Source of the DNA: Paramacrobiotus metropolitanus
Taxonomy: Eukaryota; Tardigrada; Eutardigrada; Parachela; Macrobiotidae
DNA: 64,000 nucleotides
Direction: 5' to 3'
Assembly (NCBI RefSeq): GCF_019649055.1
Contig: NW_026570349.1
Coordinates: 124,001 to 188,000 of the forward strand
The first letter of the stretch is position 1, and each line of letters starts with the position of its first letter. Under the pieces are notes generated by a model. It saw only the letters and a list, made by a program, of their open reading frames with translations. It had not been told where the DNA came from and made no database searches. Shown here piece by piece: positions 1 to 64,000 of the stretch. A program made the position numbers and the translations under genes.

Positions 1-95
1 AAGGCAAAAATAACAAGACACCCGTATTTCTGAAGACCAGAAAGATATCCGAAAATCACAGCCAATTTTATCAGTCGGCTTTTTTTTTAACGCAC

Positions 96-3000
96 CTTGC
101 TGGGCGACAACGGGCTGATGTAGGGCTCCATCTGCTCGTCGCCCACCTTCATGCGAGCGTAGACGATGGCGTACACGCATTCCTTCCGCATCGCCGTATC
201 GTCGCTCCCGGCGAATGCCTACCAAGCCAAACAAATCAATTATCTGTACAACCGGATTTCAATACAAATAATGTCACCATCCAGCCATGCAGGTACTGTA
301 TGCAATCGAAGCAAATTGAAAATAAAATATTTCTCGACAAGATCGAATAAATAGTATTCAACTTCGACCAAAAGATATTTAGAAAAATATTTAGATATTC
401 CTTTTCACCCATAACTGTACAAACTACGCAAGCTTATGGCTAGCGACCGGCATAAGTGACATGGATTCGAATGTTTTTATCCACTGCACTACGATTTCAT
501 CGCAGGCACTGGGTAGTGGGTACACATACGATTACTCGAACCGAACATTCTTCTACTGTATGTACTTTGTAACTCCAGAACATTCACCAAAACCACGCGA
601 ATTAAAAATCGGCTTAAATAAAACTGAAACCAAAATTTTCGAGATAAAACTGAAAGACTATATTGAGCAAAAAGAAAAAAAAACACTTTTTTGGTTTTCG
701 CGGGCTTACGCTGACAAGTTTGGGCAAGATGGCCGGCAGGGCGCCGACGAGATCCTCCTTGGCGGTGGCCGACTGGCACAGCGTGGCGAAGAAGCGGACG
801 GCGGCCGCGGCGTCGCCCTCGGCCTGCGCGACGATGGGCGCCAGGATGCTGACGGTGGTGGCCGGCGGGAAGCAGCGGACGGCCAACTGCACGCACTCTT
901 CCGCCGCCTTCATCACCTACAGAAATCCAACAACAAAAATCAACCATCCGGTAGGAAAAAGGCGTTGCGCGGTAAACACTGCAGCTAGTTTACGATAAAT
1001 TCCATACTAGGAAAGTCAGTTTCCCACCAATAAAATAAAATTAAAGATTAAGCAAACTGTTTCAAACTGATTCTAATTTTTCACAGCGCTTCCCTTCGAA
1101 TATCCGTATCAGTAAAAAAAGAAAAGATATTAATATAATACAGTACTATTATGTTTAGTTGAACTGACCCTTCAGTTAAAGTTAACTGCATTGCGCAACA
1201 CAACACAGTCGGCATGCCAAGCACAACCGGCTTCAGGTTTGCATACCACTGTACTACGATTCCTACGATTTCACATACAAAGCTCACATCGCCAAGCTCT
1301 CGATCAGCCAACAGCGTGTCGTTAATTAAAAGCAAAACAACCGGTTCTCTGATAAACAATAACTCATTTTACCTTTTTACAACTCATTATTATAAAATTC
1401 GAAAGTAACCGTCAACACGGCAAAACTGCATTACCATCAAAAATTTCCCTGTCACGCGTTTATTCCTTGTTAGTAATAATATTAACCGATTTATTTTTGA
1501 CACTAAATTCAGAAAATTTTCCAGAAATTTTTAAAATTAAGAAAAAATTCCAGTAGCGTTACATTACCAGGCACGTACCGAATTGACGGCGTTCCGCTGA
1601 ATCTCCAGCAGATTGACGATGGTCAGCTCGGGGAACTGGCGCATCCGGTCGGGTTGGCTGCGCAGCAGAACGGCGAAGCACAGAAGAGTGGCGGCCACAA
1701 TGCCGGCTTCGTGCTGCACACTGGGATCGTGCAGCAGATCGAACAGCATCGGCAGCACCACCATGAAATGCTCACTCCACAATTTCTCATCCAGACCGCC
1801 AAGAACCACGCCCAGATGGTCCAGCAGATCCACGCGTTTTCTGCAACAACAAAAAAATAAACCAGTGCATTTAATACGTTTAAATATAATAGAACCAGTC
1901 AGGAAAATTAATCCACAACAGAAAATAAAAATATCAACAAAACTGAATACCGAACAAAAATATTGACTAAATCAAACCACAAAAAAGACACCAAAATATC
2001 AGAACCGTTACCGAAAATGTAAAAAACAAAATTAAATTAACTTCTTTAACAATTTTGTAATTTTAACGATCAAACAATGTTCTCTCCCTCTCACGATAAA
2101 AGTAATAACTCACACTACCAGTCTTAGCAGAGACGGTAATAATTTCTAAATTAAAGATTTCTCCCGTCATTTAATCACAGCAGTTTAAATAGTAATAAAA
2201 AAATCCACGTATTATTAAAAAAGGAATTAATTGTAAACAAACTGCAAATAAAATAGCTACTAAATATTAGTTACTCAATTAACAATCCTTTATGAATATG
2301 ATCGTTCTTACATTTTGGGACAGCTGGCGAACATCGTGGACCACTCCGTAATGTACTGTCCCGCATCCACCACCCGGCCGTCCTTCAATCCGGCCGAGCC
2401 GACATTGCGCGTCGGTGTGGCTTTGACCGCACTTTTCGGCAGCTGCGGGTTGATGTTCTCATCGTTGGGCTTCTGGCTCTTGCCGTTAGAACTGATGGGC
2501 ATCAGCATTTTGGTGCCGTTGGCCTTCAGCGGCGTCGTCGTCGCCGACACACCTGGTTTCCGCTTCTCCACGTCCGCCAACACACCTACATCAAAATGGG
2601 ACATCAACCACAAAGAAACAGGTCGCCAGAAGAATTCAACAATTTATGAACTGGCAGAACAAAGCAGCAACATAAAACGTGCAGTTTTGAATTACAGATC
2701 ACGTGACAAGCTAAAATCGAGCAAACAAGCAAACAAACAAAACCAAACCAATACGTATTCCTCAAATGCCCATGATTAAATTATTACGTACGTTTTAACC
2801 CTAGAGAAGATACAGATTTTGGTTGTTTTTTTAATGTTTAAATTTTAACTATCAAGTAGTGTACTGACATGCTATGCGGAAGTCGCACTACGACTACCGC
2901 ACTAGATGACCAAACCTTACTCAATCGACAAAGTGGGAAAATAAGAAAGATAAATGTTTTCTTATGTCGAAGCTCTACAAACTGTTACCTATTCCTACGT

Positions 3001-6000
3001 GCACGAGAGTTATCTGGAAGATGTAATTATCCAGAGTTAGTAAAAGGGATGTGACTTCCGGTAGGTACACGCTAATGCTTTCGCTACTAGAAGACACGAG
3101 AGATCTCAGATTCAGGATGTTGTTATTAAATTGCAATTCGATAGATGTTCCAGTCCAGACTAAATTGCACATCAAAATTCAAGAGAGATAACACCGCCAT
3201 TAACATGGGATCAATCTGGCGCTAGTGAGTCATAGAAGCTAGCAATTATCAACCAATTAGCGGCAACATAAGCAACACCAATCTCGTACAAAAGTCTACA
3301 TGTACGACGCTTCCTACCACCACAGCGTCAGTACCGGCGCTTGCAATCATTGTTATTTTGGCAGCTATTGCCCATTAAAGTTTTCAGTTACATACGTACA
3401 CCAAAAGTCCAGTACAGTATTTTCAAAGCAAAGTATCGAAATCGCAACAACTGAAAAATCCCACTTTTTGGTAATTATGCGGTGTGCGCACTGAATCTTG
3501 GACAACAGCTTCAAGTTCCATAAGTACCTTTTTTAATTAGTAACACACATTCTTTCTCGGCGAATGTTAAATATTTGCAGACAATTATAATAATAAATAC
3601 AAAATATCTGAACGATGAAATCTCAAAAACTAGATAAGGAAGAAAATAAACGATTTTAAAAAATAATATTATTTCAATTTTATTAATAGCTTTTTCCAAG
3701 TCATCTCGCGAGAATTTTCCTTTGGTGCAAAAAAGAATTTTTAAATTCTGCTACAACATTTTCTAATTTTCTGTTTAGGACATTAGTAACCTATGCTCGA
3801 ACAGATGGATAAAGAAGCCCACACACTACAAAATCGCTCTTGCTTCGAAACACTCACCCGACGCGCGTCGTGGATAAATACTGATGAGCTTCATGCCGGC
3901 GTCCTGCAGCTGCTCATCCAGCTCACTCATGACCGCCTCCAGCTCGGCGTGATTTAGCTGGTGTAGCAGCACAAGTAACTGTTGCGCCAGGCGGCGCACT
4001 TCCGGCGTCTTGCCCTCCAGCGACCAGGAGATGGCGCGCATCACGCCCAGCCGTGTGATGCTGCTGTTGTGCACGTCGCCCGGCTGCACCACCTTCTCCT
4101 CTATCAGCGCCACGGCATAGCCCAACACCGCCGCTTTGGTTTTGTTCGTGCAGCTAGGCCCCGTGGCCGGGTCGCTGATGAAGCGCAGCGCGTGCTCCAA
4201 CTGCTCCGCAGAGGGAAATGTGTGCCTGTAATGGTGTAGTGTATTTCATATAATCCATTTTTTGATTGATTTGTTTCTCGATTTATTTCTGCATTCCAGT
4301 TTTTACATCTATTTTTAAATTACTGGATTTTATTTCATTTTTATTACACTCTTATTTTATTGATACTGTACCTAATGTACGACAGTACGAGTATGATAGG
4401 TAATTTATCACCACAGCATGTATGTGGGAAAAAACCAGCAATCTGAAAATTAAATTTTATTGTCAAATTTTCGTTCTCATCATAAAATTCTGTGAGCAAC
4501 GGCATTACAATTTACCGCTATAATCACAACTCAAATTCCTACAGTAAAGGAGTCAAAGAAACTGTGAGTGTATTTAGCTGGATGGACCAAAAATTTCTGA
4601 AGAAGGTAACTGATCATAGTGCACGGGCCTCTAACGGACAACGACATCTTCTCTGAATGCCACCACCCAACTTTCAACCGCGATAGCAAAGTAAAATAGC
4701 TTCTAAAGTTTTTCTTTATTTTTCCCTAGTTTTTCTTTAGTTTTTCCATTAAGATAATGTACCAATTTATTTTCTTAATCATTATACTGATCCTACAAAA
4801 ACAATACAAAACCACTTTTAATAAGACTAAATCTGATAATATTTTTTTCCAAAAGTCTGTGTATTCCGAACGAAATTATCCGCCTTTACCGTATAAGATG
4901 CAGGAGCTTATCCACTTTGATCCCGGTGCTCTTCGACTGCTCCGTGCCCTGTTTACTCCACAGCCGGCTCAGCAGGGTGAACAGCCAGCCGTTCAAATCG
5001 GCATGACATATCCGGACAAAATCATACAACGTATCCAGCATCATCACCACCACATTGCTGGCATAGTCCGTCAACAAGCGGGTGAAACTCAACCGCAACA
5101 ATTCCATTTCACTGGGCCTATAAAATTACATAAATCCCGTAATTTTCTAATTTCACTGGGAAATATTATTCACAGTTCAAGTAGTTACAGTCCGCTTACA
5201 AGAAGGAATATCCATTGTTCATGTATTTCTGCAGATTCAGCAGGCCGTCGCGCTTGGTCAGCCAGTTACTGCTGCCCATTTGCGCTACAATATCCGGAAT
5301 ATTGTCCACAATATTCTGCGAAGAAAAACGATTATTATGTCTTATACGACATCTGAAAATTTCTTCTTGTTCATAAGACAGTGCGAAGACTATTAACGAC
5401 ATTACCGTTTGCCAATATAAGAGAGAAAACTGGTAGAACAACCTCGATGCATAACGAAATCCACAAAAAGGAAATTCAATAATAACCAAATGCACAACAA
5501 AAAAATTATAAATCAAAATTTTAAAAGTAGATTAAGTAAAAAATGCCTCACAAACTAATGTGACCCAAACAGAAGAAAAAATCTGGACAAACTGCATCTC
5601 AAAAACTCAGTAAAGCAAAACAAAAAAAAACTTAATGCAAAACATTACACTACTAGTAAACCAAACCATACAAGAACATTCAGGAGATGTATGAGTTCAT
5701 GTGCCACGGTCTAGTATTGCCGTATTGGTACCGGCACAAGCCATCGCACTACATTCCATTCCAGCTAATGAGTATCGTTTCTCTAGGAAATTACCCTTTT
5801 CAAAAACAATAAGCCGGCAATTGCTGGGCGCATTTATTTAAAATCATTTCATTAAAACCAGCAGCAAATATTGCCCAGATTACTTACCGAATAAAACCAA
5901 AGCAAATGTTTTTCGTAAAAAACGGCCAATGATTTTTAGTAAAAATAACCGATAAAAATTCTCATAAAAATCTAAATACCGTTATCCTTACCGATCCGCC

Positions 6001-9000
6001 GGCTTCCACAGTATCCCGCCCACCGCCATCCCCGGCGGCGGGAACTCCCCCATTGACCACTCCACTGCGCACCGCCCCCACGGGCGTCGCCTTCTCCCCG
6101 CTCTTCTCGGAGGAATACCGGCGGAAACTGCGTCGCAACGCCGTCGTCTTGGGCAGCGCCGAGGCGGTCTGCAGTGGCGGCCCTCCTCCAGCCAGCACCC
6201 CCACTTTCTCGCGGGCCCGCCGCACGGCGTCCTGGTCCATGGCGCTGATGGAGCGCAGACCGCCGCCGGGGGGCGGCATGCGGGCGGGCGGGGTGGCGGC
6301 GAAGCGCAGCGGCAGCCGAGGCATGGCGAAGGTATCCGTAGTCGTCGATTTGACCATGGGTTTGGCGCGCGGGGCCGTCAGAAACGGTAGATGACGGGCG
6401 GGGGTGGAGTTCAGCGAGGATTGGCTGGAATGCAACGGGGCCGGGTCGTCCAGGAGGCGCTGCTTGGCCGGGTCCAGCTCCTGGTAGATCTCGTGGGCGC
6501 AGGTGGGAAAGCCAAGGGCCAGGGCAGCGTAAGCACTGGGCATTAGAAAACAATTATTAGAAATTACTAGAACATTAATCTACTCATTCACTAACAATAA
6601 AATACTAAAAATAACTATAAATTGCGCCAAGGCAGCCTAAGCAATGCGCAGTAAACAATCATTAGAAAATTAATATACTGATTTATTACAATTAAATTAA
6701 ACCTGATAAATAACTATAAATGCGCCAAAGCAGCGTAGGCGCCGCGCAAACATTAGAAAACAATTATCAAAAACTGTCAGAAAATTAATAAACCGATTTA
6801 CTACCTCTAATTACCATTAACAAATAATTACAAAATTATTACAAAATGAATAACTCACTACCCTGAAACTTCTCACATCGAATACACACATCGCATATTT
6901 TATGTAATTCAAAAGTGTTTCTGACCTGATAACTTGTCATGATTCCCTCTCTTAATCAATTTCCTGGGACGAAACATTTTACTGTGCGTAACTGATCTTA
7001 CTAGCGCTTCCGAAGAGATTACGATAAACGAATTCGGCACCAAATCTTTCAATGCTAAGATAATTTTTCAATCGGATAAACTTGTTGAAATTCCCGATAT
7101 ACAAATTACGTCTGTTTTAGATTTTTCAAAATATCAGTGTTTTTATTTTGAAAAAATTCTGCTTTCGCATGCCGTTAAAATTAAACACGAATATCGATCG
7201 CATGCTATTTAAGTTCTAAATTATGTTGTTAAAGCTAATGAATGGTTTAAGGATACGCCGCAATACGTCAATGCCAGCATACTACAGTTTATCTCGCTAA
7301 ACTTTAATAATGCGATTTAATAACAATGATTGATTATCAAATCACTAATTTTTTCCATTATACATATTTAATTTATAATTTACTTAAACACGACATTGTA
7401 TGTTCCTACTATACAATGTCGTGTTACTTATACTTATACACGACATTGTATATTCCTACGACATACTTTCATTGTATATTTCGCGTAATAACACAAGTGC
7501 CAATACGAATAAAAAAGTCCATTTTCTCGTACAAAGTATCATCTAACGGCAAACCACCAACCGGAAACCGCCAGGACAATACTATCGCGATGTGCCACCC
7601 CAATTCAGTGAATTCACTAACCAAGTTCTGATCTTATGCGAAACCAGGCAACTTACGATCTGGCCAAGGCGCGAGCATCCGAATCAGCGTCGGATAGTCC
7701 CTTTTTAACGGCATCCCGAATGCCGCCCAGATGCCGGTCCAGCGCCGATTTCGGGAAATTCGTCAGGACTATTGTTAAAAATTCACAGCAGGCACTGCAA
7801 ATTGTAGCAACCGCGTTAATTTCGGAATAGATTTCAGATTTATCAACCAAAACTGCATTTCCTATCGAAAAAATCAGTTAAAAACTTCCAAAAGCCGCTT
7901 TAATTCGGAATAAAATTCAGATTTGTTAAGAAAAAATAAAGTTTCTCCTCAAATAAATCGATTAAAAAATTTAAAAGCCACGTTAATTCGGAATAACGTT
8001 CAGGTTTATTAAAAAAAATGAATTTTCTCATCACGCAAATAAGTTAAAAAAATTTTAAAAGCCGCGTTAATTCGGAATAAAATTCAGATTTATTAAGAAA
8101 AAATAAATCTTGTCATCACGTAAATCAGTCGCTCCACCAACCGGCGGGTTTCCTTGGATTTGGACGCCAAAAATTCCGCAGTAATTATGGGAACGAGTTT
8201 TGGCGAAGGGACATTCTACAAACCCAACACCACAGCGATACAACAAGGTTATCCCGAGAAAACCAATTTACTTGTATTTATTGATTTTCTGTGCCGATTT
8301 TATGCGCGTATTTTAAACTTTAAAATAACTGCGTCTTTCTAACTTGCGAAATACGATACAAAATTTACAATAATTTCAAATCATTTTAAAGCCAGAAGAG
8401 CTAGTTGTAGCCGTAAGAATTATGAAGCCAAGTTAACGCTGATACAATTAAAAATTTAGGTAACTCTCCAAGCTGATTCGTCATTTCGTAAGATAAATGA
8501 AATAATTTTCGACTGAATATTAAGTAACATTTAATGCAAATTAAATAAACGGATCGATTTACCCGCACCAAATAAATAAAAATAAAATTCTCTGAAGAGT
8601 TACATACCTCGAGAATGAATCGGACTGCCACCAGCCCCGACGTGGCCATCACCTTAGCGGAATTCGGCAGCAACAAGAGAAGAACCGGCAAGGTCATTTC
8701 TGCCGTTCGCTCGCACTTCAAACCCAATTGTTCCGACATGAAACTGCAATTACATGAGTGCGTGACACACCTGATCAGCAAAAAAATTTCCCTGCATCTG
8801 CACAGTGTGTTACCAGAGACTGCCTAAGCGCAATATAATTTACTTCAACCATAAAAAAGCAAACGTTTTTACCACTGCACTGGACTAAAAATTACAACGA
8901 ATTCTGGCTAATAATGACAAAACGATAAAATTATGAAACGAAAAATACTTTTAAGTTTCAAATTCTACGCAACGGAAGTACTGTATTTTCACGAGTTTAA

Positions 9001-12000
9001 GGGACACGAAAATGCCCTAGGTCTGCTCGCAGCCACCTGGGGCCTGCAGCTACGTTCAAACTGGTTCACTGACAATGCTGTTCACAACTGCAGGGAATTT
9101 TCAGTTTCGAAAAAACTTCCACTTCGAGTAGTACATATTTTTCCTTCTTTTTTGGATATCCACTACGAAATTCTGAACGCAATAATTCGGAAAAACCAAA
9201 AGTAACTCCCTCAACTCGGCTTTTGCACAAGCGCTTTGCGACTTGAAACGGCGGCCTAGCTGCTGATAGGACAGAACCACTGATAGATTTTGTTCGTGCT
9301 GATCACCACACAAGATTGGCACAAACTGATTGAAACGGGCTTACCTCGCTCAAATTAAGAACTCATGCACTCCGAAAACCAAAACAAATGATAGAACATA
9401 GAGAAAACCTAAACGATTCTGCAGAAACGCAAAGGAACAATGTTGCCCCTAGTTCCCCCCCTGGCCAGGGGTAGCCACTGGCACACAATGCAGCAGTCAG
9501 AATCATAATTTTGGGCCAATTAGCAAAGCGAATTTGCCATTATAAATTCTGCTAACATAACTTGTTAGATAATCATGGATATCCAGAAACGAAGAGTACT
9601 ACGGATTGTGAAACTTCAAACAGTAGCCCGTAATGAGCAATAGCAAATTCAAAAATTAATTTTTAATTTCAGGGCTGAGTGAGCAGAACTGAACGTAGCT
9701 GCAGGCCCCGGGTGGCTGCGAGCAGACCTAGGGCATTTTCGTGTCCCTTAAACTCGTGAAAATACAGTACTCAAAACTAACCACATTTAGCTGCATTCCA
9801 GCTATCATGCCTTTAATCGCAAAGCGCTAAAATTCGTACCATTGAAACAAAAAAAACTCTCATATTTTCACTATTATTAATAAATTCTTGGAACAATTAA
9901 ACTCGAGCGATTCACAAACGAAAATTCAAAGAAAAGTATTCTGCTAAAATAACTGGAGAATAAGCAAACACTCAATCTGATGTTCTAATTGTCAGCGCCA
10001 CCAAAAACAAATTAGCAGCCAACATTAACAGTGGTCAATAACAGTCTAATTTCCACTTACGCAACGGTTATGCAGGCCTCACGAACGAGTTGCGAGCGGA
10101 GATCCTTGATGGCCGCTTGAAGAGCCGTGTCAACATAGCGCATGCCCAAACTGAATTCCTTATAGTCAGCAGCTCCGTTATGCAGCAGGCCACGCAGACG
10201 TTTCAGCTGAATAATAACGGCCAAATTAAAATACCGCCATCACATCAAAATCCTTTAGAAAAACTAAAATCCGGCCTAAAACGACCAAGTAACTCTCCCG
10301 ACTTTATACAACATCGTCAAATATGCGAAAGCCAGCGACAGTTCCAAATTAAATTTTCAACGGCAAGTCAAACAGCGAGAAGACTTTATATTAACATTAA
10401 CTGAGCTTATTTGTACTAAAAAAATCGATACAAGTATAAGAGTGTGAACAAACGTTTTTAATTAACAGCAGAATCAGTATCATACAGCACATCAATGTCA
10501 CCAACAGTGCACACGGACGTTGCCCATCTACTACGATTGCTTACATTCCACTATTTTTAATCGGTAACGGTCAGTTCGCGCTCTGATACGCGTGCTGCTT
10601 ACGTCTTACACGTTAATTAAAAATTAAAATTATAAATACAAATTTAATTTCAGTTAAACTTAGTTGCATTCTTATCAAACAAAACATGCAGCAGATAAGC
10701 CACTCAATCACACTGCCAATGATGACAGCAAAAGAGAAACAAACCATAAATTAAGGAAACTGGTAGCTTCACATCATCACAATACTTGTCCAGTATTTGT
10801 ACAAATCGCAATGCTTCCCATCATTCGATTGCGCAATAAATAAAGATCAACTTCGCACCACAAACATTTTTCTTGGAAAAAATGTCTTCCTTTTAACCAA
10901 GATTTCGGAGATAAACTAAAACGTTCATTTAACAATTTAATAATTCATATAATTATTAATTTTCAGAAAATATGAATAATTCTTATTATTTATTCTACCG
11001 GATTATGAGAGCATGCTCATAATCATGAAAATATAGCCGGTGGACAGTGGTAATCTGACATCTAGTAAAGTTATAATTTGCTAAAAAGACTAATAAGAAC
11101 TGTTAATGTTGCCGCGACTCCTAAGAGGACACGGATAACTCGGGAAATTCAAAATTTATCGATCCGGAAAACACTTATGCAAAATCCCCACAAAACATCA
11201 ATAATTAAATAACCCGTACAACAAGCATCGATTACCATAATTATGCAACCCTGAACCGTAAACGCACGCTCAAGTACCGCGCATTTTGACACCTCCGCGG
11301 TTGTCATATCTAAATCGGTAAATCCATTTCCCATCTATCATCGTTATAATAACATTTCATCTGTCATGTTCAAATGCACAAGTTATGCATTTACATTAAC
11401 AGGAAATCCCAGGATTAGTTACAATACCAAATTCTAAACAAATTTAAAAATTAATACAATTATTATTAATAATAACACTTTAAAAAAAAGGAGAAAATAA
11501 GACGACAAGCAAAACGGGCGTTACTTTTAAACTTTCATCAGTTATCCTCGCTTACGGAAATGTAGGACACTTTTGCTAGTTCAAGTTGTTAAAAGAATAA
11601 AACTGTCAACTATGAAAAGACCAAAGCAATTTTCAATTTACCAAATTAAGAAGAAAATAAATTACAAATACAGTGACACGCTCTGAATTTTGGTCTAAAC
11701 GAAAGCACAACCCTGTCACTGTACGTAAATACGATACAGGATGAACACAGACCGTTCGTGTGCCGCCACAATTAGCACTGCACAAAGATTCTGCAGGTTG
11801 TTTTGAGCGTTAGAAATGTCAAAAAATCTGTCTGCGCGTCAGACCTTCTTAAAAAACCGTAATATCAACAACAAAAAATCAGAAAATATTTACAAAAACG
11901 AACAGCTGCAACGCAACGTACCTGCTCGACACGACGATCCCAGTCCGCGTTGGGATTCCCCAGGAGCGTGTGGATGCGCATGAGCTCCTTGTCCAGCTCC

Positions 12001-12212
12001 GCGCCCGACTCAATCTCCACCGGTGTATACTGCTCGAAGGCCCGCCGAAACTGCTCCTTATCCACGGCCCCCGCGTCGGCACTGGCGGGGCCGGGGGTGG
12101 CCCCTTTGCGCGCGTGCATATCGGGGGAAATGCTGTTGGCGCGACGGTGATTGGTGGTGTTGGATGGTGCAGCAGCAGCGTTCCTTTTGTTCCGCGGTTC
12201 AGTCCGTGACAT
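96..12212 (-). CDS. CLASP: CLASP (CLIP-associating protein; Orbit/MAST) orthologue, 3' end outside window
   Basis: CLASP is a microtubule plus-end protein that promotes rescue and binds CLIP-170 and EB1. Thirteen exons fit in unbroken phase (2,907 nt, 969 codons): 11922-12212, 10061-10206, 8608-8743, 8142-8215, 7657-7794, 5992-6535, 5200-5315, 4890-5117, 3858-4225, 2312-2585, 1579-1840, 710-916, 96-218. Exons 1-6 (about residues 85-290) match TOG2, with the family-typical segments DLRSQLVREAC and LIPNSAKVMATSG-like. A Ser/Pro/basic linker follows. Exons 7-9 (about 444-680) match TOG3, including ADFV-like LDTLYDFVRICHADL. Exons 11-13 (772-969) match the C-terminal CLIP-binding HEAT domain. The start at 12212 is the first ATG after an in-frame TGA, so the usual N-terminal TOG1 is absent or in an exon not seen. 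The final donor GTGCGT at 90-95 suggests one more exon beyond position 1; reading through gives a stop after two codons instead. Confidence 0.9.
6151..6162 (-). other. Candidate EB1-binding SxLP motif in CLASP linker
   Basis: The CLASP linker exon encodes Ser-Ala-Leu-Pro at about residues 387-390, followed within ten residues by a basic stretch (KTTALRRSFRR). This fits the [ST]-x-[IL]-P consensus with basic context that recruits plus-end proteins to EB1. No other canonical SxIP was seen in this exon. It is a short motif, so chance occurrence is possible. Confidence 0.45.
6516..6830. repeat. Tandem ~100-bp repeat, three copies, overlapping a CLASP exon acceptor
   Basis: Three degraded copies start near 6516, 6624 and 6722. 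Each begins with a GCGCCAA(G/A)GCAGC(G/C)TA-like block and continues with CATTAGAAAACAATTAT and AATAACTATAAAT-like blocks. The first copy contains the first ~20 coding bases and the acceptor of CLASP exon 6 (exon start 6535). The other two lie in the upstream intron, so exon-edge sequence has been duplicated into the intron. Confidence 0.75.
7805..8130. repeat. Tandem ~83-bp repeat, four copies, in a CLASP intron
   Basis: The anchor TTCGGAATA recurs at about 7821, 7904, 7987 and 8071, a spacing of 83-84 bp. Each unit contains AAAAGCCGCGTTAATTCGG-like and AAATTCAGATTT(G/A)TTAAG-like blocks. The array fills the intron between CLASP exons 4 and 5 and touches both splice regions. Confidence 0.8.
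8977..9771. mobile_element. Candidate non-autonomous element: 82-bp near-perfect terminal inverted repeats
   Basis: Positions 8977-9058 and 9690-9771 are reverse complements with one mismatch in 82 bases and a 631-bp spacer. Both outer ends carry AGTACTGTATTTTCACG, so a TA dinucleotide sits at each edge, as after insertion at TA. The interior has no convincing ORF. It lies in the CLASP intron between exons 2 and 3. It could be a MITE-like element or a local inverted duplication. Confidence 0.6.
10207..11921. other. Long CLASP intron, no further feature seen
   Basis: This 1.7-kb intron between CLASP exons 1 and 2 is AT-rich. I found no coding exon, inverted repeat or clear tandem array in it on either strand. 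Confidence 0.6.
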
Positions 12213-13513
12213 ACTGTCATCAGTCCATCTTTTTCGCCATCAACAACGCCAAAATTCAACCCGGGAAAGATAGACAGAAAAAGGAAAACATCAAAACCTG
12301 TCTAACTAGTTTCCACGCACAGATGAATATTCATAGCGTTTTTCCATTTGACGCAATAATCAGCATAACGGCTTCTCGTGCTGAATAAAAATATCGAGCG
12401 ATCAAGCGCGTGCGCACCTGCTCGCGATTTAGCCGCGAGCAGAGGCTGATTTCACGGGAATGTAAAACGGACTCGTTATCGTTGTGCACAATGTGGCAGC
12501 TTATTTTTCAGTTATAAAATCACAGATTTAAAAACTTTAATTGTCTTTAAATTATTAATGTTATTTCTGAGTTTGTAATACAACGAACAGGATTCTTTGC
12601 AGCAGGAGGCGGCGCACACGAGATTCGTGGACCCTAAAGGTAAATGCCTCGTTACGCCACTGGCCTTATGCAAGGACGGCCTTTTGTGCGTGTTTATGCT
12701 TGGCACTCAGTTGGCAGCTGCCAGCCAGCGCAGACAGCCGGGACAAATCAATCGCGATGAGATTATCGTTTTCACAGGGCGCACGCTTCTTATGGCATTT
12801 TGATCGCAGGATTTACAGCCGCAGCGGTTTATTTAAAGAAATCCGATACGCATTTTGACCTTTGCACGAACGGGCAGACCGTCTTACCCGCGCAATGAGC
12901 ATTATTCAGGCAGGAAAAAAGAACTTCCGGTGCGTTCGGGCAACCGCCTAGTATGCTGAACGTTTCATATCTGCCAATCTGTGCGCATTTCACAAATACG
13001 TACTCAAACAGTCAAATAGCATCGAAATTTTTAACCTTCCCTTTTTCTCACTGCATCACGATCGAAAAAAATATTTTTATTAACCTTTTCAAGGTTTGAA
13101 AATGAATTTATAATTTCCGATGCCAGACAACGAGGAAGCGCACATACCGTTGTGTGCACAACCGGAATTCCGGGAATAAAAACGATCAAAAACCAAGTCG
13201 ACTATGATTGGTCGATGTCTAATATGAAGGCGGTACCAGGTCGGAATCGGTCGGGCGGACGGTAACCCGGACCGAACCGATACCTACCATTGCATTCTAT
13301 GGAAAACCAGCCCAGCGGGTTTGCAGCCGAACCTCTTGATGTGTGTCAGACGCCATGAAAATTTTTGCTTGACTTGAAATATTTCACCAGTCAAAAATTG
13401 AAAATCTCGCTCCATTTTCGATATTCGGACGTTAGTTGACGACTTTGTGACTTTGTCTTGATTTTTTCTGAGGAGTTTCCAATTGATGAATAGTGTATTT
13501 TCATCCCCAAAAC
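12213..13513. promoter_or_regulatory. Shared upstream region of divergent CLASP and hnRNP L genes
   Basis: The start codons of CLASP (minus, 12212) and hnRNP L (plus, 13514) face away from each other across 1.3 kb, so both promoters and 5' UTRs must lie here. No conserved ORF and no TOG1-like coding sequence was seen on the minus strand. I could not identify a TATA box or initiator with confidence. Confidence 0.6.
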
Positions 13514-16500
13514 ATGCAGCAAGAGGTAGATCTTCATAAAACTGAAATTGCTGTCGTGGCCGTTACGAAAGTGTGTGATTCGCAGTGGAGGAACGACGAC
13601 TACACACGGGATCGTCTGGACGACCCAGCAGCGAAACGGCCCCGTTACGAGACGACCAGCGCCCAGTACGGGAACGGGCATGCGTATCCGTCGCAGCAGC
13701 CCGTGCAGCAGGCAGGGGGCCGGGTAAATCTCGTCAATTTCGTGGTGCTTTGGTCCGTGTGCAGCGCTGACGAACAGGGTTTTCGTAGGGAGACGCCTCG
13801 TTTGAGGACCGCGCGAACCCGCAGCCGTCCCCCGTCGTTCACATTCGCAGCGTCCCTGAGACGGCCACGGATAACGAAATTATGGACGCGGCGTCTAAAT
13901 ATGGCGCAGTTAGGTAAGCCAATCGTCGTAAAAAGAAAATGTAAAGGAAAAGGGAAAAATGAACCCTTTTCGTGTGTCAAGTTCGCCGTATACTACTATG
14001 ATTTCGTCAGAAAAAAAACCCGCTTTATGATTTTATTTAATTTTTGTTAGGAAATTTCCGTGATATTCCGTAACATTTATCTAAGGCATTTTTCAGATAT
14101 TTTTCAACAATTTTTTGTATTAATAAACCCGTTTTCTTGTTTAAATCCCGTTGTAATGAGTGCTCAGTTTTTTTCAAAATTAAAAAAATTATTTTTCCTG
14201 GTTTTGGCTGGAACATTCGGTGAAGTCGTACATACCTTTCAGTATTTATTATCTTATTTTTATTCTAGGTGCGTTTTTGGTATTCAGAAGAAACGCATGG
14301 CTCTTGTGGAGTTTGTGGTAAGAAAATCTTTGCTGTAAAAATTTGCTGATTTTTGCTCTTACTTTCATCGGCAAAGCCGCAGTAATAATTCCATTTTTAT
14401 CGCATTTGTAGGATATGAATGACGCCATCCGCTTGGTGAAGGTAAGAAACCCATAAAGCCCAATTATTAAAAGCTTGATGAGAAAAACGCATAGAAATTA
14501 TTGAGATTCGATTTTTCTGCTGCGTGGTTGAGTTTGAGTTTATCAGTTTATGTTACAACAAAAATACGTTAAAGTTCTGTTTTGATGTTACATAGCATTA
14601 TTTTTCAGAGTCAAGGGTTGAACATTGCTGGCGTGGATACGCAGGTGAATTATTCCACAAGCCAGAAGATCAACAAACCGTAAGTTACAATACTTCTGTG
14701 TGAAGGAATTGTTAGAATTATTGATTGATTCTATTTTTATTGATTATTATTAGAATTACTGATTAAGCACAAATATGTTGAGGAGTAAAATCAGATTATT
14801 AACGTTAATTAATGTTTTTCAGAGAGGACCCGCCCAAGAATATCCTTCTTATGACGGTTCTGAACGCACGCTATCCGATTGATGTCGTGAGTATTTCGTA
14901 ATAATTAATCAGTATCCCAGTGATTTTCAGCGTATTGTGGAGTGCAGTTCAAAACTGATTACCGTATCTCCTTTTGTGACACATAATAAAATGTTGAAAA
15001 CTAGCTTTTGGAATTAGGTGCATGATTATTTAGCGTTTGAGCGATTGTCTAATTGCCCTGTTACATCCGAAAAATTACAAGTTTATTTTGTGAATTAATA
15101 AAATTTTGAAGAGTTTTAACCTGTTGTGTGTGAATGTTTTTGAAATTCCTCCTAGTAATTTACAGTGTTACTCTCGGAAGATGTATCTCTGCTTCCTGGA
15201 AATTTTTAAAACATTGTTTTATTTTTGAGAAATTTTGTTGGCAGTTGTTTTACTCGTCACTGGATACAAAGTGTTCATTTTGTCGGATTTCTATTTGGTC
15301 ATTGTTGTGTACAGGAAGTCATCCATAAAATCAGCCAGCCACACGGCCAGGTGATCCGCATCGTTATCTTCCGTAAAGCCGGCCAAGTGCAGGCCATGGT
15401 GGAGTTCGATTCCGTGGATTCCGCGGTGCGAGCCAAATCCTACCTGAACGGCGCCGACATCTATTCCGGCTGCTGCACACTGAAGATCGAGTTCGCGAAA
15501 ATCGCTGTAAGTTCGAGCTGATTACGCGGGTTATTTTACATTTCTATTGCTACTGCGTAAAATAAATGTTCGAAATGATCTTTGTTTGAACATCAATAAT
15601 ATAAAAAGGGTTAATCAATAATATGCTTACAAATCGGTTTTAAATCTTAATTTTTCAAACAACGTTGAATTTTGATGGTATGCATTAGCATGTTTTCGTA
15701 ATACTGTTGCTGTAAACAAATATTGTGCAGCTGTACCCGTGGTTTGAGTTGTTTCATTGAAATAACGAAGAATCTGCGATGTTACGTTGTGAAACCTGAA
15801 CTTTTTTGCTGCAGTTTAATTCCGTTTTTTTCAAATAAACGTTGAATTTGATATTGTACATTAGCATGTTTTCGTAGTACTGTGGCTGTAAACACGAAAA
15901 GCTGTGCCTGGGTTTGAGTCGTTTCACTGAGATGACTAAGAATCTGCGATGTAACGTTGTGAAACCTGAACTTTTTCGCTGCAGTTTAATTACGTTTCAG
16001 CTTTTTACAGATATAAGGCAGATTGCTGGATAGAATTATACATTTATAGTGGTATTTCGTTTCGGTAATTATGGATGATCTGAAAGTTTTGATATTTTGA
16101 ATTCCGTACTGACTAACATTTTCATGTCAGTTCGATCATCCAGGATATTTTGTAGACGCAAACACTGACCGTCGTGCGCAACGATAAGGACACCTGGGAT
16201 TACACACGGGAATCACGTAAGTCACTGCAGTTTCCTCTTGTACGGTTTGCCGATACACTGGCTGTGAGAATAATATTGAATTTCAAGAAAAGAAGAAAAA
16301 AACATGAAAAAACGGCATCTGTTCGGCAGCGAACAGTGGTTGATGCCACTGCAAAATTAATCACTGACCGCCAAAAAAAAGATCCGCAAATCGAACAAAA
16401 TGCTGGAGACCAGGCTGACTTTTGAAACTGTATACAGTCTGGTGGATATTGGTTTATTATTTATTTCTCATTGCAGCACTCCGAAAAAATATCCCAAATT

Positions 16501-19500
16501 CTTAATAAGTTTTGGAATATTTTTATTGGAATATCAGTTTTATTTTCTTGCAGTTCGCAAAAATTTTATAGGGATAAAGAATAATTTTCTAACGCTTAAA
16601 AGCTGAAATGTGAGAATTTGCGTGGTAATTATTGCACAGACATAAGCTGACTTTGTGTAAGCATGAACGATTTGTCTCTAATTTTCGAAAGTTAAGGCGC
16701 ATTGATCGATAGGGTACAGATTTCACTAATTTCTTCAGTTCTAGGAATATTTTTTAAAGGCACCAGAAATGAAATAAAAAGTGAAATAATGTTATTTAGC
16801 AAAATAATGATTTCAATTTTATTTCCTAAATGCAGTATTTAATGATTTGTCATATTATTGGCTACAATTACAAGTTTGTTCTTAACTGTCTTTGATCATT
16901 CATGAACAAGCTCGAACCACAGCACCAACACGGGCACCAGCCAGCTTCCACGGAAGACCCACACACGCCGGATAAAATACACCTCGTCACTGCGGAGATA
17001 AAACTGACTTGTGCGCGTGTTCAGTGTTCAGTTTTCACAAACGGTATTTCGCCACACATTCGGGGTTGTGTTCAGCGCAGCCGCCCTGCAGGCGTCGCCG
17101 CACATGCATCGATCACAAGGTGGCCGCGTTCTTTTTGCAGAGTCCATGCACCAACACCGGCATACTTAATTTTTAATTTTCATTTAATTACTTATTGAAA
17201 AATCGTATTGATTGTAATCGTTGAACCTAATTTTGCGGGAATATTTTGAATTTCAAAGCAAATTTGACATTTCCTTCCTTTTTGGAAATATTTTTTTAGT
17301 TAAAAAGGGTTTGATATTTTTGCTGACATCCGTTCTTTTCTGTTGCGCTACCTAATCTGGAAAATTGAATATAAACAATCTAGCAAGTTAGTTCAACGAA
17401 ATACGCCTAAATAGCAATTTAATTTGCAGAATTTTATTAACTTAATTTTTTAGCTAATAAATGCTAATTGTGGCATATCATTTGATTCACATTCCACCGT
17501 ACTAATTGTAGCATACCTATCATGGTTTCATGTAAATTTACATGCATGCGAACGTGAAAATATTTGATTAACAAAACCTTCGCCATGTCGACATAATCAT
17601 AAAAACCCCGACTGCCACTGATCAGGATCAGAAACCAGAGACTTTTAAACCACACAGCACAATTTGACAATCCGGAGACAGACTGAACTGAACGCACACT
17701 CCACTATCATTGCAATACCGCACAAATCTCCAGCCGCGAAAGTGAAGGCAAGTGTTGTATAAATATAAATGCCCGCATATTAATACAGCATATATAATAC
17801 ATCCTCGTAAGGCAGTTGCATTGACAATCATAAGATCAAATTTAATTTACCACTCATTTCATCGGGGTGAATATTTAAAAAAAACACGTATGGGGCTTTG
17901 CTGGCTGCACACCACTACACTGTCATGTGAAATATCTGCTTCCCCCCGTCTTGTGCCCGCTTGTGTGATCTGTGCATGTGCATGACCCTGGCTACTGTGG
18001 CTGCTCTGGCTAACACTCACCTCCATCCCTTTTTGACGGACCGTTGTATGCGGAATATCTGATTGTTGTTTGACCGCAGCGTGGATGGGTCTCGGTGCCG
18101 TGGATGCCGGCTGATGCCCGTTGGAGTGCTGGGATATCGTGTGGATGATGGAGCAGGGTAATGTGACGGGTGGTGTCTTGCAGTGGGGGAGCCAGCACGA
18201 CCACCGCCGCTGCTGGAGAAACCGGCGGATATGCCGCCCGGCCATTATGGCGATCCGTACGGTGAGGAATTCGGTGAAAACTGTTGTGAAAATGTTGATA
18301 TCTTTGGGCTGCGGTTGTGACTGTGGTCAACAGGATTCCGTTATAATGATATCACTTAATGATTGCAAATTTTCTTGTGAATTCTGGAGCTAATTATTAT
18401 TTAATGATAATTCATATGATAATTAAGGAAATTATCGTGGTAAATACCTTTCTTTGTACCTTGCCATATCGTAAAATCGCCATGTAACAGTACTTAGCAC
18501 CACGAAGAGATTATTGTAGGACCGTGGCTGATGGAAGCGGCACAACTTCGAGACATACCCGAAATTACTACTTGTTTGAAAAATTGTTCGTGAGACCTAT
18601 CATTAAAATAGTTTTTTCATTTGCAACTTTTGCGATATAGCAATAATTTATCTACGTGAGGTTGTCCCTATGTCCAGTTTAGAAGAACTTAAATATACTT
18701 TAGCATTTCATGTTTGTGAGGAAAGGCATCCGTGATTATATAAAAATTTCCCAAAGGTTTTTTTTACGAACGTTTCCAAATTTGCTTGAAAATCTTGAGA
18801 TATTGTCTCAGTTAATTTATAAAAATTAAATGATGATTAATTGCTGAAATGTTGGCAGGGAATCGCGGCTACCAGCCCGCCCCGGCCTATGATCAGCGGG
18901 CGCCGTACGGCGACCAGAGCCGGCCGACCAGCTACGACCAGTACCAGCGTCCGGCGCAGCCCGTGGCGCAGGGAGCGTACGATCGCGGCGGATATGATCG
19001 ACGCACACCGCCGCCGCACGGCCAGTCCTATCCGCCGGTGGATCCCCGGGGGCGTGAATATGAACGCGGTGGAGCGCCGCCGCCGCAGTACGACAGCTAC
19101 GGCAGCCGTCAGGAACGGTATGAATAATCGGCACTTTTTACATGACCATTTTTTGTATTAAATGTCGCTCATGTGCATAGTGAAATGCCTACAACATTAC
19201 GTTTAGCAACACAGTTAGTAAATTATACGAGCAATATGGTTTTTCCTTAGCTGATTCGGACGACATGCCTACATGTCTGCGATACATAAAACAAAAATAG
19301 AACTCACTCAGTAAATTTAAAAATAAACAGAACACATATTAATATAGCCGATAATATTTTCTTCCGGTTAAATTCGAGCTTAGATCCTGGCAATCGACGG
19401 CTTGAAGCCACAAGACTACGATTTGGCGCTAGTTGGGTATTAGGGTTTCTTAGTTGGAGTCAATTATTATTGAATTAATGATTGTTATTATCGAAATGTT

Positions 19501-22037
19501 GCAATACTTCACAATAAAATTGCAAGAATTTGCACACCGAAGCTACCGAGTCAGTTTTTCACTTATCCTGAATTTTAAAATAGTTTTTGAATAATTTATG
19601 TGGATGATCGGATAATGTTTTTTTCCCTTTTTTATGACATTTTTTTCCGCCGACTTCATGCGTTCTGGTATGATAATTAATACTGAGATTTAGTTACAAC
19701 TCTGAAATGCCACAGGAATCGTTATCTTGGTGATTCTTGGTTACTTATTCCGTTTGTAATTTGCGTTTTCATTGTGGAACAGACGCGATCAGTACGGCGG
19801 TCCGCGGGATGATCGCTACGACAGCCGCAGCGGTGGAGGAGGCCGGTATGAGGAGCGCGGACCGCAGAGCGGCACTCGCTACGGCCAGCCGGGGGGCGCC
19901 CAGGAGTCCAGCGGCGCCGTGGTAATGCTGTACGGACTGAATATGGATAAATTCAACTGCGACCGATTGTTCAATCTCTTCTGCATGTACGGCAACGTGA
20001 TGCGGGTACGTGACGCTCTGGACCGACGATCGGCTGCGGATTTAATGGAGGTATGGGTGGTTATGGTTTTAGGTGAAGTTCCTGAAGAGCAAAGAAGGCT
20101 CAGCCATGATCCAGATGGGCGACACGATCTCCATGCGGCGGGCCATTGAGAATCTGCACGGGATTACCGCGTTCGGGTCGAAGATTCAAGTGACGTGAGT
20201 GCTGGAAATATTCAGTAATTAATTCATGGGAAACGTTGAATGGTACAGTACTGTACTTCAAATTTTCAATCTCCAGTATTACTGCGGCAGTTTGTGATTG
20301 AAGGATGTTCAGAGTCTCAGATATACAAATTTGATGATTTTTGTGAGCTATAAAATCAGAGTAAAAAGCTTTTTAATGTAGATCAACGAAGTGTGGTTAA
20401 AAACTTATTATAAATAAGTACATGAAAAAATTTTTTTCAAAACATTTTATCGTGGAAATTCTCTTACAATCCTGGGATCACTCCATTTAAGTTCTATTCC
20501 CTGTTAGCCCTTTTACTACAATTTTGACTATTTCTACGATGATACGTTCGGTCCCATAGCACGTAATTTTAAAAGACTCATCTGCTTCTCTGTTGATAAG
20601 TTATTGTCCGTTGGCACATTGTTAAGACTTTACATTGTTTTTCCCAGATTGTTTGTACTCGTATTTACGTAATATGACGCATAGCCACGTTCATGTGTAT
20701 GTTTTGTACCTCCAAAATGAAGTAATGCTATTATTAAACAGTTACAAGCGGCCTTAGTATGGCATAAGCCAGTCGCGGTAGCGTTTTGCCGATGCTTTTG
20801 TAATTTTATTAGTGCTTCGTTTAATATTATTTGATGATCATTCGCTGATGATAATAGTGATTGTTATTAGGCAATCGCGGCAGCCGTCGTTGAACGATGT
20901 GCCCAATCCGTACACGCTGCCGGACGGGACGCCGTCGTACAAGGACTACAGTAACGCGCGCAACAACCGCTTCAGCACGCCGGAACAGGCCGCCAAGAAC
21001 CGCATCACGGCGCCCACCAAGTGTCTGCACTTCTTCAACGCCCCCGCCGGCTCCGACGAGGCCGAGGTGGAGGACGTGTTCGTGCGCACCACGGGCCGGA
21101 AGCCGGACACGCTGATCATGATGAAGGGCAAATGTACGTGCCGGTGCAGTTTATCTTACTATCGAATGGCGATTTAATCTGTAGGAAGCGAGGAAGATTG
21201 AATTGAAAATATTTTAAACAACGAAAATTTAGTCAATTGATTAATAATTTTAACCAACGAAAATTTCGTCAATTGATTAATAAATGAATTTAATTAGTAA
21301 TTAAATAATTTTTATGATTTCGGTTATGTAAGGATAATCATACAGCTGCGGGCTACTTAATTTGGTATTAAATGCACGCTGTTTGATGTTATAGCGGAGC
21401 GCAGTGAGTCGGGATTCGTGGAGTATGAGACACTGGAGGCGGCTGTCGAAGCGCTGGTGCAAGTTAATCACACGGAATTGCCCAACAAGAGCACGCAGAG
21501 TACGTCGAAATTATTTTGTCATAGTCGTAAAATGCCCTTTATATGATAACGTTTAGTACCGAAATGAATTCGCCAACGAACGTTTAAAAATTAAAAAATC
21601 CCAGTTTAAATTTAACGTTTCAAAACAATTTTTTAAAAATTTAAGATAATTTGGCAGTATTATTTTCGAACTAATTTTAAATTTATTGAGAAATAAAAAT
21701 CTGTATTTTTAAATCAGTATTTTAAATCAGCTTTTTAGTTGATTTAGCGTTTAAATTTATTTATTTAATCGGAATTCCTGTTGCAATTTTTTATCTGTAG
21801 TTTGAATTTTCTGAACATATTTCCTTTGTCTTTTTCGCCATTTTGTTGCTGTAATTTGGTGTTATTTTCGTTTCCACAGAGGGCGCTTTCCCGTACATCT
21901 TCAAAGTGTGCTTCACGACGCCCAACGTGCACACTGCCCGCCGCGAGGGGGGCGGCGCCATGGGTGTGGCGGGCGGCGGCCATCCCGGGAGCAACGGATC
22001 GCAGTCGTCGTCGCATCCGCCGCGACGGAACACGTGA
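13514..22037 (+). CDS. HNRNPL: hnRNP L (Drosophila smooth) orthologue, four-RRM splicing regulator
   Basis: hnRNP L binds CA-rich RNA and regulates splicing and mRNA stability in the nucleus. Fifteen exons give a complete 669-residue ORF in continuous phase: 13514-13723, 13789-13913, 14269-14317, 14412-14441, 14609-14679, 14823-14886, 15315-15506, 16156-16216, 18184-18261, 18859-19117, 19783-20005, 20073-20194, 20871-21133, 21395-21499, 21880-22037. RRM1 is about 84-160 (SPVVHIRSVP), RRM2 167-245 (VQAMVEFDSV, NGADIYSGCCTLKIEFAK), RRM3 423-497 and RRM4 541-635 (NNRFSTPEQAAKNRI precedes it). A Tyr/Arg/Gly/Pro-rich linker separates RRM2 and RRM3, and a KRPR-type basic signal sits near residue 46. 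The start is the first ATG after an in-frame TGA. Exons 3 and 4 are tiny (49 and 30 nt). An AATAAA follows at 22379. Confidence 0.93.
15652..15998. repeat. Tandem duplication of ~173 bp in an hnRNP L intron
   Basis: Two adjacent diverged copies (about 15652-15825 and 15826-15998) share blocks such as CATTAGCATGTTTTCGTA, GAATCTGCGATGT and GTTGTGAAACCTGAAC. They lie in the intron after exon 7, next to the exon 8 acceptor. Confidence 0.8.
16217..18183. other. Largest hnRNP L intron, with an imperfect inverted repeat
   Basis: This 1.97-kb intron separates exons 8 and 9. About 60 bases at 16920-16980 resemble the reverse complement of about 18065-18140, sharing CGGGCA-CAGCC-GC-TCCACGG followed by GACCCA-CACGC. 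Short ORFs on both strands across it are the two faces of this repeat and show no recognised domain. Confidence 0.5.
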
Positions 22038-22378
22038 AAGCGGACGGTCACCTGGAGTTTTTTGTTAAAGCTGTTGTTATTGCGTTTCTCTCATGATTCG
22101 AACTAGTACTGAGCCACTGTACACCTGTATAGTAATCGCTGCTTATTCGTTATTGGTATTCTTTTCTGCAGCGTATTAATGTGGCGTTTTTGGGAGAAAA
22201 TTGCGCGGTCACCGCGGTAGATTTCGATTTTTGTTACCTTTTTCTTTGTGTGAATATTATCACGCTTGCTGTTTTTTTTCGGGGCATTTTTGCGGGCAGA
22301 GTTGATGGACAAGTAGATGCTAGCGTTAACTTACGTTCGTGTCAAGGAATTATTTGGTATTTTATGTCCGCTTGCGGG

Positions 22379-22384
22379 AATAAA
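22379..22384 (+). terminator. Poly(A) signal AATAAA for hnRNP L
   Basis: This is the canonical hexamer 342 bases after the hnRNP L stop codon, on the sense strand. A T/G-rich tract follows downstream. Confidence 0.5.
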
Positions 22385-23466
22385 ACTTGGCGGATTTTTG
22401 AAGGATTTCTCGGTGTTATGCGCATCAAAATAAAAGAATATAATATTATGTGTATTTATTACAGTCTTCAGTATGCAGCAATAAATTGCAAGCAAACACA
22501 AATAAAAACAGACTTAGTTTAGCCAGTAAAACATCAGATAACGTAGAAAAAAAGAAAATTTAAAGCAATTAAAAATACAAATGACAGCATCTGGGCGGAA
22601 CAAACCGATACTCCGCGGTTTTTCAAGTTATTCGCAATATGTAGTTGCATGAGCTATGAAAATCGCTCGCAAACAGACACAGCTCAATCTTGAAATACTC
22701 GCAGTTAATTAACTGAGAATATTTGAACATTAAGCAATTGCTTGTTAATAAAAATAAGCACAAGAAAATTGCATGATATAACTAAAACCGATACAGAATG
22801 CCGAAATCTTATCGCTAATTAATAAACTGTCAATAAGAAACGCCAAATTATTTAGAAATGAGCCGTTAAAAAATTGCGCGTTGTTTATTACTGTAACTTA
22901 TACACACTTATTTTTTAGTGTTTCCAAGTACGGAAAAAGATAATATAAATATGCTTCACAAATTTTCTAGTAATTTTAAAATTTTTGTGTTCTTAAAAAG
23001 CTAATGAATATTCGCTTTGCTACAGCGCAAAAAATAGCTGAAGGATAAGTCCATAACTTTATTGAAGGAACTGGTAATAAATCACAAAAATCAACTATAA
23101 TCCAAACAGCACACAGCAGATCCAACAAAATTAATCCAAAACATCTGTAACGCTCGAATTAATCAAGCTCATTAGTAGAAATGGCAACAAACAGGGAATC
23201 ATCAAAATACTACAGGTTAACGGCAATTCACGACACTCATCAACACAAAAAAATAATCCAATCTGTTTTTGATTATGCGGTTAGAGATTCGCGGGGAAAA
23301 TTTGTTAATCATAAAATGGAGCAAATGCGGTCAGAAAAATTTACGGGTCGGTTGGGAAGACACTTTTGTGCAAAGAATCCGCAGAATCACAATTCCGTCA
23401 CAGGCTGACTTTGAGCGTCAATGTAGCGCTGATTGACGTAGCAGTCGCGCTGACGACCACTGCCGA
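22385..23466. other. Intergenic tail-to-tail region
   Basis: hnRNP L (plus) and the LRR gene (minus) converge here. A 75-codon plus-strand ORF at 23181-23408 has no recognisable domain. TTTATT at 23058-23063 could be the minus-strand poly(A) signal of the LRR gene. Nothing else stands out. Confidence 0.4.
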
Positions 23467-26400
23467 TCACTTCGTACAGGAATCCTCCTCCTCATCGTCG
23501 CTCGCCGAGTCGTCGTTCTTCTCGAAAACGCGTCGCGGATCTCCTGCAATATTAAAATACGACGAGAATTATATTATAATTTTCCTGAATTTTTAAACAT
23601 TCAATTTTGTTATTCTAAGATTATTTGTTTTAAAAATAATTTTGTTTTGAAAAAATCAACGTCTGCTTAATTTTCAGGTTCTGAGGTTTTTGAGTCTTTT
23701 TCATATTTTTAGGTTGTTTTGATGTAATTTTTAAGAATCAAATTTAATCAACGTTTGCTTAATTTTCAGGTTCTGAGGTTTTTGAGTCTTTTTCATATTT
23801 TTAGGTTGTTTTGATATAATTTTTAAGAAAATCAAATTTAATCAACGTTTGCTTAGTTAGGTTGACCACACTTTACAAACTCATTACAATAAAATCTAAC
23901 GATAAGTGACGCATTCTTATGTAAATAATTTCGTAAAAGTTACTGCTGGTTTCGGAGCGAACGAATTATAATGTTCTTCGCCGCAACAACTGCAGTAAAA
24001 ATATGAAAAAAAATGTTTACTTGAGACACACATAGAACCAGTTTACATCAGAGGCTTCATAAAATCGTTCGAATCAGGACTGGGTACCAACAGCCCATAC
24101 ACTACGAATTTCTCACGAAAAACGAGTTAAACGGTACAACAATGCTTTTTCAGCCAATCTTCCGGGCCAATTCGGTGTATAAAAATATACGTACAATAGA
24201 CAAACATGCAGCTACTGTTTTAATAAAAATTCATTGAGAAAACCGGCACAAAACGAAATTTATTAAAAAAGCACCAATTTCTCCAAGCAGTCGTTTAAAG
24301 TATTTCTGTCATCTTGACCACAAGAATAAAAACATCAAAGTACGCACAATGCAACAAAAAATGCGCATTCAACAAAACCCTGATAAATATTTCTAAAACA
24401 TTCCCGTAAATTCAATTTCAAAGATTTACCGGCTATTTATCATTTTCAGTGAATTTTATTTGTTTAACTTCACATAAATCTATTTTAATAATTTTTTATT
24501 GATTTTTATGTCTTCCCATCGTACCTGCATCGTGTAGCACGGGCTGCGCATGCGCCCGGATAAACTGGGCCGGATCGTGGAGTTCCGGCGTGGGACTGAC
24601 GCTCTGCATGGTGGGCGTGCTGCTGTTGGTGGCCGACACGAAGGCCATCAGTTCCGACGGCTTCCGGTCCTCATGCCGGTTCCCGCACAGCTTCCGCAGA
24701 CAAGTACAGCGCAGCCAGTCGCTGTACATCTGCGGACGGTAGCGGTAGCACAGATAACAGGAGAACGCGGCGCCGATCACCAATAAAGCGCCGATAATCA
24801 CCAGAAGGGGAAGGAACAGGTGGCTGCCGACCCCGGGGGCGGCGCACAGGGCGCGGAGGGCGGTGAGGCGGGCGGGGTCGGTCATGCAGTCCAGACCTAG
24901 TTGAACATCGATCGAAATTCTCCAAAAATGGATAAACGCGAGGAGAAATTGTGGAACTATTAATTTATGTACTTTTATTTTCACAGCGCCATTTTATCAT
25001 TAATAAAACCACAGCATGCTTAAATTACCTTTTGACGCGTAGTTCGCATTTTTCATTCCTTTTTTCGAAAATAGGGTGCGACTATTGTCACCCCCTCACA
25101 CCCCCTTTTGGCTATTGTCACCCCCTTTTTTTAAATAAAATAAACACCCCCTTTGACTGTTGTCACCACCTTTCTCACCCCCCTTTGGCTACTGCCACTC
25201 CTCGGTCATTTTTTTTCAAATTGTTGCTGGGTTGACCTTTCAGCCAACTTAGAAATAGTATTTTACAGCTTGATAGTAAGTATACTTGACAGAATAAAAT
25301 TTGCATAATTATAGTACTTATTGTTTTGGTTTCCTAAGTTTCTTAGGTTTTCGTTTTCGTTGGTTTTATTTGGTTTATCTTAAGCCACCAACCAGACTTT
25401 CGTCATTGATCGATCGAAAAAGTTGCCAGAAACGATCCCCAGCGCAGGACTCTAGTTTATAAATCCGCCATAAAGCGCACACGGCAAAGACCTCGGGCGA
25501 ACGGCCGTTCCAACGCATGCTAAGGGCAGAATGCTTAGTACGTACATTCTGACAAAAGCACCATGCGGTATCAGTGTGACTGTCTCGCGTCATGTACATA
25601 CGGGCTTCCATGTCGTCACACGATGGCCTCGAATGTCCACCGGAAGGAACCGCTGTTTCGTGTAAAGGACTGCCTCGATTGCTGGTTAAGAACTGCCAAC
25701 CAAACTGGCAAGAAGAGAATTGAAAAAGAGCCGTTTATGGCAAAATTATAAGAATAAACTGAAAGGTGGTGACAATAGTCAAAGGCGGTGCAGGGGGGTG
25801 ACAATAGCCATTTCCTTAAAAATATGCTATAAATAAACTGGAATATCAGAAAAAATATGTCCCAAAAAGCTAAAAAAGGCATTAATTAGTTAGATCAGGA
25901 CATCAGGTTACTAGTTGCTTGTAATACGCTGTTTCTGCTCATTGATTTTTTTATCAAATGTATCGTAGTTCAATGGCTCGAACCTGTTGGGCGTCTTTAC
26001 GTCAAACTAAAATTCTTTCAGAAACAGCCGAACTAAAAATGAACTCAAATACTGTTTTTACGTTTTTCCAATACGTTTGGCAGGCAGAATTAGTTCACAT
26101 TTCTTTAGCAAGACAGATAACAGGATGGCATTATTTTTTTGTCATGTCCCCATCACAACTTCCATTTAAAATAATAAATTTTAAGCAGGATTCCAGTTTT
26201 TATTCATCCGCTTGTTTTCGTGTAATATAAAACAGAATATTAGATATAAAAAGTATTTTAAAAAAATTAAAAAATCTATAAAACTATATAAAAATATATA
26301 TGAAATACAAGAGAAATAAATCAGTAATTTACATATAATATAAAAATAAATATGAAAATATAGATCTCACCTTTCCACTGCTGTTCCCCGGCGTCCAGCA

Positions 26401-28012
26401 CCCCCACCATCCAGCACGCACACTGCACATCAGTCCCGGCCACATCCAGGGTGATCCCCTTCTTCCGGGGATAATCCGTAATCTCTGTGAACAAATTTCC
26501 GCGCAAGACCACCTCCCGCAGCTGCACACCGGCGTCCAGCCCCGCCAGACGCCCATCGTCGATGCCGCAGTAGGAGAGATTTAGGGAGACCAGGTTGGGG
26601 AAGTGCTGGATGACCAGCGGGAGACTGTCGACGCCAGTGTAGGACAGATCCAGGAATTGGACGGGATGCCCGAGGAAGACGCCGGCGGTGTCGGTGGTGG
26701 TGTTCGTGGCGTTGGTGTCGGTACTGGCGCGGAAGGAGGCGGTCGTTAAGTGGTTGTGGTGGAGCGATAGGCGGGAGAGATTAGGCGCCGATGCGGCGGC
26801 GAGATTACTGGCGTATAAAAGTTCCAAATCTAAATAATACAGCAGTTGTTCAGTAACAAATCCCCGTTACGCTGGTTAAGTCAATTTAGTGCAGCATTAA
26901 ATTAATCAATTATTAAGTCAATTAATTACAGCATTTAATAGAGCAATCATTAAGTTAATTAATTCCAGCATTTAATAAAGCAATCATAAAGTTAATTAAT
27001 TACAGCATTTAATAAACAAATTATTATAATTTATTATTAAAATCATTTCCATTAAAAATAGTCTCCATGATTTTTTCACGACATTTTTCGAAATATTCGA
27101 GCACGGTATTTGTTGAAATAATCCAGCGGGTGCTACCGCTCGATCATGGATGAAATTCACGCACAAAATAATTTATAAAATCCTGTACAAAATGTGGCAC
27201 GAATCTAATACCACGAAAAACAAAAACAAAAAAATTCGTTTATAAAATTATTAATTCGAAAATTGGCAAGCTTTTAGGCTGCCGGATCAGTCGCAAAATC
27301 TGAATTAAATTGTAGCAAATAATAAATTCAAAACCTGAAAAACTGAAGGAAAATATGACATTTTGTCGAAAAAGATTTTACGAAAAATCCCAAAATCGAA
27401 GTTAAAAAATCGCTAATTAAATCGAAATTAATTAATAATTTACCTGTCAGCTGATTTTCAGCCAGATCCAACATCTCCAGCGCTTGCAACCCCACAAAAT
27501 CCTCCACGAAAAATTCCCAATAAGATTCCCTTTTAAAATCAGCACCTTCAACAACTTCAACTGCTGAAACGAGCCTTTTCCAGTCTGCGAATTTTATTCT
27601 CCGACAAATCCAGTCGGCGCAACATCAAATTCCCCCGAAAATCCTCCCCACGGATTTCCTCAATTTTATTCCCGGATAAATCCGCCCATTCCAGGGATTT
27701 ATACGTCTGCAAGTCATGGCCAAGTTTGGTCAGGAGATTCCCGGAGAAAACCAACGAACGCAGCTTAGGATCGAAAAAATGCGAGATCGACGCGTAGTCT
27801 GTGTTGACGCATTTTGCCACGGGAAATAAATTTTCTTCCTTCAAATCGTTCTTCACAGCATCACTATTAATGCAGGTACAATTCTTCATAAAAGTACATT
27901 CATCAGCGGCCGTAGAAATCCCGATGAACGCGGCGAAAGATAAGAGCAACACCGAGATAAACAACAGGTGGTGCGACACATCAGATGGAATCTTATCGCA
28001 GAACGGCATCAT
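23467..28012 (-). CDS. Leucine-rich-repeat type I membrane protein
   Basis: This is a predicted cell-surface LRR protein of unknown ligand. The exons are 27444-28012, 26371-26829, 24525-24896 and 23467-23543. Junctions 2-4 keep phase. An N-terminal signal peptide (LLFISVLLLSFAAF) is followed by a CxC-containing LRR cap, 24-residue LRRs (LRRLDLSENKI, LEMLDLAENQLT), an LRRCT cap (CACW...LDC...LC), one transmembrane helix (LPLLVIIGALLVIGAAF) and a cytoplasmic tail ending in an acidic DDEEED stretch. The start is the first ATG pair at 28012. Exon 1 needs two single-base corrections: consecutive LRR asparagines are 71, not 72, bases apart twice, near runs at 27574-27581 and 27509-27513. These are likely sequencing slips or, less likely, a pseudogene. 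The intron at 24897-26370 holds a transposon remnant. Confidence 0.78.
23655..23860. repeat. Tandem ~93-bp repeat in an LRR-gene intron
   Basis: ATCAACGT(C/T)TGCTTA recurs at 23655, 23747 and 23841. Two full units share TTTTCAGGTTCTGAGGTTTT and TAGGTTGTTTTGAT blocks nearly without change, which indicates a recent duplication. Confidence 0.85.
25074..25815. mobile_element. Decayed DNA transposon with SWIM-finger remnant (MULE-like)
   Basis: The left side carries four copies of (G)(A/G)CTATTGTCACCCCC-like sequence (about 25079, 25111, 25156, 25186). The right side carries the same motif twice in reverse complement (about 25764 and 25796), so the ends are inverted and internally repeated. Between them, plus-strand codons at 25563-25751 read a CxC...C..H pattern (CDCLASCTYGLPCRHTMA) typical of SWIM zinc fingers of Mutator-like transposases. 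Stops upstream show the gene is broken. It lies within an intron of the LRR gene, in the opposite sense. Target duplication was not identified. Confidence 0.6.
25563..25751 (+). pseudogene. SWIM zinc-finger fragment of a transposase
   Basis: This is a 62-codon open stretch with a CxC...CxH arrangement followed by a basic tail, bounded by inverted ATTGTCACC repeats. SWIM fingers of this form occur in MULE/FAR1-type transposases. No DDE catalytic region remains in frame, so it is read as a remnant. Confidence 0.5.
26890..27030. repeat. Short AT-rich tandem repeat (~46-60 bp, three copies)
   Basis: AGTTAATTAATT(A/C)CAGCATTTAAT recurs three times with small changes in the LRR-gene intron between exons 1 and 2. 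Confidence 0.7.
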
Positions 28013-30540
28013 TGCGGGATGCACTGTACAGTAGCAGATGGAGAATTATCATTCTAACACACTGATGTTGGAAAGATGATTAAACTGGCTGATTAAAAAT
28101 CTCGAGAAGAATGTTTCAGAAGGGATCCCGCTGTGAGCAGCATCGCTTGATGCGGAGATTGTGGTGGTAAAAAGCAGACCCACTGCGGTGTGACTGACTG
28201 CAGCCGCAGATGAAATCATAATCGAACAGGTCGAAAAAGATCGATCGGAATGTGCACGGGTAAACCGCAGTATTAGGCTGACCGCCCACGGATGGGGCCT
28301 GCGTTCAGTATGGTGCCGTGCACGTTGTGTGAAGTTTTTTCATGAGTTAAAAATTAGAAGATTATTCCTTGTAAATGGATGCTTTTTGGGCTCTTTTTAT
28401 TGGTTTTCTTAGCTTACCTTGGTTTCTTACGTTGGCTTCTTAGGTTCTCTTAGGTCTTATGTCGGCTGTTGTTTTATATATTCTCTTACGTTTTCTGATT
28501 TTTTCGTATAATTTCTTATGCTTTTTATAAACATTTTTGCATGCCTTCTTATATTTTCTTGTGCTATCCTTTTGTTTCTTATGTTATTCTTAAGCTCTTA
28601 TTGCTTTTTTTAATGTTTTCTTTTGTTTCTGACGATTTCTTAATTTTTATGTTATTTTATGTTTTAAAATGTCAGCAGATTGTCGTCAGCAAAATGTCGG
28701 AAGTCGGCACACTCTCGTTCGTCCACTTGTCGGTCACCGATTTGTCGTTGCAACAAATTGCCGGGTAAACATTTTGTCGATCCTCAAAAAGTCATCAGCA
28801 AGTTGGTGGTCAGCAAGTTGTCAATGTGCCGCTATAGGGGAAGGCTAGCGGCATCGCCGACCGTGAGCGCGACGGCGTAGTTCACCGCAAAGCAGCAATA
28901 AAACGTGGGGTGCACATCGCAAGGCATTCGCCCAGATGTCGGTATTTTCAAGTGCTGTATGACAGACAATGTTGAACGTTGGGTTGGGTTGGGGCGCAGA
29001 CTCTGTAGTCCGACTCCAGAGTGTGTTTCTATTAAATAACATGCTCGTATTGTATGGAGACGTGATCATAGACTCGTAGTACCTAATGTCACACAAGTCG
29101 CGTTGGTTTCCGTTGCACATCGACTGACGTAGCTACTCCGTCGCCCGCTTGTTTTCTGACACATCTTCATCCGGTCTTCGATGACCAAGTTTTAACGTAC
29201 AAAAGTAAGTACTTACTGCTCTCCACAATTGCCTGTCTATTCCAGTCTCGAACGGCATTTCATCATGGCACCTCCGCAATGTGTGAGGTGACGTCGCATA
29301 CCGGCTGCCATAGCAACCATTTTTATACCAGTACTAAGATTAGTACGATAACATAGCCAGTCAGGCAGTGAGTGGCCTTGCGTGCACATTGAAGTTTCAA
29401 AAGAAAATAAGTGGTGTAAGTCCTTTCAATAGACATTCACAGTACTGTCTGTACATGATCAATTTTTCCATAGCGGTTCGTGCTGCTTTACAAAGTCCCA
29501 TTCATTCACCATCATGTAGCCCGAAAATGATAAAGACGTTTCTGTTGCATACGGTTTGATGTGCACCTGATTCTGTGTAGTCGGGATTTGTAAAGTATGC
29601 AACTGGGAACAATTCACGAGTGACGTCCGAGCAGAGAACGTTTACGCCAGGTTGCGATGCTCTTTGAAAGATGCTTCAGTTACCGAGCAGGTAAGCGGCT
29701 TACGTATTCATATTGCATTTGTGCGTGCCACAAGTGCACGTAGGAAGATCACGTTCCAATAACCTCTTGTGAAGGCTAGTACAGTATATTAAAATATTTT
29801 TGACCCCTGCATTTGCTCCGTTTCTTCCGGTGCATTCAGCTTGTGGCAGTGAAGCTTACTTTCGGAATTCCCATTGTGCTAACGCTTATTTTACGCGTTT
29901 CGTGGGTATGGGCCTGGATCCGCGTTTCGATTTCCGCTGGTGGCTTTGTATTTTTCTGGGTGCCGTTTTATAATACATATGTTGATTATTAAAATACAAG
30001 TTCTTAAAATACGTCTTTGAATTTGTTTTAAAATAAATATTAACAGAATTAAATATAATACGAATTTTAGTACGTACGGTAATTTGATGCCGATGAGTTA
30101 CTGATTATTTTTTGAGTTCACCTGCTGCGCATAAGTAGTGTTTACTTATGCGTCGGCGTTTCCCATGAAGTTGTTATTAAATTTTATTTTGAACTTCAAC
30201 TGTTTTACGTCTCAAGCAAACCACAATACTACTTTGTACATGCAGGTAAGTACTGTATTCACGGCTGTGCTGCAATTGTTCTGCAGAGTGCGTGAAATGC
30301 GCAGTATAATTAGTTTTATACCAGAATTTAGTGCATTTATATACTCGAAGATGTTGTACTGCGTGACCGTTGGTACGTCAAGTACCAAATTTCTAAGTGC
30401 AATGGAAGTTGTGAATTGTAATTTTGATAAGCTTGTTAACATAAACCGGGCTTTTCACCTACTACGTTTTTTATTCGCGTCAGTAGCAACAAAATTTTTC
30501 GCACTTTTTACGTAAATCGTGAGAAACTAAAACACAAGCG
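28013..30540. other. Intergenic region upstream of the LRR gene
   Basis: This stretch holds the presumed promoter of the minus-strand LRR gene. It also holds a T-rich tract of degenerate TTCTTA(C/G)GTT units (28390-28640) and a tract with repeated TTGTCG/AGCAA words (28660-28830). A 91-codon minus-strand ORF at 28845-29120 has six cysteines but no recognised domain, and I do not call it as a gene. Confidence 0.4.
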
Positions 30541-30542
30541 AG

Positions 30543-30758
30543 TTACACAACATCTACAAACACAGGCGGGCGAATGACAGAGAATATTTCGTCTAAATTC
30601 GCCGCCGGTGGTGCTGTTCCCAGTATAGATGCTGTGTTTCCCCGCTGTATTTCGATGCTGATCCGTTGACGCAGAAACTCTAGTGCTCGCGGTTCGCCTG
30701 ACTGCTGCTGGATCATCTTTCCTAGCACGTTCAGTAGCTGGGTGGTTTCTGGTCCGAA
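30543..30758 (-). pseudogene. Retrotransposon ORF C-terminal fragment
   Basis: The minus-strand codons carry the tail motif LGKM..., FLRQRIS, QRGNTAS and LDE. The same order (LGKM, FLKQRIS, MRGNAA, LDE) occurs at 44550-44730, where it follows a retrotransposon C-terminal region. The reading frame is open to a stop but ends upstream inside a perfect palindrome, so the element is truncated there. Confidence 0.65.
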
Positions 30759-30778
30759 ACCACCCAGCTACTGAACGT
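30727..30778. repeat. Perfect 23-bp inverted repeat with 6-base loop
   Basis: Bases 30727-30749 are the exact reverse complement of 30756-30778, with loop TGGTCC. One arm is coding sequence of the truncated retroelement fragment, so the palindrome marks its breakpoint. Confidence 0.95.
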
Positions 30779-30779
30779 T

Positions 30780-31041
30780 TTTTCTCTCGGGCTTATTTTT
30801 CTCCTCTTCGGTTCACAAACTGTACACTGGCAGATATTTCAGAAGCAATATTGAAATCACTTACTCTGTGATAGTGTGATTTACTACTTACTCTGTGACT
30901 GTGAACTAACCGTAAGTGTGATGCGTGATGCGGTCGATATAAACCAAAAGTTAACGCTTTCGAGCTCTCGGTGCTCTCGGTGTAGGTGTTTTGCCGCTTG
31001 ACGGATTCCGGGGCTTCCAGTCTACTGCTTCACAATATCGC
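30780..31041. other. Intergenic, no feature seen
   Basis: No coding potential or repeat was recognised between the palindrome and the foldback element. Confidence 0.4.
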
Positions 31042-31623
31042 TAACCAGAGAACATTTTCCGCCTCCAAATTCAAAAAATTCTCATGTTTTGTAAAATGGT
31101 AGTCTACTATTGTAGTACGCTTAAAAAATTATTTATATCTGCCATCGTCAAGGGGGCGTGGCCAGACAACAATCAAAAGTTTGCATACTATCACATACTG
31201 TGTAATGCAGTGCAATATAAGTTTACTGTGTTAACGTTTCCTGCAGCACCGTGGACTTTTGCAGCTGTCGAGTAATGATGTAAAAGAAGCCCACGTTCTA
31301 CGGCTCGCGCCATTGCTGCCTAAGAAAACATTTTCAAAAATTTGTCATCCATTTATGTTGGGAACAATAAGTTGTGCAATAAAACTTTTTTCTCCTAATA
31401 CACAGATACGTGCTTCGTGACGAATTTTTGAATTACGAATAACATTTGTGCTGCATTGCGTTACACAGTATGTGATAGGATGCAAGCTTTTAATTGTTGT
31501 CTGGCCACGCCCCCTTGACGATGGCAGATAAAAATATTTTTTTAAGCATACTACAATAGTACACTACCATTTTACAAAACATGAGAATTTTTTGAATTTG
31601 GAGGCGGAAAATGTTCCCTGGTA
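31042..31623. mobile_element. Foldback element with ~175-bp inverted arms
   Basis: About 31042-31216 and 31449-31623 are imperfect reverse complements, sharing GAACATTTTCCGCCTCCAAA at the outside and GGGGGCGTGGCCAGACAACA inside, with a ~230-bp spacer. The outer ends read CCAG(A/G)GAAC and each is flanked by TAA, as a 3-bp TWA-type target duplication would leave. No protein is encoded. A Harbinger-type MITE is one possibility; foldback DNA of another origin is the alternative. Confidence 0.65.
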
Positions 31624-33182
31624 AGCAGTTCAACATCCCCGTCATTGTTGACCATGTAAACAGCATCTATTCCGGGTGTGTCACGTATTGCAAATAGTTA
31701 ATAGGGATATTTTAACGATACGATGTGAAGGCTAGCTAGCCAGTATGCGAACTGAGCATAAACAGACATAAATACAACCAACAATCAGGCCAGCAATCAA
31801 CGCGCTGCGTAAGTACAGCAAAGCAGAAATACGGGAATACTACAGGGTGGTTTCTGTGAGGAAAATGGAAGCTCGTGTTTGTGGTACAGGTCTTCTATAA
31901 GCATACTGCCGAGCGAGTTTTATCTCCTCGAGATGGCCACGGGATCGAATTCGGGCAAGCGCATTTTCTGGTATTGTTCGGAAGTAAAGGTTTTGATGCT
32001 CGAGCGGTGGTCGTGTTTGTTCATAATGTCGGTATGTGCACTGCAGTTCGTCGAACGCTGATTGAGGCAGTTGTCTTTCCAGAGCCAGTATTGCCTTTGA
32101 TGTAAAAAGCCGATTCCTGAACTGCCCGGACCGGAAGAAAATTCATAGGTATCAATGTACTGGTTTGCGATTAACGTGCTGGCAGTTTAGTTTAACGTGT
32201 TGTCAGTTTGCTCAACAGTGCTCCCAAAAAATGTAGAATTGTGCCGTAAATTCAATTAATTTGCTGGTAATATGCCAGTTGCGTTAAATTAAAAATCTCT
32301 TTTTAAGCGACGGACCATCCGGCTTCTCCGTAAGGGCAGATTAATATACGTTCCGCAAAGGCAAATACAGGTCTGAAGTTGGCTCGATTAAACGGGGTGT
32401 TTCTTCGTTAATTTTCCAACGAAAAATCACCCTTTCTTGCAAAGGTTGATTTCGCTCAGTTACGATGACCGCTGCTATTTCGTCAGAAGTTGATTCGCGT
32501 AGTTCGAGTCGTGCTTCGTCACTGCAATGTCAGCATCGAATCTCGGGTTGTTTGGTAGTGCGAGTTTGATCCAGGACGTTTTGGGCGCAGGGGGCACATG
32601 AGTGGTTGATACCGCCATCCCACGACATTTGTCTTTAGCGCTTTAAGCTCCCACTTTAGCTCCGATGTACGGTATGACAGTGAACTTTACTTCAACAAAG
32701 TGGCCTTCCGTTGCTGAAATTTAAAAGTTCGCAAATCAAGTTCTTCCCGATAAATTTGCTTTCAACTTTCCTGGACATAAACGATTCGGACTTGCAGTTT
32801 GCATTAAAAACGTTATTCGAAGTAAAGCTGAAGTGAAATGTCGAATGTCGAATGATTAGACACGTGCAGTGCAGTTCGCTGCAAGAAAATACTCTACTAG
32901 CGATGAAAAACGAGCTGGCTGTGCGCCCCAATGACCGGGCGCATAGTACTTCTCTTTGCGCCCCAAATTTCCGGTATATAATTTTGGCAATTTTGCATTT
33001 ACGGATTTACCCACGAATATTTTACATTTTATTGTTTGAAGTGCACGCGACAGCCGACCAGGCAGACGTTGATAAAGCAAAAAAATAGAAGATGGTGTTT
33101 GGACGATGCGAGTTCAGCGCTTTCGGATATAAGTGCCCACTTAGAGTCCAACCAGTAATTACTAGCTGTTCAGAAAATGCAA
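31624..33182. other. Gene-poor region
   Basis: Several short ORFs exist but none shows a domain or splice-supported continuation. A minus-strand GNTGSGKTT-like stretch near 32090 is followed by a stop within 20 codons and is not called. Confidence 0.35.
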
Positions 33183-33374
33183 ACCGGCCGCGGTTTCCTC
33201 CATTTCTTCCTTGATGGGACACTTAGAGTCACCCGCAGCTGTGTTGCTTTCTGTAGCGTCCAGACAGTTTAAATCGGCGATGTTAACAGGCGATGCTACT
33301 TCCTGGTTAGACGATCTACGTTTTCTTGGCGTTTTTTCGCTATCTTTTCGTTTTCGAGGATCTGCTGCCGCCAT
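33183..33374 (-). CDS. Possible first exon of an unrecognised nuclear protein
   Basis: An ATG at 33374 opens about 64 codons rich in Lys/Arg (RKRKDSEKTPRKRR, a bipartite-type nuclear signal) and then in acidic and Ser/Thr residues. It reaches a weak GTTTGC donor near 33182. No matching downstream exon was found, so this may be only a chance ORF. Confidence 0.25.
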
Positions 33375-36330
33375 CCACGGAAATACTATTTATTTTTGTA
33401 ATTTGACTTTCTGGACAATGTCCAATGCAGATCCACAGCAATAAACTGCGCGGTCATTGAATCCGGAAGTGTTAAGACTTGAAAACGTTTCTTTGCACTT
33501 TTTGTTACCTACGAGTAGACTTTGATTCGTGCAACATTTTATCGGCTTCTCTGCCGTCTTAATCACCGAAACCCTAAAAATAATGTTTCGAACAGAAGCC
33601 AACTTAATCATACGTTTGGAAAAGATCATGAAATTCTCGGATCATGAAGCTTATTTGTTGGTGTGGAGGCGGCACAATAGAACTGTATATGACCTAGGGA
33701 GGTGATTGCGTTTTGTGATACTTAGTAGTCTCGGAAAGTGTAGTGCATAGTGTGATGGTACTAGTACGCTGTTTTCCGGTGGTGATAATTCAAGTACTCA
33801 ATAACCAAAGCTGTAGAAAAATAACGCTGCACGTTTGGTTTCTCCATTTGAGAAGAGGTTCTGACTTTTCAAAAAAAATAAAAAGTTTAATAAAAACTGA
33901 GGTGAAATCAATACTACTGGACTTAATTAAAACGTTTGCCGAGTGGGTTGAGAAGACCAGTAAGACGAACCTCGGCTGGTCCATTAAGAATCCTGGTTGT
34001 TAGACGAATAAGATTCAATAGCTGGGACTCCATTTCGTGATGACGGCTTCCTACAAAACATCATCGGGCGGCAGCATGGAATGACTCAACATGACCGCTC
34101 TGGTTTCTACATCGTGCCAGAATTTGCACGCGATCCGCGAAATGGCACCATGAATCGGTGAAGGATTTTCCACTGCTGTCCATGTGGTAAGCAGATAACA
34201 AAAACAAAGGAAAGCAAAACAATTTTCATTGATACTAGCGGTGACCTTTACAAATATTACTGACCACCATCCACTGATCATCAGGGGATATTTATAAACT
34301 TAACAGTGTCAGCACGGAAGGGACAAGGATGAGCTCAGCGGACATTATGACACTGAAAGCTTGAAGCTGGGTCGTTAGTCAGTATCGGTTGTTCAATTAG
34401 CGCATCTAACTGTGTAATATTACTGAACGGTCGTAGATACTGCATTTCCCTGCAGATTGAACCAAACCACTGCTTGCTCCTTTTGCAGTGCACGAATCAT
34501 GCTTCTGATTATCTTGTTAACCTGTCCAGCATAATGTCAGTAGAAGCTTGAAATTCTAATCCACGTCAAAACAGTGGTTTCGGTTTGGTGGAATTTCCTT
34601 TTAAGATTTACAGCCATCGAGCATGGACTGTTCTGAGGCGTCAATAATTTTCTGACAACAATTTGTCGTCGTTGCACCAAAAGATCAAACGCCGCTTGTA
34701 GCGTAACGAGAGCCTCTTGACACACGCTTTCTTTTACATAACTGTTGGCAAAACACAGGTACTACAGAAGCTGCCATTGTAATTTAGAAAAAAGCAACGT
34801 TAAGGTTTGCAAATTTGCACCGTCGTTGTTTTCTGCATGCCGGCCATTTCCGGCCACTTCGAATACGCATCTACAAGTAAGAAATGTGCCACACCGATTA
34901 TCAATTGGCTACTTATTAGGCCATCCATGACTCCCATTTTTTATTTAAGTAACATTAGGCGACCCTCAGGATGCAGCACTAACAGGATGTTAAAGTATAT
35001 ATCATCTGTTTCCTATTTAAAAATAAGATTTACAACTGCTTCCTTGTTAACACAATTACATGCAATTCAGATCTACCAAAAAGCCATTCCTCCCATCCAA
35101 GGAAAACCATTTGCAACCGCTGTGCATCGGGTGCATAAAATCCTTAATGCCGCTTTCCTTGTTACTAACAGCTTTGTGGCCAGCTTGTTCGAAATCGTCG
35201 AGTACAGCAGCACGTTCGTTCTACTCCAGCCCGTATTATCACATCCAGAATTTTGAATTTTTAAGGCCGGCTTTGGAATCATCTCAGCATTGTTGTTACT
35301 GTATAATACTGATACAATAAGTTTACTTCCGCAATATTGTACTAATGCATATTATATTATGCTGGTTTCATGTTATGCCTTCAATGAACACGAAACAAAT
35401 CATATAAACCAATAAACATGCCTAGCATAATTCTGATCCTCGCGCAATCCCCTCATCCACCTAATACAGAATGTCCATCAGACTGGTTTTACCGCACCGC
35501 GTCGAGATACGGTTGGACGCAGAAAGGCAGACTATTTTCGCCTCAAACCTTGCTGTCCGACAAGTCAAGTCGGTTAACAGTAAGCGACTTAATTTCCCTG
35601 ATGTCAGGCCAGGGCACCGCCTCGCGCACAGACTGTACGCCAAGAAAACATTTTCGCTGTTGACGGGCCGTACTTTAGGCTACGCGCAATGCTTCCCGCA
35701 TCCCTACGTCAAGTTCAGATTTAGATTCACTTTGTAGACAGTCAATACAGGCGTCCATGTATGAGAAAGTTGTTGTCATCCAGGACAAGCGTGTAAATTT
35801 GTGAGGAATGGCATCGCGTTCAGGTTGTAGAGGTCACAGTTTTGCATGCTAAGGGTGTGTAAGTGAGGAAACCATGCTGACGCTTCAAATTCCCGGCGCC
35901 TGTTGACACCAGCACCGACGCGATCTAGGGCATCTCATAGAGGCTGTGTTCCCTTTTACCACCGCTTTGCCGATAAATAGACAGAAGCGAATTAGAGCGA
36001 AGTCATCTGGTGACAGTCTGGAAATGTAGAGGATATGACGTTTCTCTATCGATCTTACATTGGCGCGATGGCTGTCCAACTGCAGTCTGTGCGCCCTGCA
36101 GTTTGTTAAATGCTATTTTGGGGCAGCCATCTGCGCTTAACCTCATCCAGGCTAGAATAATGATCTCAGTTAACACGATGCCAATAAGTACAATTATATT
36201 ATATAAATGGTATAGTCATACTTCTTTAAATAAAATTTTTGAAAAAGGTCATCAGTTTGTAAAAAAAGATATTATTATTATTACAGACATAATTATTGTT
36301 GTTATTATTATTATTATTATCATCGTTATT
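33375..36330. other. Gene-poor region with microsatellite end
   Basis: Many overlapping short ORFs occur on both strands, but none is supported by a domain, by composition or by phase-consistent splicing. An ATT-rich microsatellite lies at about 36268-36340. Confidence 0.35.
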
Positions 36331-36356
36331 ATTAGAGTCAATGTAAGGCAATTTAC

Positions 36357-37020
36357 TCGTGTAGCGTTCGATTTCCCACTTGGTTTTGAAGCATTTTAAG
36401 CCTGCTAAGTTGACGAAGCGAGCACACATTTGCTCTGTTTCTTCGATGTCCCCGAAATTTTCCACTTCTTTTATTTCCTGCTGGAATCGGATGAAACCTT
36501 TAAGCGCCAACGGGACGCTGGCATAAGTGTGGACGCCCTCATTACAGTAGTGGAAAACTACGCGCGCCACAATGTTAAAGTTAAAAGAGTTAATAATTTT
36601 CAATAACTTTATATAAATTATAAAAAATTCGGACGGTAAATATGTACAATTTCTTTAAAAAAATATTTATTAATGTCGAAAAACAACAATGGTTTACTTT
36701 TGGTTGCAAGTTTTCCTTGTTGAGCTGGACGGGTTCCTGCCAGGAATCGAGGCGACTGTAATGCAAATGGTTCACTCCTCGGTCAAGATATCTCATTTGA
36801 CGAAGGAACATCTTCCAAGGACCCTCAAAACAGTCACCCTGACTGTGAAAGTCATACGCAACTAGAATACAAAATAAGAAAATTTATATACAACAAAAAT
36901 AGTACGCAAACAGTTAGGCAGTTGCAAAATTTGTCGTAGTAATAAAGGTTACCGTTCCCGTGCATGACCGCTAATGTGAGGTGCACCTTTTTCTCCTGCT
37001 GTCTAGTAATACGGGAAGTC
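36357..37020 (-). CDS. Unrecognised spliced ORF (three phase-consistent exons, partial)
   Basis: Three minus-strand segments join in phase through GT-AG introns: an exon ending at 36953 (5' limit about 37020, uncertain), 36698-36861, and 36357-36606, which ends at a GTAAAT donor. The product is about 155 residues of ordinary globular composition, including VAYDFHSQGDCFEGPWKMF and GVHTYASVPLALKGFIRF. No domain was recognised. An ATT microsatellite follows the last donor. It may be part of a larger gene or of a decayed mobile element. The 5' start and 3' end were not found. Confidence 0.4.
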
Positions 37021-40000
37021 GTACGGGAGAAGAAATATTCTTATTACTTTCTATGGAGCATTTACTGACGAACTTTTGGTGATAACTACTGAACTGTAGC
37101 ATATCATTGTTCATTTGATATCTTGATATTTGATAGATAGATTCGATATATTCGGGTCACATTCAGCATGTAATGCTGTAATTATCAGGACCAGAGCGTT
37201 CGACTACAAATGCTCGCAGGTCATCGGCGTCAGTTGGTGAACTAAGGTACAGTACTCTGTATACTGCTTTCATAAAAACGTAATTCCAACAGAAACCTAA
37301 TGATTGTGGTGAATGTGTGCAATAACTATGTACGAGTTAGAGTACATGCATTTATAAATATAGATTTGTTCTCTTCAACGCGCAGCAGACTAACTCTTAA
37401 TCTCTTATTCCACGATAATGTAGTAACACCAACTTCCGTTGCTAATACAGCAATGTCATCAAGTTTACAAATTAATACAATTACCTTATACACGTAAAGT
37501 AATACTGCCGTAATACAATTAAGTATTTTTTCCTCCTTGAGATCCATTTAGCTGCAGATAGTGTCATAATTGCGTGGTTTCTCTTCATTAAGCAAAAATA
37601 TTATAACGATACTGCTGCACAGAAATCCCGAATAGATGTGCCTCCAAGAATTCCGCATTTGGCAGCACCAAAAACTGTCGGAAATGGCAGTTTTGGTGTC
37701 CGCGAAAAGCGGAAACCTTGTGGTCTAACTCTAACAACAATGACGGTGCCCGTTGTGTCATGACGGTGCCCGTTGTGTAATGTACAGTAAGAAGTAGTGA
37801 TGATGAATATTAGTACCTCGTACTGTACAGAGTATAGTTGATTGTGTTTGTATTATACGAGTATTTCACTAATGATCTACTGCGCAAGTATCTTTCGGGA
37901 AACCTTTCGATTAAAATTACTTCAAAAATGTAAGTATAAAAATGCTTACGCATAAATATTATGTACACATATAAGGTGCGTACGCCTTTTTAATAATAGC
38001 AGTTTCAGTAATAGCCTACAGCATTTCTGCCATTTTTCTGTCTATATTAGACAAACCGCTTTTGTTCCAGTAATTTAGGTACTTCAGTAAGTGCTAATTG
38101 CCTTCAGATAGGTCCGTACTATGGTCTTGCATGTGCTCGTTACTCATCTGCGTTCTATCGCAATATGACTTGCACAATGTTTCAAGCGACCGGTTTTGAG
38201 GGTGCGGTAGGGTGTCATCAAACGAGAGTTATGCCAAATCGGCTTCCACCAAGGAATTAATAAGTAACAGCTTACCAACAATGTCACAGTCATGATGGGT
38301 AAGACAGATGGCAAAACCGTCTCATGCGACTTTGAACTCGAAGTAGGACCAACAATATATGTTAATTATATAGTGTGTGTTGAATCATTGTGACAACTGA
38401 AGCCCAGACAAGTAAAATGTTGAGCACATCGAGCCGGTATAAAGTCGCAACAGCTTCGAAAAGCCAAGCGCCTGCGGAACTCATATCGCATGCAAAAGAA
38501 TGGTTCGCAAAAATGTTAATGATTGTTTTCTTGATGCCGGACCATGCTGACACATGTTTTTGGCAACCGAAAGAGGAATGAATAAGCACAAAGCCTCCAT
38601 TAATACGCTTCGACTTCTTAAGTCACAAATTTCTCTGCTCAGGTGCCGGTTATTTTGCGCGGTGGTTGTGAAGTTTGCAGAGCGCCATTTTGAAAGAATT
38701 TCGCAGAGTATGTATAGGTTTACAGATTGTTTGTGAGCAAGAATGAAAGTAGTTTTGTAAGCAAGTTTTAAACTGTTTGGCGTCTGCACAGCAGACTATA
38801 AACTATGGAGCGGTGACACGAGCGCGTTGATCCTTACCCGGCTTACCGGCAGAAAACGGTAAACCACGATGTCCCGTTGCTGTAGACAGCCGAGGTTCAG
38901 CAAATGCGCAGCTCCACGGGAAGCATTGAACAAACAGTTCAATCCCGGTGAAACTTTTGCCAAGGGCTGGACGACGTGCCATGACGTGGCGGGGCGCCAC
39001 AATACAACAGAAGCTGAACTTCTATTGGCTACTCTCTGCTCTAGCATATAATGCGCTAGCAGTCTGTAGGGAGGCAAGCAGCAAACAAACAAAATGCCCC
39101 ATCGCTACCCATGCTCCAAAGAGACGCAGGATAGAAACTGGCTATCATAACTGCAATTGCACAGGGATTTTACCTGACCGGCGACGTATGGTCCGCCCGG
39201 TTCCCGTCGGACGGGCACACGAATGTTAAGGGGAATGCTCATTGCCCAGTGTTAGACTGGGTCTGTCATGATGCCGCACACGATGAATGGAGATTCAAAT
39301 GGGATGCGATGCGGTCGCAGTCAAAAATCAGTATCCAACTGGTCGGCATTGATGTCCTGGAGATAACGAAAAGTCCGGTGGAAGAAATGACAAGCAGAAA
39401 ATTTTAGCCAAATTAGAGACGTCGAATTTTTGTCAGCACCCGCTTTGGTTAGTTGTACCGTAGAAGTCGAGTATCTGATATACCGATGCTACTTTCAGTG
39501 CGAGTACTTCTGTAACTTAATAGGTAGAAGTATTCATTTGAACTTCAGCAATAGCGGCGACCGGAACTGCATTCTTAGGATACCATAAATGCAATATCCA
39601 TATTCTTCATGAAAATGGACACCATCACGGAATTCGGTGGAAAAAAAATTACAGTAGATAAGTAAATTCCAGATTTCTGTCGGTTTAGCGAGCCAACGAT
39701 ACCGTAAAGTAGCTGCACTCTTGGAATATTTCTATGCAGCACCGGTGGCACTTACCTAAAATTCTAAATGTAGTACGTACTTCGCACCTATAAAGCCGAA
39801 AGGATTACTTATTATTATCATAATACAATTTATTTTTAAAACGAAATTATAATATTATCAAAATGCGATTTATTATTGGAACGGAATCATCGGCCCATTG
39901 GGGAAGGTATTGCCATATTTTTCTGTAGAAATCGGCGATGAAACCCGGCTGCTCCGCACATACACCATTATTATTATTATTTTTATTATTATTATTATTA

Positions 40001-40130
40001 TTGCAACTACAGTATCCAAACTCCATTACGGAGACTTAATATCCTTACAATTAGGTGAAAACCTTTGGGCTTTTAGGCTATTTTACTTTTTTTTGGTTTG
40101 ATTGCATGAGATAATAGTTACCCACCTACG
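37021..40130. other. Gene-poor region
   Basis: This region contains a hairpin-forming sequence near 37664-37710 (CACCAAAA...TTTTGGTG arms) and a 20-base direct repeat, GACGGTGCCCGTTGTGT, at 37743 and 37763. An ATT microsatellite lies at 39966-40003. No gene was recognised on either strand. Confidence 0.4.
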
Positions 40131-40210
40131 AGTAGGAATCGAACCCAGGACATACAATCTTAAAGGGGATATCACGGGGATATCACGGGTTAGGATGCAA
40201 GCGTCTGAAG
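40125..40210 (-). repeat. tRNA-like (SINE-type) B box remnant
   Basis: On the minus strand, CTGGGTTCGATTCCTACTCG at about 40137-40160 matches a tRNA T-arm / Pol III B box (GGTTCGANTCC). A full cloverleaf could not be drawn, and the A-box side (TAACCCGTGATATC) is poor. A tRNA-derived SINE end or decayed tRNA is more likely than a working tRNA gene. Confidence 0.35.
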
Positions 40211-40539
40211 GCGAAAATTTCCCGTCATAATGAAATCAGAGATGTGATTCATCGCGCCTGTGGGTCAGCCAGTATCCCTTCAGTTCTCGAGCCACCAGGC
40301 CTTTACCGCGATACCCAGAAAAGACCGGATGGCATGACCTCAGTTCCCTTCAGCCAAGGAAAATCCTGGGTGTGGGATGTCACCTGCACGGATACCAAGG
40401 CCACCAGCTACATCGCCAAAACATCCCAGGAAGCCGGCGCTGCCGCCACCATGGCGGAGGCGAAGAAAAACCATAAGCACGGATATTTACGCGATAATTT
40501 TAATTTCTCTGCTTTGGTTTTTGAAACAATGGGTGTGTG

Positions 40540-40548
40540 GGGTAAAGA
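40540..40548 (+). other. Left target-site duplication GGGTAAAGA
   Basis: These nine bases are identical to 44541-44549 and flank the KDZ-type element. Removing the element and one copy rejoins the retroelement reading frame. Confidence 0.85.
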
Positions 40549-40639
40549 GAGAGTATCGCCGAGTTAGGGTGTTTTTCTAAAGAGTTCCCTGTACTCCCAC
40601 GAAACGCCGAAACAGTTATTTCAAAGAAAATAAAAGCCA

Positions 40640-41135
40640 GAAAACCAGAACTAAGCACTTAGAAACGCAATGAAACTAGTCGAAACTCGTCGAAACGTAC
40701 TGAAACTAGATGAAAACCCGATGAAACCCGTCGAAACCCGATGAAACCTGATGAAACCTGTTGAAACTTGCTGAAATGTGATGAAACTAACTGAAACGTG
40801 ATGAAACTCGTTGAAACTAACTGAAACGCGAAGAAACGTGATGAAACCCGTTGAAACTTGCTGAAATGTGATGAAACTAACTGAAACGTGATGAAACTCA
40901 TTGAAACTAACTGAAACGCGATGAAACGTGATGAAACTCGTTGAAACTAGCTGAAACGCGATGAAACGTGATGAAACCCGTTGAAACTTGCTGAAATGTG
41001 ATGAAACTAACTGAAACGTGATGAAACTCATTGAAACTTGCTGAAATGCGATGAAACTAACTAAAACGCGTTGAAACGTGTTGAAACCAAATCAAGCTCG
41101 TTGAAACGTCATGAAACGCGATAAAAAAACATTAA
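40640..41135. repeat. 10-bp phased GAAAC minisatellite (left subterminal array)
   Basis: GAAAC recurs almost every 10 bases for about 500 bp (units like GATGAAACGT, TTGAAACTNG). Copies of a longer ~80-base pattern are visible within it. The apparent minus-strand ORFs here are translations of the repeat. A-tracts at helical pitch should bend the DNA. Confidence 0.9.
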
Positions 41136-41348
41136 AACGCGAGGGATTTTTATGGGAGTTTGTTTAGAAATTTTTTTGCAGAACTTCTGGCTAATACACA
41201 GAATAACACAGTGCACTAAGCAGTGGCATACATTCGGAATGATTCTAAATTCGAGCCCAATTTGTACTTGTGTCACTAGCAAAAACATTCACAAAGTTAT
41301 AACACCTTATAATACAGAACATTATAAAAGTAGGCTGAGTCCACAGAA

Positions 41349-42600
41349 TCATCTTTTTTCCAGGTACCGATTGCGGCGCTGCACGATGCGATGGAGAAAA
41401 AATATCTGATGATACTTAGGCATTTGAAACAATGCATACTGAAAGGCACCAAGCCAACTAAAGGTCTGTTCGCATGCCTGGGTGTTGCTTGTCTCTAGAT
41501 TAGGATGGATTTGTTTGATGTGTTCCGGATTGTACTTAGTGTGGCAATCTCCGCTCTTGTGATTGGACAAATGAAACCCGTCAATCACTTTTGTCATTCC
41601 ATTAATCCAAAGGCTGTTGTATGGGTACGGCAGCGGGAGCAATACTTTGGTTGCCCGAATTTTGTCCAGATTGCACATGTTATCGTATGCGATGAAAATT
41701 TCTCCCCACTTCTCCACTGGAACACCCTGTAGCACTAAGTACATCCATGCGATAAGGATCAGAAACACTTGCGAGGGAGACTCTGACCTAAAAAATTACA
41801 GTTTAATGATACTGATACGATACGAAAAATTCTTTAGGAATTGTAAGTTTACCCATATATGGGAGCGAAACTTTCGACATGGCCACCTGCTCGCACGATA
41901 AAAAGATATCCCCGCGACCTATCAATTTTTGTTTTTGTTTCTCCGAGTTGTTTGTAACAAGGCAAAGTGGATGCTTCGGAGTTCGAAGGTAATTCGATTC
42001 CCTTTGCTGCAGAAGTCTGATGTGCGGCTTGAAAAAGTATCTGCATACCTAAATCATAATTATTTATAGGCATATAATTATTTCAAAAAATTAGTTATTG
42101 CACTACTATCACAAAAACCTGCGTTCTGTTATATTAACCTGGTATCTCTGAACGAAGATCATTGCGCGAAGAACCAGTGGGATTTATTCCTAGTGATTCT
42201 GCAATCACTGCATGCTTTGGGCAGAACTTGCTGCCCTTTGCTCTAATCGGTTCCTCGGTACAGATGCTAGGGAAGTTCACTAGAGGAATGTCGCTAATGT
42301 GGTTCTGAAAACAATTTTTATTCAAAAATGATGACACAAATGCTCCAACAAATTTACAGGGTAAACTGTACCTGTACGATAAACGAGCAGTGCTTAAAAT
42401 GAGCCTTCCAGATACCATCGCAAACGTAAAGTACTCCACACCCTCGTTTCTTGCAAACTGGGTTGCAGGAATGAGGGTACTGTAGTGGCTCGCACATCTT
42501 GTACCACAGAGTTGGTGTACGGGAAAAATGTGCATCCAATATACACACTCTAACCGGGCAAAATGCACGCCTACGAAATAATGCTTGATTTGACTTCAAG
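41349..42600 (-). CDS. KDZ-family transposase, core region
   Basis: Minus-strand exons about 42372-42600 (5' limit uncertain), 42139-42304, 41853-42048 and 41349-41787 join in phase. The first has a Cys-rich segment then VCDGIWKAHFKHC, and the second has PLVNFPSICTEEP and FCPKH. The third has the IDRSRG segment, and the last has ESPSQVFL, AYDNMCNLDK, VIDGFHLSNH, CHTKYNP and NTQACEQTFSWL, ending RRNRYLEKR. This order matches eukaryotic KDZ transposases, an RNase-H-fold family that cuts and pastes DNA. The acidic residues in AYD, VID and CEQ are candidate catalytic positions. An N-terminal exon may lie in 42.9-43.5 kb and was not resolved. Confidence 0.7.
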
Positions 42601-43035
42601 ATGAACTCTCCTTCTGAATCTGTCCAGAATCAAACATTTTCTTTAAAATTGTAATTCACCTTAGAAAAGAAGCTCTGTATCTGAGAACTCGAATTGTTCT
42701 GTAGCTGTAGAATGTTGACGCTGATTGCTGAACGTACCCCTCACTCTGCAGGGGCACCCCAAAAACCACAACAAATCAGTGTTTGAATTCGAGCTGACAG
42801 CAAAGATTTAAGTTAATGGCTGCTTTTGAGCATAAATTTAATTAATAATTATTAGAGCTCTAATTTTTTTAATATTCAAGAAGGTTCTCCAGACCAGAAG
42901 TTGAGAAACATCAGAAATTTATCAATGCACGCCAACTGGGAATCGTGCGTTTTGCCCGGTTAGAGTGTGTATATTGGATGCACATTTTTCCCGTACACCA
43001 ACTCTGTGGTACAAGATGTGCGAGCCACTACAGTA
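42478..43035. repeat. 92-bp inverted duplication inside the KDZ element
   Basis: Positions 42478-42569 and 42944-43035 are reverse complements with one difference in 92 bases. The left copy is transposase coding sequence. The right copy is in opposite orientation, 374 bases away, where it cannot code the same peptide in the gene's direction. Confidence 0.9.
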
Positions 43036-43594
43036 TATCGTCTGACAGCGGATAGAATCCAAATACGGTAGAATGGAATCCAAGTCAGTGTCATTCGGAA
43101 ATCCAGCTTCCGGACACTGTGTTATGCAGCGTTCCCTTAATTCCTCTTCGATCTCATGCCGAAAACATTTGGAAAACATCAGTGCAACGATGGACATGTT
43201 CGCAGGTAGCATGAACGAAACGGAAGCTGCGGAGCGAGCTACCGGGGATCTCGTTACCACGTTGTGTGATCCACCAGGAAGCAGTTCGCAGTTTGTTCCA
43301 GGGGTTTCCAGCAGTCCACTTAAAAAAAATGACGGTATGTTGCAACTTCAAAAGTGTGTATCCCTTGCAAGCATATTTCAACGTGAAACCTGCAAATTTT
43401 ATAGGCACCAGTTCCGCGATGCCAAACCCGAAACGACTAAAACTGTGTGAAGGTAAATCAAGCATCACCTGTTCTTTTTACTTGCATATATCTTTTCATT
43501 TCAGGTAACAAAACCCCCGTTAGGATGTCGTTTTCCGCTTCTTTTCAATCTACGGGTAATCAATCTGCTTTATACATACTTGGAGGAAAGGTTA

Positions 43595-43888
43595 ATGACG
43601 ACTAAAGTTCAAGTGAGCTTATCTGTGTGGTTTTTAGACGATAATGAACGAACTGTGGCAAAGTTTTCAACGCCGGCATGTAAGCCCACACCACTATCGG
43701 ATGCAGAATTACCCAGAATCTGTGCTAACTGTGCTGTCAAGTTAGCTGAGGGCGAACGGGGTGCCAAATGGATTCAGTGCAGCGTCTGCAGTCTCGATGT
43801 ATGCAGCACTTGTGGAAAAATACCAAAGCGGGTTGCTGTTCAAAAAACCTGGAAATGCAACTTCTGTCGTAATTTAAAAAAACTTTAA
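43595..43888 (+). CDS. PHD-like zinc-finger ORF of the KDZ element
   Basis: This 97-codon ORF ends in a Cys cluster: ICANC, then KWIQCSVCSLDVCSTC, then WKCNFC. The spacing and the W-x-QC core recall PHD or related treble-clef fingers that bind chromatin or DNA. It lies inside the transposon, opposite in strand to the transposase, between it and the right terminal array. The first ATG (43595) is used; an upstream exon is possible. Its role in the element is unknown. Confidence 0.5.
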   Translation: MTTKVQVSLSVWFLDDNERTVAKFSTPACKPTPLSDAELPRICANCAVKLAEGERGAKWIQCSVCSLDVCSTCGKIPKRVAVQKTWKCNFCRNLKKL

Positions 43889-44208
43889 AATTGTCCACGT
43901 GTGGCGATATTTAGTTGGCGAAGTAACGTTGCTGTTACAGCTTGATTATAACATCACTAGATGTACATGTGTGTATTATATGTGTGTATTAACGTCACTT
44001 AAATCTTTTAAGGTTTTAAATGTAACGATTTTGGTATATCCGCTTGAGCTTTTAATGTTCCGAATAAGCGTGCATTCTGCTTCGTGTTAGTTGCAAGAAA
44101 TAATTTCGTTTTGCAAAGTTTCGCAAATGATGAATCGACATAAAGGTCACAAGGTAGTTACAGCGCGTGTAAGCATAATTAACTGCAGTTTGGTTCGGCA
44201 GTGAGTCG

Positions 44209-44480
44209 CAGGGGGTTTCAACGCGTTTCAGTGTGTTTCAGTGGTTTGCAGTAGGTTCCACGCGTTTCAGTGTGTTTCAGCGGGTCGCAGTAGGTTTCTA
44301 CGCGTTTCAGCGGGTCGAAGTGGGTTTCAGCAAGTTTCATTTAGTTTCACTCGGTTTCACTAAGCTTTAGCGGGTTTCAGTTTTTTCTCACAAGTTTCAG
44401 CGCAATAACCTATTCATACTTTATAGCCTTTAAGAAACTTTACAGCTGAAACCGTTATTAGTGCCGTTGAAACGCGTTTC
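44209..44480. repeat. GTTTC minisatellite (right subterminal array)
   Basis: GTTTCA/GTTTCC recurs at roughly 10-base intervals, the reverse complement of the left GAAAC array. It is shorter and more degenerate than the left array and ends just inside the right terminal repeat. Confidence 0.85.
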
Positions 44481-44540
44481 AACAGAGCAGCTGTTGAAAC
44501 ATACTGATGAAACCAAAACACCCTAACTTGGCGATACTAT

Positions 44541-44549
44541 GGGTAAAGA
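44541..44549 (+). other. Right target-site duplication GGGTAAAGA
   Basis: This is identical to 40540-40548. It is followed by the continuation of the interrupted retroelement frame. Confidence 0.85.
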
Positions 44550-44730
44550 ATCGAAATGTAAGATGTCTACACTCGGTAAGATGCTTTTTGAGAGGACACA
44601 GGAGAAACGGTCCACTCAGTTTCTGAAGCAGAGAATCAGTGTTGCTTTAATGCGAGGTAACGCTGCTTGTGTTCAGGAAACGTTTTGTATCGGTAAGAGA
44701 CTGGACGAAGTGTATTATGTGTTGAAATGA

Positions 44731-45293
44731 TGAACTGCGTAATTTGCTTTTAACCTACAGTATGTTAATGTGAATAACCCAATTAAAAACTTTCAATCTT
44801 AAAGCCAGACGTACTACCACCAGGCTATTAGCAATTAACATTAAATATTTGATTATTATTATTATTATTATTTGATCATTATACGTAACATAAAGCATTT
44901 ATAACCGAATAGATTTGCATATCAAGCTGGTTTAAAATACGTTACTGACACTGAAAACTCCCAAAAATACCGCGACATGAACAACAATGAAACGCGATTA
45001 TTATCGCCCTGTTTTGATGTGCGATAAACAGATAAAATCCTTGTCGACATCACTTTCAGTGGAATTTACTTGAACTAGCAAGCATGCCACTCTTAAATGC
45101 AAGCAGTACCAATCGTGTTGAACTGAATGGTTCTTTACATTCAACAGTAGGTACGATACCGGTAAATAAACTAGCAGCTGCCTTTTTCGATTTCATGTAC
45201 CACTGCCATTTTTTTGTGGCAGCAGCAGCACTGTCTACTACCAGCAGTTTACTAGGAGTGATATGTAGTATGTACCATCATAGAAACGTCAAA
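44731..45293. other. Intergenic, upstream of an LRR gene
   Basis: This stretch contains an ATT microsatellite (44855-44880) and presumably the promoter of the LRR gene. An in-frame extension upstream of 45294 to 45084 exists, but it would bury the signal peptide. Confidence 0.4.
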
Positions 45294-46445
45294 ATGCTTT
45301 CATCTGCTTCCAACTTTGTCGGCTTGTTTCTGTTCCTTTGTTTTGTCGTGGTTCCTGAAATTACCGGCGAAGTTTGCAGGGAAACCCCAAATGATTTTTC
45401 TTGCCTTTGTGCTTCAACCACGCCCATTGACTTCCCGCGTTCGTATGATGTAAATAAAATTCCCTCTACGACCATGCGCTTAGTCCTTGGTTCACGTCAA
45501 GAACTTCCTGATCAGCGGCCCATTAACCGTTCCCTTCTGGTGTACTGCAATCTGCTGCGAAAGGACCACACAAGCATTCCCGATAGAGGACATTTAAGAC
45601 ACGTGCACTTACACAACTTTATTGGAGAAGGCGGTCGGCGGCCACCCTTCAAGCAGTTTTTGCGGTTTGTGCAGTATCGCATCGAGACACTGCGGATCGG
45701 ACACTCCAAGATCGGGCATTTAGATGCTGATTTTCTCCATGGTTTCCCGGAACTAAAGCAGCTAGATTTGTCGGAGAACGACATTTATGATATATCGATC
45801 GATGCGTTTCAAGAATTTCAGGGATATCCCGCATCCAGAGCAGAAATGTTCGATAATGTTCTGAACCTGGCAGGGAACGCTCTTGAAGAACTTAACTGGC
45901 GCGCTTTTGAACCGCTGTCATATTGGGTGGTAAGCATACCCGGTCGTTTGTTTTTCAGCAGTCGCATACTGTGCATACACTGAAAATGAATATCGTGCTT
46001 TCAGAAAAGTTTAGAACTCGGCCAACAAAATCCAAAACTACGCACAATACACATGAGTGGGGCTCCGTTCGAGTTTGGGTTTCTGTCCGACCTTGACATG
46101 AAAAATAATGATTTGACCTTTATACCTGATGACGTCCTACGCTCCCTGAAAACGGTGGAATCATTTGACCTTCAGGGCAGTATGCTCTGTGCTGTCGATG
46201 ATTGTTCCTGCTGCGAAACTCAGCCTTTTCTACAGATGATTTTAAGTAAAACCACTGTCAGGACGGGTGGCTGGGGGACGCCTTCCTCCAGACGGGGAGC
46301 TTTCAGCTGCGGTTCCCAGAATTTCTACGACTACGGTCAGCAGCGGTCAGAACAGCAGATGCCCGCTTGTAAGTTAGCAATTGCTGCTACAGTAAAACCT
46401 GATAAAGAAATATGTACACCAACGTTCAGCCGATCGCACATTTAA
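45294..46445 (+). CDS. Secreted leucine-rich-repeat protein
   Basis: The exons are 45294-45929 and 46005-46445, joined in phase 0 and giving 358 residues. The ATG at 45294 is chosen because it puts a signal peptide (FVGLFLFLCFVVVP) at the N-terminus; the frame is open to an ATG at 45084. A Cys-containing N-cap (VCRETPNDFSCLC) is followed by LRRs (IETLRIGHSKIGHLDADFL, LKQLDLSENDIYDI, LNLAGNALEEL, DLDMKNNDLTFI) and an LRRCT-like cluster (LCAVDDCSCC). No transmembrane helix or GPI signal is evident, so secretion is inferred. Ligand unknown. It is not a close copy of the LRR gene at 23.5-28.0 kb. An AATAAA lies at 46699. Confidence 0.75.
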
Positions 46446-46766
46446 GTATTTTCCGGGTCACCGGGTGTATTCATTTTCAAGTGTATGTAAAGGCAGGTTT
46501 TAGTGTATTTAAAGCGACTATTTAACAGATTAGGACAATATCCTCATTCCGGCACATATTGTTGATCAGCTCATAACTTTATACAAAGAATGCGCCTGTG
46601 AAAGTCAGTGCGACTAATGTGCGCAAACCCCAGTTTTCTGAGTGGACAATGAAACACCTTGGTTAACCGTAGTCCGTTGATTATTTTGGGCTTCACTAAT
46701 AAAGCTTAGTCAGCTGGTCTCCTGCGTCGGAGGTCCAACGGAAAGAAAATAATGTGCTAAATCTTA

Positions 46767-47624
46767 ATGTATAGAGTAGTATTGACATTCATTCTTTACG
46801 CCTTTGTTTTTGGAATCCTTCAAGGTCCTTCATGTAAACAGGCCCCACCTTTGGATATCCGGTGCCAGCAGGGATCGATCTCCCTTTCCGACACCAGTGT
46901 GGAACAAACCGACGCGCTGGTCGTCCACTTTACCGCTGACACAACAATGGGCTGCTATAGGATTTTCCACGATTTTTACCACAATGTATTAGAACTCGGC
47001 AACGTCTCACAACCTCAGCCCACCCCGTCCAGTGTAATCAGGCTTTTGTGTCACGATAACCAGATATCCGTGTTCGGACCTGATCCGGAAGTGCAGAATC
47101 CCCTAAAAATTACTCTGGACACGGATCTCAGCCCAGACTGCCATAGCATTCGTGTGCGATTCCTGAAGTTCGTCAGAAACGATTTTTTGAGCGATGGAGC
47201 CGTTACGCCTTTGTTAATTCCCAACATAACCGTAAAAACGTGGATGGCGGACCATTTTGCGTGCCCGGTTGACGCACCGCTGCGGATCAGTTGCCAGGCC
47301 GGCAAAGCGATTCTTCCTGTGAAGATGCTGAATTCGACGAAATCCACCGTGGTGTACCTTCGCGGCGACGCATCGCTTCGTTGCCGCGAATTCGTTATCA
47401 GTGTGCATGAATATCTCATCGACTCACAAAGATCGTCGGTTCACTTTGATGCATCACAGGATGCTATTGTTGCTGTATGTCAGCGCGGTCACATCGTCCT
47501 CTCGGAGTCCAATCCTCGAATTTCGGTGAAGACGAACTTAACGTATTATGGAGCACCCAACGATCCATGCCAGAAGAAGTTACGAGATTTCTTGAACTAC
47601 ATTCAGGAAATACGCCCGCATTAG
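46767..47624 (+). CDS. Secreted protein of two 143-residue cysteine modules, unrecognised family
   Basis: This is a single-exon ORF of 285 residues with a signal peptide (VVLTFILYAFVFGIL). Cysteines at 23, 33, 63, 95 and 125 recur at 166, 176, 206, 238 and 268, each exactly 143 residues later, so the mature protein is an internal duplication. Each module has two sub-repeats with a C-x29-C pair (33-63, 95-125, 176-206, 238-268) starting with a hydrophobic-Cys-x-x-G/N-x-I pattern. N-glycosylation sites are at 79, 153, 189 and 257. There is no membrane segment. I do not recognise the family. Likely extracellular; function unknown. AATAAA is at 47719. Confidence 0.8.
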   Translation: MYRVVLTFILYAFVFGILQGPSCKQAPPLDIRCQQGSISLSDTSVEQTDALVVHFTADTTMGCYRIFHDFYHNVLELGNVSQPQPTPSSVIRLLCHDNQISVFGPDPEVQNPLKITLDTDLSPDCHSIRVRFLKFVRNDFLSDGAVTPLLIPNITVKTWMADHFACPVDAPLRISCQAGKAILPVKMLNSTKSTVVYLRGDASLRCREFVISVHEYLIDSQRSSVHFDASQDAIVAVCQRGHIVLSESNPRISVKTNLTYYGAPNDPCQKKLRDFLNYIQEIRPH

Positions 47625-47718
47625 TCTACCACTAAGAAAGACATTGATAACCTACCAGGACGTTAGTTAGTGTCGTTGTCGCACTAATTTGGGTGGGTAA
47701 TCGGCTGATGCGCTGCAG

Positions 47719-47724
47719 AATAAA
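47719..47724 (+). terminator. Poly(A) signal of the two-module secreted protein
   Basis: AATAAA lies 95 bases after the stop codon, on the sense strand. Confidence 0.55.
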
Positions 47725-57690
<9,966 letters not shown>

Positions 57691-58432
57691 GAAGAACTGC
57701 AAAAGCGGTATGACTCTCTTTCAGACTCTGTGATACAGACGAAAGTTTGTGATTTTCTACTGTTTTTTATCTACACTTTTTACCTCCTGCACTGGTCTTT
57801 CATTAAACGGGCCTCCCACATTAAAAAAAAATTCACAAAAAAATCCGAAAATCACTGCGTTGTTTCACCAGTGGCAGACAAAACTGTCAGAAGTGCAATA
57901 AATAAAAATTTTAGCAGATATGCAGACAGTCGAATATGTACTCGTAAGTCGCCACGCATGATTTCAAGAAACACGTAAATAATTCATGTGACAGTGCGCA
58001 CAAACTCGTACTGTCGTATACGCTACACACTGGGTCCTGTAAAGACAATGTACATCCTTTTTAACAATCGGGTATCCAGTGATATTCTTTAACATGTTTT
58101 TCAAATGACGAAAAACCCTTCTAATTCATCATCTTTTGGTATTTGCGCTGGTGCATTTGACTCTGCAAAGCAGTGTATTCCACTTATATCTGCATAGTTC
58201 GACTGTAATTAATTTTATTAGAAGGTATTTCTGCGTACCACTGGTTTTGTGTTTGTGGAAAATCAGTTTGCTCATTCATCGTGCATTGCATAGAAACGGT
58301 TTGACGAGCCGCGTAGCAATGCACAGAACAACGATGGTCTTTTCAGAGCAGTACAAAACTCTGAACATACGTACATTTTCTGTTTGATGTGCACACTGCA
58401 CAATGTTTCCTAACAAATAACGCGCCCCACTC
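57691..58432. other. Tail-to-tail intergenic region
   Basis: The ABC transporter (plus) and the downstream GIN-domain gene (minus) converge here. AATAAA at 57897-57902 is the likely transporter poly(A) signal. No gene was seen. Confidence 0.5.
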
Positions 58433-59918
58433 TTATGCTATCTTGTACCATCGACCGAACCCCACAGTGGAAAAATCAGTGCGAGGATGACCTTTGTAGC
58501 CTACGCTGGTAAAACCCCCACTACTCCCAGCCAGATGGTAGAGGGCGTTAAGCGTCACCTGACCCCTCCCAGAGGCGCTGACAAAGCCGTCCTGCGCGAG
58601 TAATTGTTCGGCATCCAGCTGACCCACACCGGCCAGGTCAAGCGTGAGGGACCGCGTTCGTTCCGCCAGGAAGATCCGCCCGGTGCCGGATAAGCTGGCG
58701 CGCACGTAAACCGCTTGCAGAGCCGGTAGACGAATGCTCCCGGCGCCGGAAAGAAGTACCTGGATTCTGTTAGCGGATGCGACGGGGATGGTGATGGAGC
58801 CCGCTCCGGAGATGGCCAGCTGCAGGACGGGTGTGGTGACCGGGGAGGCGGGCTCGACGGTGACGGATCCGTAGTGCGGGATGCTGATGGCGCGGAGGTT
58901 TCGTGTGGTTAGGTGAATGTGGATGTCCGGGAGACGGGCAGGAGGACTGAAAACGTTGAAAGATTGACTTCTAAATTTCAAAAGTTTCGCACTTTTAAAA
59001 TGAACTTTACTGGGAAAATATACTTTTAGGAAATTTGAACACGCAAGGTGTCGGTTACCGACAGTAAAACAGTACAATAACATACTGTACTATCAGTAGT
59101 CTCGGCTCACGATGTCCAGATTTTTTAAAGCCGGAGCGCGAGTTCTTACTTTCGCGGCTGTCGGAGTCAGCCGCCCGTGTTAACTACTTCGCGTTCACGT
59201 AATTCATATTCAGTGAATGCTATGAAAATGCAGACAGCGTGCGACCGATGCACTGTAAAAAATCCGGATACCATGAGCCGAGAGTACAGTACGTAAAACT
59301 ATACCGGTTAACGTGTTCGATTAATAAAAAAGACCCAAGTATACCGTAGTTTCTCAATCGGTCCTTAAACGGAAAAATTAAAATTAATTCTGAACTGGAA
59401 CTGAAAAATTCTAAATTGGATTCTAATTCTAAATTGGAAAAACCTTATCGAATCATAATCGAATCCAATACGCAACTAAAACACCAAGCCAAATCGCTGA
59501 CACACAAGCAATAATAACACGAAATGCACTACTGCTGAAGTTTAAATTCTTTAAACTTGTATACCTACTTGTAGCCCGTCATTATTCCAAAATTACGTTA
59601 ATTAAGCTCACCAGGGCGCTGATCTCGAACCATAAGCGATGGTTCGAATGGGCCTGGGCATCTCGTCAAAATCGTATCTTGTCTCCACTGGTTTTTTTGT
59701 ATTGTTGACCCCTTGGCATGACGACCAATAATCATCGCCGATAACCAGCTGATCCCCGGTAACCACTGCACGAATCCCTTGCACATAGGACGCGTTCTCG
59801 GGCGGCGCGGTGATGACGATTCGCTCCCGGCCCTCAGGATCTACGCGCATAGTTACCGGAAACGGCGCCCACAACTCCAGGGCGCTGAAGGGCGGAAGTG
59901 CTCGCTGGTCAGCAGTAC
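58433..59918 (-). CDS. GIN/DUF2807-type beta-helix protein, copy B (5' exon missing)
   Basis: The exons are 59612-59918 and 58433-58946, joined through a phase-2 GTGAGC donor. The second exon repeats a glycine-rich rung motif: ISGAGSI, LSGAGSI, LSGTGRI, LAGVGQL, ASGRGQV, then SVGYKGHPRTDFSTVGFGR and a stop. The first exon carries FPVTMRVDPEGRERIVI and GDQLVI. This fits the GIN/DUF2807 fold (putative adhesin head), known to me mainly from bacteria, especially Bacteroidetes. It has the same exon structure and phases as the paralogue at 61.7-63.5 kb. The 5' exon was not identified (a weak candidate ends at 60452), so signal peptide and start are unknown. Confidence 0.7.
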
Positions 59919-61703
59919 CTATAAATAATTTAAGTAATAATTTAATTTACAGAATTAATTAGTACGTATCCTGCATGAGTGCCGGTTGCACTGAAGAAGT
60001 GCATGCTTTATGTTGATCAAGGAAACTGGGATCTTCTTCACTTACTTGACTGCGGTATTACGAGTAGTACAGCCGATGTGCCGGCTATCCATGAACATCC
60101 AACTGCAAAAAATAGTGCAGCACGGCTTCTTGTATTGAGCATTTTAGAGCCAGATAATAAGTGCTAAACGATTCGATATTCTTGAATATAGCGTTACTTC
60201 GTAATTTATATTTAGAAGAATTTAATCAACTTAGCTGGGCAGATATCTGACCGCACTGTTTGATCGATTTGAACACCAAGTCTTTCTTGCAAGTGAAATG
60301 AACGATTGACCGGCCTAGTGTCAGCGGGCTGTCAGATCGGTTGTCTCTGCTCGGTATATGAACAGTTGCATCCTGTTGCAGTGCCATCACGCTATACAAT
60401 GTTCGTGTTCTTTGTTAATAAAAAAACTAACACTGTTTAGACTATACATACCAGGAAACTTCCTCCAGTACGCAGCAAAAAACTGAGTCGCTTCGACATC
60501 CCCTTAAAGAAAAATGAAATCCGTTTGAGTTAACATTCTTGTTTAACCGTACGAGTACATGTATTAATGTGGTGACTGCAGTAAAAGCGGCATGCACAGA
60601 GCCCAGCCAGAAAAGCTGCACGAGTGCAGTATTAAAGCAAATGAATCCAGTGTCTTGCGGCATCGAACTGCATGATATACCGAGTGTAAAAGATGTACGA
60701 GTAATTTCGGGGTACAGTGCTTTTAAAACCATGCAAGTATAAAACTGAGATTTGAAAGAGCGTAAAGGGTTTAACGGAAATATAGTATTGCAACGGCAAC
60801 TTCTAAGCTGCCACTAGTGGAGTGGGTTAATCCACCCGTACCACGATAAAACGAGGTTTGATGGTTCGTCGGTGACCGTCGGTGATGTTGCGAGTTAGCG
60901 AATTACCCTAAAATCAGTTATGCAATTGCGAACAGGTTAACCGATACCGGCGCGATTGTCAAAGTGTACAAACATTTTTAATCAGCTGAAAAGTCATTGG
61001 GGAAGAGCAAGGGCAAGGGCAAGAGCAAGAATGATTTCAGAACATTCAGACAATCTCAGAAGTCTAGAAAATCCACGTTAGAACTGGTTATCTCGTACAA
61101 GTGCACATTCAGATGTTTCCGGTTGAACTAGCACCAATGAGATGTACATCTTCACTACAGATCTCTTTTGTACGGCTATAGTATGTTGTACGGTGAATGA
61201 AAGGCGAACAGCCAGTAGCGAATTTACAGTGAGTGCGTTTCGGTTCCTCATATACACACTGGAAAAGCAGAGAACCAGCCTCCAATCGGACTTATTTACT
61301 ACGTATATCTGGAAACGGTCGACATAGATGATTGATTATAGCTCAAAGAGGCTGTCCCGGCAATTATTTAACACGTCAAAAGACTCAAAACATTGACTGG
61401 AGATCATAATAATATATATTGTTTCAAGAGCAACAAGCGATCTATCTATATCTCGGTGGGCATATGTTAGCGTACAGCGTTGTATTAGTTATAATCCACA
61501 AGAAAGTGCTTTTCCGGCCGCACAGGGGAATAAGAATGTGAATAATCGAGCCAGGTGACAAAGATAAATATTGACTAACAATCAACATAAAGTATTAAAG
61601 GAACGGTACAAAAAAACGGTACAAAATTATCACGCAATTCGTGTTTCCTGTTTCACATGCCCAAATTCCAAAATTTGTTTTAAGTAGCACACGCACCACT
61701 TTT
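59919..61703. other. Region between the two GIN-domain genes
   Basis: It should contain the 5' exon and promoter of copy B. A possible small minus-strand exon lies near 60453-60505 with a GTATGT donor. A GGGCAA/GAGCAA micro-repeat lies at 61003-61030. No other gene was seen. Confidence 0.35.
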
Positions 61704-63680
61704 CTATGAAATCTGGTACACTCGACCGAACCCACTGTTAGAAATATCGACCCGGGGATGACCTTTATATCCCACACTTCCCATACCGCTAACGCTCCCA
61801 CTAAGACTATACAGGGCGTTGATGATGGCTCTACCAATTCCGGATGCACTGACGTAGCCGTTCCCCGCCAGGAGGTTGCCGGCATCCAGCTGACCGACGC
61901 CCGAGAGGTCGACATTCAGTTGCCGGGTCTGTCCGGCCAGGATAATTCGTCCGGTTCCCGACAAGCTGGTGCCCACGAAATCCGCTTGCACAGCCGGCAG
62001 ACGGATGCTCCCAGCGCCCGAGAGAGCCACCTGGATACCATTAGCGAAAGCGGTGGGGATTGTGATAGAGCCGGCCCCCGAGACGGACAGCTGTAGGTCG
62101 GGGGTACTGACCGGAGAGCTCGGCTCGACAGTCACGGATCCGTAGCTCGGTATGCTGATGGCGCGGATGTGCCGGGTGGTCACGTGAATGCGGACGTCCG
62201 GCAAAGGATGCGGCTGATTGTGACTGCAAATGTCTCATACGTCTTGTATACGTTTTACCGGGCTCAAAAATACATGTAGTATGGAAACCAGGTTTAAATC
62301 CATTAATCAAGCCACTGATTTTGCCTCATTACGTATTGACTGACATGTAATAAAACCCGTTAACTGCACGAGTAATTGGAAGAAAACGAAACTGGAATGC
62401 TGCGAATGTACGGATACTGTACGATTTTTCAGAACAACCGATCATTTGCCCAATGCGTATATTAACACTTGACCTTTCACATGTACCGATTTCCTGGTGG
62501 TACAGCAATTTCGAAAACTATTAAGTTTGTTTTGCATGGTTCTCTCTTTGCATATCAATTTTACATAATTATATCCGGTAAGTGTGCAAAGTATAAAATA
62601 TACAAATTTCTCAGAGTTTTTAACAGGTATTTGTTGTCTCCTGCGTGAGATTAACACCTGCGGTTCTGGTCTAAGCGAAATGAGAACTACTATGCAAAAC
62701 TCGTATGCAAAACAATTACTTTTTGAAATTAGGAAACTGGATACGTTTGCGTTATTAGAAAATTTCTCCATTTTAAAAATGTACAGCAAAAGTGACCATT
62801 TTGTTGAGAAAGTCGAAATATTGTGCGACATGTACAGCAACATACCGTAGACTCAGGTCATTCCAAAAAATGTTCATGGCAAACTTGCACTCACCAAATC
62901 ACTGATCCCAGACCTGTGGAACTAGCAGTAATGCTGGTAACGGACGCTTTGTTAACGGTGATTGTCACTGGTCCATGTGTAGGGCCGGCCTCGAAACATT
63001 GCATTTCATAACCGGATACAATGACCAGCTGATCACCGTTAACGAACGTTCGGATCCGCCGTATGTGGGACGCTTGTTCAGGCGGCGCGGTGATGATAAT
63101 CCGTTCTTGGCCAACAGGATCGACGCGAACGGTTACCGGGAACGGCGCTTGCAACTCCAGGGCGCCGAAGGGTGGCAGGGCGCGCTGATCAGCAATAACT
63201 GCAAAAGACAGCATGAATTTATAGATGCTGACTTTGGTTGTAGACATAATATCATACATTGTGTTAATCCCGAAAACTGTCTTCTTACTTGATAACGCGC
63301 AAATCAGGGTGTTGGATGACCATGGACATCCAACGACAAAGAGGAATACAAGATGGTCTCGTGTATGGAACATTCTGGAGATGAATAACAAGCGCCACAG
63401 GACACGATACCTGAAATTCAAAATGCGGCGTCTCAAATCGTAATCATTAAGCACAAGATGGTTTTCTAATTCTTTAAACTAATCTCACTGTGTGTAGCAT
63501 ATATATCTTACCACCGTATTTGACCACTCCCAGCACCGTGTCACAGGTATTAAAACAGCAACGTGTCCGATTGACCCTAAGGTCCGTGCCTGCCGGATCC
63601 GTTGATTTGCTGAACGATCAGTTGGCTGTCGCGCATCCGGATTGCGATGCCAACTCGCAGTGCAACTTTTGTGCCCTTCC
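61704..63680 (-). CDS. GIN/DUF2807-type beta-helix protein, copy A (5' end missing)
   Basis: The exons are about 63512-63670 (5' limit uncertain), 62895-63198 and 61704-62223, all phase-consistent. The first is Cys-rich (four cysteines within its last 40 codons) and ends VVKYG. The second begins ADQRALPPFGALELQ and has FPVTVRVDPVGQERIII, GDQLVIVSGY and PVTITVNKASVTSI. The third has the rung motifs VSGAGSI, LSGAGSI, LSGTGRI, LSGVGQL and ASGIGRA, ending SVGYKGHPRVDISNSGFGR. It is clearly homologous to copy B across both main exons, so the pair is a tandem duplication. The start codon and signal peptide probably lie further upstream or beyond 64000. Extracellular adhesive or structural role is inferred from the family only. 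Confidence 0.7.
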
Positions 63681-64000
63681 TTATTAACCGTTCTAACACC
63701 AGTGTGGTGTTTTTGGGAAACTTAAGTTCGTTAAAAACGGTTGAGGAAACGGTAGAAAAATGTTTTGCTTGGTCAAACCTTGCACGTTAACATTCTGCCT
63801 CGCTCCCATGGTAGTACCATGGGACCAATGTGACGCCATCAGGGCGCAGGCATATAATGAAATATAACTAGGGAAGTGCACCGCTGCAGGCTAGCACTAA
63901 AAGACCGAAGCGAAGCCAGAAATTTCCGTAAGATGGTCCATTTTGAACAAAATCTAATCCTTGTCTAATAACATGACCTTATCTAATAACCTTATCTAAT
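63681..64000. other. Right end of window
   Basis: It contains a short palindrome (63804-63824, TCCCATGGTA arms) and a 62-codon minus-strand ORF that lacks a clear signal peptide. Nothing further is supported. Confidence 0.35.

Follow-up and report, generated by a model that had tools for sequence, protein, structure and literature searches.

According to the accessible text of PMC9297572, Zisupton, a transposon of the KDZ superfamily, is present in fish, fungi, algae, and diplogastrid nematodes, and duplications could not be identified beside the Pristionchus copies. Target-site duplications of 8 bp are described for Zisupton and for Zisupton-1_PGr of the Dileera lineage, and terminal inverted repeats are present in Zisupton and absent in two Kyakuja families (PMC12730594, in its accessible part). 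The Cryptococcus elements KDZ1, KDZ2, and KDZ3 are about 9-11 kb long, carry inverted repeats of 139-241 bp together with a CxC1 domain, and are flanked by duplications of 8 bp (KDZ1) or 4-8 bp (KDZ2 and KDZ3), as given in extracts of PMC12810828. Hermes, a hAT transposon, likewise generates 8-bp duplications, and its left end bears spacing-sensitive subterminal motifs contacted by the transposase through its zinc-finger domains (extracts of PMC10368747).

Here we report a KDZ-type DNA transposon in a 64,000-nucleotide stretch of DNA from the tardigrade Paramacrobiotus metropolitanus (the window). It is a real, well-bounded element of an already known superfamily, found as a single copy within the window. 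We regard it as highly probable that a cut-and-paste KDZ transposon entered a short fragment, probably derived from a non-LTR retroelement, that was already in place, and duplicated approximately 8 bp of it (GGTAAAGA). This reading is adopted because the KDZ profile PF18758 is matched, the flanking repeat is rare, the interrupted frame is restored, the ends are symmetric with an 8-bp duplication, and the arrays near both ends are phased.

Like Zisupton, the element combines a KDZ catalytic domain, a multi-exon transposase, inverted ends, and a duplication compatible with 8 bp (accessible part of PMC12730594). It differs from Zisupton, in a comparison made without the original Zisupton description, by its 24-bp inverted repeat, its mirrored arrays with a 10-bp phase, and a divergent zinc-finger-like gene. 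With Cryptococcus KDZ1, KDZ2, and KDZ3 it shares the KDZ domain and, on the 8-bp reading, a duplication within their reported sizes, but it is only 4 kb long, has 24-bp inverted repeats, and shows no CxC family match (compared with extracts of PMC12810828). Terminal inverted repeats, a KDZ trait, are present here (24 nt, 96%), and no CxC zinc-chelating domain, an accompanying rather than defining KDZ feature, was detected by Pfam. The likeness to Hermes is one of working only, in the probable 8-bp duplication size and in spaced subterminal motifs (extracts of PMC10368747), whereas the transposase here is KDZ and not hAT.

Boundaries of the element and the fragment it interrupts

Terminal inverted repeats of 24 nt lie at 40552..40575 (plus strand) and 44515..44538 (minus strand) and are complementary at 23 of 24 bases (96%, a single mismatch). 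No further inverted ends were found in the window by a search allowing up to three mismatches, and the same pattern returned 0 stretches in viral_contigs. Just outside them, the 9-bp sequence GGGTAAAGA occurs at 40540-40548 and 44541-44549 and at no other site in the window on either strand. The pair alone is unremarkable, with a mean of 0.43 matches expected by chance and at least two in 7 of 100 shuffles; it becomes striking because of its placement beside both inverted ends, since, when flanks were drawn at random from the window, only 88 of 200,000 pairs gave a repeat of at least 9 bases within 4 nt of both.

The first-pass annotation had described a 9-bp repeat flanking a 3,992-bp unit with inverted ends, and this is what is seen (40549-44540 between the copies). 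Its further claim that the ends were thereby fixed to the base goes too far by one nucleotide. The repeat as read is indeed 9 bp long, but the inverted repeats then begin 3 nt inside the left copy and 2 nt inside the right one, and these unequal offsets leave the boundary ambiguous by one base, a single G. If the duplication is instead the 8-bp GGTAAAGA, with copies at 40541..40548 and 44542..44549, the offset is 3 nt at both ends and the element extends over 40549..44541 (3,993 bp). Published KDZ duplications are 7 or 8 bp (PMC12730594) or 4-8 bp (PMC12810828), none of them 9 bp in the accessible parts of these sources. The 8-bp reading is favoured because of its symmetric ends and its agreement with these values, and we infer a duplication of about 8 bp, the ninth base being either a chance match or duplicated as well; a 9-bp duplication around an element of exactly 3,992 bp is unlikely. 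Counting against our preferred explanation, the outermost three nucleotides of the element agree at only 1 of 3 positions (GAG versus CAT). Nor are defined ends as rare for KDZ elements as had been supposed, inverted repeats and duplications being reported for several in the accessible parts of PMC12730594 and PMC12810828.

When the flanks are joined at the duplication, a single frame runs open across the junction to a stop, bearing out the earlier observation that the reading frame resumes after the second repeat copy. The left part of the interrupted fragment occupies 40166..40548 and the right part 44550..44793 (both plus strand), with the stop at 44730. Its outer edges are drawn from a possible 11-bp flanking repeat, CAATCTTAAAG, at 40155..40165 and 44794..44804, which may be a duplication from the insertion of the fragment itself; an 11-mer was shared by chance in 319 of 20,000 random draws, a figure whose true denominator is slightly smaller, as pairs less than 500 bases apart were skipped. 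The ordered insertion history proposed earlier is retained, with the nesting backed by the target-site duplication and a possible third, older layer added.

What had been called a retroelement open reading frame is restored on joining, but it proves to be a short fragment rather than a full frame, and no retroelement family was matched. Pfam returned no reverse transcriptase or endonuclease family for the two frame pieces, and the joined frame gave no retroelement match in NCBIfam (a prokaryotic library) or among PDB chains. Similarities to the Sde2 ubiquitin domain and DUF6402 (Pfam E about 0.04-0.05, below cut-off) and ten weak matches to solved structures (best E 0.09, to a radial spoke protein and ribosomal eL36) were set aside as chance. 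For relatives of the joined frame, three candidate stretches in viral_contigs were listed and 0 confirmed, in a scan by exact short peptides that reaches close relatives only. The frame may encode a restriction-like endonuclease; the fragment probably derives from a non-LTR retroelement, is perhaps some 627 bp long, and lies within a tRNA-SINE-like sequence. At the joined site, A and B box-like motifs are visible by eye together with an (AAT)n tail. ARAGORN reported 0 genes there at default settings; the 724 genes that it listed at a very loose setting were discarded. Neither tRNA genes nor Rfam families were detected in the window, and no second SINE-like copy was found in it, six other B-box-like sites scoring 14-18 against a background 95th percentile of 18.

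Gene content of the element

A minus-strand gene at 41349..42629 is predicted to encode a KDZ-type transposase. In a hand-made model it comprises four exons (42629-42372, 42304-42139, 42048-41853, and 41787-41349) separated by GT-AG introns of 67, 90, and 65 nt, and the joined frame is open; no start or 5' end was found in this model. The KDZ identity first suggested for a protein at 41349-42600 was upheld by a profile search, in which the last exon matched PF18758 above the curated cut-off (E 2e-07, 31.4 bits versus 26.6). On the spliced model the match (E 3.1e-07) covers profile positions 74-217 of 217, so that the front third of the domain lies outside it. While the domain is matched, catalysis is presumed, and the residues D71, D242, and E313, which we take as catalytic candidates, were chosen by eye after known KDZ patterns. 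To our knowledge, KDZ transposases have received little biochemical study.

No Pfam CxC family was listed for the spliced model at E up to 10, a range in which HMMER discards most hits above 0.1 by filtering. A Cys-rich stretch can be seen by eye. The spliced transposase had 0 matches among solved structures at E up to 1, and a structure model of the last exon was discarded (mean pLDDT 42). Single-query scans for exact short peptides of the KDZ exon, which reach close relatives only, gave one candidate stretch in viral_contigs and eight in genome_contigs, with 0 confirmed.

The second gene, at 43073..43888 on the plus strand and divergent from the first, was also modelled by hand, with four exons (43073-43334, 43405-43452, 43505-43555, and 43638-43888), GT-AG introns of 70, 52, and 82 nt, and an open joined frame. 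Its predicted product of 203 aa ends in a Cys-rich, zinc-finger-like stretch, although every match of this protein to Pfam zinc fingers fell below its cut-off. By these models, the unit would hold two divergent genes, one for a KDZ transposase and one for a zinc-finger-like protein. A 92-bp internal inverted repeat has one arm inside the first modelled transposase exon (42478..42569, minus strand) and the other between the two modelled genes (42944..43035, plus strand); a single mismatch separates the two arms.

Subterminal TGAAAC arrays and their possible role

Both ends of the element carry arrays of TGAAAC motifs, which were absent from the first-pass annotation. On the left, TGAAACNNNN units with a 10-bp period point inward over 40662..41117 (plus strand); on the right, the same motif is inverted, and hence also inward-pointing, over 44215..44399 (minus strand), in a more degenerate form. 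Spacings are multiples of 10 in 32 of 33 cases for left TGAAAC and 10 of 12 for right GTTTCA, as compared with 5 of 26 GAAAC/GTTTC spacings (up to 60 nt) outside the element. Pairwise mismatch was compared in a fixed register, with 39 units taken from the left array (40732-41121) and 14 from the right (44260-44399), and amounted to 7% in the core versus 59% in the spacer on the left, 27% versus 66% on the right, and 18% versus 67% between the two arrays. This analysis omits, on the left, six array GAAAC (40662-40723) and two isolated ones nearer the end (40601 and 40609), and on the right, three in-array GTTTCA (44215-44235), an isolated one (44476), and five GAAAC nearer the end (44434-44509), which are in opposite orientation and out of the 10-bp phase. 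The core is far better conserved than the spacers, and the arrays probably serve as binding sites for a protein. No description of such an end architecture for KDZ elements was found in the literature searched, which did not include the original Zisupton paper; in their accessible parts, PMC12730594 contains neither "subterminal" nor "tandem repeat", and PMC12810828 does not contain "subterminal".

The arrays could alternatively be ordinary tandem repeats grown by slippage and devoid of any role. The left array does hold 4.3 copies of a 90-bp higher-order repeat, and part of its regularity is owed to this tandem duplication; spacer mismatch drops at two lags, to 37% at nine units and to 41% at thirteen, and one spacer column is G in 29 of the 39 units on the left. 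At the remaining 13 of the 15 lags examined, however, spacers differ at 53-72% of positions and the core at only 6-8%, and the opposite end repeats this core and period, again directed inward, so we judge this account improbable. We give very little credence to domestication, in which the KDZ-like gene would belong to the host and lie by chance between unrelated repeats: relatives of KDZ proteins are encoded by host genes in animals and the hand-made model is multi-exonic, but the gene is enclosed by inverted ends that match, by mirrored arrays, and by a frame-restoring duplication. A better prospect, though still short of an even chance, is that a rearrangement behind the 92-bp inverted repeat removed the 5' end of the transposase, leaving a copy that is dead or depends on help to move. 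No start was found for the transposase model, and it is on the 5' side of this model that the repeat, with its almost identical arms, is located; against this, every modelled intron is bounded by GT and AG, splicing yields open frames, and the upstream sequence may hold a further exon outside the model. Such a defective copy is compatible with the insertion of a cut-and-paste KDZ transposon as proposed here.

In the mechanism that we envisage for this insertion, the transposase or the zinc-finger-like second protein would bind the TGAAAC arrays near the ends; spaced with a period of 10 bp, the binding sites would all face the same side of the helix. Numerous protomers could then load at each end and draw the short terminal inverted repeats together, after which the paired repeats would be cleaved and then linked to a staggered target site.

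We advance only tentatively, with somewhat more doubt than confidence, the broader proposal that end recognition by KDZ transposons of this lineage works through long, helically phased TGAAAC arrays that load a row of protein on one face of the DNA, and that the 92-bp inverted repeat may also fold a read-through transcript into double-stranded RNA silencing the transposase. Compact, with ends that are almost defined, a pair of short genes, and a clear candidate for the recognition motif, this copy allows a direct test of which of its two proteins binds TGAAAC and of whether the 10-bp phase matters; in other respects it is an ordinary further case of a nested transposon.

Ends of the element and its target duplication

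The sequence GGGTAAAGA occurs twice in the 64,000-base window, at 40540-40548 and 44541-44549, and because at least two copies were also reached in 7 of 100 shuffles of the window, this count by itself is little evidence; the position of the copies says more. The 3,992-bp span separating them carries 24-nt terminal inverted repeats (40552-40575 and 44515-44538; one mismatch), and a repeat this long, no more than 4 nt from both ends, was seen in 88 of 200,000 random flank pairs drawn from the window. Joining the flanks at one copy of the duplication restores a single open frame with a stop at 44730. The 9-bp repeat and inverted ends around a 3,992-bp unit, as described in the first-pass annotation, are therefore real; its placing of the ends to the exact base is not upheld. 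Under the 9-bp reading the offset between duplication and inverted repeat is 3 nt on the left but 2 nt on the right, whereas an 8-bp reading, GGTAAAGA, makes it a symmetric 3 nt, the outermost 3 nt being GAG on the left and CAT on the right (other strand), and the element spans 40549-44541 (3,993 bp). We favour the 8-bp duplication, which leaves one base of the boundary ambiguous.

In the excerpted text of PMC12730594, target duplications of 8 bp are given for Zisupton and the Dileera-lineage Zisupton-1_PGr, and of 7 bp for two Kyakuja families; excerpts of PMC12810828 give 8 or 4-8 bp for Cryptococcus KDZ elements, and in those of PMC9297572 no duplications could be detected for Pristionchus copies. 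Given the published lengths (PMC12730594, PMC12810828), KDZ elements with defined ends are not exceptional, contrary to the rarity first supposed, though here the ends derive from a single window.

Genes and an inverted repeat inside the element

The KDZ match expected of the minus-strand protein was found: the open frame 41795-41352 matches PF18758 (KDZ) with E 2e-07 and 31.4 bits, above the cut-off of 26.6. With introns placed by hand, the transposase model joins four exons in one frame through three GT-AG introns (67, 90 and 65 nt) and covers profile positions 74-217 of 217 (E 3.1e-07), the front third of the domain being unmatched in this PF18758 search. No CxC family was listed for the spliced model in the Pfam search, no start codon was found in it, and solved structures gave no sequence match to the transposase. 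The single-sequence fold prediction of the last exon was of too poor a quality for use. We take D71, D242 and E313, picked by eye from KDZ patterns, to be candidate catalytic residues.

Oriented away from the transposase gene, a second gene at 43073-43888 (+) was modelled by hand as four exons with GT-AG introns of 70, 52 and 82 nt. Its 203-residue product ends in a Cys-rich stretch with a resemblance to zinc fingers of the FYVE_2, Piccolo-type and PHD kinds, each match falling under its cut-off (best E 0.0092). Since the first exon is partly open on the opposite strand too, the 5' end of this gene is uncertain.

Within the first modelled transposase exon, 42478-42569 is repeated in inverted orientation at 42944-43035 (92 bp, one mismatch, 374-nt gap). 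This may be what is left of a rearrangement in which the transposase gene suffered damage at its 5' end; it may also be a source of hairpin RNA, or an assembly error.

No relatives were found in the viral_contigs scans or the single genome_contigs scan, methods that reach close relatives only. Judging by the introns and the KDZ element, the host is probably a eukaryote. The element is a genuine KDZ transposon of an ordinary kind. Directly downstream lie leucine-rich-repeat frames at 45084-46445 (+), with LRR_8 at E 1.3e-09 for 45084-45983 and E 0.017, below cut-off, for 46053-46442. Farther along, the open frame 58436-59083 (-) matches PF10988 (DUF2807, putative auto-transporter adhesin head domain) at E 7.3e-16 and is possibly a gene gained from bacteria; a second frame, 62894-63454 (-), resembles it by eye, but the sole family listed for it is DUF6174, at an E of 0.076 that does not reach the cut-off.

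The interrupted fragment and the order of insertion

The frame of the fragment split by the element (fragment parts 40166-40548 and 44550-44793) does resume after it, as the first-pass annotation held, staying open to the stop; its retroelement identity found no such backing, with no retroelement family for the two pieces in Pfam or for the joined frame in NCBIfam, whose models are prokaryotic, or PDB chains. We presume that it is a non-LTR element's C-terminal endonuclease part. Copies of CAATCTTAAAG at 40155-40165 and 44794-44804 may mark the limits of the fragment, though when such segments were drawn at random, 319 of 20,000 draws shared an 11-mer. At the fragment's left edge, GGGGATATCAC is repeated 2.3 times without mismatch (40165-40189).

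When the flanks of CAATCTTAAAG are joined, the minus strand shows an (AAT)n tail and motifs that, by eye, resemble A and B boxes. This points to a SINE as the earliest layer: a tRNA-SINE-like sequence (39965-40165 and 44794-44830) split by the interrupted fragment, with the 11-bp repeat at the break. ARAGORN at default settings called no tRNA in the joined sequence, and the window held no second copy. We infer that the SINE-like sequence is the oldest, that the fragment followed it, and that the KDZ element arrived last. This last step, part of the ordered history proposed initially, is well supported; the SINE-like first step, added here, is weakly supported.

Phased arrays at both ends

The left end holds 34 TGAAAC, with 32 of 33 successive spacings multiples of 10, and the right end 13 GTTTCA (10 of 12). 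Counted by the shorter core, the left end has 41 GAAAC, 34 of them in one phase, and the right end 15 GTTTC, 10 of them in one phase; outside the element, in a control only roughly matched (5-base core, either orientation), GAAAC/GTTTC spacings of at most 60 nt were multiples of 10 in 5 of 26 cases. When 450-bp stretches were scanned in steps of 50 bases, the 25 highest counts of a single motif in a single 10-bp phase (maximum 34) all came from stretches overlapping the element.

In a fixed 10-bp register of six core and four spacer positions, pairwise mismatch is 7% in the core versus 59% in the spacer on the left (39 units), 27% versus 66% on the right (14 units), and 18% versus 67% between the arrays. 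Tandem duplication contributes to this regularity, because the left array has a 90-bp higher-order repeat, spacer mismatch drops to 37% at a lag of nine units and 41% at thirteen, and in one spacer column 29 of the 39 left units carry G. Duplication alone, however, would not account for the finding at both ends that the core is conserved among variable spacers. A simple array picture is also at odds with five GAAAC closer to the right end (44434-44509), which lie in the opposite orientation and without the 10-bp phase.

Judged from this pattern, the arrays, which point inward from either end, are putative binding sites on one helix face. For Hermes, a hAT element, excerpts of PMC10368747 state that zinc-finger domains of the transposase bind left-end subterminal repeats, whose spacing matters, and none binds the right end. 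The comparison concerns the manner of working only, not membership. The end architecture of this KDZ element is worth testing.
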